DNA of 64,000 nucleotides from Variovorax sp. UMC13. GTDB taxonomy: Bacteria; Pseudomonadota; Gammaproteobacteria; Burkholderiales; Burkholderiaceae_C. The notes below the pieces were generated by a model. The model made no database searches, was not told where the DNA came from, and saw only the letters and a list, made by a program, of their open reading frames with translations. The translations under genes and the position numbers were made by a program. This document shows, in pieces, positions 1 to 64,000 of the stretch (its first letter is position 1; every line of letters begins with the position of its first letter). The stretch lies in NCBI RefSeq assembly GCF_014170375.1, contig NZ_LZZW01000003.1, positions 310,001-374,000 on the forward strand, in the 5' to 3' direction.

Positions 1-1
1 G

Positions 2-1579
2 CAGGAGCCGGCCCGGCCACCGGCCGTGCATCTCGATGCCCTCGATGCGCGCGCACGGCAGCTGATCACGGCCGCCGACACCTTCTACGTGGCCTCGTAC
101 GTGGACCGCGACGACGGCACGCGGCAGGTCGACGTGTCGCATCGCGGCGGCAAGCCCGGCTTCGTGCGCATCGGCGACGACGGCGTGCTCACCATCCCGG
201 ACTTCAACGGCAACCTGTTCTTCATGACGCTGGGCAACCTGCTGCTCAATCCGAAGGCCGGCCTGCTGTTCGTCGATTCGGCCACGGGCGACATGCTGCA
301 GATGACCGGCGACGCCGAGGTGGTGCTCGACTCGCCCGAGATCGCGGCCTTCGAAGGGGCCGAGCGCCTGTGGCGCTTCCGGCCGCGGCGCGTCGTGCAC
401 CGGCCCGAGGGGCTGCCGCTGCGCTGGACCTTCGAAGCCGACGGCTGGTCGCCCCATCTCGCGATGACCGGCGACTGGGCGCAGGCCGCGCAGCGCCTCG
501 AGGCCGCGGCACTGGCCGAACGCTGGCGGCCGTTTCGCGTGGCGCGCACGGTGGACGAGAGCGCGACGATCCGATCGCTCCATCTCGAACCGATGGATGG
601 CATCGCGATCGTTCCGCACCAGGCCGGGCAGCACCTGCCGGTGCGCGTCGTGCTGCCGGAAGCCGAGGCCCCGGTGCAGCGCAGCTACACGCTCTCGACC
701 GCGCCCTCCGATGGCGCGTACCGCATCAGCGTCAAGCGCGAGGGCCCTGTGTCGCAGCACCTGCATGCGCTGAAGGAAGGCGACCTGCTCGAAGTGCGCG
801 CGCCCGCGGGCCGCTTCACGCTCGACGCGGCGCAGCGCAGGCCGGCCGTGCTGCTGGCCGCGGGTGTCGGCATCACGCCGATGCTCGCGATGCTGCGCCA
901 CGTGGTGCACGAGGGCGCACGCACGCGCACCTTGCGGCCGACCTGGCTGTTCCAGTCGGCGCGTACCGTGGGCGAGCGTGCCTTCGATGCGGAGATCGCC
1001 GCGCTCGTGCAGGCCGGCAAGGGCGGCGTGCACTGGGTCCGCGTGCTGAGCGCGCCGCAGGGCGCGAAGGCGGGCCTGGACTTCGATGCCGAAGGCCGCA
1101 TCGACATGGCACTGCTCCAGGCCACGCTGCCCTTCGGCGACCACGACTTCTATGTGTGCGGCCCACCGGCGTTCATGCAGTCGGTCTACGACGGCCTGCG
1201 CGGCCTCGGGGTGGCGGATGCGCGCATCCATGCCGAAGCCTTCGGGCCGGCCTCGCTGCAGCGCAAGGCGGACGCCCGTGCCGTCCAGGCATCGGCGCCC
1301 GCGGCCACGCAGCCGGTGCGCCTGGTCTTCGCCACCTCGGGCAAAGAGGCGCGATGGAAGCCGGGCGACGGGTCCTTGCTGGAAGCGGCCGAGGCGCGCG
1401 GCCTGGCGCCGGCCTTCGGTTGCCGCGGCGGCAGCTGCGGCACCTGCAGCACGCGCGTGCTGCAGGGCGCGGTCAGCTACGCCACGCCGCCATCCTTCGC
1501 GGTGGCGGAGGGCGCGGCGCTGATCTGCTGCGCGGTGCCGGCGGCGTCTTCAGGCGAGGCCTTGCACCTCGCGCTGTGA
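2..1579 (+). CDS. PNPOx-like / ferredoxin-reductase / 2Fe-2S fusion oxidoreductase (5' end cut)
   Basis: A probable three-part electron-transfer protein. The N-terminal part resembles a pyridoxamine-phosphate-oxidase-like flavin fold (HRGGKPGFVRI, then a GNLLLNPKAGLLFVD stretch). Next comes a ferredoxin-reductase module with an FAD-binding RSYTLS motif and an NAD-binding GVGITPMLAML motif, then a plant-type 2Fe-2S ferredoxin domain with CRGGSCGTC and a fourth cysteine in LICCAVP. Such fusions pass electrons from NAD(P)H through flavin to the iron-sulfur centre; the acceptor is unknown. A GTG at 26 could start a 517-residue product, but the frame stays open to base 2 and the family normally has some 30 more N-terminal residues, so the gene is probably truncated by the window. 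It converges on the DUF1993 gene with a 10-base gap. Confidence 0.8.
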   Translation, partial: QEPARPPAVHLDALDARARQLITAADTFYVASYVDRDDGTRQVDVSHRGGKPGFVRIGDDGVLTIPDFNGNLFFMTLGNLLLNPKAGLLFVDSATGDMLQMTGDAEVVLDSPEIAAFEGAERLWRFRPRRVVHRPEGLPLRWTFEADGWSPHLAMTGDWAQAAQRLEAAALAERWRPFRVARTVDESATIRSLHLEPMDGIAIVPHQAGQHLPVRVVLPEAEAPVQRSYTLSTAPSDGAYRISVKREGPVSQHLHALKEGDLLEVRAPAGRFTLDAAQRRPAVLLAAGVGITPMLAMLRHVVHEGARTRTLRPTWLFQSARTVGERAFDAEIAALVQAGKGGVHWVRVLSAPQGAKAGLDFDAEGRIDMALLQATLPFGDHDFYVCGPPAFMQSVYDGLRGLGVADARIHAEAFGPASLQRKADARAVQASAPAATQPVRLVFATSGKEARWKPGDGSLLEAAEARGLAPAFGCRGGSCGTCSTRVLQGAVSYATPPSFAVAEGAALICCAVPAASSGEALHLAL

Positions 1580-1589
1580 GCGGCAAGGC

Positions 1590-2099
1590 TCAGTACGCGC
1601 CCATGTAGTCGCGCTTGCCGACCTCGACGCCGTTGTGGCGCAGGATCGCATAGGTGGTCGTCACATGGAAGAAGAACTGCGGCAGGCCGTAGTGCAGCAG
1701 GTAGGCACTGGCCGAGAGCTTCTTCTCCTTGGGCGTGCCGGGGCGCAGCACGATCTCCAGCGATTCGCTGGCTGCGAACTGTTCGGGCGTGAAGCTCGCC
1801 AGATGGTCCTTCGCCTTGGCGATCAGCGCCTGCAGGTCGGCGAAGCTGGTCTCGGTGTCGGGCCACGAGGGCACGGGCGCACCCGCGAGGCGCGAGCCGA
1901 TGCCCTTGGCGAAGTCCGCGGCGATCTGCACCTGGCGCACGAGCGGGAACATGTCGGGGAACAGGCGTGCCTGCAGCAGGGCGGCGGGCTCGATCTTCTT
2001 GTCCGTGACGTGGGCTTCGGCCTTGGCGAGCACGTCGGAGAGGGCGCCCAGCATCTGCTGGAGGACGGGAATGCTGGCGCTGTAGAGGGGGCTGGTCAT
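1590..2099 (-). CDS. DUF1993 domain protein
   Basis: A 169-residue cytoplasmic protein starting MTSPLYSASIPVLQQML and matching the DUF1993 family in length and pattern. This family has a DinB-like four-helix shape; its biochemical role is not established. Visible landmarks are the helix HLASFTPEQFAASESLEI and the C-terminal LLHYGLPQFFFHVTTTYAILRHNG, which carries the conserved histidines of the family. The ATG at 2099 is preceded by a GAGGAAAAG ribosome site. The frame is open further upstream, but that stretch is arginine-rich and unlike the family. It has the same orientation as the upstream TetR gene, 170 bases away, so the two may share a transcript. Confidence 0.85.
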   Translation of the reverse strand: MTSPLYSASIPVLQQMLGALSDVLAKAEAHVTDKKIEPAALLQARLFPDMFPLVRQVQIAADFAKGIGSRLAGAPVPSWPDTETSFADLQALIAKAKDHLASFTPEQFAASESLEIVLRPGTPKEKKLSASAYLLHYGLPQFFFHVTTTYAILRHNGVEVGKRDYMGAY

Positions 2100-2269
2100 G
2101 GGTGGGTTCTTTTCCTCGGGAGGGCGCAGACCGATGGCGCTTGCGTCCCGGTGGGGGCTGCAAGCATGGTCTGCGGGAGAGCGTGCGCCCGGCGAATCGC
2201 GCGGGCGAGTGCGCATGGTAAGGCACGGCCCGGCGTCGGCGAGGCCTGCCGGTCCGCGCACGCCGCGGC

Positions 2270-2950
2270 TCAGGGCGCCGGCCGGACGCCGTTGCTGCTT
2301 CCCTTGTCGCACAGGTAGCTGATCACCATGTCGGCCACATGCGCCAGCCGGCCTTTCACGCGTTCGGGCGCGCCGAGGTCCACGTCCAGCACATAGGACA
2401 GCGTGTAGCGGTTGGTGATGAAGTACGAACCAAGGCCGGAGATCGACACGTAGAGATCGACCCAGTCGGCATCCTCGCGGAACACGCCCTGGGCCTTGCC
2501 CTTCTTCAGCACCTCGGCCAGGGCGGTGCGCAGCGGATTGAACATCGCCGGGATCAGCTTGGACTTGCGGATGTGCGCAGCCTTGTGCAGGTTCTCGGTC
2601 GACAGCAGCTGCAGGAAGTCGGGCTGGTCGATGAAATGCTGCGTGGTCTTCATGACCAGTTCGCGCATGTCGGCCACCGGGTCGTCACCCGTGAGCGCGA
2701 GCTCGTTCTGCCGCTCGCGCATGGCACCGTAGGCCTGCTCCATCACCTCGATGAACAGGGCTTCCTTGCCTTCGAAGTAGTGGTAGATCAGGTTCTTGCT
2801 GATCTTGCATCGCGCAACGATGGCATCGATGCGTGCGCCGTCGTAGCCACGCGCCGCGAACTCCTTGCTCGCGAACTTGATGATGCGCTCGCGGCTTGCC
2901 TGCGCGTTGCGTGGACGTTTTTTGGCGGCGGCGGGAGGGGGGGCTGTCAT
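2270..2950 (-). CDS. TetR/AcrR family transcriptional regulator
   Basis: A 226-residue repressor-type regulator. After a short Pro/Ala-rich N-terminus, the helix-turn-helix reads RERIIKFASKEFAARGYDGA, then IDAIVARCKISKNLIYHYFEGKEALF, the classic TetR pattern. The C-terminal ligand domain (DFLQLLSTENLHKA, then a YVSISGLGSYFITNRYTLSY helix) resembles those of RutR-like members. The ATG at 2950 is chosen over one at 3007 because the extra residues are low-complexity. The gene lies divergent from the hyuA operon with about 210 bases between starts, and a strong promoter for that operon lies in the gap. The simplest inference is that it controls the hydantoinase/importer operon; the ligand is unknown. 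Confidence 0.88.
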   Translation of the reverse strand: MTAPPPAAAKKRPRNAQASRERIIKFASKEFAARGYDGARIDAIVARCKISKNLIYHYFEGKEALFIEVMEQAYGAMRERQNELALTGDDPVADMRELVMKTTQHFIDQPDFLQLLSTENLHKAAHIRKSKLIPAMFNPLRTALAEVLKKGKAQGVFREDADWVDLYVSISGLGSYFITNRYTLSYVLDVDLGAPERVKGRLAHVADMVISYLCDKGSSNGVRPAP

Positions 2951-3042
2951 GGACTCGGAGGGTGGCACCGGACGGGCGGCCCGGCGCCCGGAGTTTACAG
3001 ATCCCATGGCCAGCCCCCGAGAAAACCCGATGCACGAACACG

Positions 3043-3072
3043 TTGACAGAGGTCCATTGCGTCTCCTATATT
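3043..3072 (+). promoter_or_regulatory. sigma70 promoter for hyuA operon
   Basis: TTGACA at 3043-3048 is a perfect -35 box. After an 18-base spacer comes TATATT at 3067-3072, which differs from the -10 consensus at one position. It points toward hyuA, whose start is 92 bases downstream of the -10 box. The region is notably AT-rich for this window. Confidence 0.7.
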
Positions 3073-3089
3073 TCGCTCGTTGTTGTACT

Positions 3090-3109
3090 GGATGGTTAGT
3101 TAGTTATCC
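3090..3109. promoter_or_regulatory. Possible operator, GTTA triplet repeat with GGAT/ATCC ends
   Basis: Three tandem GTTA units (3095-3106) are bracketed by GGAT at 3090-3093 and ATCC at 3106-3109. It lies about 18 bases downstream of the hyuA -10 box, where a repressor would block transcription. Binding by the divergent TetR protein is inference only; the symmetry is limited to the outer four bases. Confidence 0.3.
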
Positions 3110-3163
3110 GTCCTGGTCGCAGGATTATCAACCAGCCGCAAGGCACAGGAATCGGAGTGGCGG

Positions 3164-5284
3164 ATGAACTTGAAAAAGCACGCTTCCAAAGGCGTTCGGG
3201 TCGGCTGTGACATCGGAGGCACCTTCACGGACATCGTCCTGGCGATGCCCAACGGACGGCTCTACGTGAACAAGACCTCGACCACGCCCGACGACCTCGG
3301 GCGCGCGATCGTGCAGGGTCTCGGGTCGCTGATCGAGCAGGCCGGCGTATCGCCCGGCGACATCACCGAGATCGTGCATGGCACGACCACGGCCTCGAAC
3401 ACCATCTTGCAGAAGGTCGGCGCGCGCACGGGCGTGCTGACCACCGAGGGCTTTCGCGACGTGCTCGAGATCGGTCGCATCCGCACGCCCACGATGTTCG
3501 ACCTCAGCTGGTCCAAGCCCGCGCCGCTTTCGCCGCGCCGCTGGCGCCGTGGCATCCGCGAGCGCATCGATGCGCAGGGCCGCATCGTCACGCCGCTCGA
3601 CGAGGCTCAGCTGCTGGACGAGGCCCGCGCACTGGTAGACGAAGGCGTCGGTTCGATGGCGGTCTGCTTCCTCAACAGCTACATCAACCCGGTCCACGAG
3701 CTCGCTGCCAAGGCGCTGCTGCAGGCGAATTTCCCGTCGCTGCTGCTGAGCGTGTCGTGCGAGGTGCTGCCGGAGATCAAGGAGTACGAGCGCACCAGCA
3801 CCACGGTGGTCAATGCCTACATCCTGCCGGCCATGCGCACCTATCTGGCGCGCCTGCGGCAAGACCTCGAACGCATGGGTGTGAAGGCCTCGCTGCAGGT
3901 CATGGCCTCCAACGGCGGGATGATGGGCATTGCCTCTGCCACCGACAAGCCGGTCTTTGCGGTCGCCTCGGGCCCGGCGGGCGGGGTGGCGGGCGCGGTC
4001 GAGATCGGCCACCTGGGCGGTGACGCCGACCTGATCGTCTTCGACATGGGCGGCACGACCGCCAAGGCCTCGATCATCGCGGGCGGCCAGCCCTCGCTGA
4101 CCAACGAGTACGAGTTCCGCGACGGCATCAGCGCCCCCAGCCGCTTCGTCAAGGGCGGCGGCTATGTGCTCAAGGTGCCGGCGATCGACATCGCCGAGGT
4201 GGGCGCCGGTGGCGGCTCCATCGCGTGGATCGATGCCGGCGGCCTGCTCTGCGTCGGCCCCGAGTCGGCGGGTGCGACGCCCGGCCCCGCCTGCTACGGC
4301 AACGGCAACGACCGCCCGACCGTGACCGACGCCAACATGGTGCTGGGTTACCTCAATCCGCGCGCGCTCGCCGGCGGCAGCCTGCGCGTGTCGCCCGAAC
4401 TGTCGAAGGCGGCGATCGAGCGCCACGTCGGCGGACCGCTGGGGCTGGACCTGCTGGCCGCCGCGCATGGCATCCGGCAGGTCGCGAACGTGAACATGGC
4501 GCGCGCAATCCGCGCCGTGACGGTGGAACGCGGCCGCGATCCGCGCGACATGTCGATAATCGCCTTCGGCGGCGGCGGGCCGCTGCACGCGGTGTCGGTG
4601 GCGCGGCTGCTCGGCATCCGCCGGGTGATCGCGCCGATCATGGCCGGGGTCTTCTGCTCCGCCGGCATGCTGTCGGCGGACGCCGAGCACAACTTCGTCA
4701 AGGCGGTGCTGAAGCCGCTCGCCGGTTGCGCGCCGGCCGAGCTGGGCGGCATCGCGGCCGCGCTCGGCGACAAGGGCTACTCGGTGCTGGCGTCCGAGGG
4801 CTATCAGCCGGAGGACGCGACCATCGTGCTCGCCGCCGACCTGCGCTACGTGGGGCAGAGCTCCGAGCTCACCGTGGCGCTGGCCTCCGCGCATTTCGGC
4901 CTCGAGGCCATCGAACAGCTGGTGCGCGATTTCCAGGCGATGTATCACCAGACCTTCGGCTACAGCAGCGACGAGCCGCTCGAGCTGGTCAACCTGCGCG
5001 TGTCCGCGCGCGGCCGCAGCAAGCACCGGCTCGATTTCGCGACCTGCCAGGTGGACGGCACCGCGCTGCAGGGCGAGGCCGGCACGCGCTCCGTGAGCTT
5101 CGCCGCCAACGAGGCGCCCGTGGCCACCCGCGTCGTGCCGCGCGCCCAACTGACACAGGCGCCTGAACAGGGGCCGCTCGTGATCGAGTCCTACGACACC
5201 ACCATCGTCGTGCCGCCGCACTGCAGCGCCCATGCCGACGCCGTGGGCAACATCATTATCGACCTCCAGGAGCAAGCCGCATGA
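3164..5284 (+). CDS. Hydantoinase/oxoprolinase A subunit
   Basis: A 706-residue protein of the HyuA / 5-oxoprolinase / acetone carboxylase beta family, which hydrolyses or carboxylates with ATP cleavage. The N-terminal actin-like ATPase signature GCDIGGTFTDIVL is at about residues 14-26, the glycine-rich VASGPAGGVAGAVE is near 268, and FDMGGTTAKAS follows near 294. Full length for the family (about 690-710). It overlaps the HyuB gene at ATGA, so the two subunits are translationally coupled. The substrate cannot be named from sequence: family members act on hydantoins, 5-oxoproline or N-methylhydantoin. The adjacent NMT1-type importer suggests an imported nitrogen heterocycle, which is inference. 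Confidence 0.9.
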   Translation: MNLKKHASKGVRVGCDIGGTFTDIVLAMPNGRLYVNKTSTTPDDLGRAIVQGLGSLIEQAGVSPGDITEIVHGTTTASNTILQKVGARTGVLTTEGFRDVLEIGRIRTPTMFDLSWSKPAPLSPRRWRRGIRERIDAQGRIVTPLDEAQLLDEARALVDEGVGSMAVCFLNSYINPVHELAAKALLQANFPSLLLSVSCEVLPEIKEYERTSTTVVNAYILPAMRTYLARLRQDLERMGVKASLQVMASNGGMMGIASATDKPVFAVASGPAGGVAGAVEIGHLGGDADLIVFDMGGTTAKASIIAGGQPSLTNEYEFRDGISAPSRFVKGGGYVLKVPAIDIAEVGAGGGSIAWIDAGGLLCVGPESAGATPGPACYGNGNDRPTVTDANMVLGYLNPRALAGGSLRVSPELSKAAIERHVGGPLGLDLLAAAHGIRQVANVNMARAIRAVTVERGRDPRDMSIIAFGGGGPLHAVSVARLLGIRRVIAPIMAGVFCSAGMLSADAEHNFVKAVLKPLAGCAPAELGGIAAALGDKGYSVLASEGYQPEDATIVLAADLRYVGQSSELTVALASAHFGLEAIEQLVRDFQAMYHQTFGYSSDEPLELVNLRVSARGRSKHRLDFATCQVDGTALQGEAGTRSVSFAANEAPVATRVVPRAQLTQAPEQGPLVIESYDTTIVVPPHCSAHADAVGNIIIDLQEQAA

Positions 5285-7005
5285 CCACGCCCATCGACCC
5301 GATTACCTTCGCCGTGATCAAGAACGCGATGGACGCCATCGTCGACGAAGTCGCCTACACCGTGCTGCGCACCGCGCGTTCGGAGATCGTCAAGGACGTC
5401 ATGGACTACTCGGCCGCGATCTGCGACCGCGACGGCCAGATGATCGCGCAGGCCAAGACCATCGCGCTGCACCTGGGCGCCATCCCCGAGGCCATGGCGG
5501 CAGTGAAGGCGCGCTACGGCGACAGCCTCGCACCCGGCGATGCCGTGATCGTCAACGACCCCTACCAGGGCGGCATGCACCTGCCGGACATCTTCATGTT
5601 CGTGCCCTTCTTCTACCAAGGCGAACTCGAAGGCTTCTGCGTGGTGATCTGCCACCACACCGACGTCGGCGGCCGCGTGCCCGGCTCGAATGCCAGCGAC
5701 TCGACGGAGATCTACCAGGAAGGCCTGCGCATCCCGGTCGTGAAGCTGTACGAGGCCGGCGTGGTCAACGACACGATGGAACGCGTGATCGCTCAGAACG
5801 TCCGGCTGCCCGACCGCGTGCTGGGCGACCTGCGCGCGCAGTACGCCGCCTCTCAGGTGGGCGTGCGCGAGCTCACCGGCCTGCTCGACCGCTACGGGCG
5901 CGAAGCCGCGCGCACCTACTTCGCCGAACTGCTCGACTACGCGGAACGGCTCACGCGCGCCGAGATCCGCACCTGGCCCAAGGGCACCTTCACCTTCGAG
6001 GACTTCATCGACGACGACGGCCTGTCGCCCGAGCCGATCCCGATCCGAGTGGCGCTCACGGTGCACGAGGACCATGTCAGCGTGGACTACACCGGATCCT
6101 CGCCGCAGGTGCGCGCGGCCATCAACTCCACCCGCTCGTACACCAACTCCTGCACCTATCTGAGCGTGCGCTGCGCGCTCAAGGGCGACGTGCCGAACAA
6201 TGCCGGCGTGTTCCGCTGCGTGAGCATCCACGTGCCCGAAGGCTCGGTGCTCAACCCGGTGGAGCCGGCGGCCGTGGCGGCGCGCGCGCTCACCGGCTAC
6301 CGCGTCTTCGACACCATGCTCGGCGCGCTGGCGCAGGTGGTGCCCGACCGGATCCCGGCCGCGGGAGAAGGCGGCAATACCGTGGTCTGCCTCTCGGGCC
6401 AGGACGACACAGGCAAGCCGTACATCATCGTCGACATGATCTGCGGTGCCTGGGGCGCGCGGCCGCATGCCGATGGCGTCGAGGCCATCACGAACGCCTC
6501 GCAGAACCTCTCGAACACGCCGGTCGAGACGCTCGAGGCGCAGCATCCCGTGCGTGTCGAGGCCTACGAGATGGAGCCCGACTCCTGCGGTGCGGGCCGC
6601 TACCGTGGCGGCCTGGGCATCCGCCGCAGCTACCGCGTGCTGGCCGACGACGTGCTGCTGCAGCTGCGCGCCGACCGCATGAAGTTCCAGCCCTATGGCC
6701 TGAACGGCGGCGGCCCCGCCAGGGCCGCGTCCAATACGCTGGCGCATGGCGACACGGTCGAGGCGCTGCCGAGCAAGGTCGGCATGCGAATTGCTCGCGG
6801 CGACCAGGTGACGCACATCCAGCCGGGCGGCGGCGGTTTCGGCGACCCGCTGCTGCGCCCGCTGCCCGAACTCGAGCACGACGTCTGGAATCACAAGCTC
6901 AGCGCGGCCTTCGTGCGACAGCACCACGCCGCTGTCGTCGACCCGGCCACGGGCAAGGCGGATCTGGCCGCCACCCAGGCCTTGCGCGCCATGTTGCCCG
7001 TCTGA
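5281..7005 (+). CDS. Hydantoinase B subunit
   Basis: A 574-residue HyuB-family protein, the partner of HyuA. Conserved landmarks are NDPYQGGMHLPD at residues 92-103 and ICHHTDVGGRVPGS at about 123-136, whose His and Asp residues are probable metal ligands. Glycine-rich GAGRYRGGLGIRRSY and HIQPGGGGFGDPL lie near the C-terminus, as is usual. Length is normal. It starts inside the last codons of hyuA (ATGA overlap), so stoichiometric expression is expected. The next gene, a periplasmic binding protein, begins 49 bases downstream in the same direction. Confidence 0.9.
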   Translation: MTTPIDPITFAVIKNAMDAIVDEVAYTVLRTARSEIVKDVMDYSAAICDRDGQMIAQAKTIALHLGAIPEAMAAVKARYGDSLAPGDAVIVNDPYQGGMHLPDIFMFVPFFYQGELEGFCVVICHHTDVGGRVPGSNASDSTEIYQEGLRIPVVKLYEAGVVNDTMERVIAQNVRLPDRVLGDLRAQYAASQVGVRELTGLLDRYGREAARTYFAELLDYAERLTRAEIRTWPKGTFTFEDFIDDDGLSPEPIPIRVALTVHEDHVSVDYTGSSPQVRAAINSTRSYTNSCTYLSVRCALKGDVPNNAGVFRCVSIHVPEGSVLNPVEPAAVAARALTGYRVFDTMLGALAQVVPDRIPAAGEGGNTVVCLSGQDDTGKPYIIVDMICGAWGARPHADGVEAITNASQNLSNTPVETLEAQHPVRVEAYEMEPDSCGAGRYRGGLGIRRSYRVLADDVLLQLRADRMKFQPYGLNGGGPARAASNTLAHGDTVEALPSKVGMRIARGDQVTHIQPGGGGFGDPLLRPLPELEHDVWNHKLSAAFVRQHHAAVVDPATGKADLAATQALRAMLPV

Positions 7006-7054
7006 GCGGACGGCCTGAAGACATTTCCACGATCCACCGCAACCGGAGAAAACA

Positions 7055-8056
7055 ATGAAACGACGGACCCTGAGCCAAGGACTGGCGGCCATGCTCGCCG
7101 CGCCCGCGCTGTCGCTGGGCAGCCTCCCGGCGCGCGCGCAAGGCGCCGAGAAGCTGCGCGTTCGACTCGATTTCTCGCCCTGGGGCCTGCATGCCGCCAT
7201 GCACCTGGCACAGCAGAAGGGCCTGTTCAAGGCCCAGGGCCTGGACGTGGAGGTGCAGGACGGCACCGGCACCATCTCGACGCTGCAGCTGCTGGCCGCC
7301 GACCAGGTCGACATCGGCCAGGTGGCGCTGGGCACGATGGCGGTGGCCAAGGAGAACGGCCTGGACCTCGTGTCGATCGCCGGCTTCGCACGGACCGGCG
7401 ACCTCGCGGTGATGGTCGACGAGACGCTCGGCGTGAAGACTCCCCGGGACCTCGCGGGCAGGAAGATCGTCTGTTTCACCACCAGCCCTTGGGCGCCGTT
7501 CATCGAGCCTTTCCTGAAGGCCAACGGCATGAGCAAGAGCAGCATCGGCTTGGTCATGGTGGCGCCCAGCGCGATGATCTCGACCTACGCTTCGGGCAAC
7601 AGCGACGGCTTCATGTCGCAGGCGCCGTTCGGCCAGCCGATGGTGCTGAAGACCCGCAAGTCCTCGGCGCTGCTGCTGGGCGACAGCGGCATCAGTTTCC
7701 CGAGCTACGGCCTGGCGGCGACGCCGAAGGCGCTCGCGGCCAAGCGCGATGCCATCGCCAGGTTCGTTCAGGTGCAGGTGCGCACATGGCAGTACATCTA
7801 CGACGGCCACATCGAGGAGGCGGTCGGGGCCGTCGTCGCCCAGCGGCCCAATGCGCGGCTTGACCCCGAGGTGCTGCGCGGCCAGATCACTGCCTACCGC
7901 AGTTTCTTCGAAAGCCCCTCCGCCAGGAACCAGCCCTTCGGAGTGCAGAACGACGCCGACTGGACCGCCGCCATCCGGTCGATGGAACAGACCGGCCAGA
8001 TCAAGCCCGGCCACAAGCCCTCGGACTACTACACCAATGCGCTGCTTGCCGTCTGA
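7055..8056 (+). CDS. ABC transporter substrate-binding protein, NMT1/SsuA type
   Basis: A 333-residue periplasmic binding protein of the NMT1/THI5/SsuA group (pyrimidine precursor, sulfonate, taurine and related ligands). The signal peptide MKRRTLSQGLAAMLAAPALS has a twin-arginine start and probable cleavage after ARA near residue 28. The mature start LRVRLDFSPWGLHAAMHLAQ is typical: these proteins bind nitrogen rings or sulfonates near this strand. A GGAG ribosome site precedes the ATG. It forms the importer with the ATPase and permease that follow, and lies downstream of hyuAB. Delivery of a hydantoin-like substrate is an inference from context. Confidence 0.88.
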   Translation: MKRRTLSQGLAAMLAAPALSLGSLPARAQGAEKLRVRLDFSPWGLHAAMHLAQQKGLFKAQGLDVEVQDGTGTISTLQLLAADQVDIGQVALGTMAVAKENGLDLVSIAGFARTGDLAVMVDETLGVKTPRDLAGRKIVCFTTSPWAPFIEPFLKANGMSKSSIGLVMVAPSAMISTYASGNSDGFMSQAPFGQPMVLKTRKSSALLLGDSGISFPSYGLAATPKALAAKRDAIARFVQVQVRTWQYIYDGHIEEAVGAVVAQRPNARLDPEVLRGQITAYRSFFESPSARNQPFGVQNDADWTAAIRSMEQTGQIKPGHKPSDYYTNALLAV

Positions 8057-8081
8057 CCTCCCCCTCGCGAGGAACCCCTCC

Positions 8082-8855
8082 GTGTCCAGCTTTCTCGAGA
8101 TCGAGCGCCTCAACAAGGTCTATGCCTCCGAGCGCAAACCCATCCACGCGCTGCAGGACATCGACCTGCACATCGAGGAAGGCGAGTTCGTCTGCATCGT
8201 CGGGCCCAGCGGCTGCGGCAAGAGCACGCTGATGCGTTGCATGGCGGGCCTGGAGCCGATCACCAGCGGCAGGCTGGCGCTGCATGGGCGGCCCATCGAT
8301 GCGCCACCGGACGACATGGGCGTGGTGTTCCAGCGCGACCTGCTGCTCGAATGGCGCAACATCCTCGACAACGTGCTGGTGGCGGCGGAGTTCCATGACC
8401 GCGACCGGCGCGAGCTCGAGCCGCGTGCGCGCGAGCTGCTGGGCCTCTTCGGCCTGTCGGCGTATCTGGACCGCTTTCCGCGCGAGCTGTCGGGCGGCAT
8501 GCGGCAGCGGGTCTCGATCTGCCGCGCGATGCTGCTCGACCCGCAGTTGCTTCTGATGGACGAACCCTTCGGCGCGCTCGACCCCTTCACGCGCGACGAG
8601 CTCAATGCCGAGCTGCAGCGCACCTGGCTCGAGACCCGCAAGACGGTGGTCTTCATCACACACTCGATCACCGAAGCCGTCTTCCTGGGCAGCCGCGTCG
8701 TGATGATGGCGCGCGGGCCCGGGCGCATCGCCGACGTCGTGCCCATCGAACTGGAGCGGCCGCGCGGCCTTGAGGTGCGCGAGACCGCGGCGTTCGCCGC
8801 CTATGTCGCACGCATCCGCGACACCTTCCGAGAAATCGGCATCTACAAGGGCTGA
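8082..8855 (+). CDS. ABC transporter ATP-binding protein (SsuB/TauB type)
   Basis: A 257-residue nucleotide-binding subunit with Walker A GPSGCGKST at residues 41-49, Q-loop VVFQRDLLLEWR, signature LSGGMRQRV, Walker B LLLMDEPFGALD and switch histidine in FITHSI. The Q-loop with LLEWRNILDNV is typical of nitrate/sulfonate/taurine importers. The GTG at 8082 is preferred because it fits the family N-terminus SSFLEIERLNKVY and follows a GAGGAA site. An upstream extension in the same frame would overlap the binding-protein gene and has no family match. Confidence 0.9.
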   Translation: MSSFLEIERLNKVYASERKPIHALQDIDLHIEEGEFVCIVGPSGCGKSTLMRCMAGLEPITSGRLALHGRPIDAPPDDMGVVFQRDLLLEWRNILDNVLVAAEFHDRDRRELEPRARELLGLFGLSAYLDRFPRELSGGMRQRVSICRAMLLDPQLLLMDEPFGALDPFTRDELNAELQRTWLETRKTVVFITHSITEAVFLGSRVVMMARGPGRIADVVPIELERPRGLEVRETAAFAAYVARIRDTFREIGIYKG

Positions 8856-8860
8856 GCACC

Positions 8861-9658
8861 ATGAAACAACTCTGGGTACGCACGCAGCGCAGCCGCCAGG
8901 CCCTGCTTTCGCTCGTGGTGCTGCTGGTGATCTGGGAGGCCTGCGTGCGCCTGCTGGGCATCCGCGACTTCCTGCTGCCGGCGCCGTCGAAGATCGCCGG
9001 TCAGTTCTTCGCGCAACCCGGCTATCTGCTGATGGAGAGCCTGGACACGCTGCGGACCACGGTCTACGGCTTCGCGCTCGCGCTGCTGCTGGGGGTCGCG
9101 GCGGCCATCGGCATCGTCTATTCCAAGTTCCTGGACCGGACGCTCTACTCGCTGCTCGTGGCGCTCAACGCGGTGCCCAAGGTCGCGCTGGCGCCGCTCT
9201 TCGTGATCTGGATGGGCACCGGCGCCATGCCCAAGGTGGCGATCGCGATGCTGATCGCGATCTTCCCGATCCTCATCGACACCGTGCTCGGCTTGCGCTC
9301 GACCGACCCCGACATGCTCGACATGGCGCGGGTGAACCATGCCTCGCGCGCCAAGATGCTCTGGAAGATCCGCTTCCCGAACGCGATGCCGAGCATCTTC
9401 GCGGGCATGAAGGTGGGGGTGTCTTTCGCGCTGGTGGGCACCATCGTCGGGGAGTTCGTGGCCGGGGAATCCGGGCTCGGGCATGTGATCCTGGTGGCGC
9501 AGGGCAGCTTCGACACCTCGACCGTCTTCGTGGCGTTGGCCTTGCTCTGCCTCATGGGCGTGCTGCTGTTCAAGGCCATCGAGTTCGCGGAGATCCGTCA
9601 CCTGGGCTGGCATTCGTCGCAGCGAGAGAAGCCCGCGCCGAACGGCGTTCCGGCCTGA
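8861..9658 (+). CDS. ABC transporter permease (SsuC/TauC type)
   Basis: A 265-residue inner-membrane permease with about six hydrophobic segments, beginning with LLSLVVLLVIWEACVRLLG at residues 17-35. The coupling loop that docks on the ATPase is the stretch around MARVNHASRAKMLWKIRFPN, near residues 162-181. It belongs to the BPD_transp_1 family and completes the three-gene importer. Only five bases separate it from the ATPase stop. The gene converges on the class II aldolase with a 39-base gap that holds no obvious terminator. Confidence 0.9.
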   Translation: MKQLWVRTQRSRQALLSLVVLLVIWEACVRLLGIRDFLLPAPSKIAGQFFAQPGYLLMESLDTLRTTVYGFALALLLGVAAAIGIVYSKFLDRTLYSLLVALNAVPKVALAPLFVIWMGTGAMPKVAIAMLIAIFPILIDTVLGLRSTDPDMLDMARVNHASRAKMLWKIRFPNAMPSIFAGMKVGVSFALVGTIVGEFVAGESGLGHVILVAQGSFDTSTVFVALALLCLMGVLLFKAIEFAEIRHLGWHSSQREKPAPNGVPA

Positions 9659-9697
9659 GGGAGCGACGAGCGGGCCGGGCTTGCGGCACGCGCGACT

Positions 9698-10429
9698 TCA
9701 GGGCAGCAGCCGGCGCAGCGCCTCGAAGAACATGTCGGACTGTTCGCGCTCGCCCTGCACCTGGGCCGCCACGCGCGCGGCCAGCGCGGGGTCGACCGGT
9801 GCCAGCGGCCGGCCGGTCGATTGCGCGAGCACCTGGTGCAGGCAGGCGCGCTCCAGGTAGTAGAGGTCGTCGTAGGCATGGGCGATGGTGGCGCCCGCGA
9901 CGATCACGCCATGGTTGGCGAGGAAGGCCACATCCCTGCCGTCGGCCATGCTGCGCGCGATGCGCTCGCCCTCGGCATCGTCGAGCGCCAGGCCGTTGTA
10001 CTGCGCGTCGATCGCGATCCGGCCCATGTAGCGCATCGCGTTCTGGCTCAGTGTGGGGTCGAGCGCGCGGTCGCTGGTGAGCGTGAGCGCGGTGGCGTAG
10101 GGCATGTGGCAATGCAGCACCACCGCATGGCCCGTGAGGCGGTGCACCGCGCCGTGGATGAACAGCGCGGTCGGCTCGACGCGGTGGCGTCCGGCCAGCA
10201 CCTCGCCGTGCAGGTCGATCAGCACGATGTCGTCGGCCCGCACCTCGCTCCAGTGCAGGCCGCGCGGGTTGATCAGGTAGCGGTCGACGGTGCCGGGCAG
10301 CGTCACGCTGAAGTGGTTGCACACGCCTTCGGACAGGCCGTGGTGCGCGGCGGCGCGCAGGGCGAGCGCGAGGTCTTCGCGCAGGCCCTGGACCTGAGGG
10401 CTGGCGTACTGGGCGTCGGCGTTCGGCAT
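9698..10429 (-). CDS. Class II aldolase/adducin family protein
   Basis: A 243-residue zinc-dependent aldolase-type protein related to L-fuculose-phosphate and ribulose-phosphate aldolases. The family's acid/zinc motifs are visible: GVCNHFSV, FIHGAVHRL, VLHCHMPYATAL (two zinc histidines in HCH) and FLANHGVIVAG (third histidine). The start MPNADAQYASPQVQGLREDL is at 10429. Eleven bases separate it from dgoA upstream, so it is probably the last gene of the dgoK-dgoA operon. Its exact substrate is unknown. In that setting, cleavage of a sugar-acid intermediate is plausible, but this family also contains dehydratases and oxidases. Confidence 0.85.
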   Translation of the reverse strand: MPNADAQYASPQVQGLREDLALALRAAAHHGLSEGVCNHFSVTLPGTVDRYLINPRGLHWSEVRADDIVLIDLHGEVLAGRHRVEPTALFIHGAVHRLTGHAVVLHCHMPYATALTLTSDRALDPTLSQNAMRYMGRIAIDAQYNGLALDDAEGERIARSMADGRDVAFLANHGVIVAGATIAHAYDDLYYLERACLHQVLAQSTGRPLAPVDPALAARVAAQVQGEREQSDMFFEALRRLLP

Positions 10430-10440
10430 GGGACGGGCTT

Positions 10441-11085
10441 TCAGGCGCGCAGGGCGTGGTTCCAGGCGGCGGCGAACTGCAGCGCATCCTCGCGCACCGC
10501 GGCGGCGCTCTTGCCGGGCTTGTAGAGCGCGGAGCCGATGCCGAAGCCGGTGGCGCCGGCCGCGCGCCAAGCGTCCATGTTGGCCGGCGTGATGCCGCCC
10601 ACCGGCATCAGCGGCGTGCCCTTGGGCAGCACCGCGAGCCAGGCCTTGACCACCGCGGGCGAGGCCGCCTCGGCCGGGAACAGCTTGAGCCCGGTGGCAC
10701 CGGCGGCGAGCGCGCCGAAGGCCTCGGTGGGCGTGGCCACGCCGGGCAGGCTCACCATGCCGAGCCGGGCCGCCTCGGCCACCACCTCGGCATTGAAGTT
10801 GGGCGCGACGATCAGCGCGCCGCCGGCCGCATGCACCTCGCGCACCTGCTGTGCCGTGAGCACCGTGCCGGCACCGACCAGCGCAGCGGGGAAGCGCTGG
10901 CGCAGCAGCGCGATGCTCTCCAGCGGCTGCGGCGAATTGAAAGGCACTTCGAGCAGCTCGAAGCCGGCGTCGGTCAGTGCATCGCCGACGGCGGGCGCTT
11001 CGGCCGGCGTGAGGCCGCGCAGGATCGCGACCAGCGGGAGTCGGCGCACGGCGGCGTGGAAGGTGTCGAGGGCAGCGGTGCTCAT
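10441..11085 (-). CDS. dgoA: 2-dehydro-3-deoxy-6-phosphogalactonate aldolase
   Basis: A 214-residue class I KDPG/KDPGal aldolase, splitting the phosphorylated keto-deoxy sugar acid into pyruvate and glyceraldehyde 3-phosphate. The Schiff-base lysine is K134 in ATGLKLFPAEA and the catalytic glutamate is E46 in FELLEVPFNSP. The phosphate-binding segments VGAGTVLT and PVGGITPANMDAW are present. The KDPGal (rather than KDPG) assignment rests on the adjacent dgoK kinase, with which it overlaps by four bases (ATGA). The pair supports growth on galactonate in the De Ley-Doudoroff pathway. No galactonate dehydratase is present in the window. Confidence 0.88.
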   Translation of the reverse strand: MSTAALDTFHAAVRRLPLVAILRGLTPAEAPAVGDALTDAGFELLEVPFNSPQPLESIALLRQRFPAALVGAGTVLTAQQVREVHAAGGALIVAPNFNAEVVAEAARLGMVSLPGVATPTEAFGALAAGATGLKLFPAEAASPAVVKAWLAVLPKGTPLMPVGGITPANMDAWRAAGATGFGIGSALYKPGKSAAAVREDALQFAAAWNHALRA

Positions 11086-11963
11086 GGTGCGAGGGTGGTG
11101 GCCACGGCATGCAGCCCGGCCCAGGTCGCTTCGGCGCCCAGGGTCCGGCTGGCCACGCCGCTGGCATGGAGGGCCAGCGCATAGCGCTGGGTGAGGGCGG
11201 GCGAGCCGATCAGCACGACCTCGCCCGCGGCGCGCAGCGACTGCGTGCGCAGCTCTTCGCCGATCAGCAGGCCCGAGAGGTAGCTCGCCAGGTCGGCCGC
11301 CGACATGCGATCGAACAGCGCCAGCGTGCGCGCGCCGAAGGCGTTGTGCAGCAGGCCTTCGTTGTTGGCCGACTGCGTCACGCCCTGCAGGAAGGCGGCC
11401 TCGTCGAGCGGCGCCGAGGTGTCGAGGGTGCGCGCCAGGATCGAATGGGTGCCGAGCAGCGCGTAGAACTCGCCGGTCATGAAGGTGCGGAAGCCGGCCA
11501 CGCGGCCCTCGGCCACGCGCACCCATTTGTTGTGCGTGCCGGGCAGCACGAAGAGGCCGTCGCGCAGGCCGGTCAGCGCCATGGCGCCGAAGAGTTGCAC
11601 CTCTTCGCCGCGCATCACGTCGGGCACGCCGTCGTGTTCGTCGCTGAGGCCGGGCACCATCGCGACGCGGCCGGACTGGACCTCGATCACCTTGGCCGCG
11701 ATCTCGGCGAGGCCGGCCGGGCAGGCGCAGTAGGGGGCTTCGACCCAGCCCTGCTTGCTGCCGGCCATGCCGGAGATCAGGCAGCGCGTGCCCGCGGGCG
11801 CCATCCAGGCGCCGAACAGTTCGTCGAAGACGGCCCCGAAGCCGCCGGCCGGCACGCTCAGGATGCCGCGTGCGTGGCTCTGTTCTTCGAGCACCTTTCC
11901 ATCGGCATCCAGCAGCGCGCCGCGCAGCGAACTCGTGCCCCAATCAACTGCGACCCAATGCAT
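11082..11963 (-). CDS. dgoK: 2-dehydro-3-deoxygalactonokinase
   Basis: A 293-residue DgoK-family sugar-acid kinase that phosphorylates 2-keto-3-deoxygalactonate with ATP. The N-terminal phosphate loop AVDWGTSSLRGALLDADG, the ISGMAGSKQGW motif, and LPGTHNKWVRVAEGRV followed by FMTGEFYALLG are characteristic. It is the first gene of a leftward three-gene operon and diverges from a Bug-protein gene; the 142 bases between them carry a perfect palindrome that may bind the FadR-type regulator encoded at 14042. Full length for the family. Confidence 0.9.
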   Translation of the reverse strand: MHWVAVDWGTSSLRGALLDADGKVLEEQSHARGILSVPAGGFGAVFDELFGAWMAPAGTRCLISGMAGSKQGWVEAPYCACPAGLAEIAAKVIEVQSGRVAMVPGLSDEHDGVPDVMRGEEVQLFGAMALTGLRDGLFVLPGTHNKWVRVAEGRVAGFRTFMTGEFYALLGTHSILARTLDTSAPLDEAAFLQGVTQSANNEGLLHNAFGARTLALFDRMSAADLASYLSGLLIGEELRTQSLRAAGEVVLIGSPALTQRYALALHASGVASRTLGAEATWAGLHAVATTLAP

Positions 11964-12038
11964 CGTGGCGTGTCTCCAGCTTCATCGTCATGGCGTCCGC
12001 ATCCCAGGGTTTCTCCTGCGGAAACGGCATTTTCAATC

Positions 12039-12048
12039 ATCATATGAT
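12039..12048. promoter_or_regulatory. Palindromic operator candidate ATCATATGAT
   Basis: A perfect 10-base palindrome in the divergent gap between dgoK and the Bug gene, 58 bases before the Bug ATG. It contains TATGAT, a good -10 box in either direction. FadR-subfamily GntR regulators often bind short AT-rich palindromes with this core. A FadR-type gene ends the rightward operon, so self-regulation is a reasonable inference. Confidence 0.45.
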
Positions 12049-12105
12049 AAGCCGGCGAGCCCGGGCAGAGCCGGGTGTTCGTGCCCCAATACTGGAGACA
12101 GAGCC

Positions 12106-13080
12106 ATGCAAGACACCCTCTCGGCGCAGCGCCGCCACCTTCTCCAGGGCCTCGGCGCGATGCTGCTGCCCCTGCCTTTCGCCGCCTTCGCCGACGACTA
12201 CCCCAGCAAGCCGGTCGAGCTGGTGGTGCCGGCCTCCGCGGGCGGCGGCACCGACGCACTGGCGCGCGGTTTCGCCGAGATCGCGAGGAAGCATTTCCCG
12301 CAGCCCTTCATCGTCAACAACAAGCCCGGCGCCAGCGGCGTGGTGGGCATGGGCGAGGTGCTCAACAGCAAGCCCGACGGCTACAAGGTGTCGGTGGTGA
12401 TCGCCGAGCTGGTGATCCTGCCGCACCTGAACCTGTCGAAGTTCACCTATGCCGACTTCCGGCCCATCGCACGGCTCAACGCCGACCCGTCGGCCATCAC
12501 GGTCAAGGCCGATGCGCCCTGGAACACCATCGAGGAGTTCCTCGCGGCGTCCAAGGCCAAGCCCGGCGAGATGCGGGTCGGCAACTCGGGCAACGGCTCG
12601 ATCTGGCACCTCGCGGCCGCGGGCCTGGAGGACAAGGCCGGCGTCAAGTTCAACCATGTGCCCTACCAGGGCGCGGCGCCCGGCGTGGTGGCGCTGCTCG
12701 GCGGCCACATCGATGCGGTGGCCGTGAGCCCGGGCGAGGTGGCGGTGCACGTGCAGGCCGGCAAGCTCAAGATCCTGGCCGTGATGGCCGACCAGCGCCT
12801 GAAGGCCTTCGACAAGGTGCCGACCCTGAAGGAACGCAAGATCGACCTGTCGATCGGCACCTGGCGCGGCCTGGCCGTGCCCAAGGCCACGCCGACGGCG
12901 GTGGTCGACGTGCTGCGTGCCGCGGCGCGCAAGACCGCCGAGGAACCGGCCATGCGCGAGGCGCTCGAGAAGCTCAACCTGGGCTTCTCCTACCTCGACG
13001 CGGCCGAGTTCGGCCAATCGATGGAGCGCGACCACCTGTACTTCAAGGAGCTGGTGCAGAAGGTGGGGATCCGCGCATGA
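12106..13080 (+). CDS. Tripartite tricarboxylate transporter substrate-binding protein (Bug family)
   Basis: A 324-residue periplasmic TctC/Bug protein. The signal peptide includes QRRHLLQGLGAMLLPLPFAA with a twin-arginine start and cleavage around AFA-DD. Mature landmarks are VELVVPASAGGGTDALARG, FIVNNKPGASGVVGMGEV and the VPYQGAAPGVVALLGGHID segment that shapes the carboxylate-binding pocket in this family. Ligands are usually carboxylates, amino acids or sugar acids. No TctA or TctB membrane subunits are nearby, so it must share a transporter or act as a sensor. The next gene starts at an ATGA overlap. Sugar-acid binding fits the neighbouring dgo genes but is inferred. Confidence 0.88.
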   Translation: MQDTLSAQRRHLLQGLGAMLLPLPFAAFADDYPSKPVELVVPASAGGGTDALARGFAEIARKHFPQPFIVNNKPGASGVVGMGEVLNSKPDGYKVSVVIAELVILPHLNLSKFTYADFRPIARLNADPSAITVKADAPWNTIEEFLAASKAKPGEMRVGNSGNGSIWHLAAAGLEDKAGVKFNHVPYQGAAPGVVALLGGHIDAVAVSPGEVAVHVQAGKLKILAVMADQRLKAFDKVPTLKERKIDLSIGTWRGLAVPKATPTAVVDVLRAAARKTAEEPAMREALEKLNLGFSYLDAAEFGQSMERDHLYFKELVQKVGIRA

Positions 13081-14024
13081 GCGTCGAACGCCCGGAGGTG
13101 CTGGTCGTCGCGCCGGTGATGCCCTTCCTGATGGACGCGCTGCGCGGCGCGGCCACCGTGCACGACCGCCTGCACCTGAACGACCCGGCCGCCTTCGCGG
13201 CGGCGGCGCCGCGCATCCGCGCGGTGGTCGCGACCGGGGAGTCGAAGGTGCCGGCCGAGCTGATCGCGCAGTTGCCGGCGCTGGAGATGATCACGGTGTT
13301 CGGCGTCGGCTACGACGGCGTCGACGTGGCGGCGGCCCGGGCGCGCGGCATTCCCGTGACCCACACGCCCGGCGTGCTCAACGACGACGTGGCCGACCTT
13401 GCGCTGGGGCTGCTGATCTCGGCGGCGCGGCGCATCCCGCAGGCCGATCGCTTCGTGCGCGGCGGCGAATGGCTCAAGGGCCCGATCCCGGTGGCGCGCA
13501 AGGTCGCGGGCAGTCGCCTGGGCGTGGTCGGCATGGGCCGCATCGGCCAGGCGATCGCGCAGCGCGCGCTGGCCTTCCGCATGGACGTGGCCTACACCGC
13601 GCGCTCGCCGCGCGCGAACCTTCCCTACACCTACCACCCCGATGCCGCGGCGCTGGCCGCCGCGGTCGATTTCCTGGTCGTCATCACGCCCGGCGGCGCG
13701 GCCACGCGCGGCCTGATCGACGCCAAGGTGCTGCAAGCGCTGGGCCCGCAGGGCTACCTGGTGAACGTGGCGCGCGGCAGCGTGGTCGACCAGCCGGCGC
13801 TGATCGCGGCGCTGCAGGCCGGCACCATCGCCGGCGCCGCGCTCGACGTCTTCGCCGACGAGCCCCACGTGCCGGCCGAATTGCTGGCCATGGACAACGT
13901 GGTGCTCACGCCGCACATCGGCAGCGGCACCAGGCAGACGCGCGAGGCGATGGCGCAGCTCACCTTCGACAACCTGCGCGCGCACTTCGCGGGCGAGCCG
14001 CTGCTCACGCCGGTCCCGGCCTGA
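13077..14024 (+). CDS. D-isomer-specific 2-hydroxyacid dehydrogenase
   Basis: A 315-residue NAD(P)-dependent reductase of the glyoxylate/hydroxypyruvate reductase group. The Rossmann motif GVVGMGRIGQAI is near residue 142. The catalytic trio is recognisable: Arg in VNVARGSVVDQ, Glu in FADEPHVP and His in LTPHIGSGT. VFGVGYDGVDVAAARARGI is also typical. It is translationally coupled to the Bug gene (ATGA), which points to a shared 2-keto or 2-hydroxy acid substrate. Which acid it reduces or oxidises cannot be read from sequence. Confidence 0.88.
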   Translation: MSVERPEVLVVAPVMPFLMDALRGAATVHDRLHLNDPAAFAAAAPRIRAVVATGESKVPAELIAQLPALEMITVFGVGYDGVDVAAARARGIPVTHTPGVLNDDVADLALGLLISAARRIPQADRFVRGGEWLKGPIPVARKVAGSRLGVVGMGRIGQAIAQRALAFRMDVAYTARSPRANLPYTYHPDAAALAAAVDFLVVITPGGAATRGLIDAKVLQALGPQGYLVNVARGSVVDQPALIAALQAGTIAGAALDVFADEPHVPAELLAMDNVVLTPHIGSGTRQTREAMAQLTFDNLRAHFAGEPLLTPVPA

Positions 14025-14041
14025 GAAGGTCGGCACAGGCG

Positions 14042-14776
14042 ATGGCCAAGAACGCGCACGGCCAGACGGTCGACCTGCTGGGCGAGGCGATCGTCTCGGG
14101 CCGCTACCCGGAAGGCGGCGTGATCCCGCCCGAGCCGGTGCTGGGCCAGGAACTGGGCGTGAGCCGCACGGTGGTGCGCGAGGCCATCAAGGCGCTCGCC
14201 GCCAAGGGCATGGTCGTGACCGGACCCAAGGTCGGCAGCCGGGTGCTGCCGCAGCAGGACTGGAACTGGTTCGATCCCGACGTCATCACCTGGAAGGCCA
14301 AGGTCGGCCTCACGCCCCAGTTCCTGCGCGACCTGCAGGACCTGCGGCGCATGGTCGAGCCGGCCGCGGTGCGCCTGGCGGCCGCGCGCGCGACCGCGCA
14401 GGACCTCGCGGAACTGGAGGATGCCTATGCCGGCATGGCGCAGGCGGTGGCGGCGCACGGCGCCGACTACACCACGCACGACCTGCGCTTCCACCACGGC
14501 CTGCTGCGCGCGGCGGGCAACCTGATGCTGGCGCAGATGAGCAAGGCGCTGAACGCGCTGCTGCGCACCAGCTTCGAGATCTCCAGCACCCTGCACAACG
14601 GGCCCGCGCTGTCGCTGCCGCGGCACCGCGCGGTGCTCGATGCGGTGCGCGCGCGCGACCCGGACCAGGCCGAGCGCGCGGTGCTGGCGCTGATCGACAG
14701 CGCGCGCAGCGACATCGAAGCGGTGCTCGGTGCGCGGTCCGACCGGCCAAGCAAAAGGGCGCCGAAGCGCCCTTGA
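14042..14776 (+). CDS. GntR family regulator, FadR subfamily
   Basis: A 244-residue regulator. The winged helix spans residues 5-70 (VDLLGEAIVSGRYPEGGVIP, then LGVSRTVVREAIKALAAKGMV), followed by a FadR-type FCD effector domain with metal/ligand residues in DLRFHHGLLRAAGN and LPRHRAVLDAV. Such proteins often sense sugar acids (DgoR, UxuR, ExuR) and are released from DNA by them. It is the third gene of the Bug operon, 17 bases behind the dehydrogenase. Its likely target is the palindrome at 12039. Its last codons overlap a terminator that serves the opposite strand. Confidence 0.87.
   Translation: MAKNAHGQTVDLLGEAIVSGRYPEGGVIPPEPVLGQELGVSRTVVREAIKALAAKGMVVTGPKVGSRVLPQQDWNWFDPDVITWKAKVGLTPQFLRDLQDLRRMVEPAAVRLAAARATAQDLAELEDAYAGMAQAVAAHGADYTTHDLRFHHGLLRAAGNLMLAQMSKALNALLRTSFEISSTLHNGPALSLPRHRAVLDAVRARDPDQAERAVLALIDSARSDIEAVLGARSDRPSKRAPKRP
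14755..14774 (-). terminator. Rho-independent terminator of the helicase gene, inside the gntR 3' end
   Basis: Read leftward, AAGGGCGC, loop TTCG, GCGCCCTT then TTGC: an 8-base perfect stem with a stable UUCG loop and a short T-run. It lies 40 bases past the helicase stop. The same bases encode the last residues (KRAPKRP) and stop of the rightward FadR-type gene. Confidence 0.65.
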
Positions 14777-14813
14777 GGAGAGTGGGGTGCTGCCATCGAG
14801 GGCAGCAGCCGGC

Positions 14814-16601
14814 TCAGCGGCCGAAGGAACGGCCACCGCCGCCGCCGGAGCGACCACCACCGCCACCGCCGTAACCACCGCCGCCGCCGGAACGGCCACC
14901 ACCGCCGCCGCCGCCCGAGCGGTTGCCGCCGTAGCCGCCACCACCACCGCCGCCGCCGCGACGGCCGCGGCCGCCACCCATGCTGTCGACGCTGGTGCGC
15001 AGCGGATCGGGCTGGCCGTCGCCGCCGCCGACCGATTCGGCGCGCAGGTGCGCGACCTGGTTGGCCTGCGTCGGGCTGTGGCTGTTGCCGTGATGGCGCG
15101 GTTGGCGCTCGTCATGCGGCAGGCCTTGCGGTGCATGGTGCGGCGCGCGCGCCGGACCCTGCGGGCCGCGACCCGGACCGCCTTGCGGACGCGGTGCCTG
15201 GCCCCGTGCGGGACCCTGGCCGCCGCCGCCGCCGCCGCTGCGCGCACCCTGGGGTGCCGCGCCGCCGCCGCGGCGTTGACCGCCACCGCCGCCGCCGTTG
15301 CCGCCGCCTTGGCCGGCCTTGTTGTCGCGCACGCGTTGCAGCATCTCGGTGCGTGCGGCCTTGGCGGCCGCCTGCATCACTTCACGGCTCGGCGGACGAC
15401 CGGCACCGCCCCAGATCGTCTGGCGACCCATGGCGATCGGTTCGGCGCGTTCGCCTTCTTCAGGGCCGAAGCCGTCGACGACCTTCACCGGGATCTGCTG
15501 CTTGGTGAAGCGCTCGATCTCCTGCATGAAGCCTTCCTCGTCCAGGCAGACCAGGCTCACGGCCTCGCCGCTGTTGCCCGCGCGGCCGGTGCGGCCGATG
15601 CGGTGCACGTAGTCTTCGCTGACGTTGGGGATCTCGTAGTTCACGACGTGCGGCAGCTCGTCGATGTCGATGCCGCGGGCCGCGATGTCGGTCGCCACCA
15701 GCGCGCGGATGGCACCGGTCTTGAAGCCGGCCAGGGCCTGGGTGCGTGCGCTCTGGCTCTTGTTGCCGTGCAGCGCCATCGCCTCGATGCCGTTCTTGGT
15801 CAGGAATTCGGCCACGTTGTTGGCGCCGAACTTGGTGCGGGTGAACACCAGCACCTGGCTCCAGTTGTGCTCGTTGATGATGTGGGCGAGCAGGGCCTTC
15901 TTCTTGCCGCGGCCCACCGGGTGGATCACCTGGGTGATGCGCTGCACGGTGGTGTTGCGCGGCGTGACCTGCACGCTCTGCGGGTTCTTGAGCAGCTGGG
16001 CGGCCAGGTCGCGGATCTCGTCGCTGAAGGTGGCCGAGAACAGCAGGCTCTGCTTGTCCTTGGGCACCAGCGCGAGGATCTTCTTCACGTCGTGGATGAA
16101 GCCCATGTCGAGCATGCGGTCGGCTTCGTCGAGGATCAGGATCTGCACCTGCGACAGGTCGAGCATGCCCTGCTGCTGCAGGTCGAGCAGGCGGCCGGGC
16201 GTGGCCACGAGGATGTCGACGCCCTTCTTGAGCTTGCTGATCTGCGGGTTCATGCCGACGCCGCCGAAGATCACGGTCGAGTCGAGCTGCAGGTACTTGC
16301 CGTAGGTGCGCACCGACTCTTCGACCTGGGCCGCGAGTTCACGCGTGGGGGTCAGCACCAGGGCACGGATGCCGGTGCCGCCGAACTTGTTGGTGGCGCT
16401 GCGGCTCATGGTGAGCTTGTGCAGCATGGGCAGCGTGAAGGCCGCGGTCTTGCCGGTGCCGGTCTGGGCGCCGCCGAGCAGGTCGTGCCCCTCGAGCACC
16501 ACGGGGATCGCCTGGGCCTGGATGGGCGTGGGCGTGTCGTAGCCGTGTTCGAGCACGGCCTTCAGGATGGCCGGGGCCAACTTCAGATCTTCAAAAGTCA
16601 T
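14814..16601 (-). CDS. rhlE: DEAD-box ATP-dependent RNA helicase, RhlE type
   Basis: A 595-residue RNA helicase that unwinds short duplexes in ribosome assembly and RNA decay. The ordered motifs are all present: Q motif near [10 protein letters not shown], Walker [24 protein letters not shown] in [17 protein letters not shown] in [25 protein letters not shown], and [12 protein letters not shown]. The C-terminal tail (from about residue 390) is low-complexity, with long Gly/Arg/Ser runs ending [10 protein letters not shown], a probable RNA-binding tail as in RhlE and cold-shock helicases. The ATG at 16601 fits the family start [13 protein letters not shown]. RhlE is preferred over CsdA or SrmB because no extra RNA-binding domain follows the core. 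Confidence 0.88.
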
Positions 16602-17014
16602 TTGGAAGCAATAGCGCCTTGCATGGCGCAGTGGCATCGGCCCACCGCGGTGCCCTTTGTTGGGGCGACCCGGTCAGTCAAGGCTGATGTGTCAAGGGTG
16701 GGAGCCGAGAGCCAGTCGCATGGGTGTGCGCAAAGCCTTCTTGTCCCCGGCAGAAGAGCCGCTGTTGCGGGCAACTGGACCCGGCAACGAAGGCCCATTG
16801 TCGCATGAGTAGGCGCTGTGCCTCCAAATGTCGTGCGCAAGGCCTTGCGGCGCGCGGGCGGGCGCCGCTAAAACCTCGGGCCCCGTGCCGGAACGGGGCG
16901 GCGCCGACGGGGCCACCCACGTCATTGGGGATAATAGAAGGTTCGCCGCCCCTCGCTGACCGCCCGCAGCGCTTGGCGCGGCCCTTGTTCCAACTGTTCC
17001 AACCTGCAAGAGAT
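16602..17014. other. Divergent intergenic region, rhlE / ettA
   Basis: About 410 bases without a convincing gene; the frames that cross it lack family resemblance. Toward ettA there is a GATAAT -10-like box at 16930-16935 without a good -35 box. Toward rhlE the leader holds a small GCGCC...GGCGC hairpin at about 16615-16630 and two TTGAC boxes around 16674-16696. Long leaders are common ahead of helicase genes, but no known riboswitch is recognisable. Confidence 0.4.
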
Positions 17015-18676
<1,662 letters not shown>

Positions 18677-18698
18677 GCCTTTCGAATGCATACCAAAA

Positions 18699-18722
18699 AG
18701 CCAGCGCCTCGCTGGCTTTTTT
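18699..18722 (+). terminator. Rho-independent terminator after ettA
   Basis: AGCCAGCG, loop CCT, CGCTGGCT followed by TTTTT, and preceded by an A-run. An 8-base perfect stem starting 22 bases after the ettA stop. Confidence 0.88.
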
Positions 18723-18803
18723 CATTGAAAAGGCCTTTGTCTGACAGGGCAAATAACACTTACTCACATAGACTCGCCGAACTTTACATAACGAGGGGGA
18801 CGG

Positions 18804-19967
18804 ATGGTTCGGCATTCCAGATGGGTGGCTTTTCTCTTTCTGTTTTGGGGAGGCCTCGTCGGCCAGGCACTCGCGCTGAGCGTCTCGCTCGCCGGCTTCG
18901 CCTACTCGGGTGATGCGGCCAGCATCACGGCCCGTTTCCCGCATTCGCAGCGCCTCGACAAATCGCTGGGCGCGGGCGGCATCAACGGCCTGATCCGGCA
19001 GGTGGTAGCGGCCCAGCCGCCCACCGCCTTCGAGCTCGACACGGCCAACCTGATGGAGCTCAAGGGCCGCGACCAGGCCATCGCGGTCGCGCTGATGCTC
19101 AACGGCGAGACGGTGTCGACCGAGCGCTTCGGCGGTTTGTCGAAGGTCTTCATCCAGCTGCGCGCGCAGGCCATGTTCTTCGACTTCAAGACCATGACCG
19201 TGCTGCGCGCCTACCCGTTCAGCGTGGCCTATGTCGACCTGCTCGACCATGCGCCCACCGAGGACGAGATCGCCGAGCGCGTGCGCACGCTCTACCTCGG
19301 CGCGGGCACCACGCCCGGCATCCTGAACCGCTTCTCCGAAGCGCTCGCGCGCGCCAGCCTGCCGGCCCAGGTGCCGCGTTTCCTGCAGGTCTCGCAGGCC
19401 AGCGTCAGCGATGAAGTGCGCAAGCTGCTGCCGGCCGAACTCGCGAGCCAGCCCGGCGTGGCCGAGACCTGGGTCGCCGACATGCTGGCCGAAGCCATCT
19501 CCAGCCGCACCGGCGTGCCGATCCTGCCCTATGCCAAGGGCTATGCGATCGGCAAGGTGATGTCGATGCGCGTGGCCGACGGCTCGGTCTACGAGCTCAA
19601 GCTGCCCGAGCCCGACTACGCGATCGCGGTCGACCTCACGCGCTTCGGCCGCTTCGAGCACGCCAAGGTCGCGGCCGGCACCAGCTACATCTACGCCTCG
19701 AAGGTCGCGGTCAAGGTGCAGCAGCCGCTGGCCAACCGCGTCTACATGAACTCGGAATTCAAGAACGGCGAGGTCAAGACCGTGCCTTCTTCGCAGCGCA
19801 GCGTGGACGACTTCCCCGCCTACAGCGACAGCCTGCGCGGCCTGTTCACCAAGCTCTCCGGCGTGCTCGCCGGGGGCAATGATCCGTGGCTCAAGGATGC
19901 GGCCGCCGCCCCGGACATCGACAAGCAAATCACCGCCACCAAAGAGGTCATCCAGTCATGCAAATAG
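18804..19967 (+). CDS. Exported protein of unknown function, first gene of a four-gene exported cluster
   Basis: A 387-residue protein I do not recognise. It has a signal peptide (hydrophobic VAFLFLFWGGLVG at residues 8-20, likely cut after ALA at 24), so it acts in the periplasm or outer membrane. There are no other membrane helices. The central part carries a PEPDYAIAVDLTRFGR strand preceded by MLAEAISSRTGVPILPYAKG, a pattern loosely reminiscent of TolB/CsgG-like lobes; this is an eye impression only. A GAGGGGGAC ribosome site precedes the ATG. Its stop overlaps the next gene by ten bases, and three further exported proteins follow in the same direction up to a terminator at 23342. Confidence 0.8.
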   Translation: MVRHSRWVAFLFLFWGGLVGQALALSVSLAGFAYSGDAASITARFPHSQRLDKSLGAGGINGLIRQVVAAQPPTAFELDTANLMELKGRDQAIAVALMLNGETVSTERFGGLSKVFIQLRAQAMFFDFKTMTVLRAYPFSVAYVDLLDHAPTEDEIAERVRTLYLGAGTTPGILNRFSEALARASLPAQVPRFLQVSQASVSDEVRKLLPAELASQPGVAETWVADMLAEAISSRTGVPILPYAKGYAIGKVMSMRVADGSVYELKLPEPDYAIAVDLTRFGRFEHAKVAAGTSYIYASKVAVKVQQPLANRVYMNSEFKNGEVKTVPSSQRSVDDFPAYSDSLRGLFTKLSGVLAGGNDPWLKDAAAAPDIDKQITATKEVIQSCK

Positions 19968-21154
19968 CCTTGCCACTCGCCGCGCCGATCGCGCGCCATC
20001 CGATGCGCAGCGTCGTCCTGATGCTGCTCGCCTTCGGCCTGTTCTTCATGGGCCTGGCCGCGCACGCGCAGGTCGCGACCGCCCGCGGCAAGGCCTCGGT
20101 GACCTACGAGGGCTCGGTGTTCGGCAGCAAGGCCAGCCCCGAGGTCAAGGAGCGCGCGATGCGCGAGGCGCAGGTCAAGGCGGTCGAGTTCTACTACGCC
20201 GAAGCCGGCGAGTCCGAGTCGGCCAACTTCGACGCGATCCGCGACCGCGTGGGCGCCAACCTCGACAAGTTCATCCTCGACGCGACCGTCCTCGACGAGC
20301 AGGACCAGACCGACAAGCGCGTCTACACCGTCACGGTGCGCACCTCGATCAACGTGGCCAAGCTGCGCAACGCGGTCAAGGCCGGATCGGCCACCACGGC
20401 CACGGCCAAGGGCGACCGCTCCAAGCTGACCTTCCTGTTCGTGTCGCGCCAGGTCGATTCCGAGAAAACCTTCGACGACCGCGTCTACCAGCGCGTGGAC
20501 CGCGGCGTGAAGGTCGATGCGCAGGGTTCCGACAAGCGCCGCGGCGCCGAGGGCGAATCGATCCGTGGCGGCCAGATCGGCACCAACGCATCGCGCAGCC
20601 GCGAGACCGCGTTCGAAGCCAAGCGCACCGACACCATCGAGACCGGCGGCAGCACCACGCGCCGCGCGAGCGAATCGACCTGGCGCATCTTCCCGAGCGC
20701 CAACCTGAATTCGGTGTTCACCGGCATCTTCGCCTCAGCCGGTTTCAAGGTGCTCGAGGCCGGCTTCGTCGAGCCCTACACCAACGGCCTCATGAAGATC
20801 AAGAACGTCGAGAACGACTACAAGACCGGCAACGACCTCGACCCCGCGACGCTGCGCGATGTGGTGCGCGGCCTGCAGGCGGCCCAGGTACCGTACCTGG
20901 CCTTCGGCACGCTCGACGTGGGCCTGACCGACACCGATCCGTCCAGCGGCCTGCAGCGCGTGGCCGTGACCGTGACCGGCAAGATTCTCGACCTCACCAG
21001 CGGCATCCCCGAGAACATCTCGACCGTCGGCCCGGTGCAGTACGCCGGCGTCGGCCCGACCGAAGCCGAAGCCCGCGGCAACGCGCTCAAGAAGGCCGCC
21101 GACAGCGCGGCGCGCGAACTCGTGAGCCAGGTCACCAACCTCGGCCTGCGCTGA
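19958..21154 (+). CDS. Exported protein with an LPP20/FlgT-N-like domain
   Basis: A 398-residue exported protein with signal peptide VVLMLLAFGLFFMGLAAHA, probable cut after A37. Residues about 40-135 (ASVTYEGSVFG through KRVYTVTVRTSINVAKL) follow the LPP20/FlgT N-terminal pattern: a strand, then a helix of AREAQ-type repeats (KERAMREAQVKAVEFYYAEA), then strands. A charged low-complexity linker with many Arg and Ser residues spans about 160-240. The C-terminal third (SVFTGIFASAGFKVLEAG, then VPYLAFGTLDVGLTD) resembles a TolB/FlgT middle lobe. The start overlaps the upstream gene by ten bases, indicating coupling. Function unknown; an outer-membrane-associated assembly role is inferred from the cluster. 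Confidence 0.78.
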   Translation: MQIALPLAAPIARHPMRSVVLMLLAFGLFFMGLAAHAQVATARGKASVTYEGSVFGSKASPEVKERAMREAQVKAVEFYYAEAGESESANFDAIRDRVGANLDKFILDATVLDEQDQTDKRVYTVTVRTSINVAKLRNAVKAGSATTATAKGDRSKLTFLFVSRQVDSEKTFDDRVYQRVDRGVKVDAQGSDKRRGAEGESIRGGQIGTNASRSRETAFEAKRTDTIETGGSTTRRASESTWRIFPSANLNSVFTGIFASAGFKVLEAGFVEPYTNGLMKIKNVENDYKTGNDLDPATLRDVVRGLQAAQVPYLAFGTLDVGLTDTDPSSGLQRVAVTVTGKILDLTSGIPENISTVGPVQYAGVGPTEAEARGNALKKAADSAARELVSQVTNLGLR

Positions 21155-21209
21155 CCAGCGCACACCTTTCTTCTTTTCCTTTTTCTTTCACTCCAAAGAA
21201 CACCACAAC

Positions 21210-21854
21210 ATGTCCAAGAAACTGACCGCCATCGCACTCGCCGCCGCCTTCATCGCCCCTTGCGCCTTCGCGCAGTTCTCGATGCCCTCGATCGGCAGCA
21301 TCACCGGTGGCGCCGCTTCGGGCGGCGGCGACCAGGGCGCCGAGCAGGACTCGCTGGTGCGCGCCTACGTGTCGGCCAACAAGGAGGTGCTGGTCGCGCA
21401 GTCGAAGATGGCCGAGGCCGTGGGCCTCAAGGAATCGGCGGCCAAGCTGAAGTCCACCGCCGATGCGCTGGGTGACGGCGCGACCAAGGGCAACCTGTCG
21501 GACGCCGACAAGATCCAGAGCGATTCGTCCAAGGAGATCAGCGCCCGCCTCAACGACAGCAACCTGAAGATGGATGCGCAGTCGCAGGCGCTGTACCAGT
21601 CGGGCATGGCCTCGCTGGGCCTGGGCGTGGTCAAGTACGTCGGCCTGCGCCCGCATGTGCTGGCCTTCAGCAACACGCTCAAGGCTTCGCCGATGCTGGC
21701 CATGACCAAGCTCAACGCCGGCGCCTACGTGGTGACCAACTTCCCGAGCAACGCGAAGAACGTCTACGACACGCTGAGCTACTCGACGGCCTACGCCAAG
21801 AGCCACGACATCCCCGTGCCGACCGACGCGACCAAGGCGCTGGGCGCGTTCTGA
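21210..21854 (+). CDS. Small exported Ala/Ser-rich protein of unknown function
   Basis: A 214-residue protein with a clean signal peptide (KKLTAIALAAAFIAPCAFA, cut after A21) and no lipobox. The mature part begins with a Gly/Ser-rich stretch (SIGSITGGAASGGGDQG), then mainly helical Ala/Lys/Asp segments, suggesting a helical periplasmic subunit or chaperone. I do not recognise a family. It starts 55 bases after the preceding gene, and the CsgG-like lipoprotein gene starts four bases after its stop, so it is transcribed within the four-gene cluster. Confidence 0.75.
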   Translation: MSKKLTAIALAAAFIAPCAFAQFSMPSIGSITGGAASGGGDQGAEQDSLVRAYVSANKEVLVAQSKMAEAVGLKESAAKLKSTADALGDGATKGNLSDADKIQSDSSKEISARLNDSNLKMDAQSQALYQSGMASLGLGVVKYVGLRPHVLAFSNTLKASPMLAMTKLNAGAYVVTNFPSNAKNVYDTLSYSTAYAKSHDIPVPTDATKALGAF

Positions 21855-21858
21855 GGCC

Positions 21859-23310
21859 ATGGGCACCGTCCGACTGACGCTGGCGCTGTCGCTGGCCTTC
21901 TCGGTCTCGGCCTGCGACCAGGCCCAGACCATGATCGACAAGTACACCGGCAAGAACAAGCCAGTGCCTGCGGTGGTCGCGACGCCGGTCGCGCCGGTGG
22001 CGCCCCCGCCATCGGCTTCGCCCGTGGCCGCGCTGCCCGACGCCGGCAAGGTCGGCACCGTGACGGTCAACGCGCAGGGCACGGGTGCCAGCGCGGCCGA
22101 GGCGGTCGACGAAGCGATGCGCCTGGCGCTCAAGATGGTCAACGGCACGACCATGGACCTGGGCAGCGAGCAGATCAAGGTCACGCTGACGCTGGCGCGC
22201 GGCCGCAACGCCGAGGCCCTGCGCGGCACGGCCTTCGCCGAGCAGGTGGTGCAGAGCGCGGGTGGCGCGATCACCGGCTTCAAGGTCAACGCGCTCGACG
22301 GCCCCGACAGCCGCGGCTTCTACCAGGCCGACATCGAGGCCTCGGTCGCCAAGTACACGCCGCCCGCGGCCGACAGCAAGAAGCTCAAGATCGTGATCGC
22401 GCCGCTGCGCTACGACACCGCGTCCTTCCCCATGGGCGGGCGCAGCGTGCCGGCCGAGAAGGTGGCCGAGGACCTGCGCCAGCAGATCCTCACCGCGCTG
22501 ACCAACACCGGGCGCTTCACCGTGCTCGACCGCGACATGGGCGGCGAGGTCGCGCAGGAGCTCGACATGATCAGTTCGGGCCAGGCACCGCGCGCCGAGT
22601 TCGGCAAGCTGGGCCAGGCCATGAGCGCCGACGTGATCTGGGTCGGCAAGATCACTTCCTTCGCCTACAACCGCCACGCGCGCCAGCTGCAGACCAGCGA
22701 CCGCGAACTGGTGAGCTACTCGGGCGGCTGGGGTGTCTCGCAGAAGCTGGTCAACGTGTCGACGCGGCAGGTCATGCTGTCGGAGTCGCTGCGCGGCGAA
22801 GCGCCCAAGGTCGCGGCCACCACGCTGGGCTCGGGCATCGACGGCGCGCAGGTCAGCGAAGGCATGCAGAACGAGATCGCCAACCGCATCGTCTCGGGCA
22901 TCGTCTCGCGCACCTACCCGGTGACCGTGATCTCGCGCGACGGCAACGCCGTGGTGCTGAGCCAGGGCGGCCAGGCGGTGCGCGAAGGCGGGCGCTACCA
23001 GCTGGCCTACATGGGCAAGGAGATGTTCGACCCGCAGACCAACCAGTCGCTGGGCCGGGTCGAATCCGACTGCTGCGAGGTGGTGATCGAACGCGTGACG
23101 CCGACCATGGCCCAGGGCCGGCTCGAACGCGTGCAGATGCCGCTCGACGGCCTGCAGCCCGGCGCGCTGCAACTGCGCGGGATGGTGACGGCGCGTGTGG
23201 CGGCGGCCGACACCGCCGCGGCACCTGCGACCAAGCCGAAGCCCGCACGCCCGGCCGCCACGCGCAGCGATGCACCGGCGGCGGCGCCGGCGCGCGACGA
23301 CAAGTGGTGA
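21859..23310 (+). CDS. CsgG/FlgT-like outer-membrane lipoprotein
   Basis: A 483-residue lipoprotein; the lipobox VSAC places the lipidated cysteine at residue 19, with Asp at +2. A Pro/Ala-rich tether (34-60) leads to three modules. Residues 65-168 resemble the FlgT N-terminal/LPP20 fold (EAVDEAMRLALKMVNGTTMD, then GFYQADIEASV). Residues 175-350 match the CsgG/FlgT middle lobe (KIVIAPLRYDT, LTNTGRFTVLDRDMGGEVAQE, ADVIWVGKI). Residues 353-425 look like the FlgT SH3-like end (TVISRDGNAVVLSQGG, then NQSLGRVESD). A Pro/Ala tail follows. CsgG makes curli-secretion pores and FlgT belongs to the flagellar H-ring, but no csg or flagellar genes are nearby. The role is therefore unassigned; the layout comparison is by eye. 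Confidence 0.82.
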   Translation: MGTVRLTLALSLAFSVSACDQAQTMIDKYTGKNKPVPAVVATPVAPVAPPPSASPVAALPDAGKVGTVTVNAQGTGASAAEAVDEAMRLALKMVNGTTMDLGSEQIKVTLTLARGRNAEALRGTAFAEQVVQSAGGAITGFKVNALDGPDSRGFYQADIEASVAKYTPPAADSKKLKIVIAPLRYDTASFPMGGRSVPAEKVAEDLRQQILTALTNTGRFTVLDRDMGGEVAQELDMISSGQAPRAEFGKLGQAMSADVIWVGKITSFAYNRHARQLQTSDRELVSYSGGWGVSQKLVNVSTRQVMLSESLRGEAPKVAATTLGSGIDGAQVSEGMQNEIANRIVSGIVSRTYPVTVISRDGNAVVLSQGGQAVREGGRYQLAYMGKEMFDPQTNQSLGRVESDCCEVVIERVTPTMAQGRLERVQMPLDGLQPGALQLRGMVTARVAAADTAAAPATKPKPARPAATRSDAPAAAPARDDKW

Positions 23311-23341
23311 GAGCGCCCCGGTGCTGACACCACCGCCTCGG

Positions 23342-23367
23342 AAAACCGCCTTCGGGCGGTTTTTTTT
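23342..23367 (+). terminator. Rho-independent terminator after the exported cluster
   Basis: AAAACCGCC, loop TTCG, GGCGGTTTT, then a continuous T-run to 23367. It starts 31 bases after the CsgG-like gene stop and closes the four-gene unit. Confidence 0.92.
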
Positions 23368-23504
23368 CGCCTGAAGCGCCCGCGGTCGCCGGCGCTGTCA
23401 TGGCGGCGGCGGGCGTGCGGATTCCCGGACAGGGCGCTTGCCGCGTGGCCGGTTTTTCATCCGCCGCGGCGCGGGAAAACCACGATGCTGCGGAAGAACA
23501 TCCT

Positions 23505-23514
23505 TTGAATTCAA
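23505..23514. repeat. Perfect palindrome TTGAATTCAA
   Basis: A 10-base perfect palindrome ending 23 bases upstream of the sigma54 -24 element. It could be part of an activator or IHF-region site, but the spacing is close for a sigma54 enhancer, so its role is uncertain. Confidence 0.3.
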
Positions 23515-23537
23515 TCACTTGCATCGCGTGCGCGGCG

Positions 23538-23553
23538 TGGCACGTCGGTTGCT
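23538..23553 (+). promoter_or_regulatory. Sigma54 (RpoN) -24/-12 promoter
   Basis: TGGCACGTCGGTTGCT matches the sigma54 consensus TGGCACG-N4-TTGC[A/T] at every defined position, with the GG (23539-23540) and GC (23551-23552) doublets exactly ten bases apart. Transcription would begin near 23563 and read into the DUF6351 and Bug genes. A sigma54-dependent NtrC-type activator is encoded at 29259. Confidence 0.75.
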
Positions 23554-23589
23554 ATTGAACTGGCACAACACCCGAGGATGGAGACACCG

Positions 23590-23685
23590 ATGAGCCCGCA
23601 GCACTGCACGACCCGCGCACCCCCGGCACCGCCTTCACGGGCGAGGCCGGCGCCTGGCGCGCCTTTCTTCCCGCCCCCGCACTGA
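23590..23685 (+). CDS. Putative 31-residue proline-rich leader peptide
   Basis: A short open frame in the leader of the DUF6351 transcript, about 26 bases after the predicted sigma54 start. It has a GGAG ribosome site at 23580-23583, six bases before the ATG. Eleven of 31 residues are proline. The end reads APFFPPPH then stop, so a PPP motif lies two codons before termination, where ribosomes are known to pause without EF-P. A regulatory leader is inference. High GC makes proline-rich frames common, so this may be chance. Confidence 0.3.
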   Translation: MSPQHCTTRAPPAPPSRARPAPGAPFFPPPH

Positions 23686-23780
23686 CGCCGCACGCCCGGC
23701 GCGACGACCCGGTTCGACCGTGTCGCGCCGCCGCATGGGCAAAGCCTTTTCCCTTCACAAAAAAGACGGAGACCTTGAGC

Positions 23781-26054
23781 ATGAGATTCGAAAAGAACAC
23801 CCCCCGCTTCGGCCGGAACTCGGCGCGCGTCAGCGCCTTGCTGGCCGCGCTGATCCTGTCGGCCTGCGGCGGCAGCAGCAACGACGGCGGCGGTACCAAC
23901 CCGCCGACCGGCGGCAACCCGGTCACGCCCGTGCCGGACCCCGGCAGTCCCAACCCCGGCACGCCGGCGGATGCGACGGTCAAGGTCAGCGTGCTGTCGT
24001 CATCGCCCAAGCTCGTGACCGGCGACGATGCACTGGTCGAGCTCCAGCTGCTGGGCGACAAGCCGATGAGCACGCTGTCGGTGACGGTCGACGGCCGCGA
24101 CGTGACGGCGGCCTTCGCCCGCAACCCCGCCGACGGCCGCCTGCTGGGCAAGGTCACGGGGCTCAAGCTCGGCGAGAACCAGCTGGTCACACGCTACGGC
24201 GACTACAGCACCACGCTGGCGCTCACGGCCTATCCGGTCACCGGCCCGGTGATCTCGGGTCCGCATGAGGAACCCTTCGTGTGCGGCTACGCCACCTTCA
24301 CCCGCATGGGCGGCCAGCCGCTCAAGTCGCTGGACGACGGCAAGTGCTCGGTCGAGACGCGGGTCGACTACTACTACCGCAACAGCAGCGGCGGCAACAC
24401 GCGCTTCGAGCCCGCGTCGATCACGGCCTATCCGGCCAACATGACCTACCTCACGGTCAACGGCAAGAGCGTGCCCTACGTGGTGCGGCTCGAGAGCGGC
24501 ACCATCAACCGCGGCCTCTACCAGTCGGCCATCCTGCACGACGTGCTCAACGAGCCCGCGCCGTCGCCGACCACGCCGCCTGCCGGCTGGAACGGCCAGC
24601 TGCTCTATCCGCTGGGCGGCGGCTGCCAGGGCGGCTGGTTCCAGCAGGGCAACGACTTCGGCACGCTGATCAACCCGGTCTACCAGAGCCGCGGCTTCGC
24701 CGTGACCACCTCGACGCTCAACGTCTTCGGCACCAACTGCAACGACCAGCTCTCCTCGGAGACCATCGCGATGGTGAAGGAGCGCTTCATCGAGAACTTC
24801 GGCGTGCCCAAGTACACCATCGGCGTGGGCGGTTCGGGCGGCTCCTACCAGAGCCACCAGACCAGCGACAACTATCCCGGTCTGTTCGACGGCGTGGTGG
24901 TGAGCCAGGTGTTCGCCGACGTGACCTCGTCGACCATCTTCAAGCTGCACGACTCGCGCGTGCTCAACAACTACTTCAACGACCCGGCGACCTCGGCGCT
25001 GGCCTACACCGTGGCGGAAAAGCAGGCCATCTCGGGCTACCTGCAGATCGGCAACATCGCCAACATGAGCGGCAGCGCGGGCCGGCTCGACCCGACCGTG
25101 TCCTTCCCGGCCGGCGTGCCCGTGGAGCAGCGCTACAACCCGTTGACCAACCCGACGGGTGCGCGTGCCACGGTCTTCGATCACACGGCCAACGTCTACG
25201 GCAAGACCGAGGCCGAAGGCTTCGCGCTGCGGCCGATCGACAACGTCGGCATCCAGTACGGCCTGAATGCGCTCAACGAAGGCAAGCTTTCGATCGACAA
25301 GTTCCTGGACCTCAACGAGCGCGTGGGCGGCGTCGACCGGGACATGAAGCGCACCGCCACCCGCACCGTGGGCGACGTCGAGGCGCTCAACCGTGCCTAT
25401 CAGTCGGGACGGATCGTGAACGGCGGCGGCGGCCTCGCATCGACCGCGATCATCGACCTGCGCGACTACAACGACGGCACGGTGGGCGGCGACATCCACA
25501 CCAAGATCCATTCCTTCTCGATGCGCGAGCGCCTGCGCCGTGCCAACGGCCACATCGACAACCATGTGATGTGGACCAAGGGGGGCAGCGAAGCCGAAGC
25601 CTTCGACCAGATGAACACCTGGTTGTCGGCGGTGCGTGCCGACAGCTCCGGCCGCAGCAAGGCGCAGAAGGTGGCGGCCAACCGGCCGGCCGAGCTCAAG
25701 GACGCCTGCTGGAGCAACGGCCTGAAGTACGTGGAGGAGCAGACCGCCTTCGGCACCGGCGCCTGCAACACCTTCTACCCCGCGGGCACGACGCCGCGCA
25801 TGGCGGCCGGCGGCCCGCTGACCGACGACATCGCGAAGTGCCAGCTCAAGCCGCTGAACCCCTCGGACTACCGCGTGATCTTCAGCCCGGTGCAGTGGGG
25901 CCGCATGCAGGCCGCGTTCCCCGGCGGTGTCTGCGACTGGACGAAGGCGGGCGTGGGCCAGCAGGCCTTGACGGGCACCTGGCTGTCCTTCGGGCCCTCG
26001 CCGGTCAACCTGCTGTTCGACATCACGAAGCGGCTGCTCGCCAGCTTCATGTGA
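23781..26054 (+). CDS. DUF6351 family lipoprotein, probable alpha/beta-hydrolase-like enzyme
   Basis: A 757-residue exported protein. The signal peptide ends in lipobox LSAC (Cys29), followed by a Gly/Asn/Pro-rich tether, so it is probably lipid-anchored. The body matches DUF6351: NGQLLYPLGGGCQGGW, then a nucleophile-elbow-like GVGGSGGSYQSHQ with Ser at about residue 352, reminiscent of tannase/feruloyl-esterase-like serine hydrolases. Paired cysteines (FVCGYATF, GTNCNDQL, DACWSNG, GACNTF, GVCDW) suggest disulfides. The ATG at 23781 has ideal spacing from GGAG; a TTG at 23775 is too close. It is followed by a Bug protein gene, suggesting that a released carboxylate is captured; the substrate is unknown. 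Confidence 0.82.
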   Translation: MRFEKNTPRFGRNSARVSALLAALILSACGGSSNDGGGTNPPTGGNPVTPVPDPGSPNPGTPADATVKVSVLSSSPKLVTGDDALVELQLLGDKPMSTLSVTVDGRDVTAAFARNPADGRLLGKVTGLKLGENQLVTRYGDYSTTLALTAYPVTGPVISGPHEEPFVCGYATFTRMGGQPLKSLDDGKCSVETRVDYYYRNSSGGNTRFEPASITAYPANMTYLTVNGKSVPYVVRLESGTINRGLYQSAILHDVLNEPAPSPTTPPAGWNGQLLYPLGGGCQGGWFQQGNDFGTLINPVYQSRGFAVTTSTLNVFGTNCNDQLSSETIAMVKERFIENFGVPKYTIGVGGSGGSYQSHQTSDNYPGLFDGVVVSQVFADVTSSTIFKLHDSRVLNNYFNDPATSALAYTVAEKQAISGYLQIGNIANMSGSAGRLDPTVSFPAGVPVEQRYNPLTNPTGARATVFDHTANVYGKTEAEGFALRPIDNVGIQYGLNALNEGKLSIDKFLDLNERVGGVDRDMKRTATRTVGDVEALNRAYQSGRIVNGGGGLASTAIIDLRDYNDGTVGGDIHTKIHSFSMRERLRRANGHIDNHVMWTKGGSEAEAFDQMNTWLSAVRADSSGRSKAQKVAANRPAELKDACWSNGLKYVEEQTAFGTGACNTFYPAGTTPRMAAGGPLTDDIAKCQLKPLNPSDYRVIFSPVQWGRMQAAFPGGVCDWTKAGVGQQALTGTWLSFGPSPVNLLFDITKRLLASFM

Positions 26055-26090
26055 TCGCCTGAGCGATCGAATGCCGGGCCGCGCGCGGCC
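26053..26090. repeat. Intercistronic hairpins between DUF6351 and Bug genes
   Basis: Two structures occupy the 71-base gap: GATCGC-CTGA-GCGATC at 26053-26068 and the perfect palindrome GGCCGCGCGCGGCC at 26077-26090, followed about eleven bases later by a T-run. They may stabilise or partly attenuate the transcript, allowing different levels of the two proteins. Confidence 0.35.
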
Positions 26091-26125
26091 TGGCGTCTGC
26101 ATTTTTTCTTTCCTGGAGTTCGCAC

Positions 26126-27121
26126 TTGAAATCATCGACGACGACGAAGAAATCCCTGGCCGTCCTGGCGGCCGCTGTCCTGTCCATGGGCGCCTCGGCC
26201 CAGAGCTTTCCCGACGGCAAGGTCATCACGATCGTGGTGCCCTTCGCAGCCGGCGGCCCGACCGACCGCGTGGCACGCGACCTGGCCGAGGCCATGCGCA
26301 AGCCGCTGGACGGCGTGAGCATCGTGATCGACAACGCAGCCGGCGCCGGCAGTACCATCGGCAACGCCAAGGTCGCGCGCGCCAAGGCCGACGGCTACAC
26401 GCTGCTGCTCACCCACGTGGGCATGGCCACCACCCCGGTGCTGTATCGCAAGCTGCCCTACAACTACGAGACCGACTTCGAGTACCTGGGCCTGATCAAC
26501 GACGTGCCCATGACCGTGATCGGCAAGCCGCAGCTGGAAGCCAACAACTTCAAGGAACTGCGCGAGTGGATCGGCAAGAACCCGGGCAAGGTGAACCTGG
26601 GCAACGCGGGCATCGGCTCGGCCTCGCACCTGTGCGGCCTGTTGTTCCAGAGCGAGCTCAAGGCGGAAATGACCACCGTGCCGTACAAGGGCACGGCGCC
26701 GGCCATCGCCGACCTGCTGGGCGGCCAGATCGACCTGCTGTGCGACCAGACCACCAACACCACGAGCCAGATCGAGGCGAAGAAGGTCAAGCCGTACGCG
26801 GTGACCACGCTCAAGCGGCTGACGACGCCGGCCCTGAAGGACATCCCGACGCTGGACGAGTCGGGCATGAAGAACTTCCAGGTCACGATCTGGCACGGGC
26901 TGTACGCGCCCAAAGGCACGCCGCCGGCGGTGCTGAAGAAGCTCAACGACGCGGTCAAGGTGGCACTGAAGGACCCGGACTTCATCAAGAAGGAAGAGGG
27001 CCTGGGCGCGGTGGTGGTGACGGACAAGCGCGTGGAGCCGGCGGAGCACAAGAAGTTCGTGCAGGCGGAAGTCGCGCGCTTCGGGCCGGTGATCAAGGCC
27101 GCGGGCGTGTACGCGGACTGA
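26126..27121 (+). CDS. Tripartite tricarboxylate transporter substrate-binding protein (Bug family)
   Basis: A 331-residue TctC/Bug periplasmic protein. It starts at a TTG codon (26126), supported by a CTGGAG ribosome site and a normal signal peptide (KKSLAVLAAAVLSMGASA, cut after residue 25). Landmarks: ITIVVPFAAGGPTDRVAR, IDNAAGAGSTIGNAKVA, TVPYKGTAPAIADLLGGQID. Two unusual cysteines (HLCGLLF, DLLCDQTT) could form a disulfide. No TctAB genes are nearby. The next genes are a DctB-like kinase and an NtrC-type regulator. In Bordetella the Bug protein BctC signals to the kinase BctE, so a sensing role here is a reasonable inference. Confidence 0.88.
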   Translation: MKSSTTTKKSLAVLAAAVLSMGASAQSFPDGKVITIVVPFAAGGPTDRVARDLAEAMRKPLDGVSIVIDNAAGAGSTIGNAKVARAKADGYTLLLTHVGMATTPVLYRKLPYNYETDFEYLGLINDVPMTVIGKPQLEANNFKELREWIGKNPGKVNLGNAGIGSASHLCGLLFQSELKAEMTTVPYKGTAPAIADLLGGQIDLLCDQTTNTTSQIEAKKVKPYAVTTLKRLTTPALKDIPTLDESGMKNFQVTIWHGLYAPKGTPPAVLKKLNDAVKVALKDPDFIKKEEGLGAVVVTDKRVEPAEHKKFVQAEVARFGPVIKAAGVYAD

Positions 27122-27244
27122 GGCGGGCATGCCAGGGTCCGCGCGCGATGGCGAGGGTAAGTCCGTGGCGCAGCACGCCGGCACGGTGACTAGGATCGAG
27201 CCCCGTCGCCGCCGTCGCGCGGGTCCTCGCTCCACGCTGCTCCC

Positions 27245-29258
27245 GTGTCACTGCTCCTGTCCGTCGGCCGTGCCGTGCTGAACCTCTCCACGCCCCGCCG
27301 GCCCGGCTTCGCGGGCGCGCCCGACGGCGTGCTGGCGGGCCTCCAGGCCGAGCCTCCCGGCGCGTCCGAGCGCTGGCATGCAGTGCGCCGCTGGATCGCC
27401 ATCGGTGCCTGGCTCGGCCTGATCGCCTCGGGGGGCATGCTGGCTCACACGCTCGGCGAGCGCGCAGGCATTCATTCGCTGCAGCAGGGCACGACGCACC
27501 GGCTCGACATCTACTCGGCCAGCCTGCGCAGCGAGCTCAACCGCTACGAGTACCTGCCGCAGGTGCTGTCGCTGAGCCCGGACGTGCTGGACCTGCTGCG
27601 CAAGCCCGCCGACAGGAACCTGCAGTTCGACGCCAACGTCTACCTCGAGACCGTCAATGCGCACGCACTGGCCTCGGCCATCTACGTGATGGACGCGCAG
27701 GGCCTCACGCTGGCCGCCAGCAACTGGAACCAGCGCGGCAGCTTCGTCGACATCAACTTCTCCTACCGGCCCTATTTCCAGGATGCGCTGCGCGGGCAGC
27801 ACGGGCGCTTCTACGGCATCGGAACGGTGAGCCGCGAGCCCGGCTACTACTTCTCCTTCGGCATTCCGGGCGAGGGCGACATGCTGGGCGTGGCCACCGT
27901 CAAGGTCAGCCTCGACAAGCTCGACGAGGCCTGGTCGCACTCCACCGAGAAGGTGCTGGCGGTCGATGGCAACGGCGTCGTCTTCCTGTCGTCCGACGCG
28001 GCCTGGAAATTCCGCGCGCTGCGTCCGCTGTCCAGCGAAACGCTGATGGAGCTCGCGAAGACGCGCCAGTACGCCGAGGCCGGCGAGCTGACGCCGATCG
28101 AGATGCGCGAGAAGAAGCGGCTCTCGGGCGGCGACAGCACGGTGGTGCAGCTGAGCGCGAACGAAGCCCGGCGCCAGACCGGCGGCGAGCCCTTCGGCCC
28201 CGACTACCTGCTCGACAGCCGGCCGGTGGACGGCACCGACTGGAAGCTGATCATGCTGTCGGACATGAAGCCCGCCCATGCGCTCGCCCGCACCAGCGCA
28301 CTCGCAACCATGTTCGCGCTGGTCTTCCTCACCCTGCTGGTGCTGTTCTTCCAGCAGCGCCGGCGCATCGTCCACCAGCGGCTGGCGGCGCGCGAGGCGC
28401 TGCAGCAGGCCTACGACGAACTCGAGCACATGGTGGGGCTGCGCACCGAGGCGCTCAGTGCGGCCAACCACCACCTGCAGAGCGAGATCGCCGAACGCGA
28501 GCGGGCCGAGGAGATCCTGAAGACCACGCTCGACGACCTGGTGCAGACCGGCAAGATGGCCGTGCTGGGCCAGATGTCCGCCGGCATCACGCACGAGCTC
28601 AACCAGCCGCTGGCCGCGCTGCGCACGCTGTCGGCCAACGCGATGGTGTACCTGGCGCGCGGGCAGGGCGCGCAGGTCGACTTCAACCTGCGCACCATCT
28701 GCCAGCTCACCGATCGCATGGGCCAGATCACGGCGCAGCTCAAGAAGTTCGCGCGCCGTTCGGCGGTGGCGCTGCAGCCGGTGATCCTGGGCGACGTGAT
28801 CGCCGACGCGCTGTTCCTGCTGAACCAACGCATCCGCCACGACCAGATCCGGATCGAGCAGGCCATCGAGCCGGGCCTGCTGGCGCTGTGCGAGGGCAAC
28901 CGGCTCGAGCAGGTGGTGGTCAACCTGCTGACCAATGCCTTCGACGCGACGCTGACCGCGACCGGCGGCGCCCCGGCGATCTTGCGCCGGGTGCGCATCG
29001 TGGCACGCAGCGGCCCGGAAGGCGCGCGGCTGGAGGTGCACGACAACGGCACGGGCATCGCGCCCGAGGTCATGCCGAGGCTGTTCGAGCCTTTCTTCAC
29101 CACCAAGGAACAGGGCGTCGGCCTGGGCCTGGGCCTGGCCATCTCGGCCGGCATTGTGCGCGACTTCGGCGGCCTGCTGCGCGCCGGCCAGAGCGAGCTC
29201 GGCGGCGCGGTCTTCATCGTCATCTTGCGCAGCGGACAGCGCGCGGAAACCCCTTCTC

Positions 29259-29266
<8 letters not shown>
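27245..29266 (+). CDS. DctB-like sensor histidine kinase
   Basis: A 673-residue membrane kinase starting at GTG. The first membrane helix is at about residues 51-71 (IAIGAWLGLIASGGMLAHTL). A periplasmic dCache/PDC-type sensor follows (INFSYRPYFQDALRGQHGRFYGIGT is typical of DctB), with a second helix near 350-372 (LATMFALVFLTLLVLFF). A coiled coil then leads to the H-box GITHELNQPLAAL with phospho-acceptor His450. The ATPase domain has the N-box VVNLLTNAFDA and G-boxes VHDNGTGIAPEV and GVGLGLGLAIS. DctB sensors detect dicarboxylates or related acids. It overlaps the regulator gene by eight bases, indicating a two-component pair. Confidence 0.9.
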
Positions 29267-30632
<1,366 letters not shown>

Positions 30633-30685
30633 GTCCGCGGGCGCCGGATGGCGGGCATCGTCCTACGCCGCAGTCGCCGCGAAAC

Positions 30686-30725
30686 TGACACCATGGGCTT
30701 TTGCCTCGCGGCCAGCATGGTGTCA
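30686..30725. promoter_or_regulatory. 10-base inverted repeat overlapping a start codon
   Basis: TGACACCATG (30686-30695) and CATGGTGTCA (30716-30725) are perfect inverted repeats separated by 20 bases. The last base of the right arm is the A of the ATG of the following gene, and no ribosome site is visible. It could be a protein operator or an RNA hairpin that hides the start codon. Confidence 0.45.
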
Positions 30726-31072
30726 TGAACAGATCCTTCTCTCTTTGCCTTGCCCTGGGTGCCTGCGCACTCGGAAGCGTCGCCGGCGCCGACGAGGTGA
30801 AGGTCCCCATCGACAGCAACGACCAGCGCATCGTCTACGTCACGCCCAACGTGGTGTCGACCGAGAACACCGTGGTCACCAACGGTGCCACCGTCGGCGT
30901 GCAGAAGCCCGATGGCAGCACCGCTTACGGCGGCATGAACACCGCGGGCGAGCGGCCCACCTACTCGGTGGGCGCCAGCACGGGCGGCGACGTGTCCTTC
31001 TCCGCGGGCGTGCAGTCCGACGGACGCAAGGAGAGCGCCGCGGTCAAGGCTGGCGTGACGATCAAGTACTGA
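30725..31072 (+). CDS. Small exported beta-rich protein of unknown function
   Basis: A 115-residue protein with signal peptide NRSFSLCLALGACALGSVAG (cut near residue 22). The mature chain is rich in Val, Thr, Gly and Ser with alternating patterns (RIVYVTPNVVSTENTVVTNG, YSVGASTGGDVSFSAGVQ), suggesting an all-beta or amyloid-like/barrel-edge domain. I do not recognise a family. The start codon sits inside an inverted repeat and lacks a Shine-Dalgarno sequence. The 3' end overlaps the convergent TAXI gene by eleven bases. Confidence 0.7.
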   Translation: MNRSFSLCLALGACALGSVAGADEVKVPIDSNDQRIVYVTPNVVSTENTVVTNGATVGVQKPDGSTAYGGMNTAGERPTYSVGASTGGDVSFSAGVQSDGRKESAAVKAGVTIKY

Positions 31073-32438
31073 CCGGCTTCGCGGCCGGCGAACGCATGGT
31101 CTCGACGCGCCGGCGCACGGTCGCGATGTTGCGCCGCAGGGCGTAGAGCTCGTCGGCATACGACAACGGCACCGCCACCTTGTTGACCCGGTTGTCGAGG
31201 TCGTCTAGTTCCTTGAGCAGCTTGTCCTGCGCATCGGTGCCGCCTTCGAGCCGGGTCTCGACTTCGCGCAGCCGCGCATACCAGCGGAACACGCGCGAGC
31301 GCACGCGGAACTGGTAGAGCGGCGGCACCACGCGCGACAGCGGCAGCATCAGCACCACCAGGCCGCCGAGCACCAGCCACATGCGTTCGACCAGGTTGCT
31401 GGCCCAGAAGGGCAGGTAGCGTTGCCAGAAGGGCGGCGTGCCGTTGATCGCGCGGTCGCCCTCGGGGCTCACCGGCAGTTCGCTGGTGCGGGTGTTGGGG
31501 AAGTCGCGCGCGCGGTTGAACCATCCGGCCTCGCCGTGCAGCGTCTGCGCGCTCTGGGCGAACAGCTGCTGCAGCGCAGGGTGCGTCTGCTCGCGCGACA
31601 GCAGCGAGGTGGTGGCGGCCAGCATCGACACGTCGGACGGCGGCAGGTCCTTGGCCAGGTCCACCACGCCGCGTGGCAGCGACACGGCCGAGAGGAAGGC
31701 GAAGCGGCGCGAGTAGGCGTCGCTCTGGCCGAAGTCCAGCAGCGCGATGCCGGGCGTGCGCAGCAGGTGCTGCACCTGCGGCGATTGCGGCGCCGAGGCC
31801 AGCACGATCACGTCGAGCAGGCCGGCCTGCAGCGCCTCGCTGGCCGACTTCTGCTCCAGGTGCGAGAGCTGCATCTGCGCCGGGTCGAGGTGGTTGGCGC
31901 GGAACATCTTGTCCATGATCTCGGGCACGCCGCTGCCCAGCTTGTCGACGTTGACGCGCAGGCCCTGCAACTGGGCCAGCGAGCTCAGCGTGCCGGTCTT
32001 GCGGTCGATGCGCCGCGCCGTGTCGCTGCGGTAGAAGACCCACAGCGGCTCGTAGAACAGGCTGCCCAGCGAGCGCAGGCCGGCCTCCTCGTCGGCCACC
32101 ACGTCGGCGCTGCCGCCGCGCACGAAGGCCACGTCCACATCGCCGTTGCGCAGCATCTGCAGGTTGTCGGAGGAGCCGTCGCTGGGCCGCAGCTCGACCT
32201 GGATGCCGCTGGTGGCCAGGGCCTGCGCATAGCGCTTGCCGAACTCCGCATAGGCGCTGCCGGCGGGTCCGGTGGCCAGCGTCACGCGCTGGGGCGGCTG
32301 CGGCTGCAGCCACCAGTAGGCGGCCACCAGCAGCCCGATCACCAGGAACACCACCGGCCCGGCCGAGGCGATCAGGTCGCGGATCGAGAGCAGGAAGAGC
32401 TTGAGGGGTTTGGGCATCGACATGGCAGGCCTTGCCAT
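31062..32438 (-). CDS. TAXI-family substrate-binding protein, membrane-anchored
   Basis: A 458-residue protein of the TAXI (TRAP-associated extracytoplasmic immunogenic) group. The N-terminal helix AGPVVFLVIGLLVAAYWWLQ (about residues 26-45) anchors it, and the binding fold begins RVTLATGPAGSAYAEFGKRYAQ. A second helix (VERMWLVLGGLVVLMLPLS, about 351-369) is followed by a cytoplasmic coiled-coil tail rich in Arg/Glu/Leu. Classical TAXI proteins are free in the periplasm and lack this tail, so the ligand signal may be passed across the membrane. No TRAP permease is adjacent. The start could also be at M6 or M8. The ATG overlaps the stop of the upstream peptidase gene. Confidence 0.82.
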   Translation of the reverse strand: MARPAMSMPKPLKLFLLSIRDLIASAGPVVFLVIGLLVAAYWWLQPQPPQRVTLATGPAGSAYAEFGKRYAQALATSGIQVELRPSDGSSDNLQMLRNGDVDVAFVRGGSADVVADEEAGLRSLGSLFYEPLWVFYRSDTARRIDRKTGTLSSLAQLQGLRVNVDKLGSGVPEIMDKMFRANHLDPAQMQLSHLEQKSASEALQAGLLDVIVLASAPQSPQVQHLLRTPGIALLDFGQSDAYSRRFAFLSAVSLPRGVVDLAKDLPPSDVSMLAATTSLLSREQTHPALQQLFAQSAQTLHGEAGWFNRARDFPNTRTSELPVSPEGDRAINGTPPFWQRYLPFWASNLVERMWLVLGGLVVLMLPLSRVVPPLYQFRVRSRVFRWYARLREVETRLEGGTDAQDKLLKELDDLDNRVNKVAVPLSYADELYALRRNIATVRRRVETMRSPAAKPVST

Positions 32439-33475
32439 CAGCGGGAGGCAGGCGCCGCGCCCGCCAGTTCGGCCGCGCAGGGGAAGTGCTGGCCACCGAC
32501 GTCGAGTGAGCGCGCGGCCTGCACCGCGCGCAGCGTGGCGCGCGCCACCACTTCGGCCGCCATCGCGCTGAGCACCGTCATGCCGGGCGCATCGCCCTCG
32601 AGCGGCACGCGACAGGTGGCGAGCGCGAACAGGGTGTCGCCGTCGCTCATGGTGTGGACCGGGTTGATGCTGCGCGCCAGGCCGTCGTGCGAGACCATGG
32701 CCAGCCGGTTGGCCTGCACCTTGGTCAGCACCGCATCGGTGGCGATCACGCCGATGGTGGTGTTGGTGCCGGCCAGGAGCGGCCGGGGTGCCTCGCCGCG
32801 CATCAGCGCGCGCCGGATGTCGAGCAGCGCGCGGCCATCGACGGTGCGCGCACCGGCCACCACCTGCGCGGTGTCGGGGTCGATCACGTCGCCCAGCGCG
32901 TTGCAGGCGATCAGCGCACCCACGGTGACGCCGCCGACGGTGACCGAGGCGCAGCCGATGCCGCCCTTCATCGCGCGGTCGACGCCGAACAGCTTGCCGA
33001 CCAGCGCGCCCGAGCCTGCACCCACGTTGCCTTCGGCCGGCGGCTGCGTCGACGCGGCCTCGCAGGCCGCATAGCCCGCGGCGGCATCGGGACGGATGCG
33101 CGCATCGCCCACCGGCAGGTCGAACAGCACGGCCGAGGGGATGATGGGCAGCGTGCCGAAGCGCACGTCCATGCCGACGCCGCGTTCCTCGAGCCAGCGC
33201 ATCGCGCCGTCGGTGGCGGCCAGGCCCCAGGCGCTGCCGCCGGCCAGCATCACGCCGTGCACCTGCTGCACCAGGTTGCCGGGCGAGAGCAGGTCGGTCT
33301 CGCGCGTGCCGGGCGCGGCGCCGCGCACGTCGACGCCGCCGACCGCGCCCTCGCGCGTGAGGATGATGGTGCAGCCGGTGGGCCGGCGCGGGTCGCTGAA
33401 ATGGCCGACTTCGATGCCGGCGACGTCGGTGATCGAACCGGCGGAGGGAGGGAGAAAGGAGGAGGGTGCGGACAT
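32438..33475 (-). CDS. P1-family (DmpA/NylC-like) N-terminal-nucleophile hydrolase
   Basis: A 345-residue self-processing hydrolase of the P1/S58 family (L-aminopeptidase DmpA, beta-peptidyl aminopeptidases, nylon oligomer hydrolase NylC). The start TDVAGIEVGHFSDPRRPTGC, the motif VMLAGGSAWGL and the segment GNVGAGSGALVGK are diagnostic. The autocleavage point is probably Asn238-Thr239 in GTNTTIGVIATDA, giving an N-terminal threonine nucleophile as in NylC (Asn/Thr) rather than the Gly/Ser of DmpA. No signal peptide, so cytoplasmic. It is cotranscribed with the TAXI gene and divergent from a D-amino-acid-oxidase-like gene. Hydrolysis of amide oligomers or unusual peptides is likely; the true substrate is unknown. 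Confidence 0.88.
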   Translation of the reverse strand: MSAPSSFLPPSAGSITDVAGIEVGHFSDPRRPTGCTIILTREGAVGGVDVRGAAPGTRETDLLSPGNLVQQVHGVMLAGGSAWGLAATDGAMRWLEERGVGMDVRFGTLPIIPSAVLFDLPVGDARIRPDAAAGYAACEAASTQPPAEGNVGAGSGALVGKLFGVDRAMKGGIGCASVTVGGVTVGALIACNALGDVIDPDTAQVVAGARTVDGRALLDIRRALMRGEAPRPLLAGTNTTIGVIATDAVLTKVQANRLAMVSHDGLARSINPVHTMSDGDTLFALATCRVPLEGDAPGMTVLSAMAAEVVARATLRAVQAARSLDVGGQHFPCAAELAGAAPASR

Positions 33476-33513
33476 GGCGGCCGATTATGGGACTGAGCCT
33501 CTACGATAGGCCC

Positions 33514-34812
33514 ATGACAGTTGAAGCAAATGGTGTCGCTCCGCAGGGCGACGCAAGGCGCCACGTGGTGGTGATCGGCGCGGGCGCGGTGGGCAGTGCC
33601 ACCGCCATCGAGGCCCGGCGCGCGGGGTTGCGCGTGACCGTGGTCGAGCCCGAGGCGCCCGGCAGCCCGCATGGCGCGAGCTATGGCAATGCGGGCTGGT
33701 TGTCCTCGCATTCGGTGGTGCCGCCGGCCTTGCCGGGCGCCTGGCGCAAGGTGCCGGGCTGGCTGGCCGACCCGCTGGGGCCGCTGGCTTTGCGCTGGCG
33801 CTACCTGCCGCGCGCGCTGCCCTGGCTGCTGCGCTACCTGGCCTCGGGCTGGACCGAGGCGCGCGTGCAGCGCACGGCCGAGGCATTGCGCAGCCTGCTC
33901 GCGGATGCACCCGCGCTGCATGCGCGGCTCGCGGCCGAGGCCGGCGTGCCGCAGTTGGTCGAGCAGCGCGGCCTGCTGCATGCCTACCGCTCGCGGGCCG
34001 AGTTCGAGGGCGATGCGCTGGGCTGGCGCGTGCGCGCGCGGGTCGGCGTGCACTGGGAGGAGTGGCCGGCCGAGGAACTGCATCGCCGCGAGCCGGACCT
34101 GGACGCGCGCTACACGCTGGGCATCTTCGTGCCCGAGGCCGGCCATTGCCGCGACCCGGGCGCCTACGTGGCCGCGCTGGCGCGGCATGCCGCGGCCCAG
34201 GGCGCGCGCCGCGTGGTCTCGCGCGCCACGGGCTTCCGCATCGAAGGCGGTCGCCTGCGCGCGGTGCACACCGAAGGCGGCGACATCGCCTGCGATGCGG
34301 CCGTGGTCTGCGCGGGCGCCTACTCGCGCCCGCTGGCCGCGGCCGCGGGCTCGCCGGTGCCGCTGGACACCGAGCGCGGCTACCACGTGGTGATCGAAGG
34401 CGCGACCGTGGGGCCGCGCACGCCGGTGATGGTGGCCGACGGCAAGCTGATCGCGCACTGGATGGACGGCGGCCTGCGCGCCGCGGGCCAGGTCGAGATC
34501 GGCGGGCTCGATGCCGCGCCCAACTGGCGCCGCGCGGACATCCTGCTGCGCCATCTGCGCTCGATGTTCCCGGCCTTGCCCGAGGGCGACGCCGCGAAGG
34601 TCAAGCACTGGCTGGGCCGCCGCCCCAGCATGCCCGACGGCCTGCCCTGCATCGGCCCTTCGGCGGCCAGCCAGGATGTGGTGCTGGCCTTCGGCCACGG
34701 CCATGTGGGCCTGGGCGGCTCGGCGCGCACCGGCCGATGGGTGGCGCAGCTGCTCGCGGGCGTTGCGCCCGAGACCTCGCTCGCGCCCTTCGATCCGAAG
34801 CGCTTCGGCTGA
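33514..34812 (+). CDS. DadA-like FAD-dependent D-amino acid dehydrogenase/oxidoreductase
   Basis: A 432-residue flavoprotein of the DAO/DadA superfamily. The FAD-binding VVVIGAGAVGSATAIEARRAG is near residues 18-38 and the GASYGNAGWLSSHSVVP motif is typical of DadA. The C-terminal FAD-contact segment reads LAFGHGHVGLGGSARTGRWV. Such enzymes oxidise D-amino acids (or proline/hydroxyproline isomers) to keto acids, passing electrons to the respiratory chain. The ATG at 33514 lies 38 bases from the divergent peptidase start. The pair suggests release and oxidation of non-standard amino acids; this is inferred. It converges on the CusF-like gene with a 12-base gap. Confidence 0.88.
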   Translation: MTVEANGVAPQGDARRHVVVIGAGAVGSATAIEARRAGLRVTVVEPEAPGSPHGASYGNAGWLSSHSVVPPALPGAWRKVPGWLADPLGPLALRWRYLPRALPWLLRYLASGWTEARVQRTAEALRSLLADAPALHARLAAEAGVPQLVEQRGLLHAYRSRAEFEGDALGWRVRARVGVHWEEWPAEELHRREPDLDARYTLGIFVPEAGHCRDPGAYVAALARHAAAQGARRVVSRATGFRIEGGRLRAVHTEGGDIACDAAVVCAGAYSRPLAAAAGSPVPLDTERGYHVVIEGATVGPRTPVMVADGKLIAHWMDGGLRAAGQVEIGGLDAAPNWRRADILLRHLRSMFPALPEGDAAKVKHWLGRRPSMPDGLPCIGPSAASQDVVLAFGHGHVGLGGSARTGRWVAQLLAGVAPETSLAPFDPKRFG

Positions 34813-34824
34813 GAAGGCTTGCGC

Positions 34825-35124
34825 TCAGCGCAGCGGCTCGATCGACAGCACGGTGAGCGCGCCGTCGACCTTGTCGGCGGTGAAGCGCACCTTGTCGCCT
34901 TCCTTGAGCTGCGCCAGCAGCGCGGGGTCGCGCACGCGGAAGACCATGGTCATCGGGCTCATCTCGATGTTCGGGATCTCCTGGTGCCGCAGCGTGATCT
35001 TCTGCGCCAGCGGGTCGACCTTGCGCACCTCGCCCTCGACGGCAGGCAGGGCGCCCTGCGCGAAGACGTTGACCGTCACGGCGGTCAGCATCGCGGCCAG
35101 CGCCGCGTTCCATGGCTTCTTCAT
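34825..35124 (-). CDS. CusF-like periplasmic copper-binding protein
   Basis: A 99-residue periplasmic metallochaperone. Signal peptide MKKPWNAALAAMLTAVTVNV is cut around AQ at residue 23. The OB-fold copper site reads LRHQEIPNIEMSPMTMVFRV. In E. coli CusF the ligands are a His, a cation-pi Trp and two Met; here H47, M58 and M60 are kept and the Trp position is Met55. The ATG at 35124 follows a GGAAG site. It is the last gene of a seven-gene metal operon, 20 bases behind the DUF411 gene. It probably hands Cu(I) to the periplasmic oxidase or an exporter. Confidence 0.88.
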   Translation of the reverse strand: MKKPWNAALAAMLTAVTVNVFAQGALPAVEGEVRKVDPLAQKITLRHQEIPNIEMSPMTMVFRVRDPALLAQLKEGDKVRFTADKVDGALTVLSIEPLR

Positions 35125-35144
35125 CTGTTCTTCCTTGAGTGGTT

Positions 35145-35609
35145 TCAACGGTAGCTCTGGTAGACACGGGTGCTGCCGTCGGCCAGCACCAGCAGCACGT
35201 CGTAGGCGTCGCGCTGGTTGCCATAGGCCGCCCCGTCCATGCCGGGTGAGCCGATGGGCATGCCGGGCACCGCGAGGCCGACGGCCTTGGGCTTTTCCTT
35301 GAGCAGCCGCAACACCTCGCGCGCCGGCACATGGCCTTCGATGGCGTAGCCGCCGACCAGGCCGGTGTGGCAGGAGCCCAGCTTGGCCGGGATGCCCAGG
35401 CGCGCGCGGGCGGCATTGTTGCCTTCGTCGTGCACGCGCGTGGCCAGGCCGTTCTTGTTCAGGTGCAGCACCCAGTCCTGGCAGCAGCCGCAGTTCGGGT
35501 CCTTCCAGATCTCGACCATGGGCGCGGCCGCCAGGGCGGCCAGCGGCAGGGTGCCGGAGGCCAGCGCCAGCAGCGGGCCCGCGCGTTTCAGCAATGTGCG
35601 TCGTTGCAT
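35145..35609 (-). CDS. DUF411 metal-binding protein
   Basis: A 154-residue exported DUF411 protein, a family linked to copper resistance operons. It carries a twin-arginine-like signal (QRRTLLKRAGPLLALASG). The thioredoxin-like core starts with VEIWKDPNCGCCQDWVLHL, whose CxCC cluster probably binds soft metal. LGSCHTGLVGGYAIEGHVPA supplies another cysteine and histidines, then GLAVPGMPIGSPGMD. Length is normal. It lies between the cupredoxin and the CusF-like genes with 20-26 base spacers, so it is part of the same operon. Its precise biochemical role has not been established. Confidence 0.9.
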   Translation of the reverse strand: MQRRTLLKRAGPLLALASGTLPLAALAAAPMVEIWKDPNCGCCQDWVLHLNKNGLATRVHDEGNNAARARLGIPAKLGSCHTGLVGGYAIEGHVPAREVLRLLKEKPKAVGLAVPGMPIGSPGMDGAAYGNQRDAYDVLLVLADGSTRVYQSYR

Positions 35610-35635
35610 CGTTCTTCCTTTCGTTCGTGTTCAGA

Positions 35636-36148
35636 TCAGGGTTTGGCGGCGGCGGCCCGCACGCGGATGCGGCCGGCCATGCCCAGTTCGTAGTGGTCGT
35701 CGACCAGGCAGGCGAAGTCGAAATCGCCGGCGCGGTTGAAGGTCCAGACCATGGCGCCGGTCTTGCCCGCGGGCACGTGCACCATCCAGGGATCGTCGTG
35801 CTCCATGTCCGGGAATTTCCGCATCATGGCGGCATGGGCCTCGATCTCGGCCTGGGTGCCGAGCACGAGCTCGTGCAGTGCCTGGCCGCGGTTCTTCAAC
35901 CGGAGCCGGACCGTCTCGCCTTCGCGCACCTCGATCACGGAGGGCGTGAACGTCATGTCGTCGGCCATCGCGATGTCGATGGTGCGGGTCACGGCGCGGG
36001 CCTCGCCGGCGATGCCCCAGGGCTTCTGCTCGGGCGCGAGCGTGGCCGCGCCCTGGGGCCTGGCAGCGTGGTTCTCGTGCGCCATGGTGGCGCCGGTGGC
36101 CGCCACGAGCACGAGGCCGGCGGCGAGGGATGCGAGTGTCTTGTGCAT
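35636..36148 (-). CDS. Periplasmic cupredoxin (plastocyanin-like)
   Basis: A 170-residue blue-copper-type electron carrier. Signal peptide HKTLASLAAGLVLVAATGATMA is cut before HENHAA. The cupredoxin fold starts at about residue 52. Type 1 copper ligands are visible: His in ALHELVLG, Cys and His in FACLVDDHYELGM, and the final Met. The usual C-x4-H-x4-M spacing is kept. An internal HAAMMRKFPDMEHDDPWM insert is Met/His-rich and may bind extra copper. It lies between the multicopper oxidase and DUF411 genes; electron exchange with the oxidase is a likely role. Confidence 0.88.
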   Translation of the reverse strand: MHKTLASLAAGLVLVAATGATMAHENHAARPQGAATLAPEQKPWGIAGEARAVTRTIDIAMADDMTFTPSVIEVREGETVRLRLKNRGQALHELVLGTQAEIEAHAAMMRKFPDMEHDDPWMVHVPAGKTGAMVWTFNRAGDFDFACLVDDHYELGMAGRIRVRAAAAKP

Positions 36149-36173
36149 GGTGATGGGAATGTCGTGAAGGGGT

Positions 36174-37550
36174 TCAGTGGTCGTGTGCGCCATGGCCCGA
36201 GGGCTTGCGCACGCTGGCGTCGGGCGTGCCTGCCGCCGGGGCGGCCTGCGTCGGTGGCGGCGCGTCGCCGTTCGGCACCTCGCGGGCCACGGTGCCGGCC
36301 GGGTGCCTGAACCAGCCCGGGTCGCTGTAGTCGCCGGGCTTCTGGTCGCGCCGCACCTTGAGCAGGGTGAACATGCCGCCCATCTCGGCCGCGCCGAAGG
36401 GGCCGCTGCCGGTCATCATCGGCACCGTGTTGTCGGGAATGGGCATCTCCATGCTGCCCATGTCGGCCATGCCCTTGTCGCCCATCACCATGTAGTCGGG
36501 CACCAGCTTGCGGATCTTCTCGGCCACGCCCCTGTGATCGACGCCGATCATGGTCGGCACCTCGTGGCCCATCGGTCCCATCGTGTGGTGGCTCTTGTGG
36601 CAGTGCAGGGCCCAGTCGCCTTCCTCGTCGGCGATGAATTCCATCTGCCGCATCTGGCCCACCGCCACGTCGACCGACACCTCGGGCCAGCGCGCGCTCT
36701 TGGGCACCGGGCCGCCGTCGGTGCCCGTGACCTCGAACTCGTGGCCGTGGATGTGCACCGGGTGGTTGGTCATCGTGAGGTTGCCCACGCGGATGCGCAC
36801 CCGGTCGCCCTGGCGCACGTTGAGCGTGTCGATGGCCGGGAACACGCGGCTGTTGAAGCTCCAGATGTTGAAGTCGGTCATGGTGTTGACCTTGGGCGTG
36901 GCCGCGCCGGGCTCGACGTCGAAGCTGCCCAGCAGGAAGCAGAAGTCGCGCTGCACCGGTGCGATCAGCGGATGCCGCGCCTTCGGGTGCGTGACCCAGA
37001 AGCCCATCATCCCCATCGCCATCTGCACCATCTCGTCGGCATGCGGGTGGTACATGAAGGTGCCGGGCCGGCGCGCGGTGAACTCGTAGACGAAGGTCTT
37101 GCCCGGCGGGATGTGCGGCTGCGTGATGCCGCCGATGCCGTCCATGCCGTTGGGCAGGCGCTGGCCGTGCCAGTGCACGGTGGTGTGCTCGGGCAGGCGG
37201 TTGGTCACGAAGATGCGCACGCGGTCGCCCTCGACCACCTCAAGGGTCGGGCCCGGCGACTGGCCGTTGTAGCCCCACATGTTGACCTTGAAGCCCGGCG
37301 CCATCTCGCGCACCACGGGCTCGGCCACCAGGTGGAATTCCTTGACCCCGGCGTTCATGCGCCAGGGCAGCGTCCAGCCGTTGAGCGTGACCACCGGGTC
37401 GTAGGGGCGGCCGTCGGGTGGCAGCAGCGGCGCGGCGGTGGCGGTCGAGGCCTGCGTGTGTGCCTCGGGCAGCGCGGCCAGCGCGGCACGGCCCACGCCG
37501 GCCGCGGCGATGGCGGTGGCGGCGCCGGTGAAGAAGTGGCGGCGGTCCAT
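36174..37550 (-). CDS. Multicopper oxidase (CopA/CueO-like), Tat-exported
   Basis: A 458-residue periplasmic copper oxidase. The Tat signal is MDRRHFFTGAATAIAAAGVG. All four copper-ligand clusters are present: HWH (126-128), YHPHADE, HPVHIHGHEF and HCHKSHHTMGPM. The last has His-Cys-His-x3-His-x4-Met for the type 1 centre. Late Met-rich segments (MGDKGMADMGSMEMPIPD) could bind Cu(I), and the tail GHGAHDH is His-rich. The enzyme probably oxidises toxic Cu(I) to Cu(II). The ATG at 37550 shares one base with the stop of the TolC-like gene. Length is shorter than CueO, consistent with the two-domain-like oxidases common in this operon type. Confidence 0.9.
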   Translation of the reverse strand: MDRRHFFTGAATAIAAAGVGRAALAALPEAHTQASTATAAPLLPPDGRPYDPVVTLNGWTLPWRMNAGVKEFHLVAEPVVREMAPGFKVNMWGYNGQSPGPTLEVVEGDRVRIFVTNRLPEHTTVHWHGQRLPNGMDGIGGITQPHIPPGKTFVYEFTARRPGTFMYHPHADEMVQMAMGMMGFWVTHPKARHPLIAPVQRDFCFLLGSFDVEPGAATPKVNTMTDFNIWSFNSRVFPAIDTLNVRQGDRVRIRVGNLTMTNHPVHIHGHEFEVTGTDGGPVPKSARWPEVSVDVAVGQMRQMEFIADEEGDWALHCHKSHHTMGPMGHEVPTMIGVDHRGVAEKIRKLVPDYMVMGDKGMADMGSMEMPIPDNTVPMMTGSGPFGAAEMGGMFTLLKVRRDQKPGDYSDPGWFRHPAGTVAREVPNGDAPPPTQAAPAAGTPDASVRKPSGHGAHDH

Positions 37551-39043
37551 CAGTGGGCTCCTGCGGTGGAAGGGAGGGCGGCGCTGTCGCCCGGTGACTG
37601 CAGCGCGTTCACGCCGGCCGGCGAGCTGCCGGTGAGCGCGAACTGCAGGTCGGTGTCGGCCAGCCAGAAGTCGCGCTGGGCGTCCATCGCGGCATTGACG
37701 GCCAGCATGCTGGCGCGGGTCTCGGCCAGCAGCTCCCACACGCTGGCCAGCATGCCGTTGTAGCGCAGCACCATCTGCTCGTTGACCTGCTGGCGCAGCG
37801 GCAGCACCTCGGTCTGGTAGCGCTGCGCGATGTCCCAGGCGCTGCGCCAGCCGCCGTAGGCTTCGCGCGCCTCGCTGGCGGCCAGCAGGCCGGTGGCACG
37901 CACGCGGGCCGCCGACTGGCGGTAGAGCGCCTCGGCCCGCGCGCTGCGGGCCTGGCCCCAGTCGAACAGCGGGATCGGCAGCGAGAGTTCGAAACCTTGC
38001 TGCGTGCGGCGGCTGCCGTCGGCGTCGTTCTCGAAGGTGGTGTTGCGCACGCCGCCGATTCCCAGCGCATCGACGAAGCGGGTCGCATGCGTGAGGCCCA
38101 GCGAATCCGCGGTGGCCGCGGTCTGGGCCTGGGCGGCGCGCACGTCGAGCCGGTCGCGCAGCGCGCTGGCCTGCACATCGGCGAGCGCGGGCATCGACAC
38201 GGGCAGGGGCGGCAGGCGATCGGGCAGCCGGTAGTTGGCCTGCGCCGCGCTCAAGCCCAGCAGGCGCGTGAGCTGCTCGCGCGCGGACAGCGCGGCCTGC
38301 TCGGCACGCGCCAGCTGGGCCGCGGCATCGGCATGCAGCAACTGCTCGCGCGTGCGCTGCAGCGCGCTCCAGTTGCCGACCCTGGCCATGCGCTCGGCCA
38401 GTTCGGCGCCGGCCTCGGTGGCCGACTTCGCGTCGCGCAGGTAGACCACGGCCTGCTGCGCGGCCACCGCGCGCACCCAGGCGCGGCGCGTGTCGGCCGC
38501 CAGCTGCAGCACGCTCTGCGCGGCCTGCAGCTTGGCGACCTCGTGGCGCTGGCCGGCCCAGCGCGCCTGCCAGGGCAGCGTGAGCAGGCCCAGCACGTTG
38601 AAGCCGATCGCGCGCTCGATCTCGAGCTCGCGGCCCTCGCGCAGCCGGCCGAAGGCGAACAGGGGGTTGGGCAGCGACGCAGCCTGCACGCGGTCGGCAT
38701 CGCTGAGCTGCAGGATGGCGAAGGCCTCCTGCATGCGCGGGCCGTTGGCCAGCGCGATGCGCACCGCGGCCTGGGCGTCGAGCGGCTGGGCGAGCAGCGC
38801 GTCGACGGCCTGGCGGCTGGCCGCGTCGGGCGCGGCGCGTGGCGTGGCGTCGCCGAGGATGGCGTTGCCACCGACCAGCGACTGCACGTCGCGCTCGCCG
38901 CCGTCGGGCGCGAGGCTGGCACAGCCGGTCAATGCGAGCGCGGCGGCCAGCGTCAGGGCACGGGGAACAAGGGAAGGGGGCGTCGAGCCGCGCTCAGCAA
39001 TGCGCGGCGCAGCCCTCGAAGGGCGATGAAGAAAAAGGAACAC
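37550..39043 (-). CDS. TolC-family outer-membrane lipoprotein
   Basis: A 497-residue OEP/TolC-like protein. The signal ends in lipobox LTGC (Cys41). Two TolC repeats are recognisable: helices DAQAAVRIALANGPRMQEAF and SARAEALYRQSAARVRATGL with the intervening barrel segments, including GFELSLPIPLFDWGQARSAR. These proteins form the outer-membrane duct of efflux systems, but no membrane-fusion or RND gene accompanies it here. It may pair with a pump encoded elsewhere or act with the P-type ATPase. It sits 78 bases behind the small Met/His-rich gene and overlaps the oxidase gene by one base. Confidence 0.87.
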   Translation of the reverse strand: MFLFLHRPSRAAPRIAERGSTPPSLVPRALTLAAALALTGCASLAPDGGERDVQSLVGGNAILGDATPRAAPDAASRQAVDALLAQPLDAQAAVRIALANGPRMQEAFAILQLSDADRVQAASLPNPLFAFGRLREGRELEIERAIGFNVLGLLTLPWQARWAGQRHEVAKLQAAQSVLQLAADTRRAWVRAVAAQQAVVYLRDAKSATEAGAELAERMARVGNWSALQRTREQLLHADAAAQLARAEQAALSAREQLTRLLGLSAAQANYRLPDRLPPLPVSMPALADVQASALRDRLDVRAAQAQTAATADSLGLTHATRFVDALGIGGVRNTTFENDADGSRRTQQGFELSLPIPLFDWGQARSARAEALYRQSAARVRATGLLAASEAREAYGGWRSAWDIAQRYQTEVLPLRQQVNEQMVLRYNGMLASVWELLAETRASMLAVNAAMDAQRDFWLADTDLQFALTGSSPAGVNALQSPGDSAALPSTAGAH

Positions 39044-39121
39044 GGTGGATCTCCACGAGCGAGGAAGCGGCCGCCTGGACCCCCCAAAAGGGGCACGGCG
39101 GACGGACTGCGGGCAGGGAGA

Positions 39122-39508
39122 TCAGGAAATGGGCGGCTTGAAGCCCTGGCCGGCATCGGCGCTGGCGAACAGCACGGGCTCGGCGGCCGGCGCGTGGCGT
39201 GGCGCCTCGGCCGGCAGGGGAACTTCGGGCCAGGCCGTCACGGCGACGGAATGGCAGAACTGGCAGGTGTCGCAGGTGGCGTGGCCGGCATGGGCCGTGG
39301 GGGCATCGCCTTGATCCATGGCGTGGCCCGCATCGACGGAGGCATGTGCCATGTGCATCGCGTGCGCTTCGCCGGACATCTCATGCGACATCTCGTGCAT
39401 CGCCTGCGCCGCGGCCACCGGCTGCACCGGCGCCAGCATCATGGCGTCGCCCATCCAGCCGCGCAGGGGCAGCAGGACGATGGCAAGAAGGAGCACGAGG
39501 ATGCGCAT
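39122..39508 (-). CDS. Met/His-rich small exported protein of the metal operon
   Basis: A 128-residue protein. The N-terminal hydrophobic segment MRILVLLLAIVLLPLRGW acts as a signal or anchor. The middle is rich in Met and His (QAMHEMSHEMSGEAHAMHMA), followed by CDTCQFCHS, giving three cysteines within seven residues. These are probable copper or soft-metal ligands. The tail DAGQGFKPPIS resembles the ends of DUF2946-type proteins, though I would not insist on the family. It starts eleven bases after the P-type ATPase stop. Function is not known; a periplasmic metal buffer is likely. Confidence 0.78.
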   Translation of the reverse strand: MRILVLLLAIVLLPLRGWMGDAMMLAPVQPVAAAQAMHEMSHEMSGEAHAMHMAHASVDAGHAMDQGDAPTAHAGHATCDTCQFCHSVAVTAWPEVPLPAEAPRHAPAAEPVLFASADAGQGFKPPIS

Positions 39509-39519
39509 GGCACCCGATT

Positions 39520-41592
39520 CTAAAGTCGGGCGCGCAGCAACCTCAAGCCATTCCCCACCACCAGCAGGCTCGCCCCCATGTCGGCGAACACCGCCATCCA
39601 CATGGTCGCGCTGCCGAACACCGCCAGCGCGAAGAACACGGCCTTGATGCCCAGCGCCAGCGCGATGTTCTGCCACAGCACCGCGTGCGTGCGGCGCGAC
39701 AGCCGGATGGTCTCGGCGATGCGGCCCAGGTCGTCGTTCATGATCACCACGTCGGCGGTCTCCATCGCGATGTCGGTGCCGGCGGCGCCCATCGCGAAGC
39801 CGATGTCGGCCTGGGCCAGCGCGGGCGCGTCGTTGATGCCGTCGCCGGTCATGCCGGTCGCGCCGTAGCGCTGCTGCATCGCGCGCACCGCGCCCAGCTT
39901 GTCCTCGGGCAGCAGGCTGCCGCGGGCGTCGGCAATGCCGGCCTCGCGGGCCACGGCCTGCGCGGTGGTCTCGTTGTCGCCGGTGAGCATCACGGGCGTG
40001 ACGCCCAGCGCGAGCAGCGCGGCCACCGCCTCGCGCGAGCCGGGCTTGACCGTGTCGGCCACCGCGAAGATGCCGAGCACGGCGCGCGCGTCGGCCAGCA
40101 GCGTGACGGTGCGACCCTGCTGCTCGTGCACCGCGAGCGCGGCCTCGAGTTCGGGGCTGCACAGGCCGCGCTCCTCGATCAGCCGGTGGTTGCCCAGCAC
40201 CAGCGCGCGGTCGCCGATGCGGCCCTCGGTGCCGCGGCCGACCAGCGCGCGGAAGTCATCGACTTGCGCATGCGCGCCGTCGAGCCCTGCGGCCAATGCC
40301 TTCGACACCGGATGGTCGGAGCGGCCCGCCAGGCTGGCCGCGGCCTCGCGCACCAGCGCCTTATCGGCCGCGCCCCAGGCTTGCCAGTCGACCAGCTTGG
40401 GCTTGCCTTCGGTCAGCGTGCCGGTCTTGTCCAGCGCCACGGCGCGCAGCTTGCGCGCGGCCTCGAGGTGGGTGCCGCCCTTGATCAGGATGCCGCGCCG
40501 CGCGGCCGCCGTGAGGCCGCTCACCACCGTGACCGGCGTCGAGATCACCAGCGCGCAGGGGCAGGCGATGACCAGCAGCACCAGGGCCTTGTAGATCGCG
40601 TCGAGCCACAGCCAGTCGAGCAGCAGCGGCGGCAGCACGGCCACCGCGATGGCGAGCACGAACACGGTGGGGGTGTAGACCGCGGCGAAGCGTTCGACGA
40701 AGCGCTGGGTCGGTGCACGCGCGGCCTGCGCCTGCTCCACCGATTCGATGATGCGGTCGAGCGTGGTCTGGCCCGCGATGGCGGTCACGCGCACCTGCAG
40801 CTCGCCGCTCTGGTTGACGGTGGCGGCGAAGACCGTGTCGCCCACGGCCTTGTCGACCGGGATGCTCTCGCCGGTGACGCTGGCCTGGTCGATGGCGCTG
40901 GCGCCGGCCGTGACCACGCCGTCGAGCGGCACGCGCTCGCCCGGGCGGATGCGCACCACCGCGTCGAGCGTGACCTCGCGCGCGGCCACGCGGCGCCAGC
41001 TGCCGTCGGCCTCGCGCACCTCGGCCTCGTCGGGGGCCAGCGCCATCAGGCCGCCGATGGCGTTGCGCGCGCGGTCGGCCGCCTTGTGCTCGATCAGCTC
41101 GGCCAATGCGTAAAGCGCCATCACCATCGCGGCCTCGGGCCACTGGCCGATCAGGAAGGCGCCGGTCACGGCGACCGCCATCAGCGCGTCGATGCCCAGC
41201 TTGCCGCGCAGCAGCGACTTCATGCCGCTGCGGTAGATGCCGGTGCCGGCCAGCGCGATCGCCACGGCCGCCAACGCCATGCCGGCGATGCGCCAGGCGG
41301 TGGTCTCGGGCAGCAGCAGGTGGCTCAGCTCGGCCGCCAGCGCCACCACCAGCGCGGCGGCGATGCGCGGCCAGCCGGGCAGGGGGCCGTGATCGTGGCC
41401 GTCGCCGGCCTCGGCGTGTTCATGGTCGTGATCGTGCGCGTGGCCTTCGTGTCCCTTGTGGGCCGCGTGCGGCTTGTCGCGCAGGCTGATCGGCGCGCCG
41501 CAGCAGCCGTCGCTGGCGCAGCCCGAGGCCGCGTCGGGCTGGACCAGCGGCGTCACCGGCGGCAGGGCGGAGGAGGAGCGTTGTGAGGACAT
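39520..41592 (-). CDS. Heavy-metal P1B-type ATPase (Zn/Cd/Pb class)
   Basis: A 690-residue inner-membrane metal exporter. The N-terminus lacks the usual HMA fold and instead has CASDGCC (25-31) and a His/Asp-rich run (about 44-69). The translocation motif CPC is at 344-346, the phosphorylated aspartate D388 is in DKTGTLTEGKP, and the HP motif is in SDHPVSKAL. The hinge is MTGDGINDAPALAQAD. The last helices contain FADMGASLLVVGNGLRL; this D-x-G pattern marks the Zn/Cd/Pb subgroup (CadA/ZntA) rather than Cu(I) pumps. It is first in a seven-gene operon whose other members look copper-related. The divergent MerR-type gene and its promoter lie immediately upstream. Confidence 0.92.
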   Translation of the reverse strand: MSSQRSSSALPPVTPLVQPDAASGCASDGCCGAPISLRDKPHAAHKGHEGHAHDHDHEHAEAGDGHDHGPLPGWPRIAAALVVALAAELSHLLLPETTAWRIAGMALAAVAIALAGTGIYRSGMKSLLRGKLGIDALMAVAVTGAFLIGQWPEAAMVMALYALAELIEHKAADRARNAIGGLMALAPDEAEVREADGSWRRVAAREVTLDAVVRIRPGERVPLDGVVTAGASAIDQASVTGESIPVDKAVGDTVFAATVNQSGELQVRVTAIAGQTTLDRIIESVEQAQAARAPTQRFVERFAAVYTPTVFVLAIAVAVLPPLLLDWLWLDAIYKALVLLVIACPCALVISTPVTVVSGLTAAARRGILIKGGTHLEAARKLRAVALDKTGTLTEGKPKLVDWQAWGAADKALVREAAASLAGRSDHPVSKALAAGLDGAHAQVDDFRALVGRGTEGRIGDRALVLGNHRLIEERGLCSPELEAALAVHEQQGRTVTLLADARAVLGIFAVADTVKPGSREAVAALLALGVTPVMLTGDNETTAQAVAREAGIADARGSLLPEDKLGAVRAMQQRYGATGMTGDGINDAPALAQADIGFAMGAAGTDIAMETADVVIMNDDLGRIAETIRLSRRTHAVLWQNIALALGIKAVFFALAVFGSATMWMAVFADMGASLLVVGNGLRLLRARL

Positions 41593-41631
41593 CGGTCGTC
41601 GGTTCCTGGTTGTTCTCGAAGATGTGCCACG

Positions 41632-41662
41632 ATTGGAAAGGTTGAAGTCACTCCAAGGTCAA
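41632..41662 (-). promoter_or_regulatory. MerR-type promoter/operator of the metal operon
   Basis: Read leftward: -35 TTGACC (41657-41662), a 19-base spacer, and -10 TCCAAT (41632-41637). The overlong spacer is the hallmark of promoters untwisted by MerR activators. Inside it lies an imperfect dyad, TTGGAGT...ACTTCAA, as a binding site. The MerR gene starts four bases away on the other strand. Confidence 0.72.
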
Positions 41663-41665
41663 GCC

Positions 41666-42139
41666 ATGTCCCTTCCAAAGCCGCACGCCACCCAGGGTTA
41701 CCGCATCGGCGAGGCAGCCGCGGCCAGCGGCGTGAGCGCCGCCAACATCCGCTACTACGAGAAGCAGGGCCTGATCGCGCCGCCCGGCCGGGCCGACAAC
41801 AGCTACCGTTTCTACAGCGATGCCGACGTGCACGCCTTGCGCTTCGTCAGGCTGTGCCGCGCGATGGACATGTCGCTCGACGAGGTGCGTACCCTGCTGG
41901 GCCTGGACCTGCGCAGCAAGGCCGATTGCGACGCGGCCTGCGTCGCGCTCGATGCCCACCTGGGCCATGTGCGCGAACGGCTGGACGAACTGCGCACCTT
42001 GGAGAAAGACCTGCTCGCGCTGCGCGACAGCTGCGACGGCAGCGATGCGCAGTGCCACATCATCGAGTCGCTGCACGAGCGCGCCGACGCGCAGGCCCTG
42101 CAGGGCGAGCGTGGCACCTCGGCCACGCGGCACGTCTAG
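41666..42139 (+). CDS. MerR-family metal regulator, CadR/PbrR type
   Basis: A 157-residue activator. The winged helix reads YRIGEAAAASGVSAANIRYY then EKQGLIAPPGRADNSYRFYS. The dimerisation helix follows and the metal-binding end is SCDGSDAQCHI. Cysteines C88, C123 and C130 have the 35- and 7-residue spacings of the Cd/Pb ligands in CadR/PbrR, whereas copper sensors (CueR) use two cysteines near the C-terminus. C92 is an extra. The gene is divergent from the ATPase operon and its start lies next to the operator, so it should also control itself. It is predicted to sense Cd(II), Pb(II) or Zn(II). Confidence 0.88.
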   Translation: MSLPKPHATQGYRIGEAAAASGVSAANIRYYEKQGLIAPPGRADNSYRFYSDADVHALRFVRLCRAMDMSLDEVRTLLGLDLRSKADCDAACVALDAHLGHVRERLDELRTLEKDLLALRDSCDGSDAQCHIIESLHERADAQALQGERGTSATRHV

Positions 42140-42143
42140 CCGA

Positions 42144-43118
42144 TCAGTTCACGGGCCCCGTCGGCAGCGGCATGGGCAGCCCCTGCGCCCGCACCGCCGT
42201 GCGCAGCCGGTCCGGGTAGTCGCTGATCAGACCGTCGACGCCCATGTCCAGCAGGGCCTGGATGTCGGCGGCTTTGTTGATGGTCCAGGGCACGACCTTC
42301 AGGCCCAGCGCCTGCGCCTCCTTGACGGCCGCGGGCGTCACGTCGTTGCCGGCGGGCGACCACAGCACCGGCGCCGTACCGTCGCCGGCCGCGGCCTTGA
42401 CCAGCTTGGGCGTCGAGCCGAAATCGGCCGCGTTCAGGCCGGCGGTCCAGCGCGGGTCCTTCAGGGTGCGCGCGGTCGTGAGGTAGGCCCGCGGCATCGA
42501 CGGCGCGAGTGTCCCCACCAGCGCGAGCGTGCGCCAGTCGAAGCTCTGCAGGGTCACCCGATCGGCCATGCCGGCCTTGTCGATCTCGGCCAGCAGCGCG
42601 CGCACCATCGCCTCGGGCGCGGCGCTGCTGTCGGGCTGCGTGGGGTCGATCTTGGTCTCGATGTTGAAGCGCACCGCATGCGCGCGGCGCGCCTGCACCA
42701 GCGCGAACACCGAGGCCAGCGTCGGGATGCGCTCGCCGTCATGGGCGGTCTGGCTGGCGAACTGCTCGGCGTACTTGCTGCCGGGCTGCAGCCGGCCCAC
42801 GTCGTAGGCCTGCAGCTGCGCCAGCGTGAGCGAATGGATCAGCGGCCCGGCCGCGGGCAGCCACTGGCCCTTGGCATCGCGCGTGTGCGCCGGGTTGAGC
42901 GCCATGTCGTGCGAGACCACGACCACGCCGTCGGCCGTGAGCCCGATGTCCAGCTCGAGCGTGCTCACGCCCATGGTCACGGCCTGGTCGAAGGCATGCA
43001 GCGTGTTCTCGGGCCAGAGCCCGCGGCCGCCGCGGTGGGCCTGGATGTCGAAGGCCTGGGCGGCGAAGGTCGCGAGCGCCAGCAGCGCGGTGGCGATCAA
43101 GGGGCGTGCACGTGGCAT
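42144..43118 (-). CDS. glpQ: Glycerophosphodiester phosphodiesterase
   Basis: A 324-residue periplasmic enzyme that hydrolyses glycerophosphodiesters to glycerol 3-phosphate and an alcohol. The signal peptide PLIATALLALATFAAQA is cut before FDIQAHRG. The catalytic TIM-barrel motifs are AHRGGRGLWPENTL (general-acid histidine and metal glutamate), LELDIGLTADGVVVVSHD (metal ligands and second histidine), FNIETKID and DGLISDYPD. Length fits periplasmic GlpQ. It converges on the MerR gene with a four-base gap and follows the DUF1439 gene across a REP-like element. Confidence 0.9.
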   Translation of the reverse strand: MPRARPLIATALLALATFAAQAFDIQAHRGGRGLWPENTLHAFDQAVTMGVSTLELDIGLTADGVVVVSHDMALNPAHTRDAKGQWLPAAGPLIHSLTLAQLQAYDVGRLQPGSKYAEQFASQTAHDGERIPTLASVFALVQARRAHAVRFNIETKIDPTQPDSSAAPEAMVRALLAEIDKAGMADRVTLQSFDWRTLALVGTLAPSMPRAYLTTARTLKDPRWTAGLNAADFGSTPKLVKAAAGDGTAPVLWSPAGNDVTPAAVKEAQALGLKVVPWTINKAADIQALLDMGVDGLISDYPDRLRTAVRAQGLPMPLPTGPVN

Positions 43119-43180
43119 TTCAGATCTCCAGGGTGTAGGCGCCCGCAGCGCATGAAACCGATACGACCCGAGGCCAGGGC

Positions 43181-43256
43181 ACCCGCGGAACTGGCGCCGC
43201 CAGGCCGCTCGGTGCGCCCCCTGGGGGGAGGGGCCGCAGGCGCTTCGGGGGGGTCA
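43181..43256. repeat. REP-like intergenic element, copy 1
   Basis: A GC-rich block between glpQ and the DUF1439 gene with the core GCGCCCCCTGGGGGGAGGGG. It shares the preceding CGCGGAAC-GGC and GCCGCT-GGTG words in order with the element at 49864. It can form a stem of C5 against G6. Probably a dispersed Comamonadaceae repeat. Confidence 0.5.
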
Positions 43257-43847
43257 TAGCAAGGCTACCTTGATGTCGTCTCGTTGCACCGTGATGTCGC
43301 CGATCTGGTAGGTCTTGCGGCCCACGGTCAGCTCCTCGGGCTTGAAGGTGCGCAGCGGGTAGTCGCGCAGCAGCTCCTGCGCCACCAGCCCGCCGATCTT
43401 CTGCAGCCGCTCGGCGTCGCGGCCGTCCAGGCCCTGCAGCTCGATGCGCTCGGCGCGCGGTTCGTGCAGCCGCAGCGCGAGCGCGGCCACGTCGTATTTC
43501 AAGGCGCTGCTGACCGACACGATCCCCTCGACGCTCGAGGGCTGCAGCAGCGGGCTGCCGATGGTCATGTTCGCCGTGATGCTGGCGCGGTTGGTGGCGG
43601 GGTCGAGCGTGAGCTGCGGATCTCGCAGGCTCACCGAGAACAGCTCGGCATAGCGCTGGCGTACCGGGAAGCGCTTGGCGATCTGCGCCTGCAGCTCGTC
43701 GCGGCCGATGGTGTATTCGCTGGTGAAGAAGTTGAAGCCGGCCAGCGCGGCCAGGGGTGCGCCGGCCGCCGCGGCGCCGAGCAGGCGCAGCAGCTGGCGG
43801 CGTGGATGCGGATCGGGCAGGGGGAGCGTGCGGTGGCGTGAAGGCAT
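43254..43847 (-). CDS. DUF1439 family exported protein
   Basis: A 197-residue protein of the DUF1439 (YceB-like) family, probable periplasmic lipid-binding-like domain of unknown function. The signal contains PRRQLLRLLGAAAAGAPLAA with paired arginines. The mature start FNFFTSEYTIGRDELQAQIA and the later KYDVAALALRLHEPRAERIE and YPLRTFKPEELTVGRKTY are typical. E. coli YceB is a lipoprotein, but no lipobox cysteine is present here. It shares orientation with the GntR gene upstream and glpQ downstream. Confidence 0.82.
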   Translation of the reverse strand: MPSRHRTLPLPDPHPRRQLLRLLGAAAAGAPLAALAGFNFFTSEYTIGRDELQAQIAKRFPVRQRYAELFSVSLRDPQLTLDPATNRASITANMTIGSPLLQPSSVEGIVSVSSALKYDVAALALRLHEPRAERIELQGLDGRDAERLQKIGGLVAQELLRDYPLRTFKPEELTVGRKTYQIGDITVQRDDIKVALL

Positions 43848-43899
43848 GGTGGTGTGAGCTTGCCACGCTTCGCCGCGTTCCCCGAAACCGGCCCGCGCC

Positions 43900-44586
43900 T
43901 CAATCTTTGAGCAGCGCCTCGGGCAGGCCGCTCACGAATTCGGCGAAGTCGCGCCCGCCGATCGAGATGTGGTCGAGCATCGCGGCCTGGGCCTCGGCCG
44001 GGTCGCTGCGCTGCAGGGCCTCGGCGATGCGCGTGTGCTCCAGCACCGACAGCCGCATCCGGCCCGGCGATTCGAAGCGGTCGGCGGTGTAGCCGGCGCT
44101 GCGGGTGCGCAGGTTACGGATCTGGGCCACCAGCGCTTCGTTGCGCGCCGCCGCATAGATCAGTTCATGGAAGCGGTCGTTGGCCAGCTGGTAGGCCGCG
44201 GGGTCGTCGGCCTGCGCCGCGGTGCCGCACTGCGCCAGGCTGGCCGCGAGCTCCTGCTTCTCGGCCGGGCGCATGCGCTTGGCCGCGAACTTGGCGGCGG
44301 TGGCCTCCATCTCGCCCAGCAGTTCCAGCAGCTCGCGCAGCATGTGGATCGAGAGCTTGGGCACCGAGGCGCCGGTGCGCGGGCCCACCACCACGAAGCC
44401 CTGAGCGGCCAGCTGCAGGATCGCCTCGCGGATGGGGGTGCGCGAGACGTTGAAGCGCTCGCTCAGCGCCCGCTCGTCGATCGGCTGCCCGGGCCGCATG
44501 GCGCCGCTCGACAGGTCCCGAATGATGGTGAGACGGATGGATTCGGCGAGCGTCGTGCCCACCTCAGGGTTTTGACTGGGTTGCAT
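43900..44586 (-). CDS. GntR family regulator, FCD domain
   Basis: A 228-residue regulator with a winged helix at residues 13-75 (IRLTIIRDLSSGAMRPGQPI, then LSERFNVSRTPIREAILQLAAQGFV) and an FCD effector domain (ANDRFHELIYAAARNEALVA, then LEHTRIAEALQRSDPAEA). The metal/ligand histidines of FCD proteins are present. It diverges from a Bug/enoyl-CoA hydratase/CoA-transferase operon with only 59 bases between start codons. A 10-base perfect inverted repeat in that gap is the probable operator. It likely represses the operon until the organic acid substrate appears. Confidence 0.88.
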   Translation of the reverse strand: MQPSQNPEVGTTLAESIRLTIIRDLSSGAMRPGQPIDERALSERFNVSRTPIREAILQLAAQGFVVVGPRTGASVPKLSIHMLRELLELLGEMEATAAKFAAKRMRPAEKQELAASLAQCGTAAQADDPAAYQLANDRFHELIYAAARNEALVAQIRNLRTRSAGYTADRFESPGRMRLSVLEHTRIAEALQRSDPAEAQAAMLDHISIGGRDFAEFVSGLPEALLKD

Positions 44587-44593
44587 ACTGAGA

Positions 44594-44628
44594 TTGACTG
44601 AAAGTATATTTATAACTCTTATAAATAT
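44594..44628 (+). promoter_or_regulatory. Promoter with 10-base inverted-repeat operator
   Basis: TTGACT at 44594-44599 is a good -35 box. ATATTTATAA (44606-44615) and TTATAAATAT (44619-44628) are perfect inverted repeats with a CTC centre. Several -10-like hexamers overlap the repeat (for example TATAAA at 44620). It lies 17 bases before the Bug ATG, covering the promoter core, and is strikingly AT-rich. Confidence 0.65.
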
Positions 44629-44645
44629 TTCAACGGAGACATTTC

Positions 44646-45629
44646 ATGCGCAGAGCCGGCGGTTTACGGGGTGTTCTGGGGGCCTTCCTCATTTTGGTCG
44701 GGCTGGGCGCATCCTCCCATGCCCAGGAACCCTGGTCGCCCACGCGGCCGATCCGGCTGGTGCTGGGCTACACGCCGGGCGGCGCGGCCGATGCCGTGGC
44801 GCGCGACCTGGCGCCGTTGATGGAGAAGTCGCTGGGCCAGCCGGTGGTCGTCGACTACAAGCCCGGCGCGGGCGGCGCCATCGCGGCCGAGACGGTGGCC
44901 ACGGCGGCACCGGACGGCTACACGATCGGCCTGGTCGACGGCGCGCCGCTGAGCATCATTCCGCATGCGCGCAAGGTGAGCTACGACCCGACGGCCAGCT
45001 TCAGCTACCTGGGCGTGGTGTCCAAGGCGCCGCTGGTGGTGCTGGTCCACCCCTCGGTCCCGGCGAACAACCTGCAGGAGCTGCTGGCGCTGGCGCGGGC
45101 CCAGCCCGGCGCGGTGAGCTACAGCACCTCGGGCCTGGGCTCGATCCACCAGATGGCGGCCGAACTGCTGTCGGCCAACACGCAGACCTCGCTGCTGCAC
45201 GTGCCGTACAAGGGCGCGGCACCGGCATTGAACGACCTCATGGCGGGCTCGGTGAAGGTGTCCTTCGCCACCATCGCGCCGGCCGTGCCGCTGGTGCAGT
45301 CGGGCCGGGTCCGGGCCATCGCCGTGACCTCGGCGCGGCCGGTGCCGGCCTTCCCGGGCGTCAAGCCGATCGGCGAGCAAGGCGTGGCGGGTTACGACGC
45401 GCAGGGCTGGTTCGTGCTGGCCGGCCCGAAGGGCATGCCGGCGGAGATCACCCGAAAGATCAATGCGGCGCTCAACAGCGCGCTGCAGACGCCGGCCTTG
45501 CGCGACAAGTTCATCTCGCAGGGCAACGACGTGGCGCCGGGCACACCCGAAGCGGCCACCGAACTGGTCGGCGTCGACTTCAGGAAATGGGGCCGCGTGA
45601 TCCGCGACCAGAACCTGCGCTTCGACTGA
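44646..45629 (+). CDS. Tripartite tricarboxylate transporter substrate-binding protein (Bug family)
   Basis: A 327-residue periplasmic Bug protein, the third in this window. Signal peptide: GVLGAFLILVGLGASSHA, cut before QEPW. Landmarks: IRLVLGYTPGGAADAVARD, VVDYKPGAGGAIAAETVA and HVPYKGAAPALNDLMAGSV. A CAACGGAGAC ribosome site precedes the ATG. The enoyl-CoA hydratase and CoA-transferase genes follow 42 bases later, so the bound ligand is probably a carboxylic acid that is activated to its CoA ester. No transporter membrane subunits are adjacent. Confidence 0.88.
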   Translation: MRRAGGLRGVLGAFLILVGLGASSHAQEPWSPTRPIRLVLGYTPGGAADAVARDLAPLMEKSLGQPVVVDYKPGAGGAIAAETVATAAPDGYTIGLVDGAPLSIIPHARKVSYDPTASFSYLGVVSKAPLVVLVHPSVPANNLQELLALARAQPGAVSYSTSGLGSIHQMAAELLSANTQTSLLHVPYKGAAPALNDLMAGSVKVSFATIAPAVPLVQSGRVRAIAVTSARPVPAFPGVKPIGEQGVAGYDAQGWFVLAGPKGMPAEITRKINAALNSALQTPALRDKFISQGNDVAPGTPEAATELVGVDFRKWGRVIRDQNLRFD

Positions 45630-45671
45630 GCTTTCCTTCCTCCACTTCCTCTTCTTCACCTTCCCACTGTC

Positions 45672-46463
45672 ATGAGCCTCTCACCCGAAGCCACCACCGA
45701 AGCCCCCGCCGCGGCGCCCTTGCTGTCGATCGACGGGCCGATCGCCACCATCACCTTGCGTCGCCCGGCCACCCACAACCGCATCGAGCCCGACGACGTC
45801 GGCGTGCTGCGCGGCTATCTGCAACAACTGAATGCCGATGCCAGCGTGCGCGTGATCGTGTTCGCCAGCAGCGGCAAGAGCTTCAGCTCGGGCTTCGACC
45901 TCACGCGCCTGGGCGGCGCGGCCAGCGCCCACGAGAACACCTTCGAGATGCTCACCGACGAGATCGAGAACGCGCGCGCCATCACCATCGCGCGGCTGCA
46001 TGCGCCGGTCTATGGCGGCTCGACCGACCTGGTGCTGGCCTGCGACTTCCGCCTCGGCGTGCGCGGCATGCGCATGTTCATGCCGGCCGCGCGGCTGGGC
46101 CTGCACTACTACCCGCACGGCATCCGCCGCTGGGTGTCGCGGCTGGGCCTGGGCGCGGCCAAACGGCTGTTCCTCACCTCGCGGCCGATACAGGACGAGG
46201 AGATGCTGCGCATCGGCTACCTCGATGCGCTGGTCGAACCGGCGCAGCTCGATGCCGAACTCATGCAGTGGACCGACGACCTGCTGGCGCAGGGACCGGT
46301 GCCGCTGGTGTCGATGAAGAAGACGCTCAACGAGGTGGCGCGCGGCCAGTACGACGAGGCCACGGCCTCGGCCGCCTACGGCGCGAGCCTGGGCACGCGC
46401 GACATCCAGGAGGCGCTGGCGGCCTTCGCCGAGAACCGCAAGCCCGTCTTCGCGGGCCACTGA
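45672..46463 (+). CDS. Enoyl-CoA hydratase/isomerase family protein
   Basis: A 263-residue crotonase-fold enzyme. The oxyanion-hole segments are FASSGKSFSSGFDLTRLG (about residues 59-76) and PVYGGSTDLVLACDFRLG (about 111-128). The family handles hydration, isomerisation or hydrolysis of acyl-CoA thioesters. At the usual hydratase glutamate positions the sequence is not clearly conserved (GGSTDLVLACDF rather than GGGCELA), so the exact reaction is uncertain. It is between the Bug and CoA-transferase genes, seven bases before the latter. Confidence 0.85.
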   Translation: MSLSPEATTEAPAAAPLLSIDGPIATITLRRPATHNRIEPDDVGVLRGYLQQLNADASVRVIVFASSGKSFSSGFDLTRLGGAASAHENTFEMLTDEIENARAITIARLHAPVYGGSTDLVLACDFRLGVRGMRMFMPAARLGLHYYPHGIRRWVSRLGLGAAKRLFLTSRPIQDEEMLRIGYLDALVEPAQLDAELMQWTDDLLAQGPVPLVSMKKTLNEVARGQYDEATASAAYGASLGTRDIQEALAAFAENRKPVFAGH

Positions 46464-46470
46464 GCAGCGC

Positions 46471-47697
46471 ATGACCACCACCCCCAAGGACCTGCCGCTG
46501 GCCGGCGTGCGCGTGCTCGAACTCTCGCAGATCATGGCCGGCCCGATCTGCGGCCTGATGCTCGCCGACATGGGTGCCGAGGTGATCAAGATCGAGAAGT
46601 TTCCCGCCGGCGACGACTCGCGCGGCTATGCGCGGCCCGGCGATCCGGGCCTGGCGCCCAGCTTCCTGATGCTCAACCGCGGCAAGCGCTCGGTGGCGGT
46701 CGACATCCGCCAGCCCGCCGGGCAGGAAGTGATCCGGCGCCTGGTCGGCCGCTGCGACATCGTGACCGAGAACTACCGGCGCGGAAAGCTCGATGCGCTG
46801 GGCCTGGGCTACGAACAGCTGCGCGCCATCAACCCGCAGCTGGTGTATTGCTCGATCACCGGCTATGGCCCCAACGGCCCGCTGAGCGACAAGGGTGGCT
46901 TCGACCTGGTGCTGCAGGCCTTCTCCGGACTGATCAGCGTGACCGGCTCGATCGATGGCGAACTGGCCAAGCCCGGCAATTCGGTGGCCGACATCAACGC
47001 CGGCATCCTGGCCGCGATGGGCTGCCTGGCGGCCTACATCCAGCGCCTGCGCACGGGGCAGGGCGCCAAGGTCGAGACCTCGCTGCTGCAGGCCTCGTTG
47101 CAGCAGATGTACTGGTTCGCGGCCGCCTACTTCTCCGACGGCTCGGTGGCCAAGCCCATGGGCACCGCGCATCCGCTGATCGCGCCCTACCAGACCTTCC
47201 GCTGCGGCGAAGGCGCGATCGCGCTGGGCGGCGGCAACCAGGCCAACTGGCAGCGCATCACCGAGGTGCTGGGCCATCCCGAATGGCTGCAGGAGGCGCG
47301 CTTTCGCACTGGCCGCGACCGCCTGGGTGCGCAGCGTGCGCTCGAGGCGCTGATCACCGAGGCGCTGGCCGCGCATCCGGCGGCCTACTGGATCGAGCGC
47401 TTCGACCAGGCCGGCGTGCCGGTCGGCCCGGTGCACGACGTGGGGCAGGCGCTCGAGCATGCGCAGTCGCGCGCCATCGGCATGGTGGTCGAGGTCGACC
47501 ATGCGGAAGGCGGCCACACGCGCTCGCTGGGGCTGCCGATCCACTTCGACGGCGAGGCGCCCTTCGCGCGCTCGGCCGCGCCGCGCATCGGCGAGCAGAC
47601 GCGCGAGGTGCTGGCCGAGTTCGGCTTTGAAGCGGACGAGATCGCGGCGCTCGAGGCGGCCAAGGCGGTCTGCCAGTACCAGCCCGAGGCGGGCTGA
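46471..47697 (+). CDS. CaiB/BaiF family CoA-transferase
   Basis: A 408-residue class III CoA-transferase. The CoA-binding start ELSQIMAGPICGLMLADMGAE is followed by IEKFPAGDDSRGY. The catalytic aspartate is probably D174 in GNSVADINAGILAAMG. GVPVGPVHDVGQALEHAQSR lies in the C-terminal part as expected. These enzymes move CoA from a donor such as succinyl-CoA to a carboxylic acid. With the adjacent Bug protein and crotonase it suggests uptake, activation and beta-oxidation-like breakdown of one acid. It converges on the amino acid ABC ATPase with a ten-base gap. Confidence 0.9.
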   Translation: MTTTPKDLPLAGVRVLELSQIMAGPICGLMLADMGAEVIKIEKFPAGDDSRGYARPGDPGLAPSFLMLNRGKRSVAVDIRQPAGQEVIRRLVGRCDIVTENYRRGKLDALGLGYEQLRAINPQLVYCSITGYGPNGPLSDKGGFDLVLQAFSGLISVTGSIDGELAKPGNSVADINAGILAAMGCLAAYIQRLRTGQGAKVETSLLQASLQQMYWFAAAYFSDGSVAKPMGTAHPLIAPYQTFRCGEGAIALGGGNQANWQRITEVLGHPEWLQEARFRTGRDRLGAQRALEALITEALAAHPAAYWIERFDQAGVPVGPVHDVGQALEHAQSRAIGMVVEVDHAEGGHTRSLGLPIHFDGEAPFARSAAPRIGEQTREVLAEFGFEADEIAALEAAKAVCQYQPEAG

Positions 47698-47707
47698 GCG
47701 ATGACCG

Positions 47708-48476
<769 letters not shown>

Positions 48477-48493
<17 letters not shown>

Positions 48494-49130
48494 GGATCTT
48501 CCTTTCGAGGTGCCGCGCATAGAGGCTGATCGGGAAACAGAGGGCGAAGTACATCAGGGCCACGCAGCTGAACACCACGAAGGGCTGGAAGGTGGCGTTG
48601 GAAATCATGCTGCCGGCCTTGGTCAGTTCGACAAAACCGATCACCGAGGCCAGCGCCGTGCCCTTGACCACCTGGACCAGGAAGCCGACCGTGGGCGCGG
48701 TCGCGATCTTCAGGGCCTGCGGCAGGATCACGTGGCGCATCTGCTCGCCGAAGCCGAGCGCCAGGCTGCCCGAGGCCTCCCACTGGCCCTTGGGGATCGA
48801 GGCCACGCAGCCGCGCCAGATCTCGGTGAGGTAGGCGCTGGTGTAGAGCGTGAGCGCCACCGAGGCCGCGGTCCAGGCCGAGACCTCGATGCCCATCAGC
48901 GCGATGCCGAAGTAGGCCAGGAACAGCTGCATCAGCAGCGGCGTGCCCTGGAACAGCTGCACATAGGTGCCGATCGCGCGGTCGAGCGCCTTGCCCGCGC
49001 GCAGCCGCAGGAACAGCAGCAGCGCGCCCACCACGCCGCCGCCCACGAAGGCGATCACCGACAGCGCGACGGTCCAGCGCAGCGCCATCAGCAGGTTGCG
49101 CAGGATGTCCCAGAGGGAGAAGTCGTTCAT
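48477..49130 (-). CDS. Amino acid ABC transporter permease
   Basis: A 217-residue inner-membrane permease of the HisM/GlnP family. Membrane helices include LSVIAFVGGGVVGALLLFLR and the later VFSCVALMYFALCFPISLY. The family phrase YVQLFQGTPLLMQLFLAYFG and the coupling loop SLALGFGEQMRHVILPQALK are present. It pairs with the second permease 16 bases upstream to form a heterodimeric channel. Substrate is probably a polar amino acid or opine-like compound. Confidence 0.9.
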
Positions 49131-49146
49131 GGTCTTTCCCCCGCTT

Positions 49147-49803
49147 TCAGCGGCCGAAGAACCAGCGCGGGCCGGCCCAGTTGAGCAGGCGGCGCAGGCC
49201 GACCGACAGCGCCAGGTACAGCACGGTGGCGATGATGAAGGCCTCGAAGGCGCGGAAGTTGCGGCTCTGGATCAGGTTGGCGGCGTAGCTCAGGTCCTCG
49301 ACCGAGATCTGGCTGCACACGGCCGAGCCCAGCATCACGATGATGATCTGGCTCACCATCGCGGGCCAGACCTTCTTCAGCGCGGGCGGCAGCACCACGC
49401 GGGTGAACACCTGCACCTTGTTGAGCGCCAGGCTCACGGCGGCCTCGATCTGGCCGCGCGGCGTGGCCTCGATGCCGGCGCGGATGATCTCGGTCGCGTA
49501 GGCGCCGAGGTTGGCCACCATCGCGATGACCGCGGCCGTCTCCGGCGTGAGCTTCACCCCCGCGGCCGGCAGGCCGAAGAAGATGAAGAACAGCTGCACG
49601 ATGAAGGGCGTGTTGCGGATCAGCTCCACATAGGTGCCCACCCCCCAGCGCAGCCAGGCCGGCCCGCTGGACCGCGCCCAGGCGCAGGCCACGCCCACCA
49701 CCATGCCGATCAGCGTGGCGATGGCCGTCAGGCCCACGGTCCAGCCGATGCCCTTGGCCAGCAGCCGCCAGTCGACGAGGACGGCGCCGAAGTCGAATTC
49801 CAT
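49147..49803 (-). CDS. Amino acid ABC transporter permease
   Basis: A 218-residue permease, start MEFDFGAVLVDWRLLAKGIG. The diagnostic phrase YVELIRNTPFIVQLFFIFFG and coupling loop SLALNKVQVFTRVVLPPALK are present, with about five hydrophobic segments. The ATG at 49803 follows an AAGGAGCC-like site on the minus strand. A 149-base gap holding a REP-like element separates it from the binding-protein gene, which may reduce the amount of membrane subunits relative to the binding protein. Confidence 0.9.
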   Translation of the reverse strand: MEFDFGAVLVDWRLLAKGIGWTVGLTAIATLIGMVVGVACAWARSSGPAWLRWGVGTYVELIRNTPFIVQLFFIFFGLPAAGVKLTPETAAVIAMVANLGAYATEIIRAGIEATPRGQIEAAVSLALNKVQVFTRVVLPPALKKVWPAMVSQIIIVMLGSAVCSQISVEDLSYAANLIQSRNFRAFEAFIIATVLYLALSVGLRRLLNWAGPRWFFGR

Positions 49804-49863
49804 ATCAAAGGCTCCTTGGTGCCAGGCACATGAACAGCGATCGCACTTGTTCTTCAGTCGTGG

Positions 49864-49950
49864 GACACCGCGGAACCGGCTTCGCCGGGCCGCTGGTGTC
49901 GCCCCCTGGAGGGGGAGGCGGCTACACGGAGTGAGCCGCGTCGGGGGTGG
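49864..49950. repeat. REP-like intergenic element, copy 2
   Basis: Between binding-protein and permease genes. It carries ACCGCGGAACCGGC, GGGCCGCTGGTGTC and GCCCCCTGGAGGGGG in the same order and spacing as the element at 43181. CCCCCTGGAGGGGG is near-palindromic and forms a tight hairpin. The following GGCGGCTACACGGAGTGAGC segment has no equivalent in copy 1. Confidence 0.55.
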
Positions 49951-49952
49951 GC

Positions 49953-50765
49953 CTATGCAGGAAGGTCGCCGGCGGCTTTGCCGAGCCATTTTTTCGACAT
50001 GGCGTCCAGCGTGCCGTCCTTCTTCGCGGCCGCGATGATCTCGTTGACCCTGGTCTTCAACGCGGTCTCGTTCTTGGCGATGCCCACGAAGCAGGGGCTG
50101 TCCTTGAGCAGCAGCTTGAACTCGGCGCTGACCTTGGGGTTCTTGGCCAGCATGTCGCCCGCCACCGCGGCGCTGGTGGCGATGGTCTGGGTCTGGCCGG
50201 CCACGAAGGCGGCGATGGTCGCGTTGTTGTCCTCGAAGCGGCGGTAGTCGACGTTGGGCGGCGCCACCTTGTTGAGCTCCTGGTCCTCCATCGCGCCGCG
50301 CGTCACGGCCACGGTCTTGCCGGCCATGTCGGCGAAGCTCGCGAGCTTCATGCTCTTGGCCGCGTACACGGCCTGGAAGAAGGGCGCATAGGCGGAGGAG
50401 AAATCGATCACCTTCTCGCGCTCGGGGTTCTTGCCCAGCGTGGAGATCACCAGGTCGGCCTTCTTCGTCTGCAGGTAGGGGATGCGGTTGGCGCTGGTCA
50501 CGGGCACCAGCTCGACCTTCACGCCCAGCTTGGACGCGATGAGCTGCGCCATCTCGACGTCGAGGCCGATGGGCGTCATGGTGCGGTCGACCGAGCCGTA
50601 GGGCGGGTAGTCGGTGGGCACCGCGACCTTGAGCGTCTTCGACTTGAGGATGTTGTCCAGCGCGGCCTGGGCTTGGGCGGCACCGGCGGCCAACAGCGTG
50701 GCCGAGGCCAGCGCGAGCACGGCGACGCGGCGCGTCGAGAGGGTGGCGGAAAGGAAGGACTTCAC
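49953..50765 (-). CDS. Amino acid ABC transporter substrate-binding protein
   Basis: A 270-residue SBP_bac_3 protein. GTG start at 50765, supported by an AGGAG site eight bases upstream and a normal signal peptide (RRVAVLALASATLLAAGAAQA). The mature start LKVAVPTDYPPYGSVDRTMT and GLDVEMAQLIASKLGVKVEL are typical of polar amino acid receptors, as is ADLVISTLGKNPEREKVIDF. A lone cysteine lies in KDSPCFVGI. The start overlaps the GntR gene stop by four bases (GTGA). It is the receptor of the transporter that follows. Confidence 0.9.
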   Translation of the reverse strand: MKSFLSATLSTRRVAVLALASATLLAAGAAQAQAALDNILKSKTLKVAVPTDYPPYGSVDRTMTPIGLDVEMAQLIASKLGVKVELVPVTSANRIPYLQTKKADLVISTLGKNPEREKVIDFSSAYAPFFQAVYAAKSMKLASFADMAGKTVAVTRGAMEDQELNKVAPPNVDYRRFEDNNATIAAFVAGQTQTIATSAAVAGDMLAKNPKVSAEFKLLLKDSPCFVGIAKNETALKTRVNEIIAAAKKDGTLDAMSKKWLGKAAGDLPA

Positions 50766-51565
50766 AGCAGGGCTCCTAGGTAGGTCGATGAATCGTCGGG
50801 AGAGGGGGAAGAGGGCGTCGCCTTGCGCGGGGCCTTCGTCTTGCGGGGGCTTGTATGCAAGACGTGTGCCTTGTTCTTGTCGTTCAGGTCGCCGCCCTGA
50901 ACCGGTGCCAATGCATCGCGCAGGTGCGCCAGCGGGTCGCTGCGGGCCTGCAGGCGCAGGGCCGACTGCACCGTGCCGATGTGTTCGGCCATCAATGCCT
51001 CGGCCTGGGCCGCGTCGCCCCGTGCCAGTGCATCGACGATGCGCACATGGTCGCCGCACGATTGCGCGGCATCGTGCGTCGATTGGTAGAGCATCGCGAT
51101 CAGCGTGGTGCGCGCGGTGAAGTCGCGCAGCGTGTCGGCCAGCAGGCTGTTGCCCAGGCACTCGGCCAGGCAGACGTGGAAGTCGCCCAGCAGGAAGCTG
51201 CGCGTGCCCACGTCGGTGCCCTGCACGGCGGCCTGCTCGCGCTGCAGGTGCAGCTTGAGCCGGCGCAGCGCGGGTTTCTCGATGCGGCCGGCGCTGCGGA
51301 TCAGGCCGACCTCGATCACGCGGCGGGCCTCGAAGGCCTCGCGCGCCTCGTCCTCGGAGGGCTCGATGACGAACCAGCCGCGGCGCGAGGACACGGTCAC
51401 GATGCCGCGGGCCGCCAGGCGCGTGAGCGCCTCGCGCACGATGGTGCGGCTGCAGTCGAAAAGCATGGCGAGCTGCTGCTCGCCCAGGCGCGAGCCGGGG
51501 GCGAGCTTGCCCGCCATCACCGCTTCGACGATGCGGGCACTGATTTCGGAGGCGGAGATGGACAT
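50762..51565 (-). CDS. GntR family regulator (FCD) leading the amino acid ABC operon
   Basis: A 267-residue regulator. The winged helix is at residues 5-70 (ISARIVEAVMAGKLAPGSRL, then LFDCSRTIVREALTRLAARG). The FCD domain follows (FLLGDFHVCLAECLGNSLLA, then CGDHVRIVDALARGDAAQAE). After about residue 225 comes an unusual basic/Ser-Pro tail (SPRKTKAPRKATPSSPSPDD) not seen in most relatives. The gene is upstream of and overlaps the binding-protein gene, so it is autoregulated with the operon. Two copies of GTATGCAAG, one before its own ATG and one inside its 3' end, are candidate operators. Confidence 0.86.
   Translation of the reverse strand: MSISASEISARIVEAVMAGKLAPGSRLGEQQLAMLFDCSRTIVREALTRLAARGIVTVSSRRGWFVIEPSEDEAREAFEARRVIEVGLIRSAGRIEKPALRRLKLHLQREQAAVQGTDVGTRSFLLGDFHVCLAECLGNSLLADTLRDFTARTTLIAMLYQSTHDAAQSCGDHVRIVDALARGDAAQAEALMAEHIGTVQSALRLQARSDPLAHLRDALAPVQGGDLNDKNKAHVLHTSPRKTKAPRKATPSSPSPDDSSTYLGALL
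50850..50861. promoter_or_regulatory. GntR operator candidate, internal copy
   Basis: CTTGTATGCAAG, a near-palindrome with CTTG/CAAG arms, in the 3' end of the gntR coding region about 85 bases ahead of the binding-protein start codon. It shares the 9-mer GTATGCAAG with a site upstream of gntR. Confidence 0.4.
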
Positions 51566-51597
51566 GGCACAGGCATCAGCAGGTTCCGTGCCTGCTG

Positions 51598-51606
51598 GTA
51601 TGCAAG
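51598..51606. promoter_or_regulatory. GntR operator candidate, upstream copy
   Basis: GTATGCAAG lies 32 bases upstream of the gntR ATG, where a repressor would block initiation. The same 9-mer occurs at 50853-50861. GntR/FCD proteins commonly bind TTGTATACAA-like palindromes, which this resembles. Confidence 0.4.
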
Positions 51607-51720
51607 CGCTGTGCGCACGGCCGTCCGGGCGGCCGCGCGCCGGGGGGCGCCGGCTTCGCAGGCAGAATCCACGCAAAACAAAAATTGCACCCAGCCAGAA
51701 CACCGCGTGGAGACCTTTCG

Positions 51721-53517
51721 ATGAGCGCTCAAGAGTTGCCGGCGGGCGTCGGCCCGGATGCCGCCGCCAATCTGCTGAGGCCGGTGGCTGCTGCGCTCGA
51801 CGGGCTGGGCGTCGCGCTCTGCCTGTTCGACGAGGACGACGCCGTCCTGCTCTGGAACCGCAGCTTCCTGCGCTTCTTTCCCCAGCACGCGGGCCATGTC
51901 CAGGTCGGCGAGCCCTATGCCGCCAACCTGCGCCGCTTCTACGAAGGGCGGCTCGACAAGCGCGAGATGCCGGCCATCGAGCGCTACATCGCCGAGGGCC
52001 TGGCACGCCACCATGCGCAGCAGCGGCCCTTCGTCTTCGAGCACGAGGGCCGCTCCCTGTGCGTCGCATCGCTGCCCCTGCCGGGCGTGGGGCGGATACG
52101 GCTCTGGAAGGAGCAGGAGACGGCCGAACGCGATGGCGACGTGATCTCGGCCTTCGGCGGCCTGTCGGGCGCCCCCGAGATCGACGGCACGGTGCTGTTC
52201 GACCACGTGGCCGACGGCGTCATGGTGACCGGCAGCGACGACCGCATCCTGTGGGTCAACGAACCCTTCGTCGCGATGTACGGGCTGCCGCACCGGCGCG
52301 CGGCGCACGGGCTGCGCTTCGCCGAAGCCTACCGCCAGGCCTGGGCCGAGAACCGCGGCGACGAGCGGGCGCTGTTCGAGGAAGGGATGGCGATCCTCGA
52401 GGAGAACATGCGCTTTGCCGGCGCCCCCTTCGAGCTGCCGCTGCCCGGCGCACGCTGGAGCCGGGTGATCGCGCAGCGCAGCCCCGACGGCAAGGGCTTC
52501 TATGCGCACGTGGACATCACGACGCTCAAGCGCCAGCAGCAGCAGTTGCGGGTGGCCGAGCGGCGCGCGCGCGAAAGCGAGGCGCTGCTGCGCCAGAAAT
52601 CGGCAGTGCTCGAGGCCACGCTCGAGCGCATGGAGCAAGGCATCATGATGGTCAGTGCCGAGCGGGTGGTCGAGGTGTGCAACCGGCGCGCCATGCAGCT
52701 GCTCGACCTGCCCGAGGCGCTGATGGCCTCGCGCCCCAGCTTCCAGCAGGTGCTGGACCACCAGATGGCCAAGGGCGAGTTCTCCAGCACGCCCGCGGAC
52801 GTGATGGACTTCATCCGGTCCGGCGGCATCCTCGACACGGTCCAGCGCTACGAGCGGCAGCGCCCCGACGGCAGCGTGATCGAGATCTTCAGCGTGCCGA
52901 TCGAGGGCGGCGGCGTGGTCCGGACCTACACCGACATCACCGAGCGGCGGCGCAGCGAGGAGCGCATCCGCCACCTGGCGCGCCACGACGGCCTCACCGC
53001 GCTGGTCAACCGCGAGGTGTTCCTCGAGCACCTGCGCACCGCGAGCACCGCGGCCGCGCAGGGCGGCGAGCCCTTCGCCGTGCACTACATCGACATCGAC
53101 CAGTTCAAGCCGATCAACGACCGCTTCGGCCATGCCGTGGGCGACCAGGTGCTGATCGCGGTGGCCGAGCGGATGCGGCGGGTGAGCGGGGCGGGCGAGG
53201 TGCTGGCCCGGCTCGGCGGCGACGAGTTCGCGGTGCTGCAGCACCGCGTGCGCGAGGAAGCGCCGGCGCGGCGCCTGGCCGAGCGTATCCTGTCGGCGCT
53301 GGCCGAGCCGTTGCGGATCGAGGGCCATGCGCTGTCGGTGGCGGCCTCGATCGGCATCGCGCTCTACCCGCAGGCCGGGCGCGACCCCGACCTGCTGCTG
53401 CGCCATGCCGACAGCGCCATGTATGCCGCCAAGGCGCAGGGGGTGGCGGGCATCCGGGTCTTCGGCGAGTGCCTCACCGGCACCGAGCCGGACCCCTCCG
53501 CCTGGATCAGCCCTTGA
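51721..53517 (+). CDS. PAS-PAS-PAS-GGDEF diguanylate cyclase
   Basis: A 598-residue cytoplasmic signalling protein, no membrane helices. PAS-like sensor segments lie near residues 20-110 (GVALCLFDEDDAVLLWNRSF), 160-265 (HVADGVMVTGSDDRILWVNE) and 300-420 (MEQGIMMVSAERVVEVCNRR). The cyclase domain occupies residues about 430-585 with active-site RLGGDEFAVL and YIDIDQFKPINDRFGH. The active-site loop is intact, so it should make c-di-GMP from GTP. The product-inhibition RxxD site upstream of GGDEF is replaced (SGAGEVLA), so feedback inhibition is probably lost. The end overlaps the convergent osmC gene by eleven bases. Confidence 0.9.
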   Translation: MSAQELPAGVGPDAAANLLRPVAAALDGLGVALCLFDEDDAVLLWNRSFLRFFPQHAGHVQVGEPYAANLRRFYEGRLDKREMPAIERYIAEGLARHHAQQRPFVFEHEGRSLCVASLPLPGVGRIRLWKEQETAERDGDVISAFGGLSGAPEIDGTVLFDHVADGVMVTGSDDRILWVNEPFVAMYGLPHRRAAHGLRFAEAYRQAWAENRGDERALFEEGMAILEENMRFAGAPFELPLPGARWSRVIAQRSPDGKGFYAHVDITTLKRQQQQLRVAERRARESEALLRQKSAVLEATLERMEQGIMMVSAERVVEVCNRRAMQLLDLPEALMASRPSFQQVLDHQMAKGEFSSTPADVMDFIRSGGILDTVQRYERQRPDGSVIEIFSVPIEGGGVVRTYTDITERRRSEERIRHLARHDGLTALVNREVFLEHLRTASTAAAQGGEPFAVHYIDIDQFKPINDRFGHAVGDQVLIAVAERMRRVSGAGEVLARLGGDEFAVLQHRVREEAPARRLAERILSALAEPLRIEGHALSVAASIGIALYPQAGRDPDLLLRHADSAMYAAKAQGVAGIRVFGECLTGTEPDPSAWISP

Positions 53518-53947
53518 GCACCGCCTTCAGCGTGACCTCGGGCACGCCGGTCAGCGCCTTCGACAGCGGGCAGCCGGCCTTGGCCGCGGCCGCGATGGCC
53601 TGGAACTTCGCCTCGTCGAGGCCGGGCACGGCCGCGTCGAGTTCCAGCGCGATGCGGTCGATCTTGAAGCCCGCGCCGTCCTTCGCCAGCCGCACCGCCG
53701 CGCGGGTGTCGATGGTCGTCGCGGCCAGGCCCTCGGCCTCGAGCGCGAAGGCGAAGGCCATGGTGAAGCAGGCCGCATGCGCCGCGCCCACGATCTCCTC
53801 GGGGTTGGTGCCCTTGCGGTCGTCGCCGAAGCGGCTCGCGAAGCCGTAGGGGTAGTCCTTGAGGGCGCCGGTCTCGGTGCTGACCTGGCCCTGGCCGGTC
53901 TTGCCGGCGCCTTCCCAGTGAACGCTTGCCTTCTTGTCTGCTGCCAT
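53507..53947 (-). CDS. OsmC-family peroxiredoxin
   Basis: A 146-residue organic hydroperoxide reductase of the OsmC type. The redox cysteines are C60 in GAAHAACFTMAF and C126 in AKAGCPLSKALTG, with spacing like E. coli OsmC. The family phrase KGTNPEEIVGAAHAAC is intact. It detoxifies fatty-acid and organic peroxides using thiol reductants. The ATG at 53947 follows an AGGAGCTCCCATGG-type site. It converges on the cyclase gene with overlapping 3' ends. Confidence 0.92.
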   Translation of the reverse strand: MAADKKASVHWEGAGKTGQGQVSTETGALKDYPYGFASRFGDDRKGTNPEEIVGAAHAACFTMAFAFALEAEGLAATTIDTRAAVRLAKDGAGFKIDRIALELDAAVPGLDEAKFQAIAAAAKAGCPLSKALTGVPEVTLKAVLKG

Positions 53948-54125
53948 GGGAGCTCCTCGGGGTGGTGGATGGAGACCCCTTTTAGAGCCCCCGCGCCCGG
54001 CCGTCTGTCGGCGCGCAGCCCATCGTCGGTTTTTTCGGCGTCGCGCAGGTGACGCGCTTCGGGGCTTCCCCGATGCATGGGCCCGACTTCGCGTCGTAGG
54101 CTGTCGGGCTCAAAAGGGAGACTTC

Positions 54126-55823
54126 ATGGACCGTCCACATCACAAGTTCTGGCCACAGCGCCTGCCCCATGCCATCACCGTGCCCGCCACCTCGCTGTGG
54201 CACAACCTCGCCGTTTCGGCCGCGCGGTACCCGGACAAGGCGGCGCTGGTCTTCTTCGGCCGCGAACTGAGCTACCGCCAACTGGTGGACCAGGCCGAGC
54301 GCCTGGCCGGCACGCTGCACGCTCTGGGCGTGCGCCGCGGCGACCGCGTGGTGCTCGACATGCAGAACTGCCCGCAACTCGTGATCGCGCATTTCGCGAT
54401 CCTGCGCGCCAATGCGGTGGTGGTGCCGGTCAACCCGATGAACCGGGCCGAGGAGCTCAAGCACTACATCGTCGACCCCGACGCCAAGGTGGCGATCACC
54501 ACCGGCGACCTGGCGCCCGAACTGGCCAAGGCCAGCGACGCGCTCGAGCCCGCGCAACGCCTGGCGCACCTGATCGTCACCCAGTTCACCGACGCCTTCG
54601 ATGCCGAGGTGAGCGGCGAAGAGGCGCCCGCGCAGGCCTGGCGCGACTGGCTGCTGGCGCGCCACCCGCTGCCGGCGCTGGCCGGCGGCAGCGCCATGCA
54701 TTGGCAGGACGCGCTGGACGCGGGCCATCCGGTGCCGGAGCACGTGGTCGGCGCCAACGACATGGCACTGCTGCCCTACACCAGCGGCACCACCGGCCTG
54801 CCCAAGGGCTGCGTGCACCACCATTCGAGCCTGATGCACAACGCGGTCGCCAGCCAGCTCTGGGGCTCGGTGTCGGCGGAGGCGGTGGTGCTGGCGGTGG
54901 TCCCGATGTTCCACATCACCGGCGTGGTGAGCATGATGCACACCACGATCTTCTCGGGCGGCACGCTGGTCATCATGCCGCGCTGGGACCGCGAGGTCGC
55001 GGGCCGGCTGATCTCGCTGCGCAAGATCACCAGCTGGACCAACATCCCGACCATGGTGATCGACCTCATGGCCAGCCCCAACTTCGCGAGTTTCGACCTG
55101 CGCAGCATGGTCTACATCGGCGGCGGCGGCGCGGCCATGCCGCAGGCCGTGGCCCAGCGGCTGTTCGAGCAGTACGGCCTCCACTACCATGAAGGCTACG
55201 GCCTGACCGAGACCGCGGCGCCCTCGCACGCGCAGCCGGCCGACCACCCCAAGCAGCAGTGCCTGGGCATTCCCTTCATGAGCAGCGACTCGCGCGTGGT
55301 CGACCCCGACACCTTCAAGGAGCTGCCGGTCGGCGAGTCCGGCGAGATCATCACCTGCGGCCCCGAAGTGTTCCAGGGCTACTGGAAGCGGCCCGACGCC
55401 ACGGCGGCCGCCTTCATCGAGTTCGAGGGCAAGCGCTACTTCCGCACCGGCGACATGGGCCGGGTCGACGAAGACGGCTACTTCTTCATCACCGACCGGC
55501 TCAAGCGCATGATCAACGCCAGCGGCTTCAAGGTCTGGCCGGCCGAGGTCGAGTTGCTGATGTTCAAGCATCCGGCGATCCAGGAAGCCTGCGTGATCGC
55601 GATGAAGGACGCCTACCGCGGCGAGTCGGTCAAGGCCGTGGTGGTGCTGCGCGCCACCCACAAGGACACGACCGAGCAGCAGATCATCGACTGGTGCCGC
55701 GAGAACATGGCGGTCTACAAGATCCCGCGCCGGGTGGAATTCGTCGACGCGCTGCCCAAGAGCGGCGCGGGCAAGGTCATGTGGCGGCTGCTGCAGGAGA
55801 AGGAGCCGGCCGCGGCGACCTGA
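54126..55823 (+). CDS. Acyl-CoA synthetase (AMP-forming)
   Basis: A 565-residue fatty-acid or aromatic-acid CoA ligase. The adenylation core: P-loop LLPYTSGTTGLPKGC, substrate gate EGYGLTETAA, and TGDMGRVDEDGYFFITDRLK. The C-terminal lid lysine is in PKSGAGKVMWR, and INASGFKVWPAEVE is typical. The reaction activates a carboxylate with ATP and then CoA. The ATG at 54126 follows AAAAGGGAG. It is a single gene between osmC and a convergent AraC regulator (five-base gap). Chain-length preference cannot be read from sequence. Confidence 0.9.
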   Translation: MDRPHHKFWPQRLPHAITVPATSLWHNLAVSAARYPDKAALVFFGRELSYRQLVDQAERLAGTLHALGVRRGDRVVLDMQNCPQLVIAHFAILRANAVVVPVNPMNRAEELKHYIVDPDAKVAITTGDLAPELAKASDALEPAQRLAHLIVTQFTDAFDAEVSGEEAPAQAWRDWLLARHPLPALAGGSAMHWQDALDAGHPVPEHVVGANDMALLPYTSGTTGLPKGCVHHHSSLMHNAVASQLWGSVSAEAVVLAVVPMFHITGVVSMMHTTIFSGGTLVIMPRWDREVAGRLISLRKITSWTNIPTMVIDLMASPNFASFDLRSMVYIGGGGAAMPQAVAQRLFEQYGLHYHEGYGLTETAAPSHAQPADHPKQQCLGIPFMSSDSRVVDPDTFKELPVGESGEIITCGPEVFQGYWKRPDATAAAFIEFEGKRYFRTGDMGRVDEDGYFFITDRLKRMINASGFKVWPAEVELLMFKHPAIQEACVIAMKDAYRGESVKAVVVLRATHKDTTEQQIIDWCRENMAVYKIPRRVEFVDALPKSGAGKVMWRLLQEKEPAAAT

Positions 55824-55828
55824 TCGCC

Positions 55829-56656
55829 CTAGGCTTGCTGCGCCTGCTTCCACTCGCGCGGCGACAGCCCGCACTGCGCCTTGAAGGCGCGTGACAGCGC
55901 GGCCTCGCTGCCGTAGCCGACCTCGCCGGCGATCAGCTTGAGCGATCGCCCCTGGCGCAGCGCCTGCTGCGCCAGCCCCACGCGCCAGCGCTGCAGGTAG
56001 GCGCCGGGGGTGCAGCCCACCGTGTCCCGGAACTGGGTGGCGAACACGCTGCGCGACATGCCGGCGCGCTCGGCCAGCGTGTCGAGCGTCCAGTCGCGCT
56101 CGGCGCCCTCGTGCATCGCCACGATCGCGTTGCGCAGCCGCGCGTGCGACAGCCCGGACAGCATGCCGGCGCGGGTCTGGCCTTTTTCCATCAGGTGGCG
56201 CAGCACCTGGATCAGCACCACCTCGAACAGGCGGTCGAGCAGCGCCTGCCGGCCGCAGTGCTGCGCGAAGGCTTCCTCGAACAGCAGCGTCAGCACCTGC
56301 TGCGCGCCGCCGATCTCGGCCAGCGGCACGCAGACGAAGGGCGGCAGCGCGGCGCAGATCGGGTTGTGGGCACCGCCCTCGAAATCCAGTTGCGCGCAGA
56401 CGAAATCGGCCCCGTGCTTGGGGTCGGTGAGGAAGCGGTGCGCCATCGGCTGCGGGTAGAGCAGCAGGCTGGGCTGCGTGATCCGCAGCACCTCCGCGCC
56501 ACCATGGCTCACGCCCACCTCGCCGCTGCGCACCAGGTGCAGGTGGCCGCAGCCGCCCCGGTCCGAGAGTTCGTTGATGCCGCACAGCGCGCCGCGCTGG
56601 AAGACCTTCGCCCTCACGCTGAAGTGCGCGAGCAGCGCCTCGAGTCGATCGACCAT
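55829..56656 (-). CDS. AraC-family transcriptional regulator
   Basis: A 275-residue regulator with an N-terminal cupin_6-like sensor domain (HLHLVRSGEVGVSHGGAEVL) and a C-terminal double helix-turn-helix (LDTLAERAGMSRSVFATQFR and LIAGEVGYGSEAALSRAFKA), ending SPREWKQAQQA. This subgroup often controls oxidoreductases or hydrolases encoded next door. It diverges from the exported alpha/beta hydrolase gene with 105 bases between starts; the gap is AT-rich and likely contains its target. Confidence 0.88.
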   Translation of the reverse strand: MVDRLEALLAHFSVRAKVFQRGALCGINELSDRGGCGHLHLVRSGEVGVSHGGAEVLRITQPSLLLYPQPMAHRFLTDPKHGADFVCAQLDFEGGAHNPICAALPPFVCVPLAEIGGAQQVLTLLFEEAFAQHCGRQALLDRLFEVVLIQVLRHLMEKGQTRAGMLSGLSHARLRNAIVAMHEGAERDWTLDTLAERAGMSRSVFATQFRDTVGCTPGAYLQRWRVGLAQQALRQGRSLKLIAGEVGYGSEAALSRAFKAQCGLSPREWKQAQQA

Positions 56657-56761
56657 GAATACTCCAAGTCAAATTATCAGGACTTTTTATCACCAATCGT
56701 TTTTCCAGGCGCCTAAAGTTGCCTTTGTCGCTTCAACACATCCCCGTCAAAGGAAAAAGCC

Positions 56762-57703
56762 ATGAAAACCATCCCCCGTCTTGCCGCTCTCGCCGCCGTG
56801 GCCCTCGCATGCGGCGCCGCGCTGGCGGCCGAGCCGACGCCGGCACGCCCCGTGGCGGGCGTCGTGCAGAGCGCGAACTACATCACCACGAAGGACGGCG
56901 TCCAGCTCTACTACAAGGACTGGGGTCCGCGCAACGGCCCGGTCGTGACCTTCAGCCACGGCTGGCCGCTGGACTCGGACAGCTGGGAAGCGCAGATGCT
57001 GTTCCTGGCCTCCAAGGGCTACCGCGTGGTGGCGCACGACCGCCGCGGCCATGGCCGCTCGAGCCAGCCCTGGGACGGCAACGACATGGACCACTACGCG
57101 GACGACCTGGCCGCCGTGATCGACGGGCTCCAGCTCAAGGACGTCACGCTGGTGGGCTTTTCCACCGGCGGCGGCGAGGTGGCGCGCTACATCGGCCGCC
57201 ACGGCACGGCCAAGGTGAAGAAGGCGGTGCTCGTGAGCTCGGTGCCGCCGCTGATGCTGAAGACCGCGGCCAACCCGGGCGGCCTGCCGATCGAGGTCTT
57301 CGACGGCCTGCGCAAGGCCTCGCTGTCAGACCGCTCGCAGCTGTACCTGGACATCGCCTCGGGCCCCTTCTTCGGCTTCAACCGGCCGGGCGCCAAGCCT
57401 TCGCAGGGCGCGATCCAGTCCTTCCGGGCGCAGGGCATGGAGGGCGGCCACAAGAACACCTACGACTCGATCGCGGCCTTCTCGGCCACCGACTTCACCG
57501 AAGACCTGAAGCGCTTCGACGTGCCCACCCTGGTGATCCACGGCGACGACGACCAGATCGTGCCCATCGACGCCGCCGGCCGCGCCTCGGCCCGGCTGAT
57601 CAAGAACGCCAAGCTGATCGTCTACGAAGGCGCGCCGCACGGCCTGACCGACACCCACAAGGACCGGCTCAACAACGACCTGCTGAATTTCCTTCAGCAG
57701 TGA
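56762..57703 (+). CDS. Exported alpha/beta hydrolase, non-heme haloperoxidase/esterase-like
   Basis: A 313-residue hydrolase. The N-terminal signal [20 protein letters not shown] marks export, unusual since most relatives are cytoplasmic. The oxyanion start is [16 protein letters not shown]. The nucleophile elbow is [15 protein letters not shown], the acid is Asp in HGDDDQIVP and the base is His in [14 protein letters not shown]. The [13 protein letters not shown] phrase is typical of the perhydrolase/chloroperoxidase group. An AAGGAAAAAGCC site precedes the ATG. Divergent from an AraC regulator that probably controls it. The natural substrate is unknown. Confidence 0.9.
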
Positions 57704-57740
57704 TCTCCGCCGCACCCGTTTCAACCCAAGGAAATCCATC

Positions 57741-58118
57741 ATGAAGACCACCCAAGTTCTCGGCGCCATCGTTCTCTCCCTGCTGGGCGTCGCCACCGGC
57801 GTGCAGGCCGAAAGCTAACAGGGCGTGCAGCGCATCGATGCGGTCCGTTCGCGTGCCGACGTCGCCGTCGATGCGCGTGCCGCGGCCCGCGCGCCGGTGT
57901 TCGGCGAAGCCTCGGTGGCGCAGACCCCGGCCGTGGCGGTGAACCAGGCCGACCGCGGCGCGGTGCGCGCCGGTGCGCTGGCCGCGAGCCGCGCCGGCAA
58001 CCTCTATGGCGACGCGGCCTCGGCCGGCGTGCTGAGCCTGGGGCAGGGCGCCATCACACGCGATGCGGTGCGTGCGCAGGCGCGGCAGGCCGCGCGCGAC
58101 GGCAACGCCACGCTCTGA
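57741..58118 (+). pseudogene. Small secreted-protein gene interrupted by an in-frame TAA
   Basis: The ATG at 57741 begins a good signal peptide (MKTTQVLGAIVLSLLGVATG, ending VQAES). Codon 26 is TAA (57816-57818). The same frame then continues for 100 codons with QGVQRIDAVRSRADVAVDAR and ends GNATL. The continuation has the repeats (DAVRSRAD, ADRGAVRAGAL, DAVRAQARQAA) of a small exported Comamonadaceae family that, as I recall, has SYQGV at this junction. That suggests Tyr TAC/TAT became TAA. Without readthrough only 25 residues are made. A sequencing error is possible. Confidence 0.7.
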
Positions 58119-58131
58119 AGCGCAAGGGGCG

Positions 58132-59469
58132 CTAAGACTCGCCCTTGCCCGCCACGTCCACGTCGGCCACCACGCGCGCATAGCGCTGGAAGCTCCAGTA
58201 GGCGCTGGCCCAGTCCATCAGCACGACCAGGCGGTTGCGGAAACCGATCAGGAAGTAGACGTGGGCGAACAGCCAGAACAGCCAGGCGAGCTTGCCGCTG
58301 AAGCGCAGCGGGCCGAAGGGCGTGCCGAGGTCGACCACGGCCGAGTTGCGGCCGATGGTCGCGAGGTTGCCGTAGTCGCGGTAGCGGAAGGCCTCGGTCG
58401 GCTCGCCGGCCAGCCGGTGCAGCACGTTGGCCGCGGCGGTGCGGCCCATCTGCTTGGCGCCGGGCGAGACGCCGGGCACGGGCTTCGGGTCCTTGCCGGG
58501 CGCATGGCTCAGGGCGGCCGCCAGGTCGCCCACCACGCTGATCTCGGGATGGCCGGCCAGGCTCAGGTCGGGCTCGACGCGGATGCGGCCCGCGCGATCG
58601 ACCTCGGCGCCGACCGCGGTCGCCAGCAACCGGCCCAGTGGCGAAGCCGCCACGCCCGCGGCCCAGACCACGCAGTGGGTGTCGATGCGTTCTGTGCTGC
58701 CTTCGGCCCCCACCGCGATGTCCAGTCCGGTGGCGTCGATCGAGGTGACCCGTGCGTTCAACCGCACCTTCACGCCCAGCCGCTCGAGCTGTTCCCTGGC
58801 TTTCTGGCTCAGGCCCTCGGGCATGGCCTGCAGCACCCGCGGGCCGCCCTCGATCAGCAGCACCTCGGCGCTGGCCGGATCGATGCGGCGGAACTCGCCG
58901 GCCAGCGTGTGGCGCGCGATCTCGGCCAGCGTGCCGGCCATCTCGACGCCGGTCGGGCCGGCGCCGATCACGGCGAAGGTCAGCAGCGCGCGCTGGCGCA
59001 CCGGGTCGCTTTCCTTCTCGGCCGCCTCGAAGGACATCAGCACATGGCGCCGGATCTCGAAGGCGTCGGCCAGGGTCTTGAGGCCCGGCGCGAAGCGGGC
59101 CCAGTGGTCGTTGCCGAAGTAGCTGTGGGTGGCGCCGGCCGCGACGATCAGGTGGTCGTAGCCGATGCGCTGGCCGTCGCGCAGCTGCACGGCGCGCTCG
59201 GCCGGCAGGATGTCGGTCACCTCGCCCAGCAGCGTGGTGATGGAGGCCTGGCCGCGGAACAGCAGCCGGGTGGGCGCCGCGATCGAGGGCGCGGCCAGGC
59301 CGGCGGTGGCCACCTGGTAGAGCAGCGGCTGGAACAGGTGGTGGTTGGTTTTCTCGATGACGGTCACGTCGACCGCCTCGCGCTGCAACCGGCGGGCGGC
59401 CTCTAGACCGCCGAAACCGCAGCCGACGATGAGGACATGGGGGCGGCGGGCAGGGGCGGTGGAATTCAT
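58132..59469 (-). CDS. Type II NADH dehydrogenase-like FAD oxidoreductase
   Basis: A 445-residue single-subunit NADH:quinone oxidoreductase-like flavoprotein. FAD-binding: VLIVGCGFGGLEAARRLQRE near residues 12-31. NAD-binding: VIGAGPTGVEMAGTLAEIAR near 170-189. Motif VVWAAGVAASPLG follows. The C-terminal stretch (WLFWLFAHVYFLIGFRNRLV) is amphipathic/hydrophobic and would hold it on the inner membrane. Length matches Ndh. It transfers electrons from NADH to quinone without pumping protons. It lies alone between the broken small gene and egtB, from which it diverges. Confidence 0.9.
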   Translation of the reverse strand: MNSTAPARRPHVLIVGCGFGGLEAARRLQREAVDVTVIEKTNHHLFQPLLYQVATAGLAAPSIAAPTRLLFRGQASITTLLGEVTDILPAERAVQLRDGQRIGYDHLIVAAGATHSYFGNDHWARFAPGLKTLADAFEIRRHVLMSFEAAEKESDPVRQRALLTFAVIGAGPTGVEMAGTLAEIARHTLAGEFRRIDPASAEVLLIEGGPRVLQAMPEGLSQKAREQLERLGVKVRLNARVTSIDATGLDIAVGAEGSTERIDTHCVVWAAGVAASPLGRLLATAVGAEVDRAGRIRVEPDLSLAGHPEISVVGDLAAALSHAPGKDPKPVPGVSPGAKQMGRTAAANVLHRLAGEPTEAFRYRDYGNLATIGRNSAVVDLGTPFGPLRFSGKLAWLFWLFAHVYFLIGFRNRLVVLMDWASAYWSFQRYARVVADVDVAGKGES

Positions 59470-59591
59470 GCAGGCATTATGGGCAACGGAAAGCTGCTGT
59501 TACGTCGGGTCGCACGCGCGCGGGCTTGTCCTACGGACGCATGTCACCGTCATCGACTACAACGCCCGATGCGATCCCTGGAGTCCTCCCC

Positions 59592-60848
59592 ATGAAGCTT
59601 TCCCGGCCGAGCACGCAGGCCCCCGACGCCTTGCGTGACACCTTTCGCGCGGTGCGCGCTGCCAGCCTCGAACTCGCGGCACCGTTGTCGGCGGAGGACC
59701 AGTGCATCCAATCGATGCCCGACGCCAGTCCGACCAAGTGGCACCTGGCCCACACCACCTGGTTCTTCGAGACCGTGCTGCTGCAGCCCCATGCGAGCGG
59801 CTACCGGCCCTTCGACCCGCGCTTCCAGTACCTGTTCAATTCCTACTACGAGGCCCTGGGCCCGCGCCATCCGCGCCCGCAGCGCGGCCTGCTCACGCGG
59901 CCCTCGGTCGACGAGGTGCATGCCTACCGGGCCCATGTCGATGCCGGCGTCGAGCGGCTGCTCGACACGGTCGACGCGGCGGCCTGGGACGAGGTGGCGG
60001 CGGTGCTCACATTGGGGCTGCACCACGAGCAGCAGCACCAGGAACTGCTGCTCACCGACATCCTGCATGCGCTGTCCTGCAACCCGTTGTTGCCGGCCTA
60101 CCGCGCCGCGGGCGGCCCGGCCCTGCGCCTGGCCACGGTGGCGCCCGAGATGCACTGGCGCGCCCAGTCCGGCGGCCACCTCGAGATCGGGCACGAGGGC
60201 CAGGGCTTCGCCTTCGACAACGAGACGCCGCGTCACCGCGTGCTGCTGCGTCCCTATGCCATCGCCGACCGGCTGGTGAACTGCGGCGACTATGCGCAGT
60301 TCATCGCCGACGGCGGCTACCAGCGGCCCGAGCTGTGGCTGTCCGACGGCTGGGCCGCGGTGCAGTCGCAGGGCTGGCGCGCGCCGGCCTATTGGCTTGC
60401 GCCCGACGATCCGCGGCTGGGCCTGGCCGGCGGCGCGCCCGCGGCCGTGGGCTGGCAGCTCTTCGGCCTGCACGGCGTGCGGCCGCTGGCGCACGAGGCG
60501 CCGGTGGCGCAGCTGAGTTTCTATGAAGCCGCCGCGTACGCCGAATGGGCCGGCGCGCGCCTGCCGACCGAGTTCGAGTGGGAGGCCGCCTGCGCCGACG
60601 CCGGCATGGGCGAGATGACCGGCCATGTCTGGCAGTGGACCCGTTCCTCCTACGACCCGTATCCCGGCTTCCGGCCGCTGCCCGGCGTGGCGGCCGAATA
60701 CAACGGCAAGTTCATGGTCGGCCAGCTGGTGCTGCGCGGCGGCAGCGTCGCGACGCCGGCCGGCCACACGCGGCCCAGCTACCGCAATTTCTTCCCGCCG
60801 GCCGCGCGCTGGCAGTTCTCGGGCCTGCGGCTCGCAAAGGATCTCTGA
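59592..60848 (+). CDS. egtB: Ergothioneine biosynthesis sulfoxide synthase EgtB
   Basis: A 418-residue iron enzyme joining hercynine to a thiol donor (cysteine or gamma-glutamylcysteine) with oxygen. The DinB-like N-terminal domain carries iron ligands: His51 in KWHLAHTTWFFE and the H-x3-H pair H145/H149 in GLHHEQQHQELLL. The C-terminal formylglycine-enzyme-like domain has LPTEFEWEAACADAG, GHVWQWTRSSYDPYPGF and SYRNFFPPAARWQFSGLRL. The ATG at 59592 is preferred over upstream codons in a low-similarity leader. The stop shares one base with the egtD start. No egtA or egtC nearby, so cysteine may be the direct donor. Confidence 0.93.
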   Translation: MKLSRPSTQAPDALRDTFRAVRAASLELAAPLSAEDQCIQSMPDASPTKWHLAHTTWFFETVLLQPHASGYRPFDPRFQYLFNSYYEALGPRHPRPQRGLLTRPSVDEVHAYRAHVDAGVERLLDTVDAAAWDEVAAVLTLGLHHEQQHQELLLTDILHALSCNPLLPAYRAAGGPALRLATVAPEMHWRAQSGGHLEIGHEGQGFAFDNETPRHRVLLRPYAIADRLVNCGDYAQFIADGGYQRPELWLSDGWAAVQSQGWRAPAYWLAPDDPRLGLAGGAPAAVGWQLFGLHGVRPLAHEAPVAQLSFYEAAAYAEWAGARLPTEFEWEAACADAGMGEMTGHVWQWTRSSYDPYPGFRPLPGVAAEYNGKFMVGQLVLRGGSVATPAGHTRPSYRNFFPPAARWQFSGLRLAKDL

Positions 60849-61831
60849 TGCGCAATCCCGCCTCCCTGCCCGCGGACGTCTCGCGCGGCGCCACGCCTTC
60901 CACCCCGGTGCCCTTGTCCGAGTTCGGCCGCGAGATGCAGGCCGGCCTGTCACGCCGCGCGCGCAGCGTGTCACCCAAGTTCTTCTACGACGTCGAGGGC
61001 TCGGCGCTGTTCGACCGCATCTGCGAGCTGCCCGAGTACTACCCGACGCGCACCGAGCTGGGCATCCTGACCGACTGCGCCGCGGAGATCGCGCAGCAGA
61101 TCGGCCCGAACGCCGAGATCATCGAGTTCGGCGCCGGTTCGCTGACCAAGGTGCGCCTGCTGCTCGATGCACTGGAAACGCCGCGGCGCTACTTGCCCAT
61201 CGACATCTCGGGCGAGCACCTCAAGGCCGCGGCCGAACGCCTGCGCGCCGACTATCCGCAGCTCGTGGTGCAGCCGGTGGCGGCCGACTACACGATGCCG
61301 CTGGTGCTGCCCGCACCGGGCGAAGGGGCCGGGCGGCGCGTGGGCTTCTTCCCGGGCTCGACCCTGGGCAACTTCACGCCGGACGAGGCCTTGAGCTTCC
61401 TGCAATTGGCGGCCCGCCTGCTGCGTGGCGGCGGCTTGCTGCTGGGCGTGGACCTGGTCAAGGACCCGGCGCTGCTGCACGCGGCGTACAACGATGCGCA
61501 AGGCGTGACGGCCGCCTTCAACCTGAACCTGCTGCGGCGCGCCAATGCCGAGCTGGGGGCCGACTTCGACCTCGAGGCCTTCGGTCATGCGGCCTTCTAC
61601 AACGCGCCCTTGCAGCGGATCGAGATGCATCTCGTCAGCCGCTGTGCGCAGAGCGTGGTGTTGAACGGTGAGACCTTCGAGTTTGCGGAAGGGGAGACCT
61701 TGCATACCGAGCATTCGCACAAGTTCACGGTGGAGGGGTTGCGTGCTCTGGCTGTGCGGGCGGGGTTTCGGCCGGTGGCGGTTTGGACGGATCCGGAGAG
61801 GTTGTTCAGCGTGCATTGGTTGGCTGCTTAG
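60848..61831 (+). CDS. egtD: L-histidine N-alpha-methyltransferase EgtD
   Basis: A 327-residue SAM-dependent enzyme that methylates histidine three times to hercynine, the first step of ergothioneine synthesis. The start SPKFFYDVEGSALFDRICEL and PEYYPTRTELGILTD are hallmark phrases. The SAM site is IIEFGAGSLTKVRLLLDAL, and FFPGSTLGNFTPDEALSFL follows. The histidine-binding end includes EGETLHTEHSHKFTVEGLR. It is coupled to egtB by a TGATG overlap. A large palindromic repeat begins about 20 bases after its stop, probably protecting or terminating the transcript. Confidence 0.94.
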   Translation: MRNPASLPADVSRGATPSTPVPLSEFGREMQAGLSRRARSVSPKFFYDVEGSALFDRICELPEYYPTRTELGILTDCAAEIAQQIGPNAEIIEFGAGSLTKVRLLLDALETPRRYLPIDISGEHLKAAAERLRADYPQLVVQPVAADYTMPLVLPAPGEGAGRRVGFFPGSTLGNFTPDEALSFLQLAARLLRGGGLLLGVDLVKDPALLHAAYNDAQGVTAAFNLNLLRRANAELGADFDLEAFGHAAFYNAPLQRIEMHLVSRCAQSVVLNGETFEFAEGETLHTEHSHKFTVEGLRALAVRAGFRPVAVWTDPERLFSVHWLAA

Positions 61832-61849
61832 TTGTCTCTGCTGGGGACG

Positions 61850-62430
61850 GGGGCCGGGACTCGCCCCGGCGGGCGACTCACTTTCTTTTGCTTCGCCAAA
61901 AGAAAGTAAGCAAAGAAAAGGCGACCCTGCTGTCTGCGACCCTCCGCTTCGCTGCGGGCAACCTGCGGTGCTCGCGGTTCGCGGGGTCTCGCTCGAACTC
62001 GCTTCGCTCAGACAATCGCGAGCCCTGATCCGCGAACCGCTGCGCTCCTCGGCGCAGCCAGAAGGGATTGGGGAGACGAACGGGCCATCGCTTCGCTCGG
62101 CCCGACGAAATACAAGAACAACAAACCCCAGCGCTGCAGGCGCCACGCGCCTGCAGCGTGTTGGAGGCCGAGCGAAGCAAAGGCCCGAGCGGTCTTCAAG
62201 CCCCTCTGGATGTGCTGAGGAGCGGAGCGTTTCGCGGATCAGGGCTCGCTCATGTTTGAGCGAAGCGAGTTCGAGCGAGACCCCGCGAAACGTGAGCACC
62301 GCAAGGTGCCCTGGAGCGAAGCGGAAGGGTCGCAGACGGTGGGGTCGCCTTTCTTTTGCTTACTTTTCTTTGGCGAAGCAAAGAAAAGTGAGTCGCCCGC
62401 CGGGGCGAGACCCGGCCCCAGACCCCCGCA
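61850..62430. repeat. Long imperfect palindrome, about 580 bases
   Basis: The left arm (about 61850-62053) and the right arm (about 62217-62428) are inverted copies with scattered changes: for example AAAGAAAGTAAGCAAAGAAA on the left against TTTCTTTTGCTTACTTTTCT on the right. Other paired words include GGGCGACTCACTTT, GGGGTCTCGCTCGAACTCGC and CGAGCCCTGATCCGCGAA. The core between them is also palindromic. Frames crossing it share no family features and are not real genes. It fits a dispersed intergenic element of Comamonadaceae. Confidence 0.8.
62132..62158. repeat. Central perfect hairpin of the long palindrome
   Basis: CGCTGCAGGCGC (62132-62143), loop CAC, GCGCCTGCAGCG (62147-62158): 12-base perfect arms at the symmetry centre of the surrounding repeat. 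This would nucleate a cruciform or a long RNA hairpin. Confidence 0.8.
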
Positions 62431-62545
62431 AAGGGTTGATCCGTCGAACAAGCAAACCCCCGTCGCCACAGCGTCACAATACCAACCGCCCCATACGGCA
62501 GCGCAACGCCCCGCGCCCGCAACCCCTCCCATAGAGACCAAGACC

Positions 62546-62827
62546 ATGAAAGCAACCTGGAACGGCGTCACCATCGCCGAGAGCGACGACACCGTGCTCG
62601 TCGAAGGCAACCACTATTTCCCGATGAGCGCGCTCAATCGCGACTACGTGACCTTCAGCAACCACAAGACCACCTGCCCCTGGAAGGGCTCGGCGAGCTA
62701 CTTCTCGCTGCTGGTCAATGGCGAGCTGCATGCCGACGCCGCCTGGTACTACGCCGACCCCAAGCCCGAAGCCGAAGAGATCAAGGACCGTGTCGCCTTC
62801 TGGAAGGGCGTGAAGGTCGAAGCGTGA
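62546..62827 (+). CDS. DUF427 domain protein
   Basis: A 93-residue protein filling the whole DUF427 family. Visible landmarks are MKATWNGVTIAESDDTVLVE, NHYFPMSALNRDYV, TTCPWKGSASYFSLLVNG and AAWYYADPKPEAEEIKDRVA. The TCPWKG motif with a conserved cysteine is a hallmark. It folds as a small beta-barrel; the function is unknown. No signal peptide. The stop overlaps the next gene's GTG start (GTGA), so the pair is coupled. Confidence 0.92.
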   Translation: MKATWNGVTIAESDDTVLVEGNHYFPMSALNRDYVTFSNHKTTCPWKGSASYFSLLVNGELHADAAWYYADPKPEAEEIKDRVAFWKGVKVEA

Positions 62828-63567
62828 GCGCGACCAGCTTCCAACCCCTCGCCACCCCACCCGCCGAACTCGCCACCGCCCTGCGCACGCAGGGCTACGG
62901 GGTGCTGAGCCCCGAAGGCGTGGCCGAATGGCTGGGCCTGCCGTTGTCGGCGCTCGATGCACTGCAGGCCGACTGGAATGCGCTGCCGCCCGACGAGTAC
63001 CTCAAGGACGGCGGCCGCTACCGGCAGCGGCGCCACGCCTGTTTCGAGGTGGAGGGCCCGTCGCTGGCCTCGGTGCCGCACCGCGCCCACTGGCAGCCGG
63101 TCGAGTACAACGCGCTGCATGGCGGCATGCAGCGCTGGTTCGCGCCCATGGTGGCCGAGACCGTCGAGAGCCCGACCTGGCAGCGGCTGATGATGCGCAT
63201 CGCCGATGCCGCGAGCGACCTGCGCGGCGCGCAGCGCTGGTTCGTCGAGGCGCACCAGTTCCGCATCGACACCGCCGACGGCATCGGCCGGCCCACGCCC
63301 GAGGGCGCGCACCGCGACGGGGTCGACCTGGTGGCCGTGATGCTGGTCGGGCGCGAGGGCATCAAGGGCGGCGAGACCCGCGTGTTCGAGGCCGATGGCC
63401 GGCGCGGCGAGCGCTTCACCATGACCGAGCCCTGGACCCTGCTGCTGCTCGACGACGCGCGCGTGATCCACGAATCGACGCCGATCCAGCCGCTGGCCGA
63501 AGGCGAGGGCGGCCACCGCGACACGCTGGTCGTGACCTGCCGCGCGGGCGCCTTCCAGGGCGATTGA
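62824..63567 (+). CDS. 2OG-Fe dioxygenase family protein
   Basis: A 247-residue protein of the 2OG-Fe dioxygenase (BsmA-like) family. The iron-binding facial triad is probably H-x-D in GAHRDGVDLVAVM and the later His in VIHESTPI. The 2-oxoglutarate arginine is probably in GGHRDTLVVTCRAG. It starts at GTG within the stop codon of the DUF427 gene. Relatives hydroxylate free amino acids (for example leucine or isoleucine), so amino acid hydroxylation is a reasonable guess. No signal peptide. A hairpin lies between this gene and the stress-protein gene. Confidence 0.88.
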   Translation: MSATSFQPLATPPAELATALRTQGYGVLSPEGVAEWLGLPLSALDALQADWNALPPDEYLKDGGRYRQRRHACFEVEGPSLASVPHRAHWQPVEYNALHGGMQRWFAPMVAETVESPTWQRLMMRIADAASDLRGAQRWFVEAHQFRIDTADGIGRPTPEGAHRDGVDLVAVMLVGREGIKGGETRVFEADGRRGERFTMTEPWTLLLLDDARVIHESTPIQPLAEGEGGHRDTLVVTCRAGAFQGD

Positions 63568-63625
63568 GCGCGACGCGGGCAGAACGCGCGGGGGGCGCGG
63601 CCTGTCGCCGCGCCCGTCCTACAAG

Positions 63626-63644
63626 CCCGAGTGCCGCACTCGGG
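63626..63644. terminator. Possible terminator/hairpin ahead of the universal stress gene
   Basis: CCCGAGTG, loop CCG, CACTCGGG, then TTAAATT: an 8-base perfect stem with a weak T-run, 58 bases after the dioxygenase stop and 52 before the next ATG. It could be a weak terminator or part of the leader. Confidence 0.45.
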
Positions 63645-63696
63645 TTAAATTGCAACCCCGGCTCCGCGCGAGCCAAGAACGCAGCGAGGGCATGCC

Positions 63697-64000
63697 ATGT
63701 TTAACCACATCCTGGTTCCGATCGACGGTTCCGAAACATCGATGTACGCGGTCAGCAAGGCCAGCGGACTGGCGCTCGCCTTCGGCAGTCGCATCACCTT
63801 GATCCATGTGATCGACAACTACCCCTTCATCGGCGTCGGCGCCGACTACGCGCTGGGCCAGAACGAGTACCTGGCCGCGGCCACCTCCAGCGCCAATGCG
63901 GCGCTGGCCCGCGGCGTGGCGGCGCTGGCGGCCGAAGGCCTGCACAGCGACCAGCGCGTGATCGACGGCCATGTGGTGCACGAAGGCATCGTCGACACCG
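63697..64000 (+). CDS. Universal stress protein, UspA family (3' end cut)
   Basis: The first 101 residues of a UspA-domain protein; the window ends before the stop. The start MFNHILVPIDGSETSMYAVS is the standard beta-strand plus ATP-loop aspartate. LALAFGSRITLIHVIDNYPF follows as usual, then a helix rich in Ala (AATSSANAALARGVAALAA). The C-terminal ATP-binding motif G-x2-G-x9-G(S/T) lies outside the window. These proteins respond to starvation and oxidative stress. An AGCGAGGG site precedes the ATG. Confidence 0.9.
   Translation, partial: MFNHILVPIDGSETSMYAVSKASGLALAFGSRITLIHVIDNYPFIGVGADYALGQNEYLAAATSSANAALARGVAALAAEGLHSDQRVIDGHVVHEGIVDT

Follow-up and report, generated by a model that had tools for sequence, protein, structure and literature searches.

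FlgT is a soluble periplasmic protein that carries no lipid. One account describes it as a component of the H ring in Vibrio, on Na+-driven polar flagella (PMC6375700). In others, PelC is presented as a lipoprotein of PelBC, twelve copies of which form a ring in the periplasm (PMC12141448), and TraT as an oligomeric (decameric) outer-membrane exclusion lipoprotein with a transmembrane helical barrel (PMC11733297). Here we analysed a window of 64,000 nucleotides from Variovorax sp. UMC13 and compared four of its genes, P0001-P0004, with these systems. Three of the four proteins share modules with the outer-membrane rings of flagella and curli, an indication of an envelope assembly yet to be characterised. 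No description of this cassette or of its sister clusters was found in the literature searched, subscription journals lying mostly and preprints wholly outside its scope.

Layout of the four-gene unit

An earlier note on this DNA had proposed four co-directional genes for exported proteins at 18804-23310. Four plus-strand ORFs were indeed found there, each product with an N-terminal hydrophobic export signal (by eye). The features of the unit are:

18695..18722, + strand: intrinsic terminator of ettA, upstream limit of the unit; 12-pair hairpin and T run
18804..19967, + strand: P0001 ORF, 387 aa; exported, with two predicted tandem CsgG/PelC/LptE-like (ABD-fold) domains at about 24-190 and 190-386 of the model
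19958..21154, + strand: P0002 ORF, 398 aa; exported, with a FlgT N-like domain at about 39-149 and a second, FlgT-middle/TolB-N/PelC/CsgG-like domain at about 156-398 that contains a low-confidence insert (174-236)
21210..21854, + strand: P0003 ORF, 214 aa; exported, no Pfam or NCBIfam match, helical by eye
21859..23310, + strand: P0004 ORF, 483 aa; lipobox protein with FlgT-like N, CsgG/FlgT-middle (170-345) and SH3-like C parts
23296-23307, + strand: DDKW codons of the P0004 tail, an Ala/Pro-rich linker followed by the invariant C-terminal Trp
23340..23366, + strand: intrinsic terminator, downstream limit of the unit; 11-pair hairpin with a T run at its end

The spacing between the ORFs is -10, 55 and 4 bases, as claimed when a single transcript was proposed. 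That spacing stands, but a further, smaller hairpin, followed by a pyrimidine-rich stretch, lies in the 55-base gap between P0002 and P0003 (-11.1 kcal/mol, z -3.9) and counts against one transcript. The bounding of the unit by two terminators was confirmed by folding, which gave -17.1 kcal/mol (z -5.3) for the hairpin on the ettA side and -15.5 kcal/mol (z -2.6) for that 3' of P0004. In a simple consensus scan of 16500-26000, terminator-like sites numbered 8 where 6.5 were expected, and no promoter of the sigma-70 type was found. The gene 5' of the cassette is ettA (NCBIfam NF008775, 977 bits), and the 12 named neighbours (ettA, an RhlE-like helicase and ten others) include no flagellar or curli gene, also as proposed. 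In a motif scan of 32 upstream regions the best seeds were all ettA coding sequence of the present locus; a palindrome-like upstream motif was seen in one subclade. PADLOC gave 0 anti-phage defence families for P0001-P0004 at E<=1.

FlgT-like and CsgG-like modules of the products

P0004 had been read by eye as three consecutive modules, FlgT N, CsgG/middle and C part, and this reading is supported by a FlgT profile match together with a CsgG Pfam domain. Compared with a profile of 14 FlgT proteins, the P0004 family gave an hhalign match of 97.5% (E 8.9e-12) over 299 columns, beginning within the N part and reaching the C end, and relatives in alignment A6 matched FlgT over 359 columns. The CsgG domain (PF03783) scored 50.9 bits against a cut-off of 20.8 (E 1.5e-13, positions 4-182 of 210) and was present in 26/26 aligned homologues at E<=1. 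No FlgT_N, FlgT_M or FlgT_C match in P0004 rose above the Pfam gathering score; among its 26 homologues, FlgT_C was found in one (E 0.072) and FlgT_M in one (E 0.077). The lipobox (SVSAC, Cys19, by eye) contains a Cys that is nearly invariant in alignment A4. Judged from its sequence, P0004 is remotely homologous to FlgT and has a predicted lipobox, and since single-sequence hhalign E-values mislead, this homology rests on the 14-row profile, the length of the match and the structured domains. Position +2 of the lipobox is Asp, whereas Gly, Asn or Ser occupies it in most homologues; by the rule for E. coli, Asp at this position would argue for retention in the inner membrane. When the PDB was searched by sequence with each of the four profiles and with P0004 alone, it returned only weak matches, which were taken as chance; a match of the P0004 C part to TsaP (E 0.06) may be real.

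The FlgT-N-like domain suggested for P0002 was recovered both by hhalign against the FlgT N part (63%, E 6.8e-5) and by Foldseek, where the top match of the AlphaFold2 model (mean pLDDT 74.6, pTM 0.48) was FlgT 3w1e (E 6.2e-6, prob 1.00). VIA-align placed the model on TolB (Z 11.4), PelC (10.5), CsgG (10.3), FlgT (10.1) and TraT (8.1), the FlgT superposition having an rmsd of 13.8. The predicted P0002 fold fits the first two domains of FlgT. P0002 itself had no Pfam or NCBIfam match, FlgT_N/M/C included, and FlgT_N was detected in 1 of 23 homologues (E 0.0087).

P0001 was called unrecognised in the earlier note, which holds by sequence (no Pfam or NCBIfam match, and 0.2% for its family profile against the 14-protein FlgT profile, i.e. 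no sequence-level match) but not by fold, as its AlphaFold2 model (mean pLDDT 87.2) is a predicted pair of tandem CsgG-superfamily domains. Its VIA-align matches were Cj1090c (Z 9.7), PelC (8.6), CsgG (8.4), the LPHT ring (8.2), FlgT (7.5) and TraT (6.9), Z scores in a range where VIA-align warns of common arrangements. Foldseek placed this model too on FlgT 3w1e (E 5.9e-5), so that the FlgT/LPP20/CsgG folds expected by eye do find structural matches; in the best rows for the two models the TM-score over the query is a low 0.19-0.28, and a FlgT-like family missing from the list of fold matches is not thereby excluded. Cys386, the penultimate residue of P0001, is invariant in 26/26 rows of alignment A1. 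For P0003, no Pfam or NCBIfam match was obtained, its family gave 1.3% against the FlgT profile of 14 proteins, and its homologues and profile yielded only weak, scattered matches. Direct profile comparisons were near empty (P0002 with P0004, a 20-column match alone at 6%; P0001 with P0002, nothing at 0.1%), so the kinship of P0001, P0002 and P0004 is one of fold and not of sequence.

The CsgG-like modules could form a CsgG-type secretion channel for some substrate. Consistent with such a channel are the Pfam domain of P0004, the presence of CsgG among the fold matches of P0001 and P0002, and a weak beta alternation in the 63-residue P0002 insert (mean z 1.0, compared with 0.03 and -0.10 in control segments). 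However, when P0004 was aligned with the single E. coli CsgG sequence (hhalign 62.9%, in a comparison whose single-sequence E-values can mislead), a 10-residue gap fell directly after the CsgG ARYFGIG start, at the first membrane hairpin, and the alignment stopped before the second, at the positions that we take the two hairpins to have in E. coli CsgG. P0002 gave no match to E. coli CsgG. A transmembrane hairpin in its insert was considered but is not put forward here, the segment being polar and the alternation weak, with p<0.05 in 5/23 rows. The genome has no CsgF at E<=1, in a search for which 7/14 control genomes gave a match, 1 over the cut-off, and no recurrent neighbour fit to be a substrate appeared among the gene families compared. 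We consider this channel decidedly improbable. Of the ring, pore and scaffold readings, a secretion pore seems to us the weakest, given the gap near the first presumed hairpin and the end of the alignment before the second, and we prefer a scaffold or collar to a pore that spans the membrane. The genome holds a second CsgG match, across which the gene finder calls no gene.

Distribution, flagella and sister clusters

The order P0001-P0004 and its tight, near-constant spacing are kept at 31 distinct loci, 30 of them in Burkholderiales, and are thus not restricted to one strain; this recurrence places the co-occurrence of the four genes beyond chance. P0003 homologues are present at all 31 loci. 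The flanks vary between loci when compared by gene family (genes there were called with a simple home-made gene finder, and start positions may be wrong), and the four-gene set holds together but has no constant partners. Distribution is patchy, the cassette being present in 15/100 congeneric genomes, our own counted.

The products might instead form an accessory ring on the cell's own flagella, a role that would suit the FlgT homology of P0004 and the presence of flgI in 21/27 carriers tested; in our genome flgI is located on another contig. Against it, flgI is missing in 6/27 carriers and in 5/25 of the near-complete genomes, the 12 named neighbours are non-flagellar, and 85/100 congeneric genomes sampled have no cassette match. 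As six tested carriers have no flgI, the cassette is not strictly tied to flagella, and we regard an accessory flagellar ring as very improbable. Our genome has no FlgT-middle match over the cut-off.

In other Proteobacteria, sister clusters contain a FlgT-like P0004 relative near LpoB and a TPR-like protein, in most cases with a protein of the DUF6844 family as well. LpoB was identified over the curated NCBIfam cut-off in L158 and L162 (E 1.2e-41 and 2.4e-70), by Pfam in L089 (3e-39) and by BLAST in L157 and L159. By analogy with this neighbourhood, the cassette might be a set of peptidoglycan-synthase activators, in which an LpoB-like P0004 would reach through the wall to activate a synthase and the other proteins would have regulatory roles. 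The adjacency of ycfL and lpoB in E. coli and an LpoB Pfam match in 14/26 P0004 homologues at E<=1 also speak for it. Nevertheless, P0004 falls below both LpoB cut-offs (PF13036, 16.4 against 22.3 bits; TIGR02722, 18.4 against 110.55) and none of the four products exceeds any. The hhalign match between the P0004 family (A4) and E. coli LpoB (69.8%, E 4e-5) was rejected, being confined to the signal peptide and Pro-rich linker, outside the domain. An activator set is unlikely in our estimation.

We put at about even chances the reading that the four genes form a self-contained, patchy operon whose products build a stand-alone assembly of FlgT-like type in the envelope, probably an H-ring-like periplasmic scaffold. 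The modules would pack side by side to make a ring or collar in the periplasm, in the manner of FlgT and the H ring, PelC, TraT and CsgG, and the lipid of P0004 would tie this structure to a membrane. The flexible Ala/Pro arm of P0004, ending in DDKW, may dock on a partner that resides in the envelope, while P0003 may be a helical accessory. The shared fold alone gives no proof of a ring, because LpoB, TolB and LptE have it too, and to our knowledge these are not known as rings. Counted against this assembly are the Asp at lipobox +2, the P0001 profile without a FlgT sequence match and the rmsd of the P0002-FlgT superposition.

The C-terminal Trp of P0004 is invariant in 26/26 aligned rows, and acidic-aromatic C-termini resembling DDKW occur on other proteins of the sister clusters, several of which have LpoB; both are newly seen here. 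More tentatively, and less likely than not, FlgT may belong as a single branch to a broader family of periplasmic machines that stand alone in Proteobacteria (LpoB/YcfL/DUF6844 clusters and the cassette among them) and share a C-terminal acidic-aromatic docking tag (DDKW, DDF, DEF, GEW) on differing subunits for one common envelope receptor. The conserved tag offers a simple handle on the partner on which P0004 putatively docks, and LpoB near FlgT-like proteins in some sister clusters gives a new angle on the origin of LpoB. That a lipobox-bearing homologue of FlgT is encoded in a patchily distributed unit of four genes, some carriers of which gave no flgI match, suggests a more general envelope module common to the flagellar H ring and the cassette.

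Comparison with known systems

The cassette resembles FlgT (PDB 3w1e; LPHT ring 8z5n) through the profile of P0004 and the N and middle fold of P0002. It differs in the lipobox (by eye), long linker and C-terminal Trp of P0004, which stays under the Pfam FlgT cut-offs, and in having no flagellar gene, flgO and flgP included, among the 12 named neighbours. It shares with CsgG, the curli secretion channel, the P0004 Pfam domain over its cut-off and the fold matches of P0001 and P0002. In contrast to CsgG, P0004 has additional FlgT-like N and C parts, its alignment leaves the presumed membrane-hairpin regions unmatched, and the genome lacks a CsgF match. The tie to the LpoB/YcfL cluster is that several sister clusters place LpoB near a FlgT-like P0004 relative, whereas no cassette product exceeds the LpoB cut-offs or matches DUF1425 or DUF6844. 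The likeness to TraT lies in the superfamily fold (Z 6.9 to P0001 and 8.1 to P0002), the TraT decamer differing in its transmembrane helical barrel. Finally, PelC resembles domains of P0001 (Z 8.6) and P0002 (Z 10.5) in fold, whereas the cassette is a four-gene unit of multi-domain proteins.

Gene unit and distribution of the cassette

The cassette is arranged as follows.
18804-23310, + strand: four cassette genes, encoding P0001 to P0004 in order (387, 398, 214 and 483 residues)
5' of the cassette: ettA and its terminator
3' of the cassette: a second terminator

The genes are separated by gaps of -10, 55 and 4 bases. The 55-base gap contains a hairpin weaker than the bordering terminators, which counts against strict co-transcription of all four genes. 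An export signal was recognised by eye at the start of every product and a lipobox in P0004. The cassette has a GC content of 68.3% and resembles its neighbours in both GC content and third-position GC. Two TctC-type receptor genes (11755-13077 and 26126-27118) and a tannase-like DUF6351 gene (23775-26051) flank the region as ordinary neighbours.

The FlgT-like lipoprotein P0004 has a single match in its own genome. At E<=0.001 it was matched in at least 15 of 100 congeneric genomes, at least 12 of 299 genomes of the family (one of the 12 weak) and at least 15 of 300 genomes of the order (six reaching 1e-50 or better); these samples overlap and contain the window's own genome, and the counts are lower bounds because few candidates were scored per genome. 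The P0001 profile matched 1 of 274 genomes in the class sample, the window's own. The P0002 profile matched 5 of 299 genomes in the phylum sample, including locus L085, which lies outside the order and carries all four genes, and L086, which is weak and partial.

All four genes occurred in order in 31 of the 44 stretches examined. L002 is the same place as L063 and fails this count through a start-codon artefact alone, L088 has P0001-P0002-P0003 in order with a P0004-like gene upstream of them, and 11 stretches hold distant or partial matches only (L050, L052-L055, L075-L078, L086, L089). Taking L002 and not its duplicate L063, there are 31 distinct loci, among which the distance from stop to stop is nearly constant; in one, L074, P0003 and P0004 are each split into two pieces. 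The flanking gene families vary between loci, and a place after an ettA-like gene is common only to the window, L001, L003 and, with one gene in between, L002. The cassette of Cupriavidus metallidurans CH34 sits on a 2.58-Mb replicon. In one subclade (L064-L069, L072-L074) the first gene, a P0001 homologue, is preceded by a palindrome-like motif, about TTTTGGCAACGATCGCCAAAA / TTTGGAAACAATTGTCAAA, which was not seen in the window.

FlgT- and CsgG-like folds and flagellar context

The P0004 homologue alignment (A4) comprises 26 of the 39 family members, leaving out the near duplicates L003 and L063, the broken L074 and 10 distant relatives. P0004 carries a CsgG domain (E 1.5e-13), found at E<=1 in 26/26 aligned homologues. 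For comparison, FlgT proteins were gathered via Pfam FlgT_C, which matched in 53 of 249 genomes; the first 17 of 30 loci were used, and of the 17 ORFs extracted, three were dropped as wrong or unlike frames and the remaining 14 formed the profile. In profile comparison the P0004 family matched FlgT (97.5%, E 8.9e-12); the 299 aligned columns begin within the N part and reach the C end. An alignment of seven distant relatives (A6), one row of which (L051) also belongs to A4, gave a 359-column match to FlgT (97.7%, E 2.1e-12) and matched P0004 at E 4e-59. The same FlgT profile gave only 0.2% with the P0001 family and 1.3% with P0003. A second P0004 subfamily (L049, L059, L060 and L062 of A4, plus L085) has a long Ser/Ala-rich insert of alternating look in its N-terminal part.

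The domain search returned no match for P0002. For its model (mean pLDDT 74.6, pTM 0.48) Foldseek ranked FlgT first (E 6.2e-6), and TolB, PelC and CsgG gave Z of 10-11. The N part of P0002 matched that of FlgT (63%, E 6.8e-5). Superposed on FlgT, the model gave an rmsd of 13.8 over 220 residues; its domain arrangement is therefore either different or badly predicted. The good P0001 model (pLDDT 87.2) contains one fold in two copies and matched Cj1090c, PqiC, PelC, LptE, CsgG and FlgT. Neither Pfam, NCBIfam nor PDB sequences identified P0003.

The flagellar gene flgI was detected in 21 of the 27 tested carriers, with no match in the other six (G640, G639, G652, G522, G258 and G066); among near-complete carrier genomes it went undetected in 5 of 25. 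This count leaves out G595, G624 and G434, whose loci are fragmentary. The window's genome has flgI on another contig, and yielded no FlgT_M above cut-off (best E 0.65), no FlgT_C at E<=0.01 and no CsgF at E<=1. None of the 12 named neighbours of the cassette is a flagellar or curli gene.

Acidic-aromatic C-termini

23296-23307: codons of the P0004 C-terminal tag

Trp is the last residue in 26/26 aligned P0004 homologues; 24 of the 26 rows have Asp at -4 and 22 have it at -3. A non-conserved Ala/Pro linker precedes these residues. At E<=1e-120, 31 of 32 P0004 matches (L002 and L063 both counted) end in Trp, the sole exception being the broken L074.

The pattern [DE].?[FWY] ended 36 of 152 cluster genes vs 4 of 468 other genes from the same loci that have at least 100 residues, and none of the 139 among the latter with a crude signal-like start. 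Leaving P0004 relatives aside, 12 of 43 genes in 12 divergent clusters were tagged: 7/7 of DUF6844 type, 3/3 of one exported family (the L054, L055 and L088 members, kinship checked) and two others. The Fisher value of 4e-11 overstates the enrichment because the pattern was picked after the tails had been seen and homologous genes are not independent. On the strength of a 58-residue match (E 0.002), one of the DUF6844 proteins may be distantly related to a member of this exported family.

Acidic-aromatic C-termini occur on several exported families of FlgT-like clusters (L050, L052, L054, L055, L088, L089, L156-L159). They are absent from P0001, P0002 and P0003 of the window and from the FlgT-like proteins of L156-L159, L162 and L089; L162 has no tagged protein whatever. 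The tag might serve docking.

Sister clusters and possible function

Seven further regions were fetched (L156-L162). L160 and L161 contain the cassette itself, the gene finder not showing P0002 in L160. In L156-L159 the FlgT-like protein adjoins one protein of DUF6844 and one that is TPR-like (COG3014), and three of these four regions also encode LpoB. L162 combines LpoB with the TPR-like protein and gave no DUF6844 match. L089 (Azospirillum) is annotated with YcfL, LpoB and DUF6844; L050 has DUF6844 and DUF1425. LpoB scores above the curated threshold in L158 and L162, as it does by Pfam in L089. Across these Proteobacteria (L156-L159, L162, L050, L052, L089) the sets vary among TPR-like, YcfL/DUF1425, LpoB, DUF6844 and FlgT-like proteins. 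A giant Ig-like protein is encoded near the Azospirillum FlgT-like/LpoB cluster (L089 10999-17026).

Homology, predicted folds, synteny and carriage without detected flgI are established for the cassette. Its proteins may form an oligomeric ring or collar, and the membrane side of such an assembly is likewise putative. The main rival to a ring or collar, raised by the sister clusters, is that the cassette activates wall synthesis in the manner of LpoB. A pore of CsgG type is less probable, judging by the alignment of P0004 to E. coli CsgG.
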